Positions 1 to 64,000 of a DNA stretch of 64,000 bases are shown piece after piece. The DNA lies in contig JAITKM010000018.1 of assembly GCA_031278395.1 (NCBI GenBank), forward strand, positions 1-64,000, read 5' to 3'. The notes under the pieces were generated by a model. That model worked only from the letters and a program-made list of their open reading frames with translations. It made no database searches and had not been told where the DNA came from. The first letter of the stretch is position 1. Each line of letters starts with the position of its first letter. The DNA comes from Deltaproteobacteria bacterium (GTDB taxonomy: Bacteria > Bdellovibrionota_C > UBA2361 > SZUA-149 > JAITKM01). The translations under genes and the position numbers were made by a program.

Positions 1-40
1 TAAAACGCAGCGAATAGTGGCTATTGTTTTAGTTTATAAT

Positions 41-77
41 ATCTACCTCCCTACTTAGAATAGATGGGGAGGTAGAT
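41..77 (-). terminator. Strong inverted repeat (ATCTACCTCCC / GGGAGGTAGAT) downstream of rpsP
   Basis: 11-bp perfect stem at 41-51 and 67-77, just 3' of the minus-strand rpsP stop. Confidence 0.55.
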
Positions 78-94
78 ACTTTAAAAAAAGAAAT

Positions 95-418
95 CTATGC
101 ATTTGCTCTACGAGCTTTACGAGCTGAGCGTTTAGAACGAATTTTGGCAAGTCGAGTATTTTCTAAATCAGCTAAAAATCCGGGTATCTTATTGTCGATA
201 ATACTAGCTACTGTATCCGAAGGCTTAGCGCCAACGCCAATCCAATATTTAACACGTTCTTCGTTTAGTTTAACTTCGTGTTCAGGTTTTAAATTATTAA
301 TAAAACCAACTAACTCTAAAAATCTACCATCACGCGGCATAGTTTTCTCTGCTACCACAATTCTATAAAACGGTCTTTTATGGCGCCCTTGCCTAGTAAG
401 TCTAATTACAACTGACAC
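95..418 (-). CDS. rpsP: 30S ribosomal protein S16
   Basis: MSVVIRLTRQGRHKRPFYRIVVAEKTMPRDGRFLELVGFINN is the classic S16 N-terminus. Confidence 0.97.
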   Translation of the reverse strand: MSVVIRLTRQGRHKRPFYRIVVAEKTMPRDGRFLELVGFINNLKPEHEVKLNEERVKYWIGVGAKPSDTVASIIDNKIPGFLADLENTRLAKIRSKRSARKARRANA

Positions 419-643
419 TTTTTGCTCCTTAAAATAATAATGAAATAAAAATAACTACAAGTTCAGAAAGCCAGGGCTTATAGACAATTTTTTTATAAAA
501 AGCAAGAGCCAAGTTGAAAATATACTATATTAAAATGCTTAATAATTCGGGGCTATTGATTATAAATTAAACTTTGTAGTAGAGGGTGAAGAATTTGCTG
601 CTTGAGATAGATGGAATAGAAACTTTTTTAAAAGGAACAAACA

Positions 644-1120
644 ATGGAAGATCCAACGCTTGATAAAATTTTAAACCAATACAAATGTGACAGTAAAAAA
701 CTGCTTCCAATTTTGCAAGCTGTTCAAGAAAAAGAAAAATACCTTTCAGAAGCAACCATGAAATATGTGGCGCATAAATTGGATCTGCCAGAAACCCAAG
801 TCTTTGGCGTGGCGTCTTTTTATTCACACTTTGCGCTAACTGCCAAAGGAAAATATATTATTCGCCTGTGTGACGGCACGGCCTGTCATGTCCGCAAGTC
901 TGATAATGTTAGAAATACTATTCGCGAAACCATTGGATTAACTGGTAATGAACAAACCTCAAAAGACCTGCTTTTTACTCTTGAAATTGTTTCCTGTCTT
1001 GGAGCCTGCGGCTTAGCGCCAGTCATGGTCATTAATGAAGAAGTTTATGGTCAGATAACTCCAGAGAAGGCTCAAGAGTTAATTACAGAAATTAAAAGGA
1101 AAGAAAATGCCAATAATTAA
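644..1120 (+). CDS. NADH-dependent [FeFe]-hydrogenase small subunit, NuoE-like thioredoxin-fold 2Fe-2S protein (HydC/HndA type)
   Basis: Cys pattern CDGTACHV...CLGACGLAP; followed by NuoF-like and HydA genes. Confidence 0.9.
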   Translation: MEDPTLDKILNQYKCDSKKLLPILQAVQEKEKYLSEATMKYVAHKLDLPETQVFGVASFYSHFALTAKGKYIIRLCDGTACHVRKSDNVRNTIRETIGLTGNEQTSKDLLFTLEIVSCLGACGLAPVMVINEEVYGQITPEKAQELITEIKRKENANN

Positions 1121-3020
1121 TTTAGAAAAAATAACCCAAGCCTATAAAGCTCAAGAACAGAAAATTAAAAAACGGATTATTATTTGCGCAGGAACAGGCT
1201 GCGTTGCCAATGGTTCTCTTAAATTAAAAGCGGAGTTTGAGCAAAGATTAGCAGAACGAGGTTTAAATGTGGTGGTTGAAATGCGAGCTGAATCTACGCC
1301 AATCATCAATGACTCAATTCAACTTACAGGTAGTGGTTGTCAGGGGTTTTGCCAGATGGGACCCTTAGTAACAATTCAGCCAGACGACATTTTTTATGTT
1401 AAAGTGCGGCTGGCAGATGTTGCAGAAATTGTCGAAAAAACCATTAAAAATGGCGAAATAGTTGAGCACTTACAATATAAAAATCAGGACGAGGCGGCAT
1501 GTAAAAGCCGAGATGAAATAAATTTCTATAAAAAACAACATCGGGTTGGATTGAAATTATGTGGAGCTATCGACCCAGAAAATGTTGAAGAATATATTGC
1601 TGTTGGTGGGTATGCTGCTGCTAAAAAAGCCTTAATTGAAATGACAGATGTTGAAATTTGTAGAACCTTAATGGATTCAGGCTTGCGCGGACGGGGCGGT
1701 GGCGGTTTTCCAACCGGGAAAAAGTGGGACTTAACCAGGCTGCAACAGAATAAAAAGAAATATGTGGTTTGCAATGCTGATGAAGGTGATCCTGGAGCTT
1801 TCATGGATCGCAGTGTTATGGAAGGCAGTCCACATCGGGTGATTGAAGGGATGCTTATCGCTGCTAAAGCCATTGGGGCTGATGAGGGTTATGTTTATAT
1901 TCGCGCTGAATATCCACTCGCAGTTAAGCGAATTAATGCTGCAGTGCGCGAAGCGCTTAGAGCTGGCATTTTAGGTAAAAATATTTTTGGCGCCAAATAC
2001 AATTTTAAAATTACAGTTCTGGAAGGCGCGGGGGCATTTGTTTGTGGTGAGGAAACAGCTTTATTAGCTTCCATTGAAGGCTTGCGTGGAATGCCTAAGC
2101 CTAAGCCGCCTTTTCCAGCGCAAAGTGGTTTATTTGGTAAACCAACAGTAATTAATAATGTGGAGACGTTGGCGTTAGTTCCAGTGGTTATTTTGGATGG
2201 AGCGGAAGAATTTAAGGCTCGCGGTGTGCCGACTTCAACTGGTACCAAAACTTTTGCTTTAACTGGGCATGTCGCTAATACCGGACTAATTGAAGTGCCT
2301 TTTGGCACGAGCCTCCGTGAAATAGTTTTTGATATTGGTGGCGGAACGTTAGATGAAAATGGCAAGGTTGATAATTCGGCCTTTAAGGCAGTTCAGATTG
2401 GTGGTCCGTCTGGAGGCTGTCTAACTAAAGAGCATTTAGATTTACCGCTTGATTTTGACTCGCTTAGAGCAGTTGGCGCGATGGTGGGGTCTGGTGGTTT
2501 GGTAGTAATGAATAGCTCAACTTGTATGGTAAATGTAGCGCGCTTTTTTATGCAGTTTACGCAGCATGAAAGTTGCGGCAAGTGCGTACCATGTCGCGAG
2601 GGAACCAAGCAATTATTAATGTTGCTGGATGATATTGTTGAGGGGCGTGGCACATTAGATACACTGGAATTATTGGAGGAGTTGGCGCGTTCGGTGATTA
2701 CTACTTCTCTTTGCGGGCTTGGAAAAACTGCGCCAAATCCAATCTTGTCAACTTTAAAACATTTTCGAGACGAATATCTAGCGCACGTGCAAGATAAAGT
2801 TTGCCCAACTGGGCAGTGCAAAGCTTTAGCTGGCAGGAAAAAAGTTTATAAAATCTTAGAGGATAAATGTAGGGGCTGCACAGCTTGCGCTAGGAAATGT
2901 CCGGTTGCAGCAATTAGCGGCAAACCTAAAATAGCGCACGTGATTGACCTGCGAAAATGTATTTTGTGCGGCTCCTGTAAGGAGATTTGCAAATTTGGCG
3001 CAGTAATTACCTCGTCATGA
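1107..3020 (+). CDS. NADH-dependent [FeFe]-hydrogenase flavoprotein subunit, NuoF-like (HydB/HndC type)
   Basis: N-terminal 2Fe-2S domain, GRGGGGFPTGKKW and GAGAFVCGEETAL FMN/NAD motifs, ESCGKCVPCREGT, C-terminal 2x[4Fe-4S] ferredoxin. Confidence 0.93.
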   Translation: MPIINLEKITQAYKAQEQKIKKRIIICAGTGCVANGSLKLKAEFEQRLAERGLNVVVEMRAESTPIINDSIQLTGSGCQGFCQMGPLVTIQPDDIFYVKVRLADVAEIVEKTIKNGEIVEHLQYKNQDEAACKSRDEINFYKKQHRVGLKLCGAIDPENVEEYIAVGGYAAAKKALIEMTDVEICRTLMDSGLRGRGGGGFPTGKKWDLTRLQQNKKKYVVCNADEGDPGAFMDRSVMEGSPHRVIEGMLIAAKAIGADEGYVYIRAEYPLAVKRINAAVREALRAGILGKNIFGAKYNFKITVLEGAGAFVCGEETALLASIEGLRGMPKPKPPFPAQSGLFGKPTVINNVETLALVPVVILDGAEEFKARGVPTSTGTKTFALTGHVANTGLIEVPFGTSLREIVFDIGGGTLDENGKVDNSAFKAVQIGGPSGGCLTKEHLDLPLDFDSLRAVGAMVGSGGLVVMNSSTCMVNVARFFMQFTQHESCGKCVPCREGTKQLLMLLDDIVEGRGTLDTLELLEELARSVITTSLCGLGKTAPNPILSTLKHFRDEYLAHVQDKVCPTGQCKALAGRKKVYKILEDKCRGCTACARKCPVAAISGKPKIAHVIDLRKCILCGSCKEICKFGAVITSS

Positions 3021-3054
3021 TTTTTGGAATGTTCTATAAAAATTAGGAAAAACA

Positions 3055-4839
3055 ATGAAAGGAAAAATATTATACATTAATGGTAGAGAGGTTGAATTTG
3101 ATAAAGAGCGCAATATCTTAGAAATCTGTCGGAGGGTAGGAATTGATATTCCAACTTTTTGTTATCAACCTGAATTGTCAGTTCACGGAGCTTGTCGCTT
3201 ATGTTTGGTTGAAATTGAAGGGCGCGGCGTGCAAGCTAGTTGTTCAACTCCGCCGGAAGTCGGTTTAAAAGTTACGACTGAAAGCGAGCAGTTGCAAAAA
3301 TTAAGAAAAATAAATCTTGAGCTACTTTTGGCAAGTCATCCGCAGGACTGTTTGACTTGTGGAAAAAGCACGCATTGTAAATTACAAGCATATACTAAGC
3401 GTTTTGGCGTGGACAAAATTCGTTATAAAAAAATAGAAAAGTCCTACCCAGATTTAATAAAAAAAAATGTGCCAGAGTATGCGGCAGCTGGTCAGACAGC
3501 TTGTTTGCCGCAGGATTGCTCTAGTCCTGCTTTAGTGCGTGATACTGCAAAGTGTATTTTGTGCGGTTGTTGTGTGCGTGCTTGTCGTGAGTTGCAGAGT
3601 GTGGGGGCTTTGGGTTTTGCTTTTCGTGGTTCTCAGAGTTTTGTGTTGCCAGCTTTTGGTAAAGGCTTGGGTAAAGGTCAGTGTGTTAATTGTGGGCAGT
3701 GTGCAGCGGTTTGTCCGGTCGGGGCTTTAATGCCCAGAAGTCAAGTGCAGGAAGTTTTTAAGGCAGTTTTTGATAAATCAAAAGTTTGTGTGGCAGCAAT
3801 TGCGCCAGCTGTGCGGGTGGCTTTAGGGGATGAATTTGGTGAGTCAGTTGGCGCAATTGTAACAGGTAAGATAGTTACGGCGCTAAAAAATATTGGTTTT
3901 GATTATGTGTTTGATATTTGTCATGCTGCTGATTTTACTATTCTGGAAGAAGGTTCAGAGTTTATTAAACGTAAGACTAGCGGTGAAAATTTGCCACAAT
4001 TTACTTCGTGTTGTCCAGGTTGGGTTAAATTTGTAGAGCAGACCTATCCAGAGTTGAACCACTTGTTAAGTTCGTGTAAGTCGCCGCAACAAATGTTTGG
4101 AGCTTTTGCGCAGGAATATTTACCTCAAATACTAAATCGCAAACGAGAGGAAATAACAATTGTCTCGGTTATGCCTTGCACAGCTAAAAAGTTTGAAGCT
4201 CAAAGACAAGAGTTTAAACACGCCGGATTGTCAGATATAGATATTGTTATTACCACGCAAGAGTTAGCAACCATGATTCGCGAGTCAGGGCAAAATTTTA
4301 AACAATTAAAACCTTCAGCCTTTGATAAGCCGTTTGGTGTACAAACAGGCGCTGGTATGATTTTTGGTGTTTCTGGTGGAGTTACGGAGGCGGCTTTAAG
4401 ATTTGCCGCAGAGAAATTAACTGGGCAGAAAGCAGAGTTGGAATTTAAGCAAGTGCGTGGTGAAGGAAAAGGCATTCGGCGCGCGGTCTTGAATGTGGCT
4501 GGTGTGGAATTAAAACTAGCGCTGGTTTCAGGTCTGGCGAATGCACGCCAAATACTAGAGGCGGTCAAGTGTGGCAAGGAGCAGGCGGATTTAATAGAAG
4601 TTATGGCTTGTCCCGGGGGTTGTATTAATGGTGGTGGTCAGCCGTATCATCTTGAGGGACGAAGTGTGGTCAGAAAATTACGTTCTCAAGGGCTTTATAA
4701 GGCTGATAAATTAGCCCAGATAAAAAATTCGCAGGATAACCCAGACATGCTTGCTCAATACCAAAACTCTATTGGCGAAATAGGTTCACATCACGCGCAC
4801 GAGTTATTTCACACGCATTATGAGAATCGTAAGGAGTAG
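3055..4839 (+). CDS. [FeFe]-hydrogenase catalytic subunit with NuoG-like N-terminus (HydA/HndD type)
   Basis: H-cluster motifs FTSCCPGW, MPCTAKKFEA and MACPGGCINGGGQP; N-terminal 2Fe-2S plus 4Fe-4S clusters. Confidence 0.95.
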   Translation: MKGKILYINGREVEFDKERNILEICRRVGIDIPTFCYQPELSVHGACRLCLVEIEGRGVQASCSTPPEVGLKVTTESEQLQKLRKINLELLLASHPQDCLTCGKSTHCKLQAYTKRFGVDKIRYKKIEKSYPDLIKKNVPEYAAAGQTACLPQDCSSPALVRDTAKCILCGCCVRACRELQSVGALGFAFRGSQSFVLPAFGKGLGKGQCVNCGQCAAVCPVGALMPRSQVQEVFKAVFDKSKVCVAAIAPAVRVALGDEFGESVGAIVTGKIVTALKNIGFDYVFDICHAADFTILEEGSEFIKRKTSGENLPQFTSCCPGWVKFVEQTYPELNHLLSSCKSPQQMFGAFAQEYLPQILNRKREEITIVSVMPCTAKKFEAQRQEFKHAGLSDIDIVITTQELATMIRESGQNFKQLKPSAFDKPFGVQTGAGMIFGVSGGVTEAALRFAAEKLTGQKAELEFKQVRGEGKGIRRAVLNVAGVELKLALVSGLANARQILEAVKCGKEQADLIEVMACPGGCINGGGQPYHLEGRSVVRKLRSQGLYKADKLAQIKNSQDNPDMLAQYQNSIGEIGSHHAHELFHTHYENRKE

Positions 4840-4843
4840 CCCA

Positions 4844-4949
4844 GGGCTAAATTCTAAGGGTGTGTATGTAACAGTTTAGCCCGCGCCTAATTATTAGGCG
4901 TTCTACCGTTCATTAGGATTGCGGAGGGAGTTGCGCAGTCGCAGCAACT
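4844..4949. terminator. Three tandem hairpins between convergent genes
   Basis: GGGCTAAA(4844)/TTTAGCCC(4875); CGCCTAA(4884)/TTAGGCG(4894); AGTTGC(4929)/GCAACT(4944). Confidence 0.5.
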
Positions 4950-4959
4950 TCTACTGTTG

Positions 4960-5583
4960 TTATTTAATATTCCAGTCTACGTAAACCCACTTGCCCGGCA
5001 AAATATTGCTTTGATATTCAAAAATGCAAATTGCGCCAGTGGAAACTTTTATATCGTGTTCTTTGGAAAATTTCTCAAAATCACCTGTAATGTAAGGCGC
5101 AAAACGAATGATACCATTACTAGAAACAATCAGCGTGTTTTTGCCACTGCTGCTAATTCTTTCGCTCCACCTGATCCAGTTTTGAATTATCTCTTCAGGA
5201 TTAACATTCCAGCCGTCTGGCACAATTGCTTTTTCGCTCCAATCTTGTAGTGCTTTTTCGCCAAGCCGTGCAAGGACTTCGCTCTCTGGTTTGTTTTCAT
5301 CTACGCCATAGTCGATTTCAGTAAAATCAGAAAGCGATTCTATCGGCAAGTTGTCTTTACCAAGTGCGCGCAAAATCCCTTCTGCTGTTTGCATTGTGCG
5401 TTTTAGCGGCGCAGCATATACCACTTCGATTTTTATGTTTTTACTTTTTAAAAGTTCGCCAGCTTTTGTTGCTTGCAAGACGCCGCTTTCTACAAGTGGC
5501 AAATCAGTGCGCCCGCCAACTCGTGTTACAATCTCACCCTTATTAAAGGTGTTTCCGTGTCTAACGATTATTAGTTTTGTCAT
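4960..5583 (-). CDS. Histidine phosphatase family protein (phosphoglycerate mutase-like)
   Basis: LIIVRHGNTFNK RHG motif and overall length. Confidence 0.85.
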   Translation of the reverse strand: MTKLIIVRHGNTFNKGEIVTRVGGRTDLPLVESGVLQATKAGELLKSKNIKIEVVYAAPLKRTMQTAEGILRALGKDNLPIESLSDFTEIDYGVDENKPESEVLARLGEKALQDWSEKAIVPDGWNVNPEEIIQNWIRWSERISSSGKNTLIVSSNGIIRFAPYITGDFEKFSKEHDIKVSTGAICIFEYQSNILPGKWVYVDWNIK

Positions 5584-5586
5584 AAC

Positions 5587-6414
5587 TCAAACCAACTCAC
5601 CATATTTTTTTATAATTTTTTCCACGCGGTTAATATCTTCTGGCGAATCGACGCCGCTTGTTGTTTCACGTCCACGATAATCAACAGCGACCATTTTTAT
5701 TTTTAACCCATTATATAAATAGCGCATCTGCTCAAGCCCTTCGATATAATTTTTTTCGTATTCCGACTCCTCAAATTCAAAATATTTTTCAAGCGCGTAA
5801 TACGTGTAAGCATACAAACCAATGTGCCTTCGCACAGGACTAAGCTCCGGATTATTTTTCTTTGCATCTTCAATTTTTCTAATTGCAGGCAGTATGCTTT
5901 TTGAGAACGCCAGTGCAAAATCGTTTTTGTTCACGAGTACAGTTGTACCAGAATATGGCGTTGTTTTTTTGTCTGCCAGCAGCTTTGTATATTCATCCCA
6001 GCTAAGGCGCACGTAAGGCGTATAAACATCTGCACTGTTGTTTTTGTGCCATGAGTCAATTAAATCTTGCAAAATCCACGGCGGGCAAAGAGGATTGTCG
6101 CCTTGTAAGTTAATTATAAGTTGCGGCGTTTTTGACGCCTGCTGCACAGCAGCAAAGCAACGCTCTGTTCCGTTCCGGCAAGTCTCTGGGGTCATTGTAA
6201 CGTTAATGTTGTTTTCGTTACAAAATTTTTCAATGGCAGTGTGGTCGGTTGCAACAACGTAGCTACATGCTTTGTTGCTTTTGCAAACATATTCGGAGAT
6301 TGCCGCGACACGTTTAATCATTTCTACGCCTGCAATTTTTTGGAGCGGTTTTGCAGGAAGGCGTGTGCTTGCATAACGTGCAGGGATGCAAATTAAAATG
6401 TCTTGTGATGTCAT
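5587..6414 (-). CDS. kdsB: 3-deoxy-manno-octulosonate cytidylyltransferase (start trimmed to MTSQDILICIPARYASTRLPAKPL)
   Basis: IPARYASTRLPAKPL, VATDH, INLQGDNPLCPPWILQDL. Confidence 0.85.
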   Translation of the reverse strand: MTSQDILICIPARYASTRLPAKPLQKIAGVEMIKRVAAISEYVCKSNKACSYVVATDHTAIEKFCNENNINVTMTPETCRNGTERCFAAVQQASKTPQLIINLQGDNPLCPPWILQDLIDSWHKNNSADVYTPYVRLSWDEYTKLLADKKTTPYSGTTVLVNKNDFALAFSKSILPAIRKIEDAKKNNPELSPVRRHIGLYAYTYYALEKYFEFEESEYEKNYIEGLEQMRYLYNGLKIKMVAVDYRGRETTSGVDSPEDINRVEKIIKKYGELV

Positions 6415-6691
6415 AATAGTTATCGGTAAATAAGGCACGCGTTGCGCCCCTAACATTTGTGACAATAATTTACAACTTTGTGATACAAAATATTTTATTT
6501 TTTTTATTTACATCAAATTGATTCAAATCTTCTGTTTTATTCAAGGTGAAAAAATATGTAATGGCGTTCCAAATTTTGACGTAGTTTAATAAAGAGATTT
6601 TTCCTTTTCTAATTCTTTATAATTGTTATGTATTTTATTTTTATAAAAATTGTTGACTTTATAAGCCAAAAATGGCAAAAGCCCCGCCACT

Positions 6692-6853
6692 ATGAAAAGA
6701 ACATATCAACCAAGTAAAATTAAAAAGTTAAGGACTCACGGGTTTTTAGAAAGAATGTCAACCAAAAACGGTAGATTAGTATTGAAACGTCGTCGCGCCA
6801 AAGGTCGCAAGCGTTTGACTGTTGCTATCAATCTTAAAGGCAGAAAAAAGTAA
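6692..6853 (+). CDS. rpmH: 50S ribosomal protein L34 (absent from the supplied ORF track because it is short)
   Basis: Translation [53 protein letters not shown]. Confidence 0.95.
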
Positions 6854-6936
6854 GTTGCCAGCCTCCATCCTTTTACTGTATAGCCGTTTGCTATTTGGCA
6901 GTTAAGTAAAACTTTGTCTTGGTTTCCTAAAATATA

Positions 6937-7479
6937 ATGAGTCGCTCTCAAAAAAGAAATATTTTTTATACAATAATTATTATTGGCGTTTGGTTTTATT
7001 TTGTTTTTTGGCAGCCCGTTCAACAAAAAAACTTGCAATTAGACGAAGAACTAGCCCAAAAACAAACTGAAGAAAAGGTTTATCAAGCCCAAATTAAAAA
7101 AATTGAAGCTGTGATGAAAGCTTTCGGTAACTTGTATCGAGATTATACTTTCGCTTTAAACAACTTTACTAATCAGCAAAAATTAGTTCCCGATATTCCA
7201 GAGGAAATTTCACGACAAGCACAAACCTCCAAGCTAAATATTGCGGCAATTGAAACTCTACCAGAAGTTAAAAAAGATGATATTTTTATTGGAGGAGCTA
7301 AAGTTTCCGCTACCGGAACTTACGCGCAGGCCTTAAAGTTTGTCAGCGGTATTACTAACTCTGAGCGCTATATAAATTTTAATGAATTTAATTTTAATAA
7401 ATTTCCAGAGGGCACTAAGGAAAATAAAAGCCAAATACTGAAAGTTAATTTTGTGCTGGAATATTACCGAACTAAATAG
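6937..7479 (+). CDS. PilO-like membrane protein with coiled coil
   Basis: Single N-terminal TM, coiled coil, small alpha/beta C-terminal domain; the PilO resemblance is architectural only. Confidence 0.4.
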   Translation: MSRSQKRNIFYTIIIIGVWFYFVFWQPVQQKNLQLDEELAQKQTEEKVYQAQIKKIEAVMKAFGNLYRDYTFALNNFTNQQKLVPDIPEEISRQAQTSKLNIAAIETLPEVKKDDIFIGGAKVSATGTYAQALKFVSGITNSERYINFNEFNFNKFPEGTKENKSQILKVNFVLEYYRTK

Positions 7480-7484
7480 TTTCA

Positions 7485-8369
7485 ATGAATTATAAATTTA
7501 AAAATATTTTGAGCGTTTTGCTTTGGCTGGGTAGCCTGACTAGCTGTGCTGAGAATGCTATTTTGCCAATAGCCAACGAGACAAATAGAGAATCTTTTTT
7601 ATCTGCTAGAAATCTAGTGGAACAAAATTTAACGCTTAACCCAGAGGATACTAAAGCTCAAGCAGGCTTAGCTATCATAGCTCAGGTTGATCAACGGGGC
7701 GCACTGATACAAAGCGGAACAAATCAAGCCCAAGCGCGTGGCAAAAACGAAATGGAAGTTAATCAGGCAGGACGAGCTGGAATTGATAGATTAATTATAG
7801 ATACCCGTGAAAACAATACCGCCTTTGTTTCAAAGACAGTCAAAGCCTCAGAGCTTAGTCAAGAAAGCATTAATCAAGTCCAAGCAAATACTGGTTTAAC
7901 GCATTTACAACAAAATGCTGACGAAAATTTTATTACCTATCTCTCTAAAACCGTGGGCTTAAATGAAGCCAAAGAAAGTAACGCTGTTGCTCCAAAGAAT
8001 AATGTCTATCTTTCTAAAACTACGCAGGCTGCTGAGTCAGCAGTTCAGACTGCCGCTCCAACCAGTAATAATACTACAGAAACTACAACTGCAGTTAATT
8101 CTAATGGGTGCTTTACTATCCTTTGGTATACCCCAAGTCAGCCTGTTAAGGAGTATGTTTTGCGCTATGGTTTTGTCAAAGACCAATTAGATAATACACT
8201 TACAATTGAACTTTCCAATTTAACTAAAAAACAAGATGCAAAGCGCGGTTCTTTTTATGAATATCAACTTTTATGCGGTAGTTTAAACCGTGAGTTATTT
8301 TTTACAATTTCTGCCAAAAATGATTTTGGCAGTTCACAGTCTAGTACAGTAATGACTGTGCAAAAATAA
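7485..8369 (+). CDS. Putative lipoprotein with internal [FY][VL]SKT repeats and FN3-like C-terminus
   Basis: Lipobox LTSC; repeats AFVSKTVKA, TYLSKTVGL, VYLSKTTQA. Confidence 0.5.
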   Translation: MNYKFKNILSVLLWLGSLTSCAENAILPIANETNRESFLSARNLVEQNLTLNPEDTKAQAGLAIIAQVDQRGALIQSGTNQAQARGKNEMEVNQAGRAGIDRLIIDTRENNTAFVSKTVKASELSQESINQVQANTGLTHLQQNADENFITYLSKTVGLNEAKESNAVAPKNNVYLSKTTQAAESAVQTAAPTSNNTTETTTAVNSNGCFTILWYTPSQPVKEYVLRYGFVKDQLDNTLTIELSNLTKKQDAKRGSFYEYQLLCGSLNRELFFTISAKNDFGSSQSSTVMTVQK

Positions 8370-8422
8370 GAGAACTTCAGTTGTATTTTTTACAGAAACG
8401 CAATTTATGAATTAACATCAGC

Positions 8423-9097
8423 ATGGCACAGAATTTTTTTATATCTTCAATTGGCAAAAAAATATTAATGGCAATTACAGGAATTATTCTGTTTGGTTTT
8501 GTGGTTGGGCATTTGCTGGGTAATTTGCAAATGTTTCAAGCTCCAGAGCGCATTAACTATTATGCTCATTTTTTGCAGAATTTAGGACCGCTACTTTGGG
8601 GGATACGCTTTTTTTTGTTGTTAGTTGTTTTGGTTCATTTAATTGTCGCGATCCTTTTAACTAAAGAAAATTTTGCAGCTCGCCCAGATAAATATGTTGT
8701 GCGCCAGAGTGCTAAATCTAGTTTTGCTGATAATTATATGGGCGTTTTTGGAGCCTTACTTGGAATTTATCTTGTGTTTCATATTTTGCATTTTACAATT
8801 AGAGCTTTTATTTATCCAGAATTTTCTGGCTTGCTAACTCCAACCGGACAGCGCGATGTTTACCAGATGGTGCTTTTAAGTTTTCAAATTCCGTGGGTTT
8901 CAACTTTTTATATTTTTATGATGGCAATCTTAGGTTTTCATCTCTGGCATGGGATTCCTAGTTTTTTTCAAACCTTAGGTATTCGCCATAAATATATAAC
9001 GCCAGTTGTAACTTACGGCGGAAAGTTAGTCTCGATCATCATTGCCTTAGGTTATATGTCAATACCGATTGCGGTTCTATTAGGAATAATAAAATGA
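8423..9097 (+). CDS. sdhC: Succinate dehydrogenase/fumarate reductase cytochrome b subunit (Bacteroidetes/epsilon-type)
   Basis: Five-TM b-type protein with conserved His; overlaps the SdhA gene by ATGA. Confidence 0.85.
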
Positions 9098-11007
9098 AAC
9101 TAGATTCAAAAATACCTGCAGGTTCTTTAGCGGATAAATGGGAGAAATATAAGTTTGAGCTAAAACTTGTCAATCCTGCCAATAAGCGAAAATTTAAGAT
9201 AATTGTAGTTGGTACAGGTTTAGCTGGAGCTTCGGCAGCTGCCAGTTTGGCTGAGCTAGGTTATGAAGTAGATTGTTTTTGTTTTCATGATTCGCCACGT
9301 CGAGCGCACAGTATTGCTGCACAAGGTGGAATTAACGCAGCTAAGAATTATCAAAATGATGGCGATAGCGTGCAACGTTTATTTTATGACACAATTAAGG
9401 GCGGCGATTTTCGGGCTAGAGAAGCTAATGTCTATCGCTTAGCTCAAGTGAGTAACAATATTATTGACCAGTGCGTGGCGCAAGGTGTGCCGTTTGCCAG
9501 AGAATATGGCGGGCTCTTAGCTAATCGTTCTTTTGGTGGAGCTTTAGTGTCGAGGACCTTTTACGCACGTGGACAAACAGGACAACAGTTGTTATTGGGC
9601 GCTTATTCTGCACTTTCGCGTCAAATCGGTTTAGGTAAAGTTAAAATGCACACCTATACTGAAATGTTAGATTTAGTAGTTATCAACGGTAGGGCTAGCG
9701 GTATCACAACGAGAAATTTAAAAACTGGCGAGCTGGAAAGCTGGTCAGCGCACGCAGTAGTTATGGCAACTGGTGGCTATGCCAACGTGTTTTATCTTTC
9801 AACCAATGCACGCGGTTGTAATGTTTCAGCGGCAATGTCAGCGTATAAGAAGGGCGCTTGTTTTGCTAACCCGTGTTATACTCAAATTCATCCGACAAGT
9901 ATTCCTGTGAGTAGCGATCATCAAGCCAAGTTAACGCTGATGTCAGAATCTTTGCGTAATGATGGACGGATTTGGGTGCCCCAAAAACAACATGATACGC
10001 GGCGTCCTGAGCAAATTCCTGAAAATGAAAGGGATTATTATTTAGAACGTAAATATCCAAGTTATGGAAACCTGGCTCCGCGTGATATTTCTTCACGTAG
10101 CGCTAAGCAAGTTTGTGATGCGGGCTTAGGTGTGGGACCTAGTGGTTTGGGCGTGTATTTGGATTTTAAAGATGCCATTGCCAGACTGGGTCAAGAGACA
10201 ATTAAAGCTCGTTATGGCAACTTGTTTCAGATGTATGAAAAAATTACAGGTGAAAATCCATATGTTGAGCCAATGCGAATTTATCCTGCCCCGCACTACA
10301 CGATGGGCGGTTTGTGGGTGGATTATAATTTAATGAGCAGTATTCCGGGTTTGTTTGTGTTGGGTGAAGCAAACTTTTCCGATCATGGAGCAAACCGTTT
10401 AGGGGCGAGCGCCTTAATGCAGGGGTTAGCTGATGGTTATTTTGTCATTCCATATACTATCGGTGGTTATCTAGTGGGAGATAAGCCGGAACAGCATAGT
10501 GCTGAACGCAGTGAGTTTAAGGAATCAAAAGAGGGAGTTAATCAGAGGCTTGAGAAATTGCTGGCGCTTCGGGGTAAGCGCACTTTTAATTCTTTTCATA
10601 AAGAACTGGGCAGTTTGCTTTGGGAATATTGTGGCATGGCAAGAACGGAGGTAGGTTTAAAGAAGGCGTTAGCTAAAATTCCAGAGCTAAGAGAGGAGTT
10701 TTGGCGAAACGTTAATATTTTAGGTGAAAAAAACGATTATAATCAAGCTTTGGAATTAGGTAACCGTGTAGCTGATTTTATTGATTTTGCAGAGTTGCTT
10801 TGCACAGACGCGCTACACCGTACAGAATCTTGCGGCGGACATTTCAGGGAAGAAAGTCAAACAGAGGATGGTGAAGCTAAGCGCGATGATGAACATTTTA
10901 GTTATGTTGGCGCTTGGGAATATCAAGGAGTAGCCAAGGCACCTCTGTTACATAAAGAAGACTTAAAGTTTGAAAATGTGCAGTTAGGAGTTAGGAGTTA
11001 TAAGTAA
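9094..11007 (+). CDS. sdhA: Succinate dehydrogenase/fumarate reductase flavoprotein subunit
   Basis: [70 protein letters not shown]. Confidence 0.95.
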
Positions 11008-11059
11008 AAGACTTCTTATTTTTCTTCCAACGGGGAGACTTTTTAACAGATAAAACAAA

Positions 11060-12418
11060 ATGGCGAACAATAATGTTAAACGTCTTTGGGACAAAGGCGA
11101 TACGATTGATTCTTTGATGATTCAACTTACTGTTGGTGATGACCACATTATCGACCGTGAAATGATTGTTTGGGATTGTATTGGCTCTGCAGCGCACGCC
11201 AAAATGTTGCTTTCAATCGGTATGTTGTCGCAAAAAGATGTAAAGAATTTGCTATTAGAACTACATAATATATATGTCCGGGCGTCTGAAGGTAAAATTA
11301 ATATTCCTCTAGAATTAGAAGATGCTCATAATATGATTGAAAATTTACTCGTTGATAAACTAGGCGAGACTGGAAAACGAATCCATGCTGGACGTGCTAG
11401 GAATGATCAGATTCTTGTTACTACTAGGTTATATTTAAGATATGTATTGATCCAGATTTTGCTTAAATTGATTGCTTTCACGCATCTTTGTTTTGAACGT
11501 TATGCTGAACTTAAAGACATCCCACTTCCTGGTTACACGCATATGCAACTTGCGATGCCGTCGAGCGTAGGCATGTGGCTTCACGCCTGGATTGAGCAGA
11601 GCGTCGAGATTGTAAAAGAAGGTTTAAATCTACTTGAGATTTTAAATAAAAATCCGCTTGGCGCGAGCGCAGGTTTTGGCTCGAATATTCCACTAGATAG
11701 AAAATTAACAACAAAATTGCTTGGCTTTGGCGAAGTACAGCGTAGTCCGATTGATTGCAACAATAGTCGTGGTCGTTACGAATTAAAACTTTTGCGTTTG
11801 GCAGAAGATATTGCTGGTATGTTTGAAAAAATTGCTTGTGACATTATGCTTTATACAACACGCGAGTTTGGCTTTTTCAAATTACCAATAGAACTTACGA
11901 CTGGCTCTAGCATTATGCCGCAAAAACGTAATTCAGATTTGGCAGAGTTGTGCCGCGCACGTGCCTCAAAAGTACGGGCAACTTCTTTTGAGCTTGCTGG
12001 TGTAATTTCAAAACTAATTTCAAGTTACAATCGTGATTTGCAGTATACAAAAGAGCCAGTGTTGCGTGGTGTACGCGAATTGAGTGATATGTTTAAAATG
12101 GCGGAGTTGTTAGTTGGGCGTTTTGAAGTTCAGTGTGATAGAATTGAAAACGCAATGTTGCCAGAATTATATGCGACATATGAAGCAAACAATATGGCGC
12201 GCGAGGGAATGCCATATCGTGATGCCTACAAGATTCTAGGTAAAAAAGTTCGCGAGCCAAATTATAGTAAGGCTGGTTTGGTCGATGAGTTTAAGGTTAT
12301 TGCAAAACAGACGGATAGCGACGTGCAAGAAGTCCGCGCTGAGTTGGACAAGGTTGAGAAAAAAGTCGAGATGTTGGTGGAGAGTTATGCAAATTTGTCT
12401 GAGGAAATATTTAAATAG
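11060..12418 (+). CDS. argH: Argininosuccinate lyase
   Basis: GSSIMPQKRNSD signature, RIHAGRARNDQILVTTRLYLR, PLPGYTHMQLAMPSS. Confidence 0.93.
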   Translation: MANNNVKRLWDKGDTIDSLMIQLTVGDDHIIDREMIVWDCIGSAAHAKMLLSIGMLSQKDVKNLLLELHNIYVRASEGKINIPLELEDAHNMIENLLVDKLGETGKRIHAGRARNDQILVTTRLYLRYVLIQILLKLIAFTHLCFERYAELKDIPLPGYTHMQLAMPSSVGMWLHAWIEQSVEIVKEGLNLLEILNKNPLGASAGFGSNIPLDRKLTTKLLGFGEVQRSPIDCNNSRGRYELKLLRLAEDIAGMFEKIACDIMLYTTREFGFFKLPIELTTGSSIMPQKRNSDLAELCRARASKVRATSFELAGVISKLISSYNRDLQYTKEPVLRGVRELSDMFKMAELLVGRFEVQCDRIENAMLPELYATYEANNMAREGMPYRDAYKILGKKVREPNYSKAGLVDEFKVIAKQTDSDVQEVRAELDKVEKKVEMLVESYANLSEEIFK

Positions 12419-12578
12419 TAAAGGGTGTAAAAGGCGTGATAAAATTAAATTATTTCGAACAGGGCTTTTAATAATATAAACTTCTTGCGGTTTTAGTGGG
12501 TTTATAATAATGTCTGACAATTTTTTAAATTGTGGATTACCAAAAAACTGCAATAATTATTCTTTAAAATATAATTTT

Positions 12579-12839
12579 ATGATTAAAAATTTTTTAAAAC
12601 TATCTCTCTTATTAATTCTACCAGTGTTGTTGTTGGCTTGTTCTTTTAGTGAAATCCCAAAAAACAAAGTTAAACGAGTTGGTGAATTACCTGAAGACTA
12701 TTCGGTTCAACAACGTAATTATGACGCACAAAAATACGAGGTCGAATCAACTAAATGGGGACAAGCGGAAACAAAGCCTTACGAACAGCGTTATCGTGAT
12801 CATGAAGACCCGTTCATATATCAAGGAAATATTAAGTAA
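12579..12839 (+). CDS. Small putative lipoprotein (start trimmed)
   Basis: Signal peptide with lipobox-like LLLACS. Confidence 0.5.
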   Translation: MIKNFLKLSLLLILPVLLLACSFSEIPKNKVKRVGELPEDYSVQQRNYDAQKYEVESTKWGQAETKPYEQRYRDHEDPFIYQGNIK

Positions 12840-12847
12840 ATTAAGTT

Positions 12848-14074
12848 ATGGTTTGGTTAAATGAACTTTTAGTTGGTGACAATGTCGGACACATAGTTTT
12901 TTTGTTTGCTTTAGTTATTGCTTTGGGTATTACGCTAGGGCGTATTAAAATTTTTGGGGTCTCGCTAGGCATGACCTTTGTTTTGTTTGTAGGCATTGTG
13001 GTAAGCCATTTTGGTATGCAGTATATCGATACAACAAAAACTCAACACTTTATGAATCCAGAGGTTTTGCATTTTGTTAGAGAATTTGGCTTGATTCTTT
13101 TTGTCTATGCTGTGGGGCTACAGGTTGGTCCTGGATTTTTAGAGACTTTTAAAACTGGCGGGCTAAAGCTTAACTTGTTAGCTACTGCAATTGTTTTTCT
13201 GGGAGTATTAACGGCAGTTGCGATTCATTATATTACAGGGATTGATATGCCAACTATGGTCGGCATACTTTCTGGAGCAATTACCAATACACCTGGACTA
13301 GGCGCGGCTCAAAATACTTACGCCAACCTAGGCGGTGATCAAAATATTCTTGGAACTGCATATGCTATGAGCTATCCCTTAGGCGTAACTGGTATTATCC
13401 TTTCAATTATTGCAATTAGAATTATTTTTAAAATTGATCTTAACCAAGAAGCCAACCAAAAAGCCGAACTAAAGTCAGAAGCAACTGCAAACTCTGGAAG
13501 TGGGGACGCGGTGACAAAACATACTGACGAGCCACATTTAATTCCAATTTTTGTTGGTATTTTGCTAGGCGTTATTTTGGGTAGTATTCCTATTTATATT
13601 CCAGGCACACCACAACCAGTTAAATTGGGTTTGGCTGGCGGACCGCTAGTCATGGCTATCTTAATGAGCGCGTTTGGTCCAAAATTTAATTTTCCTACTC
13701 GGATTACAAAAAGCGCTGCTTTGATGTTGAGAGAAGTTGGAATTTGTTTGTTTTTAGCTTGTGTTGGGCTTTCAGCTGGAGAGCGTTTTGTCGAGACGGT
13801 TGCGAGTGGTGATGGTCTGCTTTGGATCGGGCTGGGAGTTATTATTACTATCGTGCCGCTGATGTTTGTCGGAGTTTTAGCTTATAAAGTCTTCAAGGTG
13901 GATTATTTTATACTCATGGGAATGATGGCTGGTAGCACCACGGATCCGCCAGCTCTTTCATATTCTGTGGGTGCCAGTGGCAGTGATAAGCCGTCTATTG
14001 GTTATGCCACGGTTTATCCGCTAACCATGTTTTTAAGAATCATGACTGCGCAACTTTTAATTCTTTTGTTTTGA
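12848..14074 (+). CDS. AspT/YidE-type putative transporter with two membrane halves and no central RCK_C domain
   Basis: Repeated motifs [21 protein letters not shown] and [36 protein letters not shown]. Confidence 0.8.
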
Positions 14075-14110
14075 GTAGGGGGGGGGGAATTCCCTAAGGC
14101 ATGTTTTAGT

Positions 14111-14154
14111 AATTTTGCTAAGAGATTGCCGAAGACAATGTTCTTAGCAAAATT
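14111..14154 (+). terminator. Long hairpin AATTTTGCTAAGA ... TCTTAGCAAAATT
   Basis: 13-bp perfect stem plus inner ATTG/CAAT helix. Confidence 0.55.
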
Positions 14155-14256
14155 TGTAACAAAAATCACCGTTGGAAAATTATAGTAAATCGTCGTTTAT
14201 TGGCAGTGATTTTTGGCTCGTCTCTATGAGTGCTCGGTTATTATTATGTTTAAATT

Positions 14257-15024
14257 ATGAAAACAGACAAATTAAAAAAATTGTTATTGTTTTTTGCTAT
14301 TGCATTTAGCTCTGTGGTTGTGTCTCAAGCTTATGCGGTAGCTGAATTTGTTTGTAAAACCGACGTTAATACAGAATATTACGAACCAATTCTTAATAAG
14401 GTTAGTCAAGCCAGCGCCAGAATTAAAAGCTTAAAAGCTGATTTTGTGCAGGAGTCTTATCTGTTAGGTTTAGATAAAATTGAGAATAGTTCGGGCAAGG
14501 TTTTGTTTCAAAAAACAGCTAAGATGCGTTGGGATTATCAAGCTCCAGAAAAACAGTTATTTGTTATGGATGGCAAGTCTGTTTGGTATTATCAGCCGTC
14601 ACAAAATCAAGTTATGTTGAGCGATTTAAATGCGTCGTTTAAATCCAGTGTGCCAGTCTCGTTTTTACTCGGCTTAGGGACTTTGACTGATACTTTTATT
14701 TTACAAAATGCTTGCCACACCCAAATTGGTATTTTGTTGAACTTAACTCTGAAAGAAAGCGATGACAGTTTAGATAAATTTTATCTTTTAGTGCGCCAAA
14801 AAGATTATACCCCACTTGGGGCTAAAATCGTAGATTTAGGTGGAAATGAAACATCGATTGTATTTAAAAATTTAGTTCTGAATCAGTCTATCAAAGCCGC
14901 TGAATTTTCTTTTGTGCCGCCTCAAGGTTTGGATATTATAGATAATCGTAATCCAGTGGCATTACCTTCAAGAAATAACCAACTCCAGAGGCAACCTCAA
15001 CTCCTTGAAGAGGATATTTTATAA
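14257..15024 (+). CDS. lolA: Outer-membrane lipoprotein carrier protein LolA
   Basis: IKSLKADFVQESYL...GKVLFQKTAKMRWDYQAPEKQLFVMDGKSVWYYQPSQNQV. Confidence 0.88.
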   Translation: MKTDKLKKLLLFFAIAFSSVVVSQAYAVAEFVCKTDVNTEYYEPILNKVSQASARIKSLKADFVQESYLLGLDKIENSSGKVLFQKTAKMRWDYQAPEKQLFVMDGKSVWYYQPSQNQVMLSDLNASFKSSVPVSFLLGLGTLTDTFILQNACHTQIGILLNLTLKESDDSLDKFYLLVRQKDYTPLGAKIVDLGGNETSIVFKNLVLNQSIKAAEFSFVPPQGLDIIDNRNPVALPSRNNQLQRQPQLLEEDIL

Positions 15025-15041
15025 TAGAGTAAGTAAAAATC

Positions 15042-16436
15042 ATGTCGCATACTGTTTCGATTATTTCATTAGGTTGCGCTAAAAATCTAGTTGATTCTGA
15101 GGTCATGTTGGGGAAGTTGATAGAAAAAGGTTTTGTGGTTGCTCCAGACTTGGAAGCTGCTGAGTTAATTTTAGTTAATACTTGTGGTTTTTTACAAAGC
15201 GCCGTTGAGGAGGCAATAGATAAAATTTTAGCAGCGGCAGAATACAAAAAGACAGGAGTCTGTAAAAAGCTGGTGGTTGCGGGGTGTCTGGTGGAGCGTT
15301 ACCGTAAAAAATTAGCCCAAGAACTCCCGGAAGTTGATGCCTTTCTTTCAGTTGATGAGATTTTAAAAATTGATTTTGATTTACAAACCTCAAAGGAGGT
15401 TTGGGATACTGAGCGCCTAGCCAGTTTTTTATATGATGATGCCATGCCGCGCGTGTTAAGTAGTGGCGGACATCTAGCGCATCTTAAGATTGCTGAAGGG
15501 TGTAATCGTCCTTGCGCTTTTTGTATTATTCCTAAAATACGAGGCAGGTATCGCTCAAGGGATTTAACTTCTGTGCTGCGTGAGTTCAACAATTTAATTA
15601 TGAGTGGCGTTAAAGAAATAGATTTAATTGCCCAAGATACAACTAATTATGGGCGTGATTTAGAGGGAGGAAAATTTTCCATTCATACCGTCTTTGATGA
15701 AATTTCCAAAATTAACGCTAGCCACGATTTTTGGGTGCGCTTAATGTATGCTTATCCGCTGGGTATTGACGAACGCTTAATTAAGCAGCTGCGAGATGAA
15801 CCTAGAATTTGTAATTATCTTGACCTACCACTACAACATATTAGTGATAAACTTTTAAAAAGTATGTGCCGTCCATTAGGTGCAGCTGGAACTCGTGAGT
15901 TGGTAAGTAATATAAAAAGGTGGAATCCGGAATTGGCATTGCGGACTAGTTTGATTGTAGGTTTTCCTGGTGAAACCCAAGCAGATGTTGATTTGCTTGA
16001 AGATTTTATTGCAGAAGGGCATTTTGAGCAGCTTGGGGTATTTGTCTATTCGCCGGAAGAAGAAGCCAAAGCATTTAAGTTAGGTAATGATCTTTCAGAG
16101 AAAACCAAGCAAGAGCGCTTGAAAAGGCTGATGTTAGCCCAAAAAAAAGTAGTTAAGCAAAAATTGAGCAATCGTCTTGGAACTAGACAAAAGGTTTTAG
16201 TTGAAGGGATTCATCCAGAAACTAACTTATTGTTAGTTGGACGTAGCGAGTGGCAAGCTCCAGAAGTTGATGGTGTAGTGTTGATTAATGAAGTGGAAGA
16301 TGCGGAGCAATCAAGTGTTGTGAGTACTGATAATGTTTTAGATGTTTCAAAATATTATAATCGTTTTGTGGAAGTCGAAATCACAGAAACTAAAGGCTAT
16401 GATTTAATTGGCAAAGTTAAACGTATTTTGACCTGA
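15042..16436 (+). CDS. rimO: Ribosomal protein S12 methylthiotransferase
   Basis: ISLGCAKNLVDSEVMLG, radical SAM CNRPCAFCIIPKIRGRYRSR, DLPLQHISDKLLKSM. Confidence 0.93.
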   Translation: MSHTVSIISLGCAKNLVDSEVMLGKLIEKGFVVAPDLEAAELILVNTCGFLQSAVEEAIDKILAAAEYKKTGVCKKLVVAGCLVERYRKKLAQELPEVDAFLSVDEILKIDFDLQTSKEVWDTERLASFLYDDAMPRVLSSGGHLAHLKIAEGCNRPCAFCIIPKIRGRYRSRDLTSVLREFNNLIMSGVKEIDLIAQDTTNYGRDLEGGKFSIHTVFDEISKINASHDFWVRLMYAYPLGIDERLIKQLRDEPRICNYLDLPLQHISDKLLKSMCRPLGAAGTRELVSNIKRWNPELALRTSLIVGFPGETQADVDLLEDFIAEGHFEQLGVFVYSPEEEAKAFKLGNDLSEKTKQERLKRLMLAQKKVVKQKLSNRLGTRQKVLVEGIHPETNLLLVGRSEWQAPEVDGVVLINEVEDAEQSSVVSTDNVLDVSKYYNRFVEVEITETKGYDLIGKVKRILT

Positions 16437-16709
16437 CTGACTATATTATTTCAAGCTTGCAATATAATAGAAAAATCAAAATATGTTCGATTATCTGCCC
16501 CGATCACTATGAATTTGCTATGAATTAACTATAAAAATATAGATAAAAAGTAGTGATTAAATAAAAATATCCTGCACACTTAAGTCGTGTATCACGATTT
16601 ATACTTGTTATTAGTCAACTTAAGTGATACTTCAAGCGACTTGTATTGTAGGGGAAACCCTTGTGGTTGTCCTTCATGGCGTTCAACAGAATTCTTAACA
16701 GTAAGTTTC

Positions 16710-18224
16710 ATGAAAGATTTGCAAGATAATATAGCCTTTGGACGAACAAATTTTGCTTATCCGTTTTATTCTAATTCAACAACAATAATTCATGACCTTA
16801 ATATAAAGTCTATTTCAAATAATTTTTTACAAAATGGTTTAAACTCGCTAGCCGAACTTGTTGCTGAAGTTACTAATTCATATTCCTCTGTTATTTTTTG
16901 GGCTAAGCCGGATAAAACCTTACAAATAGCAGCCTTTCATACTCAAAGCGAGGAGTTTATACCTACTGCGCAAATTAAATTTGGTACGAGTTTAGTGGGC
17001 TGGGTCGCTGAAAATAAAACTAAACTCTTAGTTAGTCCCTTTGAGCATTCCGCTAGGTCTTTGCTCTATTATTCAGATGATCAAGAATTAAAAAGTTTTT
17101 TGGCAATTCCTATTTTAGACGCTGCCCAAAACCTGCTTGGCGTTTTGGTTTGCGATAGTCAAAACGTTGCTAGCTATACACAAAATACAGAGAAAATCCT
17201 CGGCGGAGTTATTCAACAAATCTTAAACTTACATTTAGCGGATGCTGCCTTAGCTCTAAATACGCCGCAAAAACAAAGCGACCCAGATGTGCTAACTAAG
17301 TTTATCGAAAGTTTAAGGCTACAAATTACAGAAGAAGGTTTATTTAATTTAGCTAGTCGTATTCCCAAAGAAATTGCTGATTATGCTGCGTTAGTTGTGG
17401 TGAGTTCTGCTGAAAGAGGTGTGGGGGTAGGGAATTTTTACTCGACTTCAAAAGATGAACAATTAAAGCATCGCTTGTTAGAAACAATCTGTCGACATAA
17501 AAGAGTTTTATGTAGCGAAAAAAACGTTAGAATCTTGTCGCAAAACGATGCTGTAGAACAAAAAGCATTTTTATCTATTCCGTTTCGCGTCTTAGAAAAA
17601 GAAGCTGGTTCTTTAAATTTTACTACTGCGCCAGGCGTAGAGTTTTCAGACAATGAGATTAATAGTTTAGAAACTTTAGCTAAAGTTATTGGTCAGACCT
17701 TAGAAAATATTCGCCTCAAAGAACGCTTAATCGGACACAATCTTTGGACAACTCTTTCGTGGAAGATTTTTTTTGCGCAAGCTAATTTGCTTTTGCAACA
17801 ACGAACTAAAACTAAAGAGGAACTTGGTTTAATGCGGATTGAATTTAGTAATCTCGAAAGCTTGGAAAGAAATTTTTCTATTCTTTCAACTTTAGAACTT
17901 TTAGAAAGAGCAACCCGACTTGCTGAACAGGTGAAAAGGCAAAATTCGGCTATTTGTAGGATTTATGAAAGCAAACTTTATATTTTGACTCCTGCAGAAG
18001 AAGTGCCGTCTTTTGCTAACAGATTTTGTAAGATGATAGAAAAACTTTACTTAACAGATAGAACTAGTGGTATTACTAAACAACAGTGTGAAATGCTACT
18101 AAATAGTGTATCTATTCTTTCGGCGATTGCTCCAAATGACGGCGTAACGCTAGAAGAATTAATTTCAAAAATACACAATCTTTCAAATGAATTAACTGCA
18201 TATAAAAAAAGGGGCATTTCCTAA
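16710..18224 (+). CDS. GAF-domain protein, putative signalling (start trimmed to MKDLQDN)
   Basis: Tandem GAF-like segments FGTSLVGWVAENKTKLLVSPF...SFLAIPILDAAQNLLGVLVCDS and FSDNEINSLETLAKVIGQTLENIRL. Confidence 0.7.
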   Translation: MKDLQDNIAFGRTNFAYPFYSNSTTIIHDLNIKSISNNFLQNGLNSLAELVAEVTNSYSSVIFWAKPDKTLQIAAFHTQSEEFIPTAQIKFGTSLVGWVAENKTKLLVSPFEHSARSLLYYSDDQELKSFLAIPILDAAQNLLGVLVCDSQNVASYTQNTEKILGGVIQQILNLHLADAALALNTPQKQSDPDVLTKFIESLRLQITEEGLFNLASRIPKEIADYAALVVVSSAERGVGVGNFYSTSKDEQLKHRLLETICRHKRVLCSEKNVRILSQNDAVEQKAFLSIPFRVLEKEAGSLNFTTAPGVEFSDNEINSLETLAKVIGQTLENIRLKERLIGHNLWTTLSWKIFFAQANLLLQQRTKTKEELGLMRIEFSNLESLERNFSILSTLELLERATRLAEQVKRQNSAICRIYESKLYILTPAEEVPSFANRFCKMIEKLYLTDRTSGITKQQCEMLLNSVSILSAIAPNDGVTLEELISKIHNLSNELTAYKKRGIS

Positions 18225-18296
18225 AAATAACAGCGACATTTTGGGAAACGCGTTTAAAAAGTTTAATATAAAAAATTAAGAAGGAGGAATGATATA

Positions 18297-19430
18297 ATGC
18301 TGACGGATAGACTAAACCAGAATATCGACACAATAATTCGCAGATCAGACGTGGATTGTGAATGTAGTAATATATATGATAAAGAAAGTAACACTCGTTC
18401 AAATAGCTGGCTAAATATTTTTAGTGGATTTTTAGGACAAGAGCTAGCCATGGACTTAGGCACAGCTAATACTTTGATTTACATGAAGGGTCGGGGAATT
18501 GTTTTAAATGAGCCGAGTGTAGTGGCTGTTTATACTGATACTGGTGAGCCGTTTGCTGTTGGACGTGAGGCTAAAGAAATTTATGGCAAAACTCCTAAAA
18601 AAGTTAAGTGTATAAGACCACTCAAAGATGGAGTAATTGCAGATTTTAATATTACGGAGATAATGATTAAAAATTTTATTTCTCGAATTTGTAACAAGCT
18701 TTGTCTACGTCGTCCGAAAATGATTATTAGTGTTCCATCTGGTGTTACCATGGTTGAAAAACGAGCTGTTCAGTCAGCAGCCTATCAAAGTGGCGTTGCC
18801 ACTGTTAAATTAATGGAAGAACCAATGGCGGCAGCAATTGGCTCTGGTATTCCAGTGCATTCAGCATCGGGACATATGATTGTTGATATTGGCGGTGGCA
18901 CGACAGAAGTTGCCGTAACTAGTTTAGGAGGGACAACTTATTCAGAATCAATACGTATTGCTGGCGATGAGATGGACGAAGCGATTGAAAATTTTATTAA
19001 AAAAGCCTTTAATCTGCAAATTGGTAAATATGAAGCGGAAAAAATAAAACTAACTATCGGTTCTGCTATGCCTATGACAGAGACTAGAGAAATAAAAATT
19101 TTTGGTAGTGATTTAACTACAGGTTCGCCACGAGAGTTAATTATTGATGATGCGATAGTGCGTCATGCTCTGAAAGAGCCAGTGCAAGCTATTGTGGATG
19201 CAGTGGTTAGAGCGTTAGAGAGAACAAGTCCAGAGTTAGCTGAAGATATTATCGAAAATGGAGTATGTATTGCTGGCGGTGGCGCGTTGTTAAATGGTTT
19301 GCCAGAAAGACTTAGTTTAGAAACGGGTTTAAAGTTTTATCGAGCGCAGGATCCGCTAACTGCAATTGTTCGTGGTGATGGCGCTGTCTTGGAAGCCATG
19401 AAAGAGTATGAGCAAGTGTTTATTGCGTAA
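18297..19430 (+). CDS. mreB: Rod shape-determining protein MreB with a ~50-aa N-terminal extension
   Basis: MDLGTANTLIYMKGRGIVLNEPSVVA; preceded by aaggaggaatgatataATG. Confidence 0.95.
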   Translation: MLTDRLNQNIDTIIRRSDVDCECSNIYDKESNTRSNSWLNIFSGFLGQELAMDLGTANTLIYMKGRGIVLNEPSVVAVYTDTGEPFAVGREAKEIYGKTPKKVKCIRPLKDGVIADFNITEIMIKNFISRICNKLCLRRPKMIISVPSGVTMVEKRAVQSAAYQSGVATVKLMEEPMAAAIGSGIPVHSASGHMIVDIGGGTTEVAVTSLGGTTYSESIRIAGDEMDEAIENFIKKAFNLQIGKYEAEKIKLTIGSAMPMTETREIKIFGSDLTTGSPRELIIDDAIVRHALKEPVQAIVDAVVRALERTSPELAEDIIENGVCIAGGGALLNGLPERLSLETGLKFYRAQDPLTAIVRGDGAVLEAMKEYEQVFIA

Positions 19431-19433
19431 TTT

Positions 19434-19733
19434 ATGTTTAGAGGGGGCTTTAGATATTTTTTTGTTTTTTTATTTTTAGTTACTTTGGCAAGTAGTTGTG
19501 ACCTGGATTTGCAAGGGCAAAATATAAATGATGTTTCAAGAGTTGAAACACAGCCGCAAGATTTAGTTTATTATGTTGAAGCTCCTTATGAATCTCTAGC
19601 GGAGATTGTTACGCGTTTCACAGCGGATACTAACAACATAGACCCGGTTGCCAGAATTAACGCTGTAGATCCTAATGCCTTACTTAAACGCGGACAATTA
19701 ATTCGTATTCCACATTATATGTTAAAAAAGTAA
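19434..19733 (+). CDS. LysM-domain putative lipoprotein
   Basis: Signal with SSC lipobox; LysM-like YYVEAPYESLAEIVTRF...NAVDPNALLKRGQLIRIP. Confidence 0.65.
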   Translation: MFRGGFRYFFVFLFLVTLASSCDLDLQGQNINDVSRVETQPQDLVYYVEAPYESLAEIVTRFTADTNNIDPVARINAVDPNALLKRGQLIRIPHYMLKK

Positions 19734-19749
19734 GTTTTGTCTGCCTCCG

Positions 19750-21585
19750 CTACGTTGTTGTCTTTAATGCGAAAATCTCAATCTCCTGATATGTGCCAAG
19801 TTTGTGGTCGATAATGTCTGAAATTTGGGAGTAAAGTTTATGGTGCGCTTTATGAGTAATTAAATATTTTGCTCCTAAATCTAAAGCTCTTTGTAATTTT
19901 TGGCGATCCAAATCCTGATTGGACGGAAAAATAAAACCTTTTTGATCCATTAAATATAAAACTAGATTCGGTATCTTGGTATGAATAACGATAACTTTAT
20001 CTGTTCGCTTCAAACCAATAAATCTTATATATGGAGTGATAGTTTCGTAAGCTTTATCGTATTTACTATAGTATTTTTTATTACCTTGAAAATCTTTAAA
20101 AAATTTATCGTCTTGAATTAAGCTTAACCCGTTTTGAACAAAAAAATCTTCAGTGTAATATTTAGCCCGATTAATCAAAGCTGTATCTGCAATCGAAATT
20201 AAAAGTAAGGCACAGCCAGCAAAGCGTAAATACTGATTCTTGAAAATTAGAGGATAATTTTGTTTTAAATAATCCAAGATAGTTATGAGATTAAACGGCA
20301 ATAGAGCTAAAACTAAGATAGAATAATATTGATGCGTTTTAAAATAAAAAGGCCAAAGCAAAATATTAGCTACACTAACCAACAATACTAAAATACTAAT
20401 TAGCGCTAGTTGCTGTTTAGCTTTTTGGGAAAAAATTAAGACAAAAGTAACAACAATAGAGGCAATAAAAGTCCAATAGAAAAAAGAATTATTAAAAATT
20501 TGCGGCAATATCTGAGTTGTATATTGCACAAAAGAATGGATGACGTATTTAAAATTAAACAAGACACCGACTAATACGCCAAGAATAACTAAACAACTAG
20601 TTCCTAGTAAAAGTTTATCGAACTTTCTAAAAAGAAAACTTAAAATTATTAAGCCGCTACAACCAATAAGCAAAGCGGAAAAAATTAAAGGTTGAGCTGC
20701 AATTTGTTGTGTTAGTTGATTAGTTTGCTTAATTAAAGAAGCTAGTAAATAGTCCAGATTGATCTGACCGCTTTGGGTAATTCGATAGTCTAGCTCCAGC
20801 ATAAATTGTAGGTGTTCTTGTTGTTGCGCAAAATTAAGGCAATATCGAATCCAAAGCCAAGAACTAAAAAATATTAGAGTAATTGCCAGCCAGACTTGTT
20901 TAAAATGATGAAATTGAAAGGTCACAGTGTTTTGATATTTTTGCTGCAGCAATAGTTGAGCTATTAAAATAGCCAACGGAATGCCTAGAAATACCACCTT
21001 AATGCAGCCTACGAGCGAAAAGATAACAGTCCAGATTATTAAAGAGCTTAACTTTGGTTGTGAACAGTATTGATAATAATAAAATACGCCGCTCCAAACT
21101 AAGCCAAAAGCAATCACGTGCGGCACGCAAGACCAGGCATTATAGGCTAAGAGAGGAGAAGTATAAAGAGTTAGGCTAACAAAAATCGCCCAAAAACTAT
21201 CGTCCAAAATTTTTGCAGTAAGTCTGAAAAGGTAAAATAAACCTAGCCAAGTAAAAATTAAGGTTGTGCCATAAAAAATATATTCACGTGCGCCGAAAAT
21301 TTTCCAAAGTTGTGCAACTAAATAATAAATCACCGGAAACTCACCTACAGCGTAACCTTCGCCCTTGCCCCAACCTTGAAAATGAACTTTAGGTGTCCAG
21401 AAACTTAAATTTTCTTGAAAAAAATTGAAAGCTATAGAAAGACTATCCGCTTCCCGCCAAGCATATTCTAAAAGCATGCGGTTACCATATAAGATATTTA
21501 AGTAATAACCATAAATGAAAAAGAGCAGGAGCAGAATAATAAAAAATAGATAGGGCGCTAAAGGTTTCTTGAGTTCAAAGGTCAT
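19750..21585 (-). CDS. Polytopic membrane glycosyltransferase-like protein (GT39/ArnT-like)
   Basis: Multiple TM helices and periplasmic C-terminal domain typical of the GT-C fold. Confidence 0.55.
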   Translation of the reverse strand: MTFELKKPLAPYLFFIILLLLFFIYGYYLNILYGNRMLLEYAWREADSLSIAFNFFQENLSFWTPKVHFQGWGKGEGYAVGEFPVIYYLVAQLWKIFGAREYIFYGTTLIFTWLGLFYLFRLTAKILDDSFWAIFVSLTLYTSPLLAYNAWSCVPHVIAFGLVWSGVFYYYQYCSQPKLSSLIIWTVIFSLVGCIKVVFLGIPLAILIAQLLLQQKYQNTVTFQFHHFKQVWLAITLIFFSSWLWIRYCLNFAQQQEHLQFMLELDYRITQSGQINLDYLLASLIKQTNQLTQQIAAQPLIFSALLIGCSGLIILSFLFRKFDKLLLGTSCLVILGVLVGVLFNFKYVIHSFVQYTTQILPQIFNNSFFYWTFIASIVVTFVLIFSQKAKQQLALISILVLLVSVANILLWPFYFKTHQYYSILVLALLPFNLITILDYLKQNYPLIFKNQYLRFAGCALLLISIADTALINRAKYYTEDFFVQNGLSLIQDDKFFKDFQGNKKYYSKYDKAYETITPYIRFIGLKRTDKVIVIHTKIPNLVLYLMDQKGFIFPSNQDLDRQKLQRALDLGAKYLITHKAHHKLYSQISDIIDHKLGTYQEIEIFALKTTT

Positions 21586-21669
21586 GGATGATTACGTGTA
21601 TCTCTGTATAATTAAAACGTAGCGCTAATCCCTAGAGGAAAGTAAAATGGAAGAATTAAAGGAAATATT

Positions 21670-22308
21670 TTAGTATGTAACTCCTGTTGTATGCTTTTGA
21701 ATATTCTCAAAAGCTTTAGCGAAGTTAGCAAGTTTCTCTTGCGTAATTGCTAAAAACTCCTCTGGCATCCCCATTTGTCGGATGCGTTCAGGATTATATT
21801 GCTTTAACAAAGCCTCATATTGAAGTTGAACTTCCGCGAGCGGACTGTTAGGTAGGCAACCTAAAATTTCATAGTCCGCATCTAAGGCGGTGCTTTTAAT
21901 ATGAGTATTTTTAATTTGTTTAAACTCGTTTTCGTCAATTTCAAAAATCTTTGCGATTTCAACAATAAATTTTTCTTCGGCTGGATCAAACTCTTCATTG
22001 ACCAAAGCCACCTTAAACAAAATATCTAATAGCCAGCGTAAAATTTCTGGCGCATCAACATTATTTTGTTTGTATTCTTTAGCTAGAGTAGTATAGCCAA
22101 TAGCTGAATTTTTTTCCTCATTGAAAATTTGGATCGCAATGGCTTTTTGTTTAGGATTGAGTTGTAAAGTGTGATCTATAAAATCATTAATAATTTGAGC
22201 TTCTGATTTACTAACCGAACCATCAATATTAGATAATTTTGCTAGTAAGGCAAAAGTAGTAAAAAAATTTTTATTTTGTCTTTCTTTTAAACTTATTTGA
22301 ATACTCAT
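21670..22308 (-). CDS. TerB/DjlA-like protein with degenerate C-terminal J-like domain
   Basis: TerB-like KLSNIDGSVSKSEAQIINDFI; J-like YEILGC...YNPERIRQMGMPEEF. Confidence 0.7.
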   Translation of the reverse strand: MSIQISLKERQNKNFFTTFALLAKLSNIDGSVSKSEAQIINDFIDHTLQLNPKQKAIAIQIFNEEKNSAIGYTTLAKEYKQNNVDAPEILRWLLDILFKVALVNEEFDPAEEKFIVEIAKIFEIDENEFKQIKNTHIKSTALDADYEILGCLPNSPLAEVQLQYEALLKQYNPERIRQMGMPEEFLAITQEKLANFAKAFENIQKHTTGVTY

Positions 22309-22315
22309 AATAATA

Positions 22316-23164
22316 TTATCCTATATATAAATTGGTTTGCAGCTCGCTAAGCGTTGCGCCGAGCATTTGCGCATCCTTGGCTTCACAAAGTCTTGGCGAA
22401 GTTCGGTTAATATAAATTCTAAGAGCCTTTTCAAGCTCAGATTTGATTAAGTCTTTTTTAAGCGGTTTAACTAAAAAGCCAGTAACACCAGCGTTCAGCG
22501 CAGCAACTAAACTCTCCTGCTCTGAATATGCCGTGCAAACTAGCACTGGTAAGTGACTAATACTTGGATTTTTACGAATTGCAGTAGCTAATTCAATGCC
22601 GTTCATGTTGGGCATATTTAAATCCGTTACCACACAAAAAAAATCATTGGGGGTGGCTTTTAATAAATTTAAAGCAATTTCTCCGTCGGCAACGCCGACA
22701 ACATTTCCCAGCCCACAAGATTCAATATAACCCGCAATAATCATGCGTGGCGAATCTAAATCTTCGACTAGTAAAATCTTTTTATTTAAGTGAGAATTTT
22801 GTTGGTCTAAATTATCTGGCAGATTTTTAAACAAGTTTTCTATGGATTTATTAAAAACTTCTTTCTCAAAAACTTGAACGCCAACTAACAAAAGTTGCCA
22901 TTTTTGAGCGACTTCGCCGTAAAGATTAAAAACAATAACTGGCGTAGACGGTTGTTTTAACCAACAGAATGACGCTAACGCCATAGGTTCACTTTTGTTG
23001 TAACGCGAATCGATAAAAAGAGCTGAGACACTGTTGAGGTTGAGCCATTCTTTGGCAGTTTCAATTTGATTAATTGCTTTATAGCGAATGTTTAATTTAT
23101 TTGCCACATTGATGATAACCTGTACCGATTTAGGATCAGCAGTAACAATTAAAATTGAATCCAT
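22316..23164 (-). CDS. Response regulator with two receiver-like domains, N-terminal one degenerate
   Basis: C-terminal REC: ILLVEDLDSPR, VTDLNMPNMNGIELA, VCTAY, FLVKPLKK. Confidence 0.8.
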   Translation of the reverse strand: MDSILIVTADPKSVQVIINVANKLNIRYKAINQIETAKEWLNLNSVSALFIDSRYNKSEPMALASFCWLKQPSTPVIVFNLYGEVAQKWQLLLVGVQVFEKEVFNKSIENLFKNLPDNLDQQNSHLNKKILLVEDLDSPRMIIAGYIESCGLGNVVGVADGEIALNLLKATPNDFFCVVTDLNMPNMNGIELATAIRKNPSISHLPVLVCTAYSEQESLVAALNAGVTGFLVKPLKKDLIKSELEKALRIYINRTSPRLCEAKDAQMLGATLSELQTNLYIG

Positions 23165-23267
23165 GATATTGATATATTTTATTTCCTTGAATATTAAAAT
23201 GGTTCTGCACTACAATAATTTGCTTAGTATTTCAATCCTAAAAATGTAACGCAGGCTTACCGACTCT

Positions 23268-23464
23268 GTCAGCTATTGCCTCTCTTTAAGATGGAGGCTT
23301 GTTTGTTCCCCCATGTAGTTAAGTTCTAAGTAACCCTTGAGTATATATTTGATAAAATAGCTGCAAAATTTATTTATATAATTTAGAATTTAACAGCCCA
23401 ACGGAGAGTAGGACGTCAATGCGAAGCATTGACGGTGGTATATTTTAACTCACAAGGGCAAGGG
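23268..23464 (+). ncRNA. Candidate structured RNA in a 395-nt intergenic region
   Basis: GCCTC...GAGGC hairpin, perfect CGTCAATGC-GAA-GCATTGACG hairpin (23414-23434), and long-range CCCTTG/CAAGGG pairing. Confidence 0.3.
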
Positions 23465-23559
23465 ACTAGATTACGGGTTGTACATTTTTTAATTAGAGGC
23501 TTTTGCTTTAAGTCTAAATTTGCTAGAGGAAAAATTTATTTAAAATATATTCTCAAGAA

Positions 23560-24195
23560 ATGTTAAAAGAATGGTTTAAAAAGAAAAAGTATTTTCCTTT
23601 TTGTATTAAAAATACAGATAAAATTTTAATACTTGCCCCACATCCAGACGATGAAGTTTTAGGTTGTGGCGGATTTTTGCTTAAATATCCACAACAATGT
23701 ACTGTCGTTTATTTAACTAACGGATGTCTGGGGGATGCTACCTTAAGCCGCGAAGAAAATATTGCAATTCGTAAAGCGGAACTAGACAAGGTTATGAATA
23801 CTGTAGGTATTAAAAACTACCAATATCTCAATATTCCCGATAAACAAATGCGAAGGAATTTAAAGCAACTCAGGCAATTAAAACTTAGACAATATGATTA
23901 TGTTTTTGTTCCGAATAAATATGAGACGCACAAAGATCATAAATGCTTATATCGTAGAGTTAAGCTTTTAACCCTTTTAGCAAAAACTAAGGTTGCCATG
24001 TATGAGGTTTGGGTAACTTTACCTCACGTTTCGCATTATCTTAATATTTCGGATTGTATTGAGCAAAAAAGAGAATTAATAGGTTTGTATCAATCTCAAC
24101 TTAAATCCACCGACTACTTTAAAATTATTGCTTTAAATCAATACAGAGGCATGTGGCCCAAAGTCTCGTTTGCCGAAGCCTTTTGGATAAAATAA
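23560..24195 (+). CDS. PIG-L (LmbE-like) deacetylase
   Basis: LILAPHPDDEVLGCGGFLLKY; ETHKDHKCLYR. Confidence 0.9.
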   Translation: MLKEWFKKKKYFPFCIKNTDKILILAPHPDDEVLGCGGFLLKYPQQCTVVYLTNGCLGDATLSREENIAIRKAELDKVMNTVGIKNYQYLNIPDKQMRRNLKQLRQLKLRQYDYVFVPNKYETHKDHKCLYRRVKLLTLLAKTKVAMYEVWVTLPHVSHYLNISDCIEQKRELIGLYQSQLKSTDYFKIIALNQYRGMWPKVSFAEAFWIK

Positions 24196-25343
24196 TGAAG
24201 ATCGCTATTGTTGCACATTCAATTAATGGAATGACTGGTGCGGGACGTATTATTGCCGCCCAGACTGAGTTTTTAGCTAATAAAATGCAAGCCTTGAATA
24301 AAAAGGCAGAGCTGACAGTGATTAGTAATCAGATAAAACATCTTGATTTTGTAACTAATCCGTTGATCAAAGTGCGCCTGACCTTCCTGTGTTTTATACA
24401 TACTAAGAATCGTCTGTTGCGCTTTAAAAAATTTGCTAACGCTTTAATCCAAACTGAAAAATATGATTTAGTCATAACTCATAATCAAGGCTCTGGAGAT
24501 ATTGCCTTTATTCATAATTTCTTTTATTTGCCGCCAAATTCTGGTCAGTCTGAACTCCCCAAACCTTTGCCCAAAAAATCAAGCAATAAAACAAATTCAA
24601 AAATTATCGTAGTTCCGTCTGAGCTGACAAAAAAATTATATTTACTAAAAGAAGGTCTTAATCAAGATGTTCGAGTTTTAATACCGGGAATTGATATTAA
24701 AAAATTTAATAAAGAACTCAAGCGCAAGAAAACAGAATTAAGGCGTAAATACGGTATTAGCGACAACTCTGAAAATCCGCCTTTTGTTATTAGTTTAATT
24801 ACCTCAGGACAATTAGAAAACCGAGGGATAGAACAATTTTTAGAAGTTATCAAAAGATTGTCTAACGCTATAGAGAATATCGTGGTCATTGTAGTTGGTA
24901 ATGTTACTTGGTATGCCAAACCTAAATTAAATTTTTATTTAAAACAGGCGCTGGCGCCCCGGGTTCGTTTTAAATATTTTAATAAAATTAGAGAAATTGA
25001 AGAGATTTATGCCGTAACGGATTTGATGATTTTTCCTTCAAGAAATGAAACATTTGGCATGGTCGTTGCGGAAGCTTTAGCTTGCAGTGTGCCAGTAATA
25101 ACTAATCAAAATGTTGGAGCACATCAGATTTTATCTGATGTGCCGGAGTTTATCATGCCTTCCAGTGATAGTATTCAAGAAATGTCAGAGTTAGCGCTCA
25201 AGTTGTATCAACAGCAGGCGTATTATGCTGGCATTTTTGAAAAACTTGCTGACAAAATAGTCGCCAATTATTCTTGGGAAAAACATTTGAACGATTTTTA
25301 TAAAATTGTAGAAGAAGTCTTAATTAAGAAAAATAATATTTGA
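24195..25343 (+). CDS. Glycosyltransferase family 1/4 (start trimmed to MKIAIVAHSINGMTGAGR)
   Basis: GT-B motifs VPGID-like LIPGIDIKKFN and FPSRNETFGMVVAEALACSVPVI; TAATG overlap with the deacetylase. Confidence 0.88.
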   Translation: MKIAIVAHSINGMTGAGRIIAAQTEFLANKMQALNKKAELTVISNQIKHLDFVTNPLIKVRLTFLCFIHTKNRLLRFKKFANALIQTEKYDLVITHNQGSGDIAFIHNFFYLPPNSGQSELPKPLPKKSSNKTNSKIIVVPSELTKKLYLLKEGLNQDVRVLIPGIDIKKFNKELKRKKTELRRKYGISDNSENPPFVISLITSGQLENRGIEQFLEVIKRLSNAIENIVVIVVGNVTWYAKPKLNFYLKQALAPRVRFKYFNKIREIEEIYAVTDLMIFPSRNETFGMVVAEALACSVPVITNQNVGAHQILSDVPEFIMPSSDSIQEMSELALKLYQQQAYYAGIFEKLADKIVANYSWEKHLNDFYKIVEEVLIKKNNI

Positions 25344-25405
25344 CCATATAAATACTAATAGTTATAACGCACATTTTAATTTTATTAACTAATCTTAGTA
25401 AGAAT

Positions 25406-28400
25406 ATGCGAAAAATTATATTACTATTTTTGAGCTTAGGGTGGATATTTGTGAATGCTACGGCGGAGGCTAGTAGTGGTGCAACATTTATTACAGAAGA
25501 AAAAAAATCTCATAAATTCTTAAAAGAAGATTTGCCTCAGATTATACAAGACTGGGGCAAATGGAGCGTTGACGGGAAAACTCCAAATAGTAATTGTGAT
25601 TTTGCTTATGACGATTTTGAGCGCAAATACTGTTATTATATTGCGCGGTTGGAAGTTGAGGTAAATAAAACAACCGTGCACTTCTCTCAAAAAGTTAAGA
25701 CTTTAACTAAAGGCTATATTTCAGTGCCGGGGTCGGCTGAATTTTTTCCTAAACAGATATTAATTAATGGTAAAGAAACTAATATTATTTCACGCTCTGG
25801 AAATCCATATGTGTATTTGGAGTCAGGAACGTGGACGCTGGAAGGTATAATTAGCTCCAAACAAGATATCCGATATTTAGTTATTCCAACTGGTGCTGCA
25901 GTGCTGCAAGTAGTAAAGTCTGGTGTAGTTCTTCCTAATCCGACCATCGAAAATGGTATCTTGCGTTTTGAAACACAGGCAATTGACGAAACAAATGCAG
26001 CGGATAGTTTGAGTGTTTTTGTTTATCGTAAGCTCACCGATGATATACCGCTATTAATGACGGTGCGCTTAAATTTAAATGTTACTGGTAAAGGTCGGGT
26101 AGAAAATCTAGGTAAAATTATACCTGAGAATTTTTCTCTGTCCGCCATTGATTCCCCAATTTCAGTTTATCTGCAAAAAGACGGGGCGTTAATTGCCGAA
26201 GTTAAAGCCGGCTATTTTCAAATTGATCTCAGCCTGCGCCAAAACACTGAAAGCTTAGATTTTGTTTTAGATAATTCTCCAGTTGAACAAGAAATTTGGG
26301 TTTTGGAAAACGATAAATCCAGGCGCGTAATTCAAGCCCCCCAGACCTTAACCAGTGTTCAAACTCAAAATATTCCAATGCCTGAAAACTGGAAAAAACT
26401 TCCGGCATATGAAGTGCGCCAAGGCGATCGGCTAACCTTAAAAGCTATTAATTATAATAATAAAAATCAGGACGTCTTAACGCTGGTGCGTAATATTAAG
26501 CAGATGTTTGACGGCTCGTTTTATTCTATCGAGGATAAAATTAACGCCAAATTTAAAGAAGATGGCAGACTACTACTTACACCAGTTTTAAAGTTTTATT
26601 CCTCCGAAATTAATGGGCTAGCGCAGGCTGTAACTTATACTTCAGTGCAGCCAGAGGCTGGCATTGAAGTGCGTTCGGGGTTAGCCAACATCACTAATGT
26701 TTTGCGCTCAAATAGTAGCGGAGATATTCCAGTAGCGGGATATAATCGCGAGTTTAGCAATGTCCTTTGGAATTTAGCGTTAGCTCCGGGTTATCAACTG
26801 TTATTTGCTGCTGGGGCGGATACTGTCTCAAATTCGTGGATTACGGATTGGGATTTATTGGATGTATTTATCGTGGCGCTACTAACAATATGTTTTTATT
26901 ATTTGTTTGGGGCTAAAAAAGCAGCTTGTGGGTTAGTATTATTTATTTTGTTGCATGCAGTCTTTTGGCAATTTATTATCTTGTCTTTTGTTTTATGTGG
27001 CTTATTGTTTTTGCAAGACAAAATTAAATCTGATTTGGCAATTTATAAGGTAATTCTTTTTGTTCGTTATTCCTTGTTTAGCCTGCTTTTAATTGTGTCC
27101 TTTACGTTTGCCGTGGGGCATCTTCGAAGTGCAATCTACCCAACTTTAAGTAATAACCTGGCAAATTATATTTGGCTAATAGAAGGTGGTTTTCTAAGCT
27201 TTTTTTATCTGTGTTTTCTGCTGGCGTATTTTATATATCGCATATTTTCTAAGGAGCAACAGAATTTCTGGGAAAAACTTTTTAGAACGTCGGTAATATT
27301 ATTGGTAGCTGCTTTGTTGATTTTTATTACAATTTTGCTAGTCGGCGATGGGTCAAGGTATAGTTCTAAAAACGAACTTTCAAAATATAAAAAGAGAGAG
27401 GCTGCCGTCTCGGCTGCGTACGATGAAGTTTTTTACGAGCAAGGAGCTGCTAGAAGAAGCAATAACCTCTCTAATAAGGATAACTTGCAATATCAAAGTT
27501 TAAATGTAGTAAAAAATGTAGCCCAAACAGGAGTTGGTTTTCCGACTTGGAGTTTAGGAGGCACAATTCAGCTTGAGCTTAAAGGTCCAGTTAGTGAAAG
27601 TGATAATTTTAAACTTTACCTTTTAACGCCAACCCAGAATATAATTCTAGCGTTTATTTGTGTGATACTGGAGATTTTTGTGTTGTGTTGGTTGTTTAAT
27701 TTTTCTAAATTCAAAGCTAGTTTAGGTAAAAATGGAAAAGAGGCGCTGCAACGGTTATTTATGATGGCTTTTGGGGGCTTAATGTTGTTAGCTCCAGTTA
27801 CTGCTGTTCAAGCTGAGGGAGTTATTCCAACAAATACGATACTTGAGGAGATGGGCGCAAAACTTACGAGAGAGTCTGTGCCATCCTGCCTGCCAGAGTG
27901 TGTTTCAATTCCAACTGGAGTTGTGCAGAATGTAGGTAACGACTTAACATTAATTATTGATTTTCACAGTAATGCCCAATTAGTCGCGCCACTGCCAACA
28001 CTTAGAACTGATGGTGCGGGATTGGTGCAACTAAAATCTATTTTGATTAATGGCGAACCTGCTTTGAATATTTTGCAAGAGACTAGTGGTGTTTTTGCTT
28101 TGCTTAATAAGGGGATTAATCAAGTCGAGATGCATTATAGTTTAGCTCAGAATGTTACGAATTTTATTTTATTATCTCAGGTCAAATTAAATTCTCTTGA
28201 AAATAAGTTAGTAGGATTCACGCTAGATGAAAATAGTTCGGATAATCAAACTTTTCGGATTAATCGGGTTGAAAAGCTGACTGCCGCAGAAAAAATGGAG
28301 TTTGAAAAAAGCTCTGAACTATCGCGAATGAACATTGAAACTTTTTTTGTGGTGGAGCGTAATTTTGATATTCAGGCTCTTTGGAAAGTCGTAACTAGAG

Positions 28401-29641
28401 TAGTGCGAACTAATAATTTATCTTCTGCAGCCACACTTGAAATTCCGCTACTGGTAGGCGAACAGGTAATAGCTACTACCGGCACGTTGTCCAAAGATAA
28501 GCTTAAAATTTCTTTTGCTCCAACTGAGGAGGTCAAAGTTTTTGAATCGTTACTGCCAGTGGAGCAGGATATTAGTTTGTTCTCTCCGGTTGTAATTGAG
28601 AATTATAAAGAAGAGTGGAGTTTTAATGTTGATTATGCGTGGAGTTTTAAATATTCAGGTTTAAATCCAATAAATTCTGCTGACAATAAGCTTAGATTTA
28701 AACCTAATGCAGGCGAAGCCTTAGAGTTTAAAATTTTTAGACCAACCAATATTGAAGGTTATGTAATAACCTTTGATAAGGTGGACTATAATGTTTCATA
28801 TGGGCGGGGAGTAGTTACAGGGGATTTGAGGTTTGAGTTAAGGTCTGCGGATGCGGGAACTCATGAGATAAGAATTCCAAGCTTGGCTGAAATTAAAGAT
28901 TTGAGGGTCAATGGACAGCCGTACCCAGTAACTCTGGTGGAAGATAAATTAACAATTCCAGTTGTGCAGGGGACGAATCAGGTAGCCTTTAAGGTTGAGA
29001 TGAAGAGCCAAATGAAAACAGTGATGGAGTTTCCACAGTTTGATCTTGGCGCTCCAGCGGTTAATATTACACAGAATGCGTCGATGCCGTTTAGTCGATG
29101 GGTGTTGTTTGTTTCTGGTCCGTTAAAGGGTCCGGTGGTTTTGTTTTGGAGTATGTTACCAGCTTGGTTAATTGTGGCTTTTGTTTTAAGTCGTTTTAAA
29201 GCGATACCTGTATCATTTAGCCAGTGGTTTATTTTGTTATTAGGTTTAACTCAAAGTAGTGTGAGTTTAGTAATGGTAATTATTTTATGGTTTGTGGTGT
29301 TGGGAGTGCGGGATAAATTTTTCACTCAACCAAAATTTAATAAATTATTTCAAATAGGAATCCCACTTTTAACCTTGTTGTTTATTGGTAGTTTATTTGA
29401 AGGAATCTATAATGGATTACTTGGAACGTGGAACATGGAAATTATCGGCAATGTTTATAAATATAGTTCATATTTGCAGTTGCAATGGTATCAAGATGCT
29501 GTCTTAGGCAACTTGCCGTCTATAAAAATTATCTCTTTTCCAGTTTGGGTTTACAGGATGTTGATGGTTGTTTGGTCAATGTGGTTAGCTATTTATTTTG
29601 TAAAATGGATAAATTGGGGAAGTAAGATTTATTTTAAGTAA
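25406..29641 (+). CDS. Large uncharacterised envelope/membrane protein (1411 aa) with two related halves
   Basis: Signal peptide, central and C-terminal TM clusters, two ILINGK/E-type extracytoplasmic regions. Confidence 0.6.
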   Translation: MRKIILLFLSLGWIFVNATAEASSGATFITEEKKSHKFLKEDLPQIIQDWGKWSVDGKTPNSNCDFAYDDFERKYCYYIARLEVEVNKTTVHFSQKVKTLTKGYISVPGSAEFFPKQILINGKETNIISRSGNPYVYLESGTWTLEGIISSKQDIRYLVIPTGAAVLQVVKSGVVLPNPTIENGILRFETQAIDETNAADSLSVFVYRKLTDDIPLLMTVRLNLNVTGKGRVENLGKIIPENFSLSAIDSPISVYLQKDGALIAEVKAGYFQIDLSLRQNTESLDFVLDNSPVEQEIWVLENDKSRRVIQAPQTLTSVQTQNIPMPENWKKLPAYEVRQGDRLTLKAINYNNKNQDVLTLVRNIKQMFDGSFYSIEDKINAKFKEDGRLLLTPVLKFYSSEINGLAQAVTYTSVQPEAGIEVRSGLANITNVLRSNSSGDIPVAGYNREFSNVLWNLALAPGYQLLFAAGADTVSNSWITDWDLLDVFIVALLTICFYYLFGAKKAACGLVLFILLHAVFWQFIILSFVLCGLLFLQDKIKSDLAIYKVILFVRYSLFSLLLIVSFTFAVGHLRSAIYPTLSNNLANYIWLIEGGFLSFFYLCFLLAYFIYRIFSKEQQNFWEKLFRTSVILLVAALLIFITILLVGDGSRYSSKNELSKYKKREAAVSAAYDEVFYEQGAARRSNNLSNKDNLQYQSLNVVKNVAQTGVGFPTWSLGGTIQLELKGPVSESDNFKLYLLTPTQNIILAFICVILEIFVLCWLFNFSKFKASLGKNGKEALQRLFMMAFGGLMLLAPVTAVQAEGVIPTNTILEEMGAKLTRESVPSCLPECVSIPTGVVQNVGNDLTLIIDFHSNAQLVAPLPTLRTDGAGLVQLKSILINGEPALNILQETSGVFALLNKGINQVEMHYSLAQNVTNFILLSQVKLNSLENKLVGFTLDENSSDNQTFRINRVEKLTAAEKMEFEKSSELSRMNIETFFVVERNFDIQALWKVVTRVVRTNNLSSAATLEIPLLVGEQVIATTGTLSKDKLKISFAPTEEVKVFESLLPVEQDISLFSPVVIENYKEEWSFNVDYAWSFKYSGLNPINSADNKLRFKPNAGEALEFKIFRPTNIEGYVITFDKVDYNVSYGRGVVTGDLRFELRSADAGTHEIRIPSLAEIKDLRVNGQPYPVTLVEDKLTIPVVQGTNQVAFKVEMKSQMKTVMEFPQFDLGAPAVNITQNASMPFSRWVLFVSGPLKGPVVLFWSMLPAWLIVAFVLSRFKAIPVSFSQWFILLLGLTQSSVSLVMVIILWFVVLGVRDKFFTQPKFNKLFQIGIPLLTLLFIGSLFEGIYNGLLGTWNMEIIGNVYKYSSYLQLQWYQDAVLGNLPSIKIISFPVWVYRMLMVVWSMWLAIYFVKWINWGSKIYFK

Positions 29642-29696
29642 CGCAGCACAGGTAGCGCAAGCAATCAAGAGTAACTTTAGTGGAGCCTGGAAGTGG

Positions 29697-29993
29697 GTGA
29701 TAGATAAGGAGTTTATTGATGATCAATTGCCTAACGGTGGTGGCTTTTTGGTAGGCGAGATAACTTCAACTTTAAATTGCACGGATTATCAATCAAGGCG
29801 GCTCAACATAAAATACCAATTAAAAGACACTAGCAAGACAGAATACGTATATATGTTAAACGGAACAGCCTTTGCTGTGTCGAGAACACTGCTTTTAATT
29901 CTTGAAAACTATCAGCAAGAAGATGGTAGTATTAGCCTTCCAAAAGTTTTACAACCATATTTAGGATTTGATGTAATAAAATGGAAAAGCTAA
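29697..29993 (+). pseudogene. C-terminal seryl-tRNA synthetase remnant fused to an unrelated N-terminus
   Basis: EITSTLNCTDYQSRRLNIKY...TEYVYMLNGTAFAVSRTLLLILENYQQEDGSISLPKVLQPYLG matches the SerRS motif-3/C-terminal consensus; motifs 1 and 2 absent. Confidence 0.8.
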
Positions 29994-30050
29994 ATTTTTA
30001 ATTTTTCAATGTTGTTTAATAAGTATGGCGAAGAATAAAAAGGATTATAC

Positions 30051-30860
30051 CTAAACATTCAAGACCTCAGGCACAGAATAAAGACCGGGTGTTTTAATAG
30101 TTAAGAGGTTTTCAGCCAGACGTAATGCTCCATTAGCAAAAATTCTGCGGCTGGTCGCAACATGTCGTATTTCAAGGCGCTCATCTTCTCCAAGGAAATA
30201 TACGGTATGCTCACCAGCCACATTACCCCCGCGAATAGCTTGGATACCTAATTCACCCGGACAGCGAGTTGTGGCATTGCCAGTTCTGCCAATTTTTTTT
30301 CTTGAATCAAAATCTTGCTTTGTAGTAGCTTTGGCATTTAGTGCCTCGACAATCGTCTTACCCAAAGCTAGCGCAGTCCCGCTTGGAGCATCTTTTTTTC
30401 GATTATGATGAATTTCAGAAATTTCAATATCAAAACTTTCATCCAATATTTCACAACTTAGTTTTAATAACTTATGCATGACCGCAATCCCTAAACTTGT
30501 ATTGTTAGCTTGTAACACCGGCACAACCGAACTTGCCCCAGCCAAGTATTCATCTATACTTGCATCCAACCCCGTAGAACAAATTAAGGCAGGGATTTTT
30601 TGTTCTGCCGCAATACTTAAAGCTACTTTCGCCCCAGCCAACGACGAGAAATCAACAATCACATTCGCCGCGCTATATTGTTTGTTCCACTTATCAGTTA
30701 GCGGAAACTCTATGCCAGCAATCTGAGTATGCAGCGCCAAATCTTCCGCCGCTATAATGCCGCCAATTATTTTATGCTTTCCTGAATGCTTCACCGCTGC
30801 AATCACTTCGTGACCCATCCCTCCGGTTGCTCCAACTAATAATAGATTTAAGTTTGCCAT
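30051..30860 (-). CDS. dapB: 4-hydroxy-tetrahydrodipicolinate reductase (start trimmed to MANLNLLLVGATGGMG)
   Basis: EIHHNRKKDAPSGTAL signature; GATGGMG nucleotide-binding motif. Confidence 0.93.
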   Translation of the reverse strand: MANLNLLLVGATGGMGHEVIAAVKHSGKHKIIGGIIAAEDLALHTQIAGIEFPLTDKWNKQYSAANVIVDFSSLAGAKVALSIAAEQKIPALICSTGLDASIDEYLAGASSVVPVLQANNTSLGIAVMHKLLKLSCEILDESFDIEISEIHHNRKKDAPSGTALALGKTIVEALNAKATTKQDFDSRKKIGRTGNATTRCPGELGIQAIRGGNVAGEHTVYFLGEDERLEIRHVATSRRIFANGALRLAENLLTIKTPGLYSVPEVLNV

Positions 30861-30861
30861 T

Positions 30862-31752
30862 TTAGATTTTCCCCAATTGTGACATTTCAAATTTTACTTT
30901 GGCGTAGTTTTCGACACTTAAAGAAACCAAAGGTAATCGCAAAGTTTGCCTACATAGACCTAACATAGATAATGCCGCCTTGAGCGGGGCAGGGTTAGTT
31001 TCTACAAACAAAACGTTAATCAAGTCCATAAGTTTATAATGGATTTTTAAAGCGGCTTGAAAATCATTCTGGCTAACATAATCAAACATTGCTCGATATT
31101 CTTTGCCTAAAATATGAGCTGTCGCAGAAATTGCGCCGTCTCCACCCAAAACTAAATTAGTATAAGTATAAAGATCATCTCCAGTCCAAACGTAAAAATA
31201 TTTTGAGTTTTTTCGCACTGCCCTAATAATCTGCATAGTTTGTTTTAAATCGCCGCAACAATCTTTTAAACCAATAATATTTTCAATCTTGGCAAGCTCG
31301 ACTATGGTTTCTGGCGTGATATTAATTCCTGTTCGTCCTGGAATATTATAAATAATCAGCGGGAGTTTGGTGTTTTTAGCCAGTTCTTCGTAGTGTTTTA
31401 AAATGCCGCGCATATTCGGTTTGTTGTAATAAGGCGCCACCACTAAAGCTCCAGCTATTTCTAAAGCTTCACACTCTTGAAGTAGCTCGATAGTTTTAGC
31501 CGTTGAGTTAGTTCCAGCTCCAGCAATAATTGGTACCCGTTCGTTAGCTTCTTGCTTAACAATTTTTATAACTTTGAAAAATTCTTCTGGTGTCAAGGTA
31601 GGTGATTCTCCAGTTGTGCCGCAAGGAACCAATGCTGTAGCAAGTTGTTCTGCTATACAATAATTAGTCAGTTTGCGTAGGCTTGCCTCGTCAATTGAAT
31701 AGTCGTCAGCAAACGGTGTAATAATTGGAATATGAAAACCACGAAGTTGCAT
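30862..31752 (-). CDS. dapA: 4-hydroxy-tetrahydrodipicolinate synthase
   Basis: PCGTTGESPTLTPEE, YYNKPNMRGILKHYEELA, IIYNIPGRTGINI. Confidence 0.95.
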   Translation of the reverse strand: MQLRGFHIPIITPFADDYSIDEASLRKLTNYCIAEQLATALVPCGTTGESPTLTPEEFFKVIKIVKQEANERVPIIAGAGTNSTAKTIELLQECEALEIAGALVVAPYYNKPNMRGILKHYEELAKNTKLPLIIYNIPGRTGINITPETIVELAKIENIIGLKDCCGDLKQTMQIIRAVRKNSKYFYVWTGDDLYTYTNLVLGGDGAISATAHILGKEYRAMFDYVSQNDFQAALKIHYKLMDLINVLFVETNPAPLKAALSMLGLCRQTLRLPLVSLSVENYAKVKFEMSQLGKI

Positions 31753-32092
31753 ATATTTTGAGTTATTTAAGTAATAATAAGATAGCTACCTGCTGCGCTT
31801 TTTAACGTAAAAAATTAATTAAAAATTAATGAAGAAGCTAAAAAAAACACGCATTTTGTATAAAAATTTCTATGAAAATGCAACAAGTTTAGTTTAAACG
31901 ATAAAAAAGGTGGCTGTATTTTTAGATAAATAAAATCGTTCTTATGGCTTCATGCTCGGCAATAAGCATATTTTTAAAACTTAGGTATAGAAAAAAAATT
32001 TTTTTTTCGCTATGAGCTCTCCGCTTGTTAATTCTTTCTATACAAGAAATTTTTAATACTAACTATCTTATCAAATATAAGGAGATGTTTTT

Positions 32093-34831
32093 ATGGCAAA
32101 TGCAAAACGATGGGTTTATTTATTTACTGATGTCAAAGAAGCTGAAAGCTATGTGAACGAAGATTGGGAAAAAGTTCGAGGATTACTTGGTGGTAAGGGC
32201 GCTAATTTGGCTGAGATGACGCGTCTGGGACTGCCAGTGCCTCCCGGCTTTACAGTTACAACCGAAGGTTGCAATGCCTACTCGGCTGCGGGCGCATTTC
32301 CTGAAGGTATGTGGGAGCAAATGTTAGAAGCTTTGGGCGTGCTTACTCAACAAACAGGCGGAAAAAAACTTGGCGATCCTAAAAACCCGCTATTAGTTTC
32401 CTGTCGTTCGGGCGCAAAATTTTCTATGCCCGGCATGATGGACACGGTGCTTAATGTTGGTCTTAATGACGAAACCGCAGAAGGCATGGTGCAGCTTACG
32501 AAAAATCCGCGCTTTGTCTATGATTCATATCGTCGTTTAGTCGAAATGTTCGGAACTGTAGTTTTTGAAATACCAGATGAAGCTTTTCACGACTATTTAA
32601 AAGAATATAAAGGTCAAAAGGGCTACAAATCAGATACTGAAATGTCCGCCGACGATTGGAAAGTTATTTTAGCCTACTACAAAGATGTAGTTAAAAAACA
32701 TAAAAATTTTGATTTTCCTCAAGATCCGTATCAACAAGTTAAATTAGTTTCTGAGGCAGTGTTTAAATCTTGGAACGGAAAACGGGCGATCGACTACCGC
32801 CGCGCAACAAATATTCCTGACGATTTAGGAACAGCGGTGAATATCGTAACTATGGTGTTTGGAAATATGGGCGACGATTCTGGAACTGGCGTAGTGTTCA
32901 CTCGAAATCCCGCAACTGGCGAAAACGTCTTGTATGGCGATTATTTACTTAACGCCCAAGGCGAGGATGTTGTAGCCGGAATTCGCAATACTTCGAAAAT
33001 TGCCAACCTAATTAAAGAATTGCCAGAATCTGCCAAACAACTTGATGAGATTATCAAAAAGCTTGAAAAACATTTCAAGGATATGCAGGATGTTGAGTTC
33101 ACAATTGAACGTAACCGGCTTTACATGCTGCAAACTCGAAACGGCAAGCGCACCTCGCAAGCCGCAGTGCGCGTGGCTGTGGATATGGTAGACGAAGGTT
33201 TAATTAGCAAGGAAGAGGCACTTAGACGCGTGCGTCCTGAAGATATCGACGCGCTGTTACATCCACAGTTTGATCTTGAGGAAAAGAAAAAAGCTCAAGC
33301 TAACGGATCGCTGCTAGCAAAGGGCGTGAATGCTTCGCCAGGTGCCGCGGTGGGGCAGATTTATTTTTCAGCTGACAAAGCCGAGCAAATGGCAAAAGAG
33401 CATAAGCAAAAAGTTATCATGGTGCGTCCATTTACCAAGCCTGATGATGTGCATGGTATGTTGGCTGCAGAAGGTGTGTTGACTAGTGAAGGCGGGGCTA
33501 CTAGCCATGCTGCGGTAGTTGCCAGACAATTTGGCGTTTGTTGTGTTGTGGGCGCAGAGGCGATTAAGATTGATTTGGAAAAGAAAACTATGACCGCAGG
33601 TGGAAAAACTTTAAAGGAAGGAGATTGGATTTCAGTTGATGGTAATACTGGCGAAGTATTTGTCAGACCAATTCCAACTAAAGTGCCAGACTTTGACAAG
33701 CAAGGTGATTTATTAACACTGCTTAACTGGGCTGATGAAATTTCAGCAAGCAACGTGCGTTCTGGAGAAAATAATACGCCTAAGTGTGGTTTAATGGTTT
33801 GGGCAAATGCAGATTCTCCGCTGGACGCCAAACGCGCTAGAGCATATGGAGCAAAGGGGATTGGCTTGTGTCGAACAGAGCATATGTTTTTTGCTCCCGA
33901 AAGGCTGCCAATTGTGCAGAAAATGATTTTAGCCAAAACTTCTGCTGAGCGAATAGCCGCTTTGGATGAGTTGTTGCCATTCCAGCGTAATGATTTTACT
34001 GGGTTGTTTGAAGAGATGGACGGTTTGGCTGTTATTATCCGCTTGATTGATCCGCCGTTACACGAGTTCTTACCACATTTAGAGAAATTAATTGAAGAGG
34101 TAGCAACTTTAAAAGCTAAGGGTGAAACCAAAGGCTTAATCGAAAAAGAAGCTATGCTGGCTAATGCGAAGCGCTTGCATGAACAAAATCCAATGATGGG
34201 GCTGCGTGGCGTCCGTTTAAGTATTGTCATGCCAGAAATAGTTCAGATGCAGGTCAAGGCGATTTTTGAAGCTGCTGCAGATTGTGCGAAGAAAGGCATT
34301 AAAGTTTTTCCTGAAATAATGATTCCGCTAACTGGGCATGTTAATGAGTTAAAGGTAATTCAACCTAAACTTGAGGATATAGCTAGTGCAGTCATGAAAA
34401 CTAAGGGAGTTAAGTTCGCTTATAAATTTGGCAGTATGATTGAGATTCCTCGTGCGGCGCTGACCGCTGGAGAAATTGCCTCGTTAGCTGAGTTCTTCTC
34501 TTTTGGAACAAACGATTTAACCCAGATGACTTTTGGTTATAGTCGTGATGACGCTGAGGCTAGTTTCTTACTTGAATATGTAGAGAGAGGAATTTTGCCT
34601 AAGAATCCGTTCCAAACTTTGGATAATGATGGTGTTGGACGCTTAATTCGTCTGGCAGCAGTAGAGGGACATAAAGTTCGTCCAGAGTTGGAGGTTGGAA
34701 TTTGTGGCGAGCATGGTGGTGATCCAGAGTCTATTAAGCTGTGTTTTGATGCAGGCTTGAACTATGTAAGTTGTTCGCCATTTCGTGTGCCAGTAGCTCG
34801 GCTAGCTGCCGCGCACGCCGCATTGAAATAG
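32093..34831 (+). CDS. ppdK: Pyruvate, phosphate dikinase
   Basis: GGKGANLAEMTRLGLPVPPGFT, GGATSHAAVVARQFG, GLCRTEHMFF, C-terminal GICGEHGGDP. Confidence 0.97.
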   Translation: MANAKRWVYLFTDVKEAESYVNEDWEKVRGLLGGKGANLAEMTRLGLPVPPGFTVTTEGCNAYSAAGAFPEGMWEQMLEALGVLTQQTGGKKLGDPKNPLLVSCRSGAKFSMPGMMDTVLNVGLNDETAEGMVQLTKNPRFVYDSYRRLVEMFGTVVFEIPDEAFHDYLKEYKGQKGYKSDTEMSADDWKVILAYYKDVVKKHKNFDFPQDPYQQVKLVSEAVFKSWNGKRAIDYRRATNIPDDLGTAVNIVTMVFGNMGDDSGTGVVFTRNPATGENVLYGDYLLNAQGEDVVAGIRNTSKIANLIKELPESAKQLDEIIKKLEKHFKDMQDVEFTIERNRLYMLQTRNGKRTSQAAVRVAVDMVDEGLISKEEALRRVRPEDIDALLHPQFDLEEKKKAQANGSLLAKGVNASPGAAVGQIYFSADKAEQMAKEHKQKVIMVRPFTKPDDVHGMLAAEGVLTSEGGATSHAAVVARQFGVCCVVGAEAIKIDLEKKTMTAGGKTLKEGDWISVDGNTGEVFVRPIPTKVPDFDKQGDLLTLLNWADEISASNVRSGENNTPKCGLMVWANADSPLDAKRARAYGAKGIGLCRTEHMFFAPERLPIVQKMILAKTSAERIAALDELLPFQRNDFTGLFEEMDGLAVIIRLIDPPLHEFLPHLEKLIEEVATLKAKGETKGLIEKEAMLANAKRLHEQNPMMGLRGVRLSIVMPEIVQMQVKAIFEAAADCAKKGIKVFPEIMIPLTGHVNELKVIQPKLEDIASAVMKTKGVKFAYKFGSMIEIPRAALTAGEIASLAEFFSFGTNDLTQMTFGYSRDDAEASFLLEYVERGILPKNPFQTLDNDGVGRLIRLAAVEGHKVRPELEVGICGEHGGDPESIKLCFDAGLNYVSCSPFRVPVARLAAAHAALK

Positions 34832-35154
34832 TCCGCCTACGATAAGCGCGGCTATCTTAGCTGTGTCTGCAAAGGGAGATATATTGAAATATTGGAACAT
34901 ATCAAGGGGTAAAGAATTAAATATCATGGTGCCAGAGTAGTGCTCCGAATGATAAGTGCTTTAAACTTTTGATAAAAATATTTTTGCATTTACTCTTGTA
35001 ATTAGTTGCAAGTTTTGCTATATCCCCGCATCTTTTTGGACAGCTAAGAAAAAAAATAACAAAAACACTCACTTAAATAGTTTGTTCTTAATTGATAATT
35101 GTCAAGACAAAATATTTACGACAAAAGAAAAAACTCCAAAATCTATAATTTATT

Positions 35155-35607
35155 ATGGCAGAAGCTAAAAAATCATCGAAAAAGAAAATTACAGGTCAGA
35201 TAAAATTACAAATTCCAGCCGGACAAGCAAACCCTTCTCCTCCAGTAGGTCCCGCACTTGGACAACATGGCGTAAACATCATGGAGTTTTGTAAAGCCTT
35301 TAATGCTAAAACTCAAACTCAAACAGGAACTATCTTGCCCGTCATTATTACAGTTTATTCAGATCGATCTTTTGACTTTATTTTGAAAAGCCCACCAGCT
35401 TCATTCTTAATCAAAAAATTTGCTAAGCTCAAAAGCGGTTCTGGAAAACCAAATAAAGAAAAAGTAGGCGAACTCTCAAACGCCGATTTAGAAGAAATTG
35501 TAAAAATTAAAATGGAAGATTTAAATGCTTATGATCTTGAGGAAGCAAAAAAAATTATTGCTGGTTCAGCACGTAGTATGGGCGTAAAAACCCCTTATTT
35601 TTCTTGA
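35155..35607 (+). CDS. rplK: 50S ribosomal protein L11
   Basis: [35 protein letters not shown]. Confidence 0.97.
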
Positions 35608-35718
35608 TTTTTAACTTAAATATACACAGCCAAGATTAGGGCTCTGTGTCACTTCTCTGAAGACGACCTCAATTCAGTGAATGTGTTTGTAAATAATGAG
35701 GGAGCTATAGGAATTAAA

Positions 35719-36417
35719 ATGGCGAAACTAAATAAAAGATTAGCGCAAGCGTATCAGCTAGTCGATAAAAATAAATTCTATCAACTTGACGAAGCTCTAA
35801 ACATACTTTGTCAAACTTCAAAAATAAAATTTGATGAAACAGTCGATTTAGCTGTCAGGCTTGGTTTAGATCCTCGTAAAGCGGAGGAAAATATTCGTGG
35901 CACAGTTGCCCTCCCACACGGCACAGGTAAAAAAGTTAGAGTTTTGGCATTTTGCAAAATTGAAAAGCAAAACGAAGCTAAAGCCGCCGGTGCTGATTAC
36001 GTTGGTGCTGAAGATTTAATTGAAAAAATTCAAAACGGCTGGTTTGAATTTGAATCAGTTATCGCTACTCCAGATATGATGGCACAAGTTGGTAAGATTG
36101 GTAAAATTCTTGGTCCACGTGGTTTAATGCCCAATCCTAAAGTTGGAACTGTTACTCAAGATATTGGTAAGACAATTGAAGCTATTAAATCTGGACGAAT
36201 TGAATACAGAATTGAAAAGGCCGGTATCGTGCACGTCGGAGCTGGAAAAATTTCCTTTGGACAGCAAAAATTAAAGGAAAATTTAGTAACGTTAATTGAA
36301 ACTCTGGTTAAAGCTAAACCTAAAACCTCAAAAGGTATTTATCTTAAAACGATTAGCTTATCTTCAACTATGGGACCAGGTTTAAAGATCGACGTAGCGC
36401 CATTTAGGAATGCTTAA
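35719..36417 (+). CDS. rplA: 50S ribosomal protein L1 (start trimmed to MAKLNKR)
   Basis: [53 protein letters not shown]. Confidence 0.96.
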
Positions 36418-36477
36418 TTTTTAATACGTAAAAATAGGCTAAATTAATTACAAACAAACGAATTTTTAAATATAAAT

Positions 36478-37005
36478 ATGGCAACAATCGAAAAAGAACA
36501 AACAGTGCAAAAACTAGCAGGAAGTTTAAGCAAAGCACAGGCGACTTATATTATTAACTATCAAGGTTGTTCTTGTGCCGATATAACTCGCTTGAAAAGA
36601 CAATTAAAACCAATCGGAGCTAGTTTGGCAGTAGTTAAAAATACCTTAGTCAGACGCTCTATTAAAGGAACAAAAGTCGAAGGGCTTAGTGATTTGTTGG
36701 TCGGACCAACAGCCGTAGTTCTAGCAAATGACGACATTGTTACTCCTGCTAAAGCTTTAAAAGAGTTCGCTAAAGATCGTGAAAATTTCTCAATTAAGGG
36801 TGGATTTGTTGATGGCGCAGTTGTGGATACAAATGCAATTAATGCTTTGGCAGAATTGCCAAGCAAAGAAGAATTGTTTGCAACCTTGTTGGCTCTTATC
36901 AACGCGCCAGCTACCAGATTATTGCAAACTATTAATGCGCCAGCCAGCAATTTGGCGTGTTTGCTAAAAGCATATGAGGGAAAAATTGCTGAAGGGCAGC
37001 AATAA
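36478..37005 (+). CDS. rplJ: 50S ribosomal protein L10
   Basis: L10 fold, position between rplA and rplL. Confidence 0.93.
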   Translation: MATIEKEQTVQKLAGSLSKAQATYIINYQGCSCADITRLKRQLKPIGASLAVVKNTLVRRSIKGTKVEGLSDLLVGPTAVVLANDDIVTPAKALKEFAKDRENFSIKGGFVDGAVVDTNAINALAELPSKEELFATLLALINAPATRLLQTINAPASNLACLLKAYEGKIAEGQQ

Positions 37006-37269
37006 CTTCTGACCATCTTGTATTTTTTGCAGGGGCAAAATGTTTCCCTACAAAAAATGCAAAGGACATTTAATTAGTAATTAGCGAATTCCTCTGCGTT
37101 TTTATTTTAATACCACTGAGGTGGTGTTAAACCTACAAATAGGGAAGAGAGTGGAGGAAGTGGTAAAAAATTGAGAAACAGAAATTGAAACTTTGTATCT
37201 GACGCTTCTTAAAGATCTTGTTCAATTTTTAAAATATTAACTATGATAATTTAATCCAGAGGGAATAAA

Positions 37270-37647
37270 ATGAGTGAATTAACTTTAGAACAAGTAAAAG
37301 AATTTATTAAAAACTTAACTTTAATAGATGCCGCTAAGCTGGTTAAAGACTTAGAAGAAGAACTTGGTGTTAGCGCTGCCGCTCCAGTAGCTGTAGCTGT
37401 TGGAGTAGGTGCAGGAGCTGCTTCAGTAGAAGAAAAAACTGAATTTGATGTTGTGTTAGCTGCTGTAACTGGCGACAAAATTAAAGTTATTAAGGTTGTG
37501 CGCGAGCTGACATCTTTAGGTTTAAAAGAAGCTAAAGAATTAGTTGAATCTGCTCCTAAAACAGTCAAAGAAGCAGTTTCTAAAGAAGAAGCCGCTGATA
37601 TGAAGAAGAAGCTTGAAGAGGCTGGAGCTAAGGTTGATGTTAAGTAA
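37270..37647 (+). CDS. rplL: 50S ribosomal protein L7/L12
   Basis: [47 protein letters not shown]. Confidence 0.97.
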
Positions 37648-37676
37648 TAAATAGATAACTTTTGCTAATAAAACAA

Positions 37677-37748
37677 AGCTATACATATACAGAATTTTCT
37701 TGTTGGTTTTTATAGCCAAGGAGTGTTTTTGTATATGTGGCTTTTTTT
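37677..37748 (+). terminator. Attenuator/terminator-like hairpin with U-run between rplL and rpoB
   Basis: AGCTATACATATACA ... TGTATATGTGGCTTTTTTT. Confidence 0.5.
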
Positions 37749-37935
37749 GCGTTTGTGGTTTGATAGTTGGCGTTGTTGCGTAAAAGATAAATGTTCTACG
37801 CCCTGAATTTTGTGGAGTTTTAACTTTTTATGCGCCGCGTCGTGGTGGTTAATAGTTTTTCTGACAATACAAAATTAAAATAGCAACCTGACAAAAATTA
37901 TCTGTTGGGTTGTCAAATACATAAGGGCTTCATAG

Positions 37936-40900
37936 ATGGGAAGTAATATAACTAAACGTTTAAGAGTGCGTCATGATTATTCAAGATTTGAAAAAATTCA
38001 TGAAGTGCCAAATCTGATAAAAACTCAATGTCGTTCATACCAACAATTATTACAAAAGGATGTCGCACCAGAAGCGCGTGAAAATGTTGGTCTACAGGCA
38101 ATCTTTAAGTCAGTGTTTCCAATCCATGATTATAACGGAGTGGCTTCTCTTGAATTTGTTTCATATGAAATCGGAGAAACCAAGTATACCGAAATAGAAT
38201 GTCGCGAACGCGGTATGACTTGGTCTTCACCAATCAAAGTTACAGTTCAACTCGTGCTTTGGGATACCATGGCTGAAGGAAGTAAACAAATTCGGGATAT
38301 TAAAGAACAAGAAATTTATTTTGGCGAAATCCCGCTCATGACTCGTTTTGGAACTTTCATTATCAACGGCACAGAACGTGTTATCGTGAGTCAATTGCAC
38401 CGCTCGCCGGGCGTGTTCTTTGATCATGATAAAGGTAAAAGTCACGCCTCTGGCAAATTATTGTTTAGCGCTAGAGTAATTCCATATCGCGGTTCATGGT
38501 TAGACTTTGAATTTGATGTCAAAGATATTTTACATGTGCGCATTGATCGTCGTCGCAAACAACCTGCTACTTTATTACTTCGGGCTTTGGGTATGAGTAG
38601 CGAGGAAATTCTACTTAAATTTTATAAAACCGATAATTACACCATAGACGATAAAAAAATCGTTAAAGAGTTTAAACCAAATCAGGTCGAAGGACAGAGA
38701 GTCTTTACTGATATTTTGGGCAGAGATAAAAAGGTTATTGCTAAAACCGGACAGAAGTTTAACCGTGCGGTTGTTAGAAAACTAACCGAAGCTGGAATTT
38801 CAACAATCGAAATTGACCCTAAAACAGTTAGTAATTTAGTCGCAGCTAAAACTATCTTAGTGGCTAAAGAAGATATTCATAATCCTAATAACAATCGGAC
38901 CTTAGTTAAATCTGGAACTATTTTAATCGGCTGGGACGAAATCAGTAAGGTCTTTCCAGCTAGTTTTAAGGGAGCTGACGAGTTAGTTTTAAAAGAGTTG
39001 TTTGCCAAATTTGAAATTGTGCTCGCTGCAGGTGAGCAATTTTTAGAAGATGTTTATGATACTAAAGGCAGACTTAAACAAACCGGCACAATTGCACGAC
39101 TTAAAGATTTAGGGATTCAAAACTTTGAAGTTCTTTACACCAGAGATAATCATATTGGTGAAGCTTTATTAAAAACTCTACACAGCGACGGCTTAGAACC
39201 AGAAAAAGACGACTTACTTTCACATTATTTAAATACCCCAAGTAATAATGCCTTGCTGGAGATTTATCGTCGTTTACGCCCTGGTGAGCCTCCAAGACTT
39301 GAAATCGCTACCACAAATTTTAATAATTTGTTCTTTAACCCAGAACGCTATGACTTATCTGCTGTCGGACGTTTAAAGTTAAATTATAAATTACATAATG
39401 CCGACCGCTTTAGCTTAAATAAAAAAGTTGGTAAGAAAAAAGATTTAGTTTCTGGTTCAGAGTTCACCGAAGGCGGAGTGCTGACAAAAGAAGATATTAT
39501 TGAAACTGTCCGCTATTTGCTAGAGTTAAGATCTTCAAGTGATCCAGTCAAATATTCTATTGATGATATTGACCATTTAGGCAATCGCCGGGTGCGTTCA
39601 GTTGGCGAACTAGTTGAAAATCAATATCGTATTGGTTTAGTGCGCATGGAGCGCGCAGTTAAAGAAAGGATGAGTATTCAAGATATTGAAACTTTGATGC
39701 CGCAGGAATTGATTAACTATAAACCAGTGTCAGCAGCTTTAAAGGAATTTTTTGGTTCATCTCAACTTAGCCAATTTATGGATCAAACCAATCCACTGAG
39801 CGAGATAACCCATAAGCGCCGCCTGAGCGCTTTAGGACCCGGAGGTTTAACTAGAGAACGAGCTGGTTTTGAAGTGCGCGATGTGCATCCAACTCACTAT
39901 GGACGCGTTTGTCCAATTGAAACTCCTGAAGGTCCAAATATTGGATTAATTTCGTCTTTAGCAACATATGCTAGAGTTAATGGATATGGATTTGTTGAGT
40001 CTCCTTATCGGGTTGTGGTCAAAGGTAAAGTGACCGATAAAATCGTGTATCTAACAGCTATGGAAGAGTCCCATGAAGTTATTGCCCATGCTACGGCTTT
40101 TGACAAAGATGGTATGTTGCAGGGGGAGATGATTGTGGCTCGTAAAAATAGTGAATCAACTTTTGTTACCAAAGACGAAGTAACAATGATGGATGTTAGT
40201 CCAAATCAATTAGTTTCGGTCGCTGCTTCTTTAATTCCATTCCTTGAAAATGATGACGCTAACCGAGCTTTGATGGGATCAAACATGCAACGTCAAGCCG
40301 TGCCTTTATTAAAGCCAGCTGCGCCGCTAGTTGGAACTGGTATTGAAAGAATTGTTGCTAAGGATTCTGGTGCCGCAGTAGTTGCCGAGCGTGGAGGTGT
40401 GGTTGAGTCTGTAGATGCAACACGAATTGTTATTAAAGCCGATGAGTTAAAATTGAATCTTTTAGATACTGGGGTTGATATTTATCGTTTGGCTAAATAC
40501 CAGCGTTCAAATCAAAACAGTTGCATTAACCAACGTCCAATTGTTGAAGCTGGAGATGTTGTGCAAGCTGGAGAAATTATTGCCGACGGACCTTCAACTG
40601 ATACTGGCGAGTTAGCTTTGGGGCAAAATATCTTAGTGGCTTTCACTCCTTGGGGCGGATACAATTATGAAGATTCAATTTTAATCAGTGAACGCTTGGT
40701 TCAAGACGATGTTTTTACTTCAGTGCATATTGAAGAATTTGAATGTGTTGCCCGCGATACCAAACTAGGTAACGAAGAAATTACTAAAGATATTCCAAAT
40801 GTTGGCGAAGAGTCGCTAACTCATTTGGATGAGTCGGGAATTATTCGGATTGGAGCTAAAGTCAAAGAAGGTGATATTTTAGTTGGTAAAATTACCCCAA

Positions 40901-42492
40901 AAACTGAAACCCAACTTGCGCCAGAAGAAAAACTTTTAAGGGCTATTTTTGGAGAAAAAGCTAGCGAAGTGCGGGATACTAGCTTACGTTTGCCAACTGG
41001 TGTTGAAGGCACCGTGATTGGCGCGCATGTCTTTTCGCGTAAAGGTACTTCAAAAGATGAGCGAATGTTATCAATTGAAGAGCAAGAAATTGCTAACCTA
41101 GAACAAGAACAACGTTATGAAATTCGGGTCTTGCGTGAGGCTGCTATTAAACAGTTGTTCTCACTTTTAGGTGGTAAGAAGACAACAGCTAAACTAGTTG
41201 ATGAAGATCGCAAACAGTTAATCGCTAAAGATGTAGCAATAACTAAAGACCTCTTAGAGGCAATACCATTTGAGTATTTAAGAGATATTCAAATAGGTAA
41301 TGTGAAAATTGAGGAAGAAGTTAATCATATTGTAGTTGGCACGGGGCAGCTCATTAACAACAAACGAACTGCAATTTCGGAAAGAATTAAACGTTTAAAG
41401 AACGGCGATGATTTGCCACCAGGTGTAATTAAACTGGTAAAAATTTCTGTGGCTGTTAAAAGACGTTTGTCGGTTGGGGATAAGATGGCAGGGCGGCATG
41501 GAAATAAGGGTGTGCTTTCCAGGGTTTTACCAGTTGAAGATATGCCGTATCTCCCAGATGGAACGCCAATTGATATGGTGCTAAATCCACTTGGCGTGCC
41601 TTCACGTATGAATGTCGGGCAAATTTTAGAGACGCACTTAGGGTGGGCTTGTCGGGAAATTGGTCGAAAGTTAAGAGAGATTATTGAATCTGTAACTGAA
41701 GATCCAGGCATTAAAATTGAGAAGACTTTAAAAGGCAAAGAAAATTCTCCAGAAGTTAAAAAAGCGGCTAAAGCGGCTAAGGAATATTTAAATAATTCTT
41801 TGTGCGATCCGAAGAGCGCTAAACAAATTGCTGAAATGAATGATCTTGAAATTTTGGCTTTTACACAAAAACAAATGAATGGTGTATTGGTAGCAGCACC
41901 AGTTTTTGAAGGTCCAAAAGAGGAAGAAATTCGGCGTTTAATTGCTCTAGCTGGTTTGCCTCTGAGTTGTCAGACTAGGTTATTTGATGGGCGCACAGGC
42001 GAGGCTTTTGCTGAGCCGGTAACTGTTGGCGTAATGTATATGTTAAAACTGCATCACTTAGTCGATGAAAAGATTCACGCTCGTTCGACTGGAACATATT
42101 CGTTAGTAACTCAACAACCACTAGGTGGTAAGGCTCAATTTGGTGGTCAGAGGCTTGGTGAAATGGAGGTCTGGGCCTTAGAGGCATATGGCGCGGCTTT
42201 TGCACTGCAGGAATTTTTAACAGTTAAGTCGGATGATATTACTGGTAGAAATGAGGCGTATAAAGCTATTGTCAGCGGTGAACATATTTTAAAACCAGGC
42301 TTACCTGAATCATTTAACGTAATGTGTAAGGAGTTAATGTCCTTAGGGTTAAATGTTGAGCTGATTGAAAAAGAATCACCAGATGGTCCAGATATTGTCG
42401 TTGATGGTAGTTTTTACAAACGACATAGCAAGCTACCGGAGTTACCAATCTTAGCGACATCTAAGATGGCAAAGGAAGCGCAAAATATTTAG
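37936..42492 (+). CDS. rpoB: DNA-directed RNA polymerase subunit beta
   Basis: [65 protein letters not shown]. Confidence 0.98.
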
Positions 42493-42528
42493 CTTTTTTA
42501 TTTTTTTTATTATTTAGAGGGGTCTTAA

Positions 42529-45500
42529 ATGAGTGAAATTTCTTTTAATGCTAACAGCTTGAGTATACATGATAAACCGAATGACCCGGCTTTAATTACA
42601 GCTATGCGCGTGTCAATTTCTAGTCCAGAGCAAATTAAGTCTTGGTCTTTTGGACAAGTAAAAAAGCACGAAACAATCAATTACCGAACATTCAAGCCGG
42701 AACGAGATGGATTATTTTGCGGTAAGATTTTCGGACCTGTTAAAAATTATGAATGTGTTTGTGGCAAGTATAAAAGAAAGAGACACGAAGGCGTAGTTTG
42801 CGAAAAATGTGGCGTGGAAGTTACTGTTTCTGATGTGCGTCGTGAACGTATGGGGCATATCGAGCTAGCAACGCCAGTCGCGCATATCTGGTTTTTAAAA
42901 AGCTTACCCAGCCGTATTGGTAATATGTTGGATTTGTCTTTGCGGGATTTGGAGAAAGTTTTGTATTTCGAAAGCTATATTATAACTGATCCAGGCAAGA
43001 CAGATTTAGAAGAAAGACAACTACTGACAGATAAGGAATATCGTGAAGCCTTAACGACTTACGGCACTGCTTTTAAAGCTGCGATGGGTGCAGAAGCTAT
43101 TAAAGAACTACTTGCCAAAATTGATGTTAAGGTTTTGGCTAACCAGTTACTTAAAGATTTACAAACTACAAGTAGCGATGCCAAAAGAAAAAAAATCTCT
43201 AAACGTTTAAAAGTTGTTTATGCAATGTTGGATTCTGGTAATCGTCCTGAGTGGATGATTCTAGATGTGATACCAGTTTTGCCGCCAGACTTGAGACCGC
43301 TCGTGCCTCTAGACGTAGGTCGTATGGCGTCTAGTGATTTGAACGATTTGTATCGTAGGGTTTTAAATCGTAATAATCGTTTAAAAAGACTTTTAGATAT
43401 TAGCGCTCCTGATATTATTATTCGTAACGAAAAAAGAATGTTACAGGAAGCTGTAGATGCGCTTTTTGATAATGGTCGAAGGGGACGTATTATTCAAGGA
43501 GCTAATAAGCGACCGCTTAAGTCTTTAAGCGATATGTTAAAAGGTAAGACCGGGCGTTTTAGACAAAATTTATTAGGTAAACGTGTAGACTATTCAGGAC
43601 GTTCTGTAATTACAGTTGGTCCAGATTTAAGACTGCATCAATGCGGTCTACCAAAGCAGATGGCTTTGGAATTATTTAAGCCTTTCATCTATAACCGACT
43701 TATCGATAAAGGCTTTACTCCAACAGTGAAGGGGGCAAAAAAAATGGTTGACAGCGAGAGCGCTCCAGTTTGGGACGCTTTAGCTGAAGTCGTTTTAGAA
43801 CATCCAGTTATGCTAAACCGTGCGCCAACCCTGCATAGGCTCGGTATTCAAGCCTTTGAACCAGTTCTAATTGAAGGTAAAGCTTTGCGCCTGCATCCTT
43901 TAGTTTGCGCAGCATTTAACGCAGACTTTGATGGTGACCAAATGGCGGTGCATGTTCCGCTTTCAATTGAATCGCAAGTTGAAGCTCGTGTCTTGATGAT
44001 GTCAACTAATAACATTTTAAGTCCAGCTAGTGGTAAGCCAATTATTAATCCTTCTCAGGATATGGTTTTAGGGTTGTATTACATGACGCGTGAAAGACCA
44101 TTTGCTAAAGGTGAAGGCAAGGTATTTTCAAATCGTCGTGAAGTTATGTTGGCGGTTGAGGAGCAAAAGATTGACTTACAAGCCAAAATTAAAGTTCGAA
44201 TTGCTGGAAAATTATGGAATACCACACCGGGTCGAGTAATTCTTTATGATATTTTCCCAAGAGATTTAAACTTTGAGTATGCTAATAAAGTTTTTACTAA
44301 AAAGGAAATTTCTAAGTTAATCGATATTTGCTTTAGGGAGTTTGGTAACAAAGCAACCGTGCTGTTGGCTGACCGTTTGAAAGATACTGGTTATATGTTC
44401 GCTACTCGTGCTGGTATTTCAATTGCGATGGTCAATATGGTTATTCCAGAATCCAAGACAGTTTTATTAAAAGAAGCTGAAGATCGAATTGCATCTGTCG
44501 AAGGGCAGTATCAGGAGGGATTAATTACTGCCGGCGAGCGCTACAATAAAGTAGTTGATATTTGGGCGGATAGTATGGAACGTGTTGCCAAAGATATGAT
44601 GGTTGGTATTTCAACTCAAGTTTTTAAAGGGCAAAACGGCGAAAAAGTTACAGGTGCTAGCTTTAATTCAATCTTTATGATGGCTGATTCAGGAGCGCGA
44701 GGTTCAAGTCAGCAAATTAGGCAGTTAGCTGGAATGCGTGGTTTGATGGCACGCCCAGATGGTTCAATTATTGAAACGCCAATTAAAGCTAACTTTCGCG
44801 AAGGCTTGACAGTGGCTGAATACTTTATCTCTACGCATGGCGCTAGAAAAGGTTTAGCCGATACAGCCTTGAAGACAGCTAGTTCAGGACACTTAACGCG
44901 TCGTTTAGTTGATGTGGCTCAAGATTGCGTTATAACAGGTTATGACTGCTGCACGCTAAATGGTGTGGAGATTACCGCCTTAATTGAAGGCGGAGAAGAA
45001 ATTGAGTCTTTGCAAGATCGTATTTTAGGACGCGTATCTTTAGATGATATTTTAGATCCAATTAGCAAAGAAGTGTTAGTTAAGGCTAACGCTGAAATTA
45101 CGGAAGAACTTGCTAAAAAAATTGTTGACGCGGGTATTGATTCGGTCATGACCCGCTCGGTTTTAACTTGTGAAATGCGACATGGAGTTTGCGCTTTATG
45201 TTATGGGCGTGATTTGGCTCGCGGGCATTTAGTGAGTATCGGCGAAGCGGTTGGAGTTATTGCAGCTCAATCTATTGGGGAGCCGGGAACGCAGTTGACG
45301 ATGAGAACTTTTCATGTTGGTGGAACTGCAACAGGTAAAGCAGAGCAAACTAATTTGCTAGCTCGTTATGCTGGAACACTCCAATATATCGAAGCTAACT
45401 TAGTTAAATCGCCACGCGGCTGGGTAGTCATGGGACGTAAAGCCGAGGTTGTGGTAGTCGACCAAAAAGACGGACGCGAGCGTGAACGTCATGCCTTGGT

Positions 45501-46728
45501 TTATGGCGCTGTAGTGAAAGTTACTAATGGCGCCCTAGTCAAGGCAGGGGATTTGATAGCTGAATGGGATCCGTTCTCTATTCCTCTATTAACTGAACAC
45601 GGTGGTCGTGTTCAGTGGAACGATATTAATGAGCAGACTGTTGAAGAGAAAACTGACGAACGAACTGGATTTGTCGTAAGACAAATTAAGGAAGTGAGCG
45701 AAAGGGGTTCGGATTTGCGTCCATCGATTATTATTAAATCTAAAGGGCGTGAAGATTCAGTGTTCTTTTTACCAGTGGGGATTAAGGTTGTAGTTGATAA
45801 CGGAACAGAAGTCTTTCCAGGCGATATCTTAGCTAAGCGTGAACGTGAAACTACTAAGACTAAAGATATTACGGGTGGGTTACCGCGGGTAGCTGAATTG
45901 TTTGAAGCTCGTAAACCAAAAAATCCAGCTGATATTAGTGATATTGATGGAATTATTAGTTTCGGTGAAGATTCGCGTGGTAAGCGGCGAGTAATTGTTA
46001 CGCCAGAAGTTGGTGAAACGGCTGAATACTTAATTTCTAAGAATAAGCATTTGCTGGTGCATGAAGGGGATAAGATTCGAGCCGGTGAGCCAATAACCAG
46101 CGGCGCTGAAAACCCACACGACATTTTAAAAATTCAAGGCTTGCATGCGCTAGTTAGGTATTTGGTCAATGAAGTTCAGGAAGTTTATAAACTGCAAGGC
46201 GTGCGAATTGATGATAAGCATATTGAAGTTATTGTGCGACAAATGTTGGGCAAAGTTCAGATTGTTGAATCCGGCAAAACTCGCTTTTTAGCTGGAGAAA
46301 CAGTTGATAGATTTACCTTTAATACAGAGAATGAGCGGGTATTAAAAGCTGGTTTAGAGCCGGCTACATATGAACCTGTGCTTTTAGGAATTACTAAAGC
46401 TGCGTTGACAAATGAAAGTTTTATTTCTGCCGCTAGTTTCCAAGAAACAACTAAAGTGCTGACTGACGCCGCAATTGGCGCTAAGACTGATTATTTGCGT
46501 GGTTTAAAAGAAAACGTTATTATGGGGCGTTTAATTCCAGCAGGCACTGGTTTTATTAAACGCGCTAGACCAAATACTGCGGTTGAGGTTGAAGGACAGA
46601 TTGATGAACCAGTACAACAACCCAACCAAGCGTCAAAGATTAGTTTAGCTTCTGCCGTAAAGCAGAATGTTGTAGTCAACGAATCTCCAGACGCCTTAAC
46701 TAAAGCGTTACAGTCTTTAGGCTTGTAA
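42529..46728 (+). CDS. rpoC: DNA-directed RNA polymerase subunit beta'
   Basis: [28 protein letters not shown]. Confidence 0.98.
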
Positions 46729-46740
46729 TTAAAACTCTAT

Positions 46741-47178
46741 ATGTTGACAGTTAAGGTTAACAATAAATCTAAGCATCCTTTGCCGCAGCACGAGACGGAG
46801 CATGCGGCAGGAGCAGATCTGCGAGCAAATCTTAAGCAACCAATTACCCTAAAGCCGTTAGAGCGTTATGCTGTCCCGACTGGCTTATTTCTTGAAATTC
46901 CTGTTGGTTATGAAGCGCAAATTCGTCCACGTAGTGGGTTAGCTTACAAAAAAGGTTTAACTATACTGAATGCGCCCGGAACTATTGATGCTGACTATCG
47001 TGGAGAAGTTCATGTTTTGTTGATTAATTTATCTCAAGTGGAGGTTGTGATTGAGGATGGCGAGCGCATTGCTCAGATGGTTATTGCCCAACATGAACGT
47101 GTGCAGTTTGGAGAGGTGGACAAGCTTAGTGATACATTGCGTGGCAGTGGTGGTTTTGGCTCAACAGGTAGCCTGTAA
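46741..47178 (+). CDS. dut: dUTP diphosphatase
   Basis: [45 protein letters not shown]. Confidence 0.96.
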
Positions 47179-47185
47179 AGAAATT

Positions 47186-48319
47186 ATGAATAATATTCTG
47201 AAAATAATATGTAGGTTGCTAACTTATTTAGCGATTCTTCATGTAATGATCTTCTTATTACTTAGTAAGGATGATATACCTCTTGGTATTATTACGTCCT
47301 TTCTGATGATACTATTGCTTCTGGTAATTGTTTTTTATATTTCTAATAAATCTAAAATATATATCAGGCGGCAGATTTTTCTACGTGCAGCTTTTGGTAT
47401 TTTTGCCAAATTAGCAATGGTGGATGGTCAGTTGACTAAATTGGAAGTGCAGGTTGTGGAGCGTATTGCTGATCAGAATCTTAAATTAAACGAAAAAGAA
47501 CGGGCAGAGATGATTAAGTTGTTTAATGAAACTATTGCCACGGAACCAGAAGATTTTAATAGGTTATATCCGCGGAACCAAGCGCCTAAATCTATTTCAG
47601 AGCATTTGCGGTGTTTTACTAAAACGTTTGATATTTATGGGGCGGATAAGGGGATGTGTGTTTTATTTTTGAGGTTAATTTTTATGTTGGCAAGTGCGGA
47701 TAAGATTTTGCATCCGCAGGAGGAGTTTATTTTAAAAAATGTAGCAGTTATTTTAGGCATTTTGCCAAGTCATTATAATATGTTGTTTAATGAGTATTTT
47801 GTTCGGCAGACGACAGATAGCTTTGGAGAAAAAATGAATCAAGGTTATGGTTATACAGGTTTTAGTAGTCGTGAAGAGTTTAAAAAGACCGATTTTAATC
47901 AAAGAAGTTGGGAAGCCGAGCAAAATCAACAGCATGAATGGATGAATGAAGATTGGTTTAAGAGTAAGTGGGGGAGTGCTAGTTCGCAATGGAAATCTAG
48001 CAGAAGAAGAGGGCAACAACAATTTGATCAGCAGGCTAACTCGCAAGATTGGTTTAAGAAGCAGTCGCAGTGGCAAACTGAGAATAAAAGATATTATCAA
48101 ACTGACCCCTTAAAGAAATATTATGATCTTTTAGGTTGCCCAGTAGGCTGTAGTGAAGCAGAGTTAAAAAAAGTCTATCGTAAACAAGCCTTAGAGAATC
48201 ATCCTGATCGTCTGTTAAGCCGTGGCTTGCCTAAACAAACCATGAAACTCGCCAATGACCGCTTTTTAGCTATCAAGCACGCATATGAAGAAATCTGTAA
48301 CAAACGCGGGATAAAGTGA
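47186..48319 (+). CDS. DjlA-like TerB plus DnaJ-domain membrane protein (start trimmed to MNNILK)
   Basis: N-terminal TMs, TerB-like MVDGQLTKLEVQVVERI, C-terminal J domain with intact HPD (ENHPDRLLSRGLP). Confidence 0.85.
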   Translation: MNNILKIICRLLTYLAILHVMIFLLLSKDDIPLGIITSFLMILLLLVIVFYISNKSKIYIRRQIFLRAAFGIFAKLAMVDGQLTKLEVQVVERIADQNLKLNEKERAEMIKLFNETIATEPEDFNRLYPRNQAPKSISEHLRCFTKTFDIYGADKGMCVLFLRLIFMLASADKILHPQEEFILKNVAVILGILPSHYNMLFNEYFVRQTTDSFGEKMNQGYGYTGFSSREEFKKTDFNQRSWEAEQNQQHEWMNEDWFKSKWGSASSQWKSSRRRGQQQFDQQANSQDWFKKQSQWQTENKRYYQTDPLKKYYDLLGCPVGCSEAELKKVYRKQALENHPDRLLSRGLPKQTMKLANDRFLAIKHAYEEICNKRGIK

Positions 48320-48400
48320 TCCCTATTCCGATTTTCGAAAAGAAACATTGGATGAACAATGTTCCCTTATATATTATCGAAGATAATTTTTAACTAAAAG

Positions 48401-50365
48401 TTAAAAAAAACAATCTAAACCTATAGCCACAGCCGGGAAGTTTTCTTGAAATTCTTTAGACTGAGAAAATTTAATTTTTAAAGCGAGGTTTTTGTTGAGT
48501 GTGAATCTGTTATCTAGCGCTATTTCATAGCTCTGATGGTTGTCTCCCCAAAAGTAGTTAGTGCCAGTTAAGTAAAAATTAGTTGCCCAAATATCCGTCC
48601 AATATAACAGAAATCCACTTTTAGCGCCGCCCCCAATTGCATAATCCTGAGCATAGTGGCGACTAGTTGTTGAGTTTAGTAGTAGCAGGTTATAGAACAG
48701 ACTATTTTGTTTTAGTCCCCAAGTTAATCCAAGTCCGCCTCCCAGAGAATAAACACTGTGATTTTCTTTTTTATCAAAGGCTAGTCTTTGCATATCAAGC
48801 TTAAATTCCCAAGAAATTGGGGTAAACATTGGGGTGATTGGTGAATATGATTTTAATTGTAACGGAACAAATGCATTAAGTTTAAAATTTTCATGTTGTT
48901 GGTAACTAATTATTGTTTTAAAAAATAAAAGTTCCGAGCCAATTTTGAACCCTCCTTGAGGATCTAATAATTCATGATAGGCAAAATTAAACTGCAAATT
49001 GTAAAAGAACTGGCTGTTATAATAGCTGCTAGTTAGATTAAATTTGCTGCTTTCATGTCCTTCATCTGGTCTAATACTTGGCGTTTCTATGCTAATAGGT
49101 TTTGAAATGACATCAATTTGGCTACGTTTATTAAGTAAACCCACAGTATGTTCACGATAAGTATCAAAACCTAAATATTTATCGGGTAAAGTATAGGAAA
49201 GATAATCAATAGCTAAATCCAAAATCTTAGCTTTTTCTGTAGGAGTTAAAGCCAATTGGTCAAGGTAATTAAGGTTGGTGTCAGCGTCAGCCATTTTTTT
49301 AGCTAAGCTAATTTCTTTAGTGTTTGCCAGTTGCGCTGACTTAGAAAGTTTAGTTTGTAAAGCAGGACGAAAACGAATTTCGCCTATTAAGCCGTTAATT
49401 TTTGTAAGTTCTTTGATTGAATCAATGGGTGTAATCCAAGTTTGAAACTTTTCAGTTAGGCGCAGTTCGGGACGACCAGCTTCCAGTAATGCCAATAAAA
49501 TGTAGGCGCAATTGTCGTCAAAATAGTAGTAGTTAATATTGCTTTCTCTAAGCTCCCACAAATTAGCGACTAACATTTCAGCTTCTGCCTTAGTAAAATT
49601 TAAATCGTATTCCCAGATGTCACGGTTTTCGCTGTCGCCATACATGTTAACTCGGTCATAGTAGTTATTGATAATAAAGTAACCATGATACGCCCCTAAT
49701 AAACCTTTAAGAGCGTAAAGTAGAGCGCTGTCTTGAGCGTTGGTTTGGGCTGAGTAGCTAGCAGTGTAGTAAAGTAGTTCGTCTTGATTATGCTGAGGGT
49801 TTTGGTTAATCCGAATTAATGTATGCCCAAAAGCCGAAGCAGGGCTATTAATATAAGCTGAAGGGAAGATGAGAGTTAGGCTTTCTGGGGCAATTGCTGA
49901 AAACCATTCTTGAAAACGTTTGCAATTAGGTTTAGTGATTTTGGAATAATCAAAATGTAGTTGTTTAGCTAGCCAAGCATAGCGTGCAGGGAAGCGGCAT
50001 TGCGGGTTAGTATCTGAAACATCAGTCGTGTTTAAAGCGAAAATGGTTGCTAGCAGTTCAGCTTGAGCTGAATATTTTCCGTCTTCTGCAAGAAAAAATT
50101 GTGGATCGTCAATAAGGCTTTTGGTAATTGTGCTGGATTGCTTAGCGTTACAAGCAGTCTCGGCTAAAGTCCCAAGCCAACCAGTTTTATGTTGTAGCAG
50201 AGCAAGCCATTGTAAATTTTGGTGCAGTTTATTTTCAACAGCTGTTTGGGCAAGAGTATTTAAGTATTGAGTTAGTTCGTTGTGACTTGCAAAGGCAGTG
50301 TTCTGAGAGCTGGAAAGCGCTAGCAAAAGATATAAGTATAAAGATATGGAGAGTAAGTTTTTCAA
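48401..50365 (-). CDS. DUF4105-like periplasmic/outer-membrane protein
   Basis: Signal peptide, SAFGHTLIRIN and DDNCAYILLALLEAGRPELRL motifs, beta-rich C-terminus. Confidence 0.7.
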   Translation of the reverse strand: MKNLLSISLYLYLLLALSSSQNTAFASHNELTQYLNTLAQTAVENKLHQNLQWLALLQHKTGWLGTLAETACNAKQSSTITKSLIDDPQFFLAEDGKYSAQAELLATIFALNTTDVSDTNPQCRFPARYAWLAKQLHFDYSKITKPNCKRFQEWFSAIAPESLTLIFPSAYINSPASAFGHTLIRINQNPQHNQDELLYYTASYSAQTNAQDSALLYALKGLLGAYHGYFIINNYYDRVNMYGDSENRDIWEYDLNFTKAEAEMLVANLWELRESNINYYYFDDNCAYILLALLEAGRPELRLTEKFQTWITPIDSIKELTKINGLIGEIRFRPALQTKLSKSAQLANTKEISLAKKMADADTNLNYLDQLALTPTEKAKILDLAIDYLSYTLPDKYLGFDTYREHTVGLLNKRSQIDVISKPISIETPSIRPDEGHESSKFNLTSSYYNSQFFYNLQFNFAYHELLDPQGGFKIGSELLFFKTIISYQQHENFKLNAFVPLQLKSYSPITPMFTPISWEFKLDMQRLAFDKKENHSVYSLGGGLGLTWGLKQNSLFYNLLLLNSTTSRHYAQDYAIGGGAKSGFLLYWTDIWATNFYLTGTNYFWGDNHQSYEIALDNRFTLNKNLALKIKFSQSKEFQENFPAVAIGLDCFF

Positions 50366-50495
50366 AGGTTTGTTTAGTAAAATTTGTAATACGTATTAAT
50401 ATTTTGTGGAAAAGCTAGCTATCTATTAAATAATATGTTAGAGCAAGGCGTTTTTTTTGTGTGTTAATAAGTATTTTTAAAATCAAAGTTAATAT

Positions 50496-50909
50496 ATGAA
50501 GATAAAATTTTTTTATTTTGGGTTAATAGCGTCATTGATTTTTACTGGATGTAATGCCATTCAGGAGAGTTCGTCAAAAGCTTTTGATAACGCTAATGAG
50601 GTGATACGTTATTATTCAGGGGCTAAAGGACGCAATACTATTGCAGTAAACTCGTCGAATAATAAAGCGCAAAGCAATTATTATAGTAAAAAAAGTGATA
50701 TTTTGAACGATAATTCAATAATTTGGAAAGCGACTAACCGTCCAGACATAAAAGAAGAGGATATTATAACCAATCAAAATAACTTAGCCGCTAAGTTAGA
50801 GACGAAAAATTCGAATGATAACTCAAAATACGGCACGATTAACGCTCAGGTTGTTGAGCAAGAGCTTAACAAGTCGCAAACAACTGATGAAATTTTTGAA
50901 GGATTATAA
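50496..50909 (+). CDS. Putative lipoprotein
   Basis: Signal peptide with FTGC lipobox. Confidence 0.5.
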   Translation: MKIKFFYFGLIASLIFTGCNAIQESSSKAFDNANEVIRYYSGAKGRNTIAVNSSNNKAQSNYYSKKSDILNDNSIIWKATNRPDIKEEDIITNQNNLAAKLETKNSNDNSKYGTINAQVVEQELNKSQTTDEIFEGL

Positions 50910-50941
50910 TAATAGCGGGGTGGTAGATAATTTTTCTTAAG

Positions 50942-51296
50942 GGGGGTGTTCTGGTTTCGACGTGGATTATGAATCTTTATGTGGCGTGTCTCAGAGCCGT
51001 TGGCTGAGTTAACAAACGGCAAAAATGTAATCGCAAATACTGACGATTATGCAGAAATCGCTTTAGTAGCTTAATACTTTGGCGTCTTTTAGCTAGGTAG
51101 CTTGCGCTTGGTTAAAAGTTAATTTAGCAAACTAGGAAAATGTTGCTGCTTTGACGGCATAACTGAAAATTATTCAAAGCTAGTTATAAAGTTCCTGTCT
51201 GAGGGAGGCGTTATGATGAAATTCAAACTTAGGCTACACACGTAGAGGCATTTAGAAACAAATTCGCGGACGGGGGTTCAATTCCCCCCACCTCCA
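50942..51296 (+). ncRNA. ssrA: tmRNA (one-piece)
   Basis: 5' GGGGGTGTTCTGGTTTCGAC pairs with 3' GGGGGTTCAATTCCCCCCACCTCCA; tag ORF 51033-51074 reads ANTDDYAEIALVA*. Confidence 0.95.
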
Positions 51297-51425
51297 TTTT
51301 TGGTTTTTCCCTATACATATATTTATATCGTGAACTAACTATAGCGCACAGCTTCCTGCTAGCGCTTTTTACATTTAACTTTATTTAGCTTAAATAATTA
51401 AATCTCTACAGGAGTTTGGAAGTGG

Positions 51426-51800
51426 GTGATGGATAGTGAATTTATTGATAGTGAAGTATTAAACGCTAGCGGTGTTTTGGTGATTAATGACCGTAATGAA
51501 AAAGTCTATGGAGATTCGTATGTTTCACTTGCGCTAAAAAAGAATAAAGAAGGCGCCAAGACAGGTGTTAAGGTTATTCCTTTTGCGGACAGTTATAAAT
51601 ATATGTCAGAGAATGGCACGAAAAAAGTTGAGTTCTTGCTAGATCAGGAAGGGCAAAAAACAGTTAGCACCATTGAGTTTAGTAGTGATGGTAAAACTCT
51701 TAACGGTGTCTCACGTGTCTCTGGTAAAGACCCAGTGAGCGGCAAGAGTTATACTGCGCATTATACTTGGAAAGCCCGACGAGTTAATAAGAAAGGGTAA
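51426..51800 (+). CDS. Hypothetical protein, possibly beta-barrel/lipocalin-like
   Basis: In-frame upstream codons give GVWKWVMDSEFID; C-terminal SYTAHYTWKARRV. Confidence 0.45.
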   Translation: MMDSEFIDSEVLNASGVLVINDRNEKVYGDSYVSLALKKNKEGAKTGVKVIPFADSYKYMSENGTKKVEFLLDQEGQKTVSTIEFSSDGKTLNGVSRVSGKDPVSGKSYTAHYTWKARRVNKKG

Positions 51801-51874
51801 AACGTGGTAATTGCAAAAGGGGCGCGACTGGAGACGGTTGCGGAGTCCGCCACTAAATAGTTACTAAAAAGCAC

Positions 51875-51892
51875 GCCCAGGATTGCCTGGGC
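51875..51892. repeat. Perfect 7-bp stem hairpin GCCCAGG-ATTG-CCTGGGC
   Basis: Direct reading. Confidence 0.5.
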
Positions 51893-51958
51893 TACACAAA
51901 ATCTTATTTTTCTCTCTTTTATTTTTTTGCCACTTCTGCTATAGGGCAGCGACTTCAT

Positions 51959-51980
51959 GCCTGGGTGGTGGAATTGGTAG
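51959..51980 (+). pseudogene. 5' fragment of a tRNA-Leu gene, truncated in the D-arm
   Basis: GCCTGGGTGGTGGAATTGGTAG is the 5' acceptor plus D-arm of bacterial tRNA-Leu; no anticodon arm or T-arm follows. Confidence 0.8.
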
Positions 51981-52156
51981 TTGTGAAGAGGTGTTACTAT
52001 GTTAGTCTACATATTCTATTTAGTTTTATAATTTCCTATACATAAGAATGTTGTTATATTAAGTATTTCTATGTGTTTTTGCTATGTCTAGTTGTGTTTT
52101 TATTTGTTCTAAGTGAAAATGTGCTGCAAAAAATAAAGCTAATATAATGGCAGATT

Positions 52157-52182
52157 AACAAGCTGGATTTATCCGGCTTGTT
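52157..52182. terminator. 11-bp hairpin AACAAGCTGGA-TTTA-TCCGGCTTGTT at the end of the leftward operon
   Basis: Direct reading; one G-T pair. Confidence 0.5.
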
Positions 52183-52244
52183 AAAAGAGATATTGTACTA
52201 TTATATTTTTTTGTATTAAGAAATTGTTGCAGTATACTACCTGA

Positions 52245-52442
52245 TTATAGTCCACTCTTCACGTTACTTTCCCATTTGATTACATCTTCCATTGGATAAA
52301 GTTTTTTGCCTTTTTTTAGCCCACTTGGGTTAAATGCTGGCGGCAGTTTTCCCTCCGACTGAAGTCGGTAAGCCACATTAATATCTATTCGCCAACGTTC
52401 GGCTAACTCTTTTATAGTTAAGAATTTTTTTTCCATAATCAC
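52245..52442 (-). CDS. Helix-turn-helix (excisionase-like) DNA-binding protein
   Basis: FLTIKELAERWRIDINVAYRLQSEGKLPPAFN...KLYPMEDVIKWE. Confidence 0.65.
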   Translation of the reverse strand: MIMEKKFLTIKELAERWRIDINVAYRLQSEGKLPPAFNPSGLKKGKKLYPMEDVIKWESNVKSGL

Positions 52443-52445
52443 CTC

Positions 52446-52718
52446 TTAAAACGGAATATCATCATTGTCAAAACTTGTTCCAGTGTTACCCAGAGCCTGT
52501 TGTTTATTATCTTGCGTATTATTTTTCCCTTGTTGCTTTGGAGCAAAAGAAAAACTAAAATATTTCTTTTCATCTTTTTCCTTAATCCAGCCAGAAATCC
52601 AATACTCAATATTATTAATTGTGCAGCTGCCAGTATAGTCTGGATGATTAGCTTGTTGCTTGCGTTCGTTTTTAAATAATACTCCTCGATTATTGTTGTT
52701 ATATTGTTGTTGCGTCAT
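52446..52718 (-). CDS. Putative phage ssDNA-binding-like protein with SSB-type acidic C-terminal tip
   Basis: Ends DNDDIPF; GVLFKNERKQ...DYTGSCTINNIEYWISGWIKE. Confidence 0.5.
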   Translation of the reverse strand: MTQQQYNNNNRGVLFKNERKQQANHPDYTGSCTINNIEYWISGWIKEKDEKKYFSFSFAPKQQGKNNTQDNKQQALGNTGTSFDNDDIPF

Positions 52719-52726
52719 AATTATCC

Positions 52727-52918
52727 TTAATATATTTCCTCTTCAAAAACTAAAAGCTGCTTTAGTTCTTGAACTTGATTGTTAATATTTTTAGTCTGAT
52801 TTAAAATTTTATTCCCTCGCTCATTCACGCTAAGTGCAAGCGGAGTGCCAACTAAAATAATTCCAAAAATAAAATAAATTACAATTCTATCAAACATTGT
52901 AAATTTGCATGTATTCAT
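52727..52918 (-). CDS. Small single-TM protein with coiled coil (start trimmed)
   Basis: ATGA overlap with the upstream ATPase gene; RIVIYFIFGIILVGTPLAL TM. Confidence 0.45.
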   Translation of the reverse strand: MNTCKFTMFDRIVIYFIFGIILVGTPLALSVNERGNKILNQTKNINNQVQELKQLLVFEEEIY

Positions 52919-54573
52919 ACTAACTCCTCCTTTATCTGTTTGCTTACGCCTTTTTCTATCCAATAAACGTTACCTAAACCCATCTTTTCTAGTTTGGGAG
53001 CTTTAACAGGAAGATTAACCATCATCCCAACAAAGGATTTAAACTTCATTACACTAAGCGCGCTTAATAATCCTTTGCGCCCGTTAGCGTCTAGCAGCTC
53101 TGCTCCGTCTATAACTACAGCGTCTGAGTTATCTAATATCGCTGCGGCTATCTGTAAGGTTACACGCACGCGAAATTGCTCAGAGGCTGACAGGATAGGG
53201 TAAGGACGCCCTGCGAAATAAATAGTTAAATCACGATTAATAGATACTGTTGCCCAGTTAGCTTTTTGACAGATTTCTTTAAGTGATAAATTAAATTCAT
53301 CTAAACCTCGCTCCATTGCCTGCCTACGGATACCGTTTTCGTCTAATGCATCAACTATGACCTGATTAGTAATTATATTATTATGTAAACGTTGTGATTC
53401 TGTGTATTTCTTAAAGGCTTGCAGCTGCAACTCTATCATACATAGTGCTTCACGCTTAGCATTAATTATATGTGTACCGATTGTTGCGCTGCTTATTGTT
53501 TTTAGTTGTTGCACCGCCTCTTGAGCAGATTTTAGTTTTTGTTCGCTCTTATTAAGAGCAGATTGTCTAAATTCTAGTACCTGTAAAGCTTTTGTCATCT
53601 CATCTGATATTTTATCTATCTGTTGTTTTAATGCTGCTACTTCATCCTTAGACATCGAAGAAGTTTTTTTGAGATATAGACCATGTATAATAACATTTTC
53701 TCCACAATATGGGCATGGAACACCTTTCTCCGGCAACGGTGGTAAAGTTTTAGCTTTAAACTCCAAGCTATCGACATTCTGTTTTGCTGATTGATATAAT
53801 TTTTTAGATTTCAGCAGTGCTGATTGCAACTCGGTAATACTATTAGCTTCCTCTGTTAGTTTAGCTCGGACATCGTCTGAGACTGCTTGCTTGCCTATCA
53901 TATCTTCTAATTCTGAATTTAATAGAGTAATTTGCCCTTGCAATGCCTCCTGTGAACTAGTCTGTAATGATGCGTCCCAACCAAATTCCGGTGTCCAAAT
54001 CTCACCTTTTTTAGAGCCGTATTGTTCGCCTGTTACATAAGCCCATTGTGATTTGAAGGATTTACCTTTTTCCTTTGCGGTGTTTAGTTGCGCTTCCCAA
54101 CCATTTATCTCTATTTGTTTCCATAGAGTATCTATCAATTCCTGTTTAATTCCCTTTTTTAATAATTCGTTTTTAAAATCATCTTTAGTGGGTAGACAGT
54201 TTAGAAGTTTTCTTAAATACTCAACCCTTCTTTTTTCATCCATATCAATTATGGATTCTAACCCAGCCGCAACCGTCGAGGCTTTGGGGGGATTAGTTCC
54301 GTTAGTGCGTAATTCTGCTTTAGGGTAATTAATTTCTGCCGCGCCTTCGTCACCTGAAAGTATTACGTTCGCTTCTATTGAGCCAAGCTTAACAAGTAAT
54401 CCTGCATCTTGTTTTTTTAACCCTAGCGGCATTGTAAGTCCACTCAGAGTAGCGGAGATTGGACGCAGTGCAGAAGATTTTCCCTGGTGATTTTGCCCTG
54501 TTAATAGGGCAATAGGGGCAGCTTTTATTGATATATTTTCCGCCCCCATAAAGTTAGTTATTGTTGCTTTCAT
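52915..54573 (-). CDS. SbcC/Rad50-like ATPase with CxxC zinc-hook-like motif
   Basis: Walker A GQNHQGKSS, CPYCGEN between coiled-coil segments, VVIDGAELLD Walker B-like. Confidence 0.7.
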   Translation of the reverse strand: MKATITNFMGAENISIKAAPIALLTGQNHQGKSSALRPISATLSGLTMPLGLKKQDAGLLVKLGSIEANVILSGDEGAAEINYPKAELRTNGTNPPKASTVAAGLESIIDMDEKRRVEYLRKLLNCLPTKDDFKNELLKKGIKQELIDTLWKQIEINGWEAQLNTAKEKGKSFKSQWAYVTGEQYGSKKGEIWTPEFGWDASLQTSSQEALQGQITLLNSELEDMIGKQAVSDDVRAKLTEEANSITELQSALLKSKKLYQSAKQNVDSLEFKAKTLPPLPEKGVPCPYCGENVIIHGLYLKKTSSMSKDEVAALKQQIDKISDEMTKALQVLEFRQSALNKSEQKLKSAQEAVQQLKTISSATIGTHIINAKREALCMIELQLQAFKKYTESQRLHNNIITNQVIVDALDENGIRRQAMERGLDEFNLSLKEICQKANWATVSINRDLTIYFAGRPYPILSASEQFRVRVTLQIAAAILDNSDAVVIDGAELLDANGRKGLLSALSVMKFKSFVGMMVNLPVKAPKLEKMGLGNVYWIEKGVSKQIKEELV

Positions 54574-54575
54574 TT

Positions 54576-55439
54576 TTATTCCTCCCCCCAGTCACTATTA
54601 TCTCCCTGTTCTGGTTTTGCTTCTGTTTTAGACTCAGGCTCTATAAACTTAGGGATTGACGATGTCGTTTCATTCGCCTTCGAGGGGCGACCACGTTTTT
54701 TTATTGTGATAGCTACTTTATTTTTTTCTAACTCCGCTTCTGCTGTCGTCTCTGGCTCGGCGACTTGCGCCATTTGTAACACTGGAGTTTCTAGTTTGGG
54801 TATTTCAGTTTCTTTTACTTCTATTATATCTATAATTTCTTCATGAGATTGTAACCCGTTTAAAATTTCAGCAACATATCGTTTCCCAAAAAAACTCGCT
54901 GCACGATAGGTAAGCATTAATTCAGGCATTGTTTTCCATTTACTGCCTTCTTTATCATACCAGCCTTCTTTAACTGCCATTTCGATTGTTACGGTTGGTG
55001 ATTTTAGGGTTTCGCCTGTAGCTTTTTCTTTACAATACGCAAAACAAGAAAAATCATGTATTTTAAATGATACTTTCTCATATTTTCCTGTCTGATAATT
55101 TTTATAATTATATTCGACCGTTTTTTCTCCTAAGTCTTTTAGGTCAAAGTTTAAGTGAGTAAATCTCCCGCAGGAATTTATAACTGAAATAATATACTGC
55201 GAACTCCAGCAAGGACGTCCTTTAATTATAAAAAGATTTTGCATTACCATCAAAGGCGAAATGTTTTGACGCATTGCGATATCAAGAGCGATCATCATAT
55301 CGCCCTTATTCTTTTTATAAGTCTCTGGTATAATACTGCTGCCAGAAAGGATGTTTATAATTTCATTAATACTTCCAAACTTGCTAAAAATACCAAGTGC
55401 TTTATTGTTATTTACTACTGTGGATATTTCGTTTTCCAT
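54576..55439 (-). CDS. Putative RecT-like single-strand annealing protein
   Basis: ALDIAMRQNISPLMVMQNLFIIKGRPCWSSQYIISVINSCGRF, MLTYRAASFFGKRYV; gene context. Confidence 0.55.
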   Translation of the reverse strand: MENEISTVVNNNKALGIFSKFGSINEIINILSGSSIIPETYKKNKGDMMIALDIAMRQNISPLMVMQNLFIIKGRPCWSSQYIISVINSCGRFTHLNFDLKDLGEKTVEYNYKNYQTGKYEKVSFKIHDFSCFAYCKEKATGETLKSPTVTIEMAVKEGWYDKEGSKWKTMPELMLTYRAASFFGKRYVAEILNGLQSHEEIIDIIEVKETEIPKLETPVLQMAQVAEPETTAEAELEKNKVAITIKKRGRPSKANETTSSIPKFIEPESKTEAKPEQGDNSDWGEE

Positions 55440-55440
55440 T

Positions 55441-56283
55441 TTAAATCTCCTTATTAAGATTATTAAAATTAATTTTTTTGTGTGATTTACAAAAATCTGT
55501 GCCCCAAGCCGGGCAATAATCTGGCGTGCACATCATGGAGTTAGGGTTAGGTAACCACGCCCAGATATCGCCGTTTTGGCGGAATTTTTGTAAATCTGAT
55601 TTTATTTTTTGAATTATTTGGTAAGCGATAAGTTCCGCTTCTTTGACGCTATATTCAACTATTATAGGCTCTGGCTGAGGCTTAATTATACCAACCCGTT
55701 TTATGTAAATCTCGCCTATTTTATTTATTCCTATTCCGTTAGAACGGCATAGAAGCGAGTAGCATCCATACTGCGCCTGATTAGCACGATGTACTGTGCC
55801 AGTTTTTAAATCCCAAATTTCTCCTTCGGAGCGGATATCAATGTGTCCTGAAATTATAAAATTATCACCAAAATCTGCTGTGTATTCTTCCTCTATTTTT
55901 ACAGCAGTTAAAAACGATATAGCACCTAAAACAGCATGCGCCATCCTGACAGCTTGATTTATTGCATCGTCCTTTTTTCTCGTTGTATCGTCCCAGATTA
56001 CGCCGTAAGCGATACTCTGCTCAATCGATTCGGCGGCTGTCTCACGCATCGGCTGGATATAGTCACAGCCGTCTTTAATTAATAATAAAGCAGTCTCTAA
56101 AGACTTATGCGTTGCTGTTCCGACAGCCGCTCCGATTGAAATTTGTAATTTATTTATTTTAAATCCGTATTGCGCCAGCTCTTTAAAAAACATTTTAGCC
56201 GCAGCACGTCGTGTGCAGTCTGTATAATGAGGTAGGCTCGATGCCCGTATTATCGTTGTTTTTGGATTATTTTCGTTTCCCAT
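55441..56283 (-). CDS. PD-(D/E)XK nuclease, RecB/Cas4-like
   Basis: ISGHIDIRSEGEIWDLKTG, QAQYGCYSLL, C-terminal Cys cluster CTPDYCPAWGTDFC. Confidence 0.75.
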   Translation of the reverse strand: MGNENNPKTTIIRASSLPHYTDCTRRAAAKMFFKELAQYGFKINKLQISIGAAVGTATHKSLETALLLIKDGCDYIQPMRETAAESIEQSIAYGVIWDDTTRKKDDAINQAVRMAHAVLGAISFLTAVKIEEEYTADFGDNFIISGHIDIRSEGEIWDLKTGTVHRANQAQYGCYSLLCRSNGIGINKIGEIYIKRVGIIKPQPEPIIVEYSVKEAELIAYQIIQKIKSDLQKFRQNGDIWAWLPNPNSMMCTPDYCPAWGTDFCKSHKKINFNNLNKEI

Positions 56284-56431
56284 GTTTGTCCCGTTAGCGT
56301 TATAATTAGAACATTATACTATAATTGGTAACATTACAATACAAAATGTAACAAAACGAGAAATAATATTTATTATTTAATTATTATAGTTAGTTATATA
56401 TTACAAAAAATAAAAATAATTTATTGACTAA

Positions 56432-56451
56432 TTGTATCTTATAGGATACAA
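56432..56451. promoter_or_regulatory. Putative autoregulatory operator of the HigBA-like module
   Basis: TTGTATC-TTATAG-GATACAA inverted repeat 3' of TTGACT (56424-56429), 9 nt before the toxin ATG. Confidence 0.45.
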
Positions 56452-56459
56452 CTACAAAT

Positions 56460-56759
56460 ATGATAATTGAGAAAACAGAAATTTTTGAGAAATGGTTAAA
56501 AAGGTTAAAAGATGAGCAGGCTAAAGGTTGTATTAATATTAAAATAAAAAGAATAGAAACAGAAAATTATTTCGGAGATTGTAGGTCAGTTGGTGATGGA
56601 ATTTTTGAGTTACGTATTTTTGTAGGTCCTGGATATAGAATATATTTTTACTACAAAGACGAAAGGGTTATAATGCTGCTTTGTGGTGGCAATAAAAAAA
56701 CTCAAAAAAGAGATATTAAAACGGCAAAACAAATATTAAAAGGAGAATATAAATTATGA
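56460..56759 (+). CDS. RelE/HigB-family toxin (addiction module killer protein)
   Basis: FEKWLKRLKDEQAKGCINIKIKRIE...GPGYRIYFYYKDERVIMLLCGGNKKTQKRDI. Confidence 0.85.
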   Translation: MIIEKTEIFEKWLKRLKDEQAKGCINIKIKRIETENYFGDCRSVGDGIFELRIFVGPGYRIYFYYKDERVIMLLCGGNKKTQKRDIKTAKQILKGEYKL

Positions 56760-57058
56760 AAAAACTAAAAACAACAAAATGGGATATATTAGATTATCTT
56801 GATAACGAAAAGGCAATTGCTGCTTATCTTTCTGCTGCAATTGCCGAAAATAATTTACCAACTTTTATTACCGCAATAGGTGATGTTGTTCGCGCACGTG
56901 GAGTAAACGACATGGCTAAAAAAATGAAAGTCGGCAGGGAAAGCCTTTATAAAAGCTTTTCTGGAAAAACCAAACCAAATTTTGAGACAGTCATAAAGGC
57001 ACTTGATATATTAGGGGTTAAAATCAATGTTCTTCCTAAAACAAAATCGTGTAGATAA
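56756..57058 (+). CDS. HigA-like antitoxin (addiction module antidote protein)
   Basis: IAAYLSAAIAENNLPTFITAIGDVVRARGVNDMAKKMKVGRESLYKSFSG; overlaps the toxin gene. Confidence 0.85.
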   Translation: MKKLKTTKWDILDYLDNEKAIAAYLSAAIAENNLPTFITAIGDVVRARGVNDMAKKMKVGRESLYKSFSGKTKPNFETVIKALDILGVKINVLPKTKSCR

Positions 57059-57060
57059 AA

Positions 57061-57834
57061 TTATGCGGCTAATAGTTCTTTAGATGCTTCTTTTTGAGAC
57101 CATAAAATAGTATTAATATCATATACTTTAAGGGCTTCAGTTGCTTCGTTTGATATATTTTTATCCTCGTCGTTAGCTATAACATAGGCTACTGACTTAT
57201 CCGTACGCATATCTTTAGTATCAAGCCAATCCATAATAAACATACTAGTTGAAGTTTTATTAGGATAATTAATAGCTCTTATTATTCTTTCTGGTGAGTT
57301 GGTTGATCTAGGAATTACGTAATCAAAACGCCTAGAGAATCCAGTTTTACCGGATAATAAAACATCAGGAGTATATCTTATATTAGAATTTTTTAGCCAA
57401 TTTCCAACATTTTCTAAAAATAAGTTTGTAGAATGCGGAGATGCAAGATAATACAAATCATTAATAGAAATAATAGCTTGTAGTAGGCAGTGTTTTTTAT
57501 AGGGAAAATCTTTGATTGTGGCAGCCGTAGTTAGTTCGTTGTTTTTACCTAATTTTATACCAAAACCATTTAAGACAATTTTTAAATAGTCTTTATTTTT
57601 TAAGGTTTCAAGGGATAGTCCAGACGATAATAAATCATTTATTGTTTCCCCGCCGTCATTAAGAATAAAATTTTCTTTTTCCTCGTTCTTAAAGTAGATT
57701 TGAATCGCATCGTTATGTCTGTCTAGATATGGGGTAGTTATTTCAGACCAGCCGTTTCCAACATCCTCAAAGGTTGTTTGGTCTCTTAACCAAATATAAT
57801 AGTTATCAATCATTTTTTGTAATTCTATTTTCAT
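57061..57834 (-). CDS. DUF1828-like protein
   Basis: N-terminal WSEITTPYLDRHNDAIQIYF...FILNDGGETINDL. Confidence 0.6.
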   Translation of the reverse strand: MKIELQKMIDNYYIWLRDQTTFEDVGNGWSEITTPYLDRHNDAIQIYFKNEEKENFILNDGGETINDLLSSGLSLETLKNKDYLKIVLNGFGIKLGKNNELTTAATIKDFPYKKHCLLQAIISINDLYYLASPHSTNLFLENVGNWLKNSNIRYTPDVLLSGKTGFSRRFDYVIPRSTNSPERIIRAINYPNKTSTSMFIMDWLDTKDMRTDKSVAYVIANDEDKNISNEATEALKVYDINTILWSQKEASKELLAA

Positions 57835-58284
57835 ATATGGAAGTTCCTGATTTGCAGTATATTTGGAGGTTTCACTATATGACAGAATTTCATAAAATCC
57901 TCAAATGTTTTATAGAAATCAGATAAATCTGTAAATATTTCCTTAGGTATTTCTATTGCGAATTTATCTAAAAAATTCTCTTTATAAATATGTAAATGAT
58001 TACTACTAAGTTTTTGTCCATCTGGATTTGTATGTGGCGCACTATTAATATCTAGTCTCGCTAAAATAATTACTTTTCGACTTCTTAGGTTATTAGATAT
58101 TTTATTTAGTTTAAATTGATTTTTTGTATAATCAATTATAAATTCCTCTTTTTTATTCTCAGAAATAAAATTTAATGATAATTTACCACCACCTAAATCA
58201 GGTAAAGATATTTTTTTCGTTCTTATAATACTTATTTATTGCTAGTAAATTATCTGCTTCTTTTTGCGACATATTGGCGTTCAT
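57831..58284 (-). pseudogene. Frameshifted DUF6978-like gene coupled to the DUF1828-like gene
   Basis: ATG at 58284 reads MNANMSQKEADNLLAINKYYKNEKNIFT*; removing one A from an A7 run restores a ~150-aa ORF ending ILQIRNFHI* with ATGA overlap. Confidence 0.65.
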
Positions 58285-58294
58285 ATATTATATA

Positions 58295-58870
58295 CTAAAA
58301 ATAATTAACAAATGACCCAATAACACGCCCTAATATTTTTACATCTTTAATTTTCATTTCTGTTTTTATCGTATATTTTTCATTATCGCATTTTATCAGT
58401 GCTTTTTCAGCGATTAAATCAACTTCCACACGCCGAAAACCGTAGTTATCACCTATTGTAGGAATTACGTAGATTCCAGATTTATCAATTTTATTAATAC
58501 CAAAATCCACGAGCACAGAATCATCCGGCTTAAATGTTGGATACATTTCGTCGCCTGTTAGTTTAACCCATTTTGGGATTATTGCGTTGGGAGCTATATT
58601 AATATTAGTAATAATTTTTTCTTCAGAATCTAAAAGTTCCCCAGCGGGAATCTGAAGAGCATTTGCTAATTTAATTACATGTTCATGCTTTGGGTATTTA
58701 ACATGCCCAGTCATTATTTTTCTTAATATCTCGTAAGATACACCAGATTTTTGTGCAAGATCTGCCAGAAGGTCAAATCCTCTCTTTTTCATGTATAGTT
58801 TTAAATTTTTAATTAGTGCTTCTGTTTCTGTTGGTACAGTTTCTTTTTTTAATATTTTTTCCCGTTTCAT
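58295..58870 (-). CDS. CI/LexA-like phage repressor with degenerate S24 domain
   Basis: HTH LADLAQKSGVSYEILRKIMTGHVKYP; VKLTGDEMYPTFKPDDSVLVDFG. Confidence 0.8.
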   Translation of the reverse strand: MKREKILKKETVPTETEALIKNLKLYMKKRGFDLLADLAQKSGVSYEILRKIMTGHVKYPKHEHVIKLANALQIPAGELLDSEEKIITNINIAPNAIIPKWVKLTGDEMYPTFKPDDSVLVDFGINKIDKSGIYVIPTIGDNYGFRRVEVDLIAEKALIKCDNEKYTIKTEMKIKDVKILGRVIGSFVNYF

Positions 58871-58896
58871 AGCCTTCCCGAAGATTTTTCTGATTA

Positions 58897-58910
58897 AATA
58901 TACGTATATT
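58897..58910. promoter_or_regulatory. 14-bp perfect palindrome AATATACGTATATT, operator candidate
   Basis: Direct reading, between the divergent repressor and helicase genes. Confidence 0.4.
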
Positions 58911-58997
58911 AACTATCTTTGTAAATAATATCGCCTCTTTTTTAGGATAATTTAAAATTTTTTGTTCACTTTTATAAACAAAAGGGAATAATTATAC

Positions 58998-59024
58998 TTG
59001 ACTGTTACAAAATAGAACTATAAG
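58998..59024 (+). promoter_or_regulatory. Putative early rightward promoter TTGACT-15 nt-TATAAG
   Basis: Direct reading; predicted start falls at the base of the structured RNA. Confidence 0.5.
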
Positions 59025-59032
59025 GGAATATT

Positions 59033-59099
59033 AATCACGGCGGCTCAATGGTAGCTCCTTTGAGTGCAAGATTTTCCCGATCTTTGTCCGTGATTTTTT
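59033..59099 (+). ncRNA. Three-way-junction RNA with terminal U-run (sRNA or attenuator candidate)
   Basis: AATCACGG/CCGTGATT outer stem; inner CTCAA/TTGAG and AAGAT/ATCTT hairpins; ends TTTTTT. Confidence 0.5.
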
Positions 59100-59123
59100 A
59101 AGGGATAAAATCGAGGGAATGGA

Positions 59124-60560
59124 ATGCAACTTAGAGATTATCAAATAAAAGCAATCGACGACATCAAGCAAGCATTCGCTTCAGGGTTTAGGGCACCGTT
59201 ATTTCAGATGATGTGCGGTGGAGGTAAGACGGCAATTCTCTCTCATATCACAAAGGGTGCAGCGCAAAAACAAAATCACGTATGTATCGTTGTTCATCGG
59301 CAAGAACTAGTAACACAAACATCAGTAGCTCTCGCGCGTACAGGCGTGTGGCATAACATTTGTGCAACTAATAACGTTGTACAGTCTGCTATCAAATCTC
59401 AAATAAAATCTACTGGTAGGTCTTATTATCAGTATGAATCATTTGTAACAGTAGCGTCTATTCAGACGTTAATTCGTCGTATGCACGAATATCCAAGTTT
59501 TAATTTTCTACTACTAGATGAGGCAGCGCATGCCTGCGCTGCAACGTGGACTAAACTAATCTCATATTATCCAAAAGCTAAAATTCTAGGTGTTACTGCA
59601 ACTCCACAGCGCCTTGATGGCAGAGGTTTAGGTGTCGAATCTGGAGGTGTGTTTGACACGCTTATAAATGGACCAAGTGTCAAACACCTTATTGAACAAG
59701 GCTGGTTGTCAGACTATAAAGTTTACGCTCCGCCAAACGATTTAAATTTAGATGGAATAAAAAAAATCGCCGGCGACTACGCTAAAAACGAACTTGTAAA
59801 ACTTGTCGATAAAAATAAAATTACAGGCGATGTAATCGAGCATTATAAAAAAATATGTAACGGTGTCCCATCCATTGCGTTCTGTGTATCGATAGAACAT
59901 GCAAAACATGTAGCGGAGCAATTTAAAGCCGCAGGTTATCGTGCGGCTTGCATTGACGGCAAGTTAGACGATTATACGCGTCGTTCTTACATTGATGCGC
60001 TTGGTTGTGGTGGTTTAAATGTTTTAACCTCCTGTGAGATTATTTCAGAAGGCACAGATATACCTATCGTGGGTGCAGTGATTCTTTTACGCCCGACGCA
60101 CTCTTTATCATTGCATTTGCAACAAATCGGCAGAGGGTTACGTCTATACCAAGATAAAGAATATGTAATAATTTTAGACCACGTAGGAAATATAGCTCGA
60201 CATGGATTTCCAGATGACGCCCGTGAGTGGACATTAGAGGGAAGGTCTTTTAAAAATAAAAAAATATCAGATAAAATTCTATCAATTCGTCAGTGCCTAA
60301 ACTGTTACGCAATATATCCAGCAAATTTAAACATCTGTCCGCAGTGTAAAACACCGCTACAAAAATCAACACGAGAGATTCAGCAAGAAGAAGGACAATT
60401 AATAGAAATTCAGCGCCTACAGGAACGTAGGCAAGCACGAATCGAACAAGGTAGAGCGCAGGCATTAAAAGACTTAATAGAACTAGGAAAGCGCAAGGGA
60501 TACAAAAATCCTTACGCGTGGGCAAAGTATGTTTTTAACGCAAGGATAAAAACGGCATGA
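59124..60560 (+). CDS. Phage superfamily 2 DEAD/DEAH-type helicase
   Basis: QMMCGGGKTAI, LLLDEAAHA, GVTATPQRLDGRGL, QIGRGLR. Confidence 0.9.
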   Translation: MQLRDYQIKAIDDIKQAFASGFRAPLFQMMCGGGKTAILSHITKGAAQKQNHVCIVVHRQELVTQTSVALARTGVWHNICATNNVVQSAIKSQIKSTGRSYYQYESFVTVASIQTLIRRMHEYPSFNFLLLDEAAHACAATWTKLISYYPKAKILGVTATPQRLDGRGLGVESGGVFDTLINGPSVKHLIEQGWLSDYKVYAPPNDLNLDGIKKIAGDYAKNELVKLVDKNKITGDVIEHYKKICNGVPSIAFCVSIEHAKHVAEQFKAAGYRAACIDGKLDDYTRRSYIDALGCGGLNVLTSCEIISEGTDIPIVGAVILLRPTHSLSLHLQQIGRGLRLYQDKEYVIILDHVGNIARHGFPDDAREWTLEGRSFKNKKISDKILSIRQCLNCYAIYPANLNICPQCKTPLQKSTREIQQEEGQLIEIQRLQERRQARIEQGRAQALKDLIELGKRKGYKNPYAWAKYVFNARIKTA

Positions 60561-60967
60561 GATATAGACATAAAAAACGGGCTCAAAACAACTTAGCCAT
60601 AAAATTCTCCGATACACCAGAGGTTAATCTCTTAATAGCGATTATAAAACAAAGTTGGGTTGATGAACTACTACCGACTTACGGCATTTCCCGAAAAAGC
60701 TCAGGTATTAGAAGTAGAAATGATAAAATATCGGCGCATGATTTTTTTTATCACGGCGATTATTTCGGTGAAATCTGTAATGTAATTAATCTCAATCAAG
60801 AGCAATTTATATATTATTTAGAAAAGGTAAAAATAATTTTAAATAACAATAAAAAACTAAGACAGCCGCAAAAAGTTTTAGAAATTTTTAGATTAGTTAT
60901 AAAAAAAATGATTCGTACCCAAAACGATGAAGATAATTATAATTTCCATTTATGCAAGAATCATTAA
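60557..60967 (+). CDS. Hypothetical protein of the replication operon
   Basis: ATGA-coupled ORF. Confidence 0.55.
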   Translation: MRYRHKKRAQNNLAIKFSDTPEVNLLIAIIKQSWVDELLPTYGISRKSSGIRSRNDKISAHDFFYHGDYFGEICNVINLNQEQFIYYLEKVKIILNNNKKLRQPQKVLEIFRLVIKKMIRTQNDEDNYNFHLCKNH

Positions 60968-61332
60968 TTTTAAAAAAAATAATGTTAGCATTAGGGCAGC
61001 TTAAAACTCTCCGTATTTGGCGTAATAATACAGGCGTTTTATGGAGCGGAACAGATATTAAAAAACTAGGTAAGGATATTTATATTAAAAACGCTTATCC
61101 TGTCAGGTTCGGATTAGAAGGCTCGGCGGACATTTTAGGAATTATTGCGCCGGATGGAAAATTTTTAGCAATAGAAGTTAAACAACAAAGAGGTAGGCAG
61201 TCAGAGAAGCAAAAGAATTTTGAGAATATGATTAAATCCTTGGGGGGAGTTTATATTTTAGCACACTCTCCTGAGGAAGCTTTAGAAAAATTAAAAGTTG
61301 TTATTAACGTTAATAAAACAGAAATAATATGA
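60952..61332 (+). CDS. VRR-NUC-domain nuclease
   Basis: RIWRNNTGVLWSG...PVRFGLEGSADILGIIAPDGKFLAIEVKQQRGRQSEKQKNFENMIKSLGGVYILA. Confidence 0.88.
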   Translation: MQESLILKKIMLALGQLKTLRIWRNNTGVLWSGTDIKKLGKDIYIKNAYPVRFGLEGSADILGIIAPDGKFLAIEVKQQRGRQSEKQKNFENMIKSLGGVYILAHSPEEALEKLKVVINVNKTEII

Positions 61333-63800
61333 GCAAAAAACTAGATTTCGATAATATAAATATTAACGCTTTAAATCGTTTACCAACGCTACTTAGGGAA
61401 TGGTTACCTGAAGGAGTACAACAAGGAAACGAATATGTATGTGGCTCATGGAACGGAGAGAAAGGGACATCGTTATCTATTAATATTAACACTGGTAAAG
61501 GTGGAGATTTTGCCTCTAACGATTTAGTTGGTGATCCTATAGGAATTTATGCAAAACGGTTTAATATAGATAGGGTTCAAGCAGCTAGAGAATTAGATAA
61601 AATAGTTAACAATACACCTGAGGTTATATCCAAGCCTAAAAAAGTAGATTCCGAAGTAGAAAAGATAAAAAAATTAAATAAAATTCTTTCAGAGTCTGTT
61701 TCGTTGCTTAAAACACCTGCTCAAAAATATCTCCAAAATAGAGGATTAACTTCTTGTAATACTAATATTTTTAAATATCGTCCTCATAAATCCGGCGGTG
61801 GTTCTCTAGTCTGTATAGCGTTTAATGAAAATAATGAGGTTAAGGCTGTTCAACAAGTTTTTATAACTGCTGAAGGTAAAAAGAATACAATTGTAAAGAA
61901 TATAAAAATAACAAACGGGTTTCCGTCTGGTAATCCAATAAGAATACCAAGGCGTCCAAGTGTTTCAGAAAATACACCTATAATTGTCTGCGAAGGACCA
62001 GAAGATGCGATAACCTTATCTAATGCTACAGGGTTTGAAGTCTGGGGAACATGTGGACTTAGTTTTATGGATAAGATTCCTTTTATTCCTGAACGCCAGT
62101 ATTTAATTGTTCGAGACAATGACCCTATAGGCTCTGAAGCAGATGTAAAAATTAACAAAATTATCTCAACGTTAATAGACCGAGGTTTAAACAATCTGTT
62201 ATGCACACGTCCGCCGGATGGAGTTAAGGATTCAAATGAATTATTGAAGACTACTGGAATTAAAGCTGTTGAAGAAATGATTAATAACGCCCAGCCGGTG
62301 CATGATTTTAGGAATTTAACCGAGGAAGACACCCAAAAATCTCAAGCCTTAGAAAATGAAGTATGCGAAAATAATGAAGTAAATAAATTTTTAACTAAAG
62401 AAGGGTTAAAAATAAAAAACTGTTCGAAATATGAATATAACGACACTGGAAATTCTGAACGCATTGTTGAGCATTGGGGGGATAAAGTTAAATATATAGA
62501 CGAATTAAGTTGGGCTATATATAAAAAAGGAAGATGGGAGCTGGCATCTGATAAAAGAGCGCTTAATATGGTTATGGATGTTATTAAAAAAATAAAAAAA
62601 GAAAGAAATTACATCACAGAGATTAGAAAAGAGGCTTTAGAAAAGTGGTATTGGAAATCAAGAAGCGAACATTGTACTAGGGCATCTCTTAATCTAGCAA
62701 AAGCAAAACTTCTTATTGAAGCAGAAAAATTTAATCAGTATCCATATTATTTAAATTGCAATAACGGTGTTTTGGATCTTAAAACTGGGAAGCTTTTACC
62801 ACATAACCCGGAATATTACTTAACTAAAAAGATAGATACTAATTATGACCCATCGGCAAAGTGCCCCCAATGGGATAAGTTTCTAAATGAAATTTTCTCT
62901 GGCAATATAGATTTAATTAATTATATTCAAAGATGTGTTGGATATAGTTTAACAGGCGATACATGTGAACAGTGTATGTTTATTTTTTTAGGGCATGGTT
63001 CTGATGGGAAGTCTCTATTTTTTGATGTATTAAAGAATTTACTACGGGATTATCATTGCAATATTCCTGTTTCTACTTTTGAGCTAAAAAAACAGGAGAA
63101 TGAAGCACAACCGTTTATAGCTCAATTACAAAATATTCGTTTCGTTGTGTCAGCAGAAAGTAATACAGATGTTTATTTTAATGAAGCATTAATAAAATCA
63201 CTAACAGGAGAAAGAGAGATTGTGACTAGGGGACTATATTCTGCCCCAATAAATATGAAAATAGAGTTTAAAATTTGGTTATCTACTAATTATAAGTTAA
63301 AACTTAAAAATACTGAAAGAGGAATAAAAAGGCGTTTAAAATTAATTCCTTTAAACGAATATTTTTATGAAGATGGCGATAATTCAGAAGAGGCGAAAAA
63401 AGGAAGATTAAAGGATAAAAAATTATATGAAAAACTTTCAACGGAAAAAGAAGGTATTCTTGCTTGGGCAATTAGGGGATGTTTAGAGTGGCAAAAACTA
63501 GGTGGATTACATGAGGTAGACATAGTTAAGGATACAACAGAAAACTATTTTAAAGAAATGGATACTATTGGAAATTTTTTAGAAGAGTGTTGCGAAAAAA
63601 ATCCTTGCTATTCTATAGAGGCAAGAGATTTGTATCAATCTTATAGAAAATGGTGTGAAAAAACGGGACATATAGCATTTGCAGACAATGGTTTTTATAG
63701 AAAATTATCGGAAAAAAATATCGAAAGAAGACACACACGATGTGGAAATAGATATTTTGGAATAGTATTAAAAAATTGGAATAATAATTTTGTTAATTAG
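61329..63800 (+). CDS. D5/P4-type primase-helicase with TOPRIM-like domain
   Basis: VCEGPEDAITLSNATG, YLIVRDND; SF3 Walker A GHGSDGKSLFFDVL. Confidence 0.88.
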   Translation: MSKKLDFDNININALNRLPTLLREWLPEGVQQGNEYVCGSWNGEKGTSLSININTGKGGDFASNDLVGDPIGIYAKRFNIDRVQAARELDKIVNNTPEVISKPKKVDSEVEKIKKLNKILSESVSLLKTPAQKYLQNRGLTSCNTNIFKYRPHKSGGGSLVCIAFNENNEVKAVQQVFITAEGKKNTIVKNIKITNGFPSGNPIRIPRRPSVSENTPIIVCEGPEDAITLSNATGFEVWGTCGLSFMDKIPFIPERQYLIVRDNDPIGSEADVKINKIISTLIDRGLNNLLCTRPPDGVKDSNELLKTTGIKAVEEMINNAQPVHDFRNLTEEDTQKSQALENEVCENNEVNKFLTKEGLKIKNCSKYEYNDTGNSERIVEHWGDKVKYIDELSWAIYKKGRWELASDKRALNMVMDVIKKIKKERNYITEIRKEALEKWYWKSRSEHCTRASLNLAKAKLLIEAEKFNQYPYYLNCNNGVLDLKTGKLLPHNPEYYLTKKIDTNYDPSAKCPQWDKFLNEIFSGNIDLINYIQRCVGYSLTGDTCEQCMFIFLGHGSDGKSLFFDVLKNLLRDYHCNIPVSTFELKKQENEAQPFIAQLQNIRFVVSAESNTDVYFNEALIKSLTGEREIVTRGLYSAPINMKIEFKIWLSTNYKLKLKNTERGIKRRLKLIPLNEYFYEDGDNSEEAKKGRLKDKKLYEKLSTEKEGILAWAIRGCLEWQKLGGLHEVDIVKDTTENYFKEMDTIGNFLEECCEKNPCYSIEARDLYQSYRKWCEKTGHIAFADNGFYRKLSEKNIERRHTRCGNRYFGIVLKNWNNNFVN

Positions 63801-63809
63801 GGAAAATTT

Positions 63810-64000
63810 ATGTATTACGATGTATTAAAAGAGTTAAATGAAGCCGATAAATATATTGAGGCAAATTCAAATAACTTGTGTAAAAAATTTAAAACAATAA
63901 AAGAATATAATATGCTTAAAAAATGGATAGATGATAAAAAAAATTCCAATTATAGAAAAAAAATACCGCCAGTCGTAGGCTTTTATTGTTTTTTAATTCA
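63810..64000 (+). CDS. Partial ORF running off the window
   Basis: MYYDVLKELNEADKYIEANSNNLCKKFKTIKEYNMLKKWIDDKK..., no stop before the edge. Confidence 0.5.
   Translation, partial: MYYDVLKELNEADKYIEANSNNLCKKFKTIKEYNMLKKWIDDKKNSNYRKKIPPVVGFYCFLI

Follow-up and report, generated by a model that had tools for sequence, protein, structure and literature searches.

A candidate two-state leader RNA between a divergent repressor gene and the replication operon of a phage early region in Bdellovibrionota_C

Gene content of the phage early region

The window analyzed here is a 64,000-nt stretch (positions 1 to 64,000 of the forward strand of contig JAITKM010000018.1, assembly GCA_031278395.1) from a deltaproteobacterium that GTDB places in Bdellovibrionota_C. 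Toward its right end, a 253-bp gap separates a repressor gene on the minus strand from a replication operon on the plus strand, and the stretch under study lies within this gap. The repressor (58295 to 58870) is CI-like (PHROG_4, 1.5e-18; Pfam Peptidase_S24, HTH_26, and HTH_3), its profile matches giving a Cro/CI-type helix-turn-helix and an S24 peptidase-like domain, and it is transcribed away from the helicase. The operon opens with a phage superfamily II (DEAD/ResIII) helicase (59124 to 60560; PHROG_16, 9.8e-94; Pfam ResIII and Helicase_C). Its ATG at 59124, 25 nt past the fold and U-run described below, is where the initial annotation had set the start of a helicase operon, and the profile matches bear out the gene's identity. 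The remainder of the operon (60557 to 63800, plus strand) encodes an unknown 136-amino-acid protein, a VRR-NUC-like nuclease, and a P4-family primase-helicase, while the other flank of the repressor carries a PD-(D/E)XK exonuclease, RecT, and an AAA-like protein. Judged by this gene content, the region is a phage early region. Neither the open reading frames (ORFs) of the gap nor a profile search revealed a Cro-like gene between the early promoter and the helicase.

A tmRNA gene (50942 to 51299, plus strand; its end is at 51296 according to ARAGORN) precedes the phage genes, which start shortly after it, and tmRNA genes are a frequent integration site. No second copy of the tmRNA 3′ end was found elsewhere in the assembly, and no integrase was found on the contig studied; tyrosine integrases are encoded on contigs C35 and C44 of the assembly. 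The contig stops at 65,221, so that the remainder of the phage is out of view. Within the early region, a RelE/ParE-type toxin and its antidote (TIGR02683/TIGR02684) are encoded at 56460 to 57058 on the plus strand, and between this pair and the repressor lies a gene for a DUF1828/DUF1829 protein (PHROG_5059; 57061 to 57834, minus strand). Past the window, contig positions 63700 to 65221 hold a small AT-rich ORF, a gap, and then a protein beginning MGNVFNIAKKLCEANGWGASNLKLQKTLYLSQL, which by eye has a SocA/GepA-type (Panacea-like) appearance.

Promoters and putative operators in the divergent gap

An early promoter had been proposed from the letters TTGACT-N15-TATAAG, and these are indeed present on the plus strand at 58998 to 59024, with TTGACT at 58998 to 59003, a 15-nt spacer, and TATAAG at 59019 to 59024. 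In a consensus scan, this promoter-like site was the sole plus-strand match of at least 10/12 with a spacer of 15 to 19 nt in the 253-bp gap, a result to be read beside the 16% of shuffled gaps that contain a match too; furthermore, a spacer of 15 nt is short and poor. Another promoter-like site, TTTATA-N16-TATACT (58971 to 58998), would start transcription about 25 nt earlier, and the RNA folds in the same way from that start. On the minus strand, the consensus scan predicts a promoter for the repressor, TTTACA-N17-TATATT (58897 to 58925; 10/12). A perfect palindrome, AATATACGTATATT (58896 to 58911), overlaps the predicted −10 region of this repressor promoter.

Two 14-bp sites, 41 bp apart and inverted with respect to each other, flank or overlap the early promoter. 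Putative operator copy 1, GTTCACTTTTATAA, lies on the plus strand at 58964 to 58977; it is identical at 11 of 14 positions to the inverted copy 2, GTTCTATTTTGTAA, which lies on the minus strand at 59005 to 59018 and occupies the spacer of the early promoter. The pattern GTTCNNTTTTNTAA, derived from these two sites, has exactly two matches in 64 kb, which are the sites themselves. A repeat search also returned imperfect 23-nt direct repeats on the plus strand (58973 to 58995 and 59013 to 59035, 40 bp apart, 74% identity), which have AAGGGAATA in common and overlap both putative operators. A perfect dyad was likewise considered as the operator and rejected, the best dyads being no better than those of shuffled sequence; what emerged in its place was the 14-bp inverted pair. 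Placed as an operator would be, the two inverted sites are likely repressor sites. The early promoter in turn gains support because both sites adjoin it, the second within its spacer.

Predicted folds of the leader

The start predicted near 59031 stands, although it lies two bases ahead of the base of the stem (59033) and not exactly at it, where it had been put. The predicted short transcript comprises 69 nt (59031 to 59099, plus strand; both ends predicted), and its RNAfold optimum, at −20.3 kcal/mol, is exactly the three-way junction that had been described from the letters, followed by a U-run. The closing stem is a perfect 8-bp pairing of AATCACGG (59033 to 59040) with CCGTGATT (59088 to 59095), as claimed. 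It encloses hairpin 1 (GCTCAA..TTGAGT, 59043 to 59065) and hairpin 2 (AAGAT-TTTCCCG-ATCTT, 59068 to 59084), which include the CTCAA..TTGAG and AAGAT..ATCTT pairings recognized initially. The T6 run occupies 59094 to 59099, its first two T residues belonging to the stem. A suggested likeness to a tRNA D-arm did not hold up, since ARAGORN found only the tmRNA and Rfam gave no match.

Compared with dinucleotide shuffles, the junction (59031 to 59099) folds modestly better than chance (z = −2.7, P = 0.013), with a significance that varies with the ends chosen; with 6 nt added on each side (59025 to 59105), z is −1.05 and 32 of 200 shuffles are equally good. About 1.2 to 1.5% of 69-nt segments, taken from the whole window or from its phage part, fold at least equally well, the full range for phage segments being 1.2 to 1.9%. 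We also searched both strands for perfect 8-bp stems with at least four G-C pairs, arms 20 to 60 nt apart, and a T-rich tail. There is one distinct case in 64 kb, while shuffled sequence gave a mean of 0.2 under a count that scored the studied site three times. The stem is unusual, yet it was chosen among the best things in 64 kb.

With 8 bp, four of them G-C pairs, and an adjoining U-run, the closing stem has the G+C-rich stem and U-run of an intrinsic terminator around a branched interior, and a simple terminator scanner (loops of 3 to 8 nt) does not list it. Among 205 host genes, a hairpin with a U-run at −8 kcal/mol occurs behind 5.4% of genes versus inside 2.0%, and at −10 kcal/mol behind 3.4% versus inside none. 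Because such signals are barely enriched behind genes, it is uncertain that a hairpin and U-run stop the host polymerase well, and intrinsic termination in this host is possible, if not evidently a main mode.

Lengthening the RNA base by base revealed a second structure. The junction is optimal until about 59110, an alternative fold wins from 59113, as the helicase Shine-Dalgarno sequence emerges, and this fold is ahead by a predicted 7 to 8 kcal/mol at 59119 to 59140. In the alternative fold, UUCCCGAUCUUUGUCC (59074 to 59089) pairs with GGGAUAAAAUCGAGGGAA (59102 to 59119), and a lower stem extends the structure to a long hairpin of the read-through RNA (59058 to 59138, plus strand). The long hairpin undoes hairpin 2 and takes the closing stem's 3′ arm away from the junction, so that the two folds are mutually exclusive, and it buries the helicase Shine-Dalgarno sequence, GAGGGA (59113 to 59118). 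The GGGA core has a predicted unpaired probability of about 0.003 to 0.03 in read-through RNA and is predicted to be partly free when the junction is enforced. For 59056 to 59140, a segment picked after the fold was seen, the minimum free energy is −28.0 (z = −3.6, P = 0.002). The leader has a complement in the segment downstream (duplex −32.1, P = 0.0015 to 0.0075), and when only 59031 to 59093 was shuffled, with the U-run and downstream sequence kept, both fold energies were reached together in 0.27% of cases. Burial as such is common, with 53% of shuffled leaders likewise hiding the helicase Shine-Dalgarno sequence in their optimum fold; in a ranking of hidden ribosome sites the helicase comes third among 43 genes, and two of the window's ordinary genes are hidden at least as much. 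A conditional leader becomes more plausible because the competing fold hides the helicase ribosome-binding site. This competing fold and the paired 14-bp inverted sites are new observations of this analysis.

We asked whether the element has relatives that could add covariation support and found none in any collection searched. An Rfam scan of 58950 to 59150, at gathering and at relaxed thresholds up to an E value of 10, gave only noise, including no match to the isrK RNA or C4 antisense RNA families. A single-sequence covariance model found no relative in the 47 genomes available for the class, and a search of the phylum covered the same 47. Its one strong-looking match, at 34.8 bits, lies inside the coding sequence of truA and was taken as a false positive, showing that the E values of the single-sequence model are too optimistic. 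Exact and gapped patterns gave 6, 4, and 7 matches in IMG/VR and GTDB contigs, about as many as expected by chance and none with the structure or context, and searching phages and plasmids with the DNA sequence of the switch returned nothing meaningful. The repressor had no match in phage records or in 96 other genomes at an E value of 1e-6. Searches with the helicase, primase, RecT, repressor, and AAA-like protein yielded distant relatives only, at no more than 48% local identity and without the leader, the helicases being up to 45% identical to those in Bordetella, Pseudomonas, and Acinetobacter phages. The leader is absent from three inspected phages and from an IMG/VR contig in which helicase and RecT genes diverge in the same way; in the distant phages inspected, the helicase is preceded by a small helix-turn-helix gene or other genes or directly adjoins an exonuclease gene.

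Interpretation and comparison with known phage RNAs

The initial annotation had offered two options, a phage small RNA or a conditional terminator controlling the helicase operon. The conditional terminator is the better one, favored by a promoter-like site beside likely operators, a terminator-like fold with a U-run, the operon start, and the divergent repressor, while a free-standing small RNA is not directly supported. What is real at this locus is a well-placed, moderately unusual structured leader, and its regulation is plausible and of a familiar phage kind. Our preferred explanation, to which we give somewhat less than even confidence, is that the stretch combines a repressor-controlled early promoter with a two-state leader of the replication operon, in which a terminator-like fold competes with one that hides the ribosome site. 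In such a scheme, the repressor would shut the early promoter through the two putative operators, and upon its release RNA polymerase would start near 59031. The first 65 nt would fold into the three-way junction, whose base runs into the U-run, and some transcripts would end at about 59099. Transcripts that read through could refold, the helicase ribosome-site sequence pairing back onto the junction's 3′ arm and hairpin 2, which would remove the junction and hide the helicase Shine-Dalgarno sequence. Efficient helicase synthesis would then occur only if transcription continues and the junction is kept; alternatively, a ribosome, a protein, or another RNA may hold the long hairpin open while transcription continues, and the helicase would be made. 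If real, this leader would place an RNA-based checkpoint at the exact step by which a temperate phage becomes committed to replication.

The main and serious rival, which we regard as quite possible though doubtful, is an ordinary early promoter with an untranslated leader, in which the folds arise by chance in AT-rich sequence and the U-run has no function. Such chance folding would account for the modest and window-dependent significance of the junction, for the share of segments that fold equally well, for the many shuffles that hide the ribosome site too, and for the lack of relatives in the searches. It accounts less well for the coincidence of a promoter, a branched stem, a U-run, and an operon start in one 125-bp stretch, for the single stem with a T-rich tail in 64 kb, and for a joint energy P value of about 0.003.

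We consider it unlikely that the terminated 69-nt RNA is a trans regulator of the lytic state, lowering the repressor or acting in an IsrK-like manner on its own read-through mRNA. The hairpin 2 loop and its closing pair, UUUUCCCGA, are complementary to the Shine-Dalgarno region of the repressor (UCGGGAAGG). Of 43 start regions scored for pairing with the exposed loop, that of the repressor came out best (−11.4 kcal/mol over 9 contiguous pairs), a score matched by 0.2% of 9-mers from the phage and by 1.8% of loops after shuffling. In net co-folding energy, which includes the cost of opening the RNA, the repressor is again first when the U-tail is included (−9.8), and the missing Cro-like gene is in keeping with this reading. 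However, this target was selected after the fact, many ribosome sites pair with C-rich loops, and the repressor drops to fourth place when the U-tail is left out. Shuffled RNAs bind the repressor equally well or better (P = 0.875), mostly because they are less folded, and for the short RNA on the helicase read-through mRNA the net co-folding energy of −9.1 has a P value of 0.22 against shuffles. With support this weak and mixed, trans pairing to the repressor is a lead and not a finding. More improbable still is a scheme in which RNA takes the place of Cro, an attenuated two-state leader metering the replication operon while the terminated 69-nt RNA blocks the repressor ribosome site through its C-rich loop.

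We give similarly little credence to a site that acts as DNA (an operator or replication element) or as an antitermination signal like the put site of HK022 in place of a terminator. The position directly behind the early promoter and the operator-like repeats nearby would suit either role, but with 47 nt between its arms the stem does not resemble a protein-bound dyad, the repeat search found no iteron-like repeats in the stem, and a U-run directly at the stem favors termination. Least probable of all is attenuation by a leader peptide, with ribosomes on a possible 17-codon ORF, MVAPLSARFSRSLSVIF (59048 to 59101, plus strand), melting the junction and opening the helicase site by coupling; this ORF crosses the junction and ends 12 nt short of the helicase Shine-Dalgarno sequence, but it has no good ribosome-binding site and no regulatory codon run, and since chance ORFs of such length are common it is probably one of them.

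Returning to the two-state leader, several phage RNAs offer partial parallels. The put sites of HK022, which lie directly behind a phage promoter, consist of two separate hairpins and prevent termination, and lambda 6S is a short promoter-terminator transcript whose ordinary terminator is under Q control, with read-through expressing an operon. Here, too, a structured RNA would lie directly behind a phage promoter, but no antiterminator gene was identified among the genes in view. The C4 antisense RNA of P1 and P7, a short structured RNA with hairpins that acts on ant translation, resembles the leader as a short hairpin-bearing RNA in a phage immunity region. The CI RNA of P4 is about 69 nt long, and as here it lies in the leader of an operon for replication that includes a P4-family primase, with a complement just downstream. 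P4 CI RNA, however, is released by processing of a longer leader and is flanked by a complement on either side (seqA upstream and seqC downstream; PMC4825925 and references therein), whereas here the only complement is downstream, because the RNA begins at the predicted transcript start and has no leader upstream of it, and a protein repressor would provide immunity.

The nearest published logic appears to be that of IsrK in the isrK-orf45-anrP region of Salmonella prophage Gifsy-1, where one promoter yields both a short RNA that ends at a terminator and a longer mRNA that reads through it (PMC4825925). The Gifsy-1 read-through mRNA is predicted to be translationally silent, since its leader pairs downstream and hides the next ribosome site, giving two competing folds; IsrK controls the anti-repressor and AntQ, and its action in trans has been shown (PMC4825925). 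IsrK has itself been compared with P4, whose CI RNA controls replication genes by pairing with flanking sequences (PMC4825925). The locus described here is compatible in sequence with the same arrangement of one promoter, a short terminated RNA, a read-through mRNA, and predicted competing folds. It differs in having no sequence or Rfam match to IsrK, in placing a helicase-primase operon as the target, in a pairing partner that is the ribosome site itself, and in a trans action that the energy tests leave unsupported. On paper, the leader is thus like IsrK or P4 CI, and by the tests made it belongs to neither family. In a host phylum represented here by 47 genomes, and with no close relative in the collections searched, this switch would, if real, add an IsrK- or P4-CI-like layer on top of a protein repressor.
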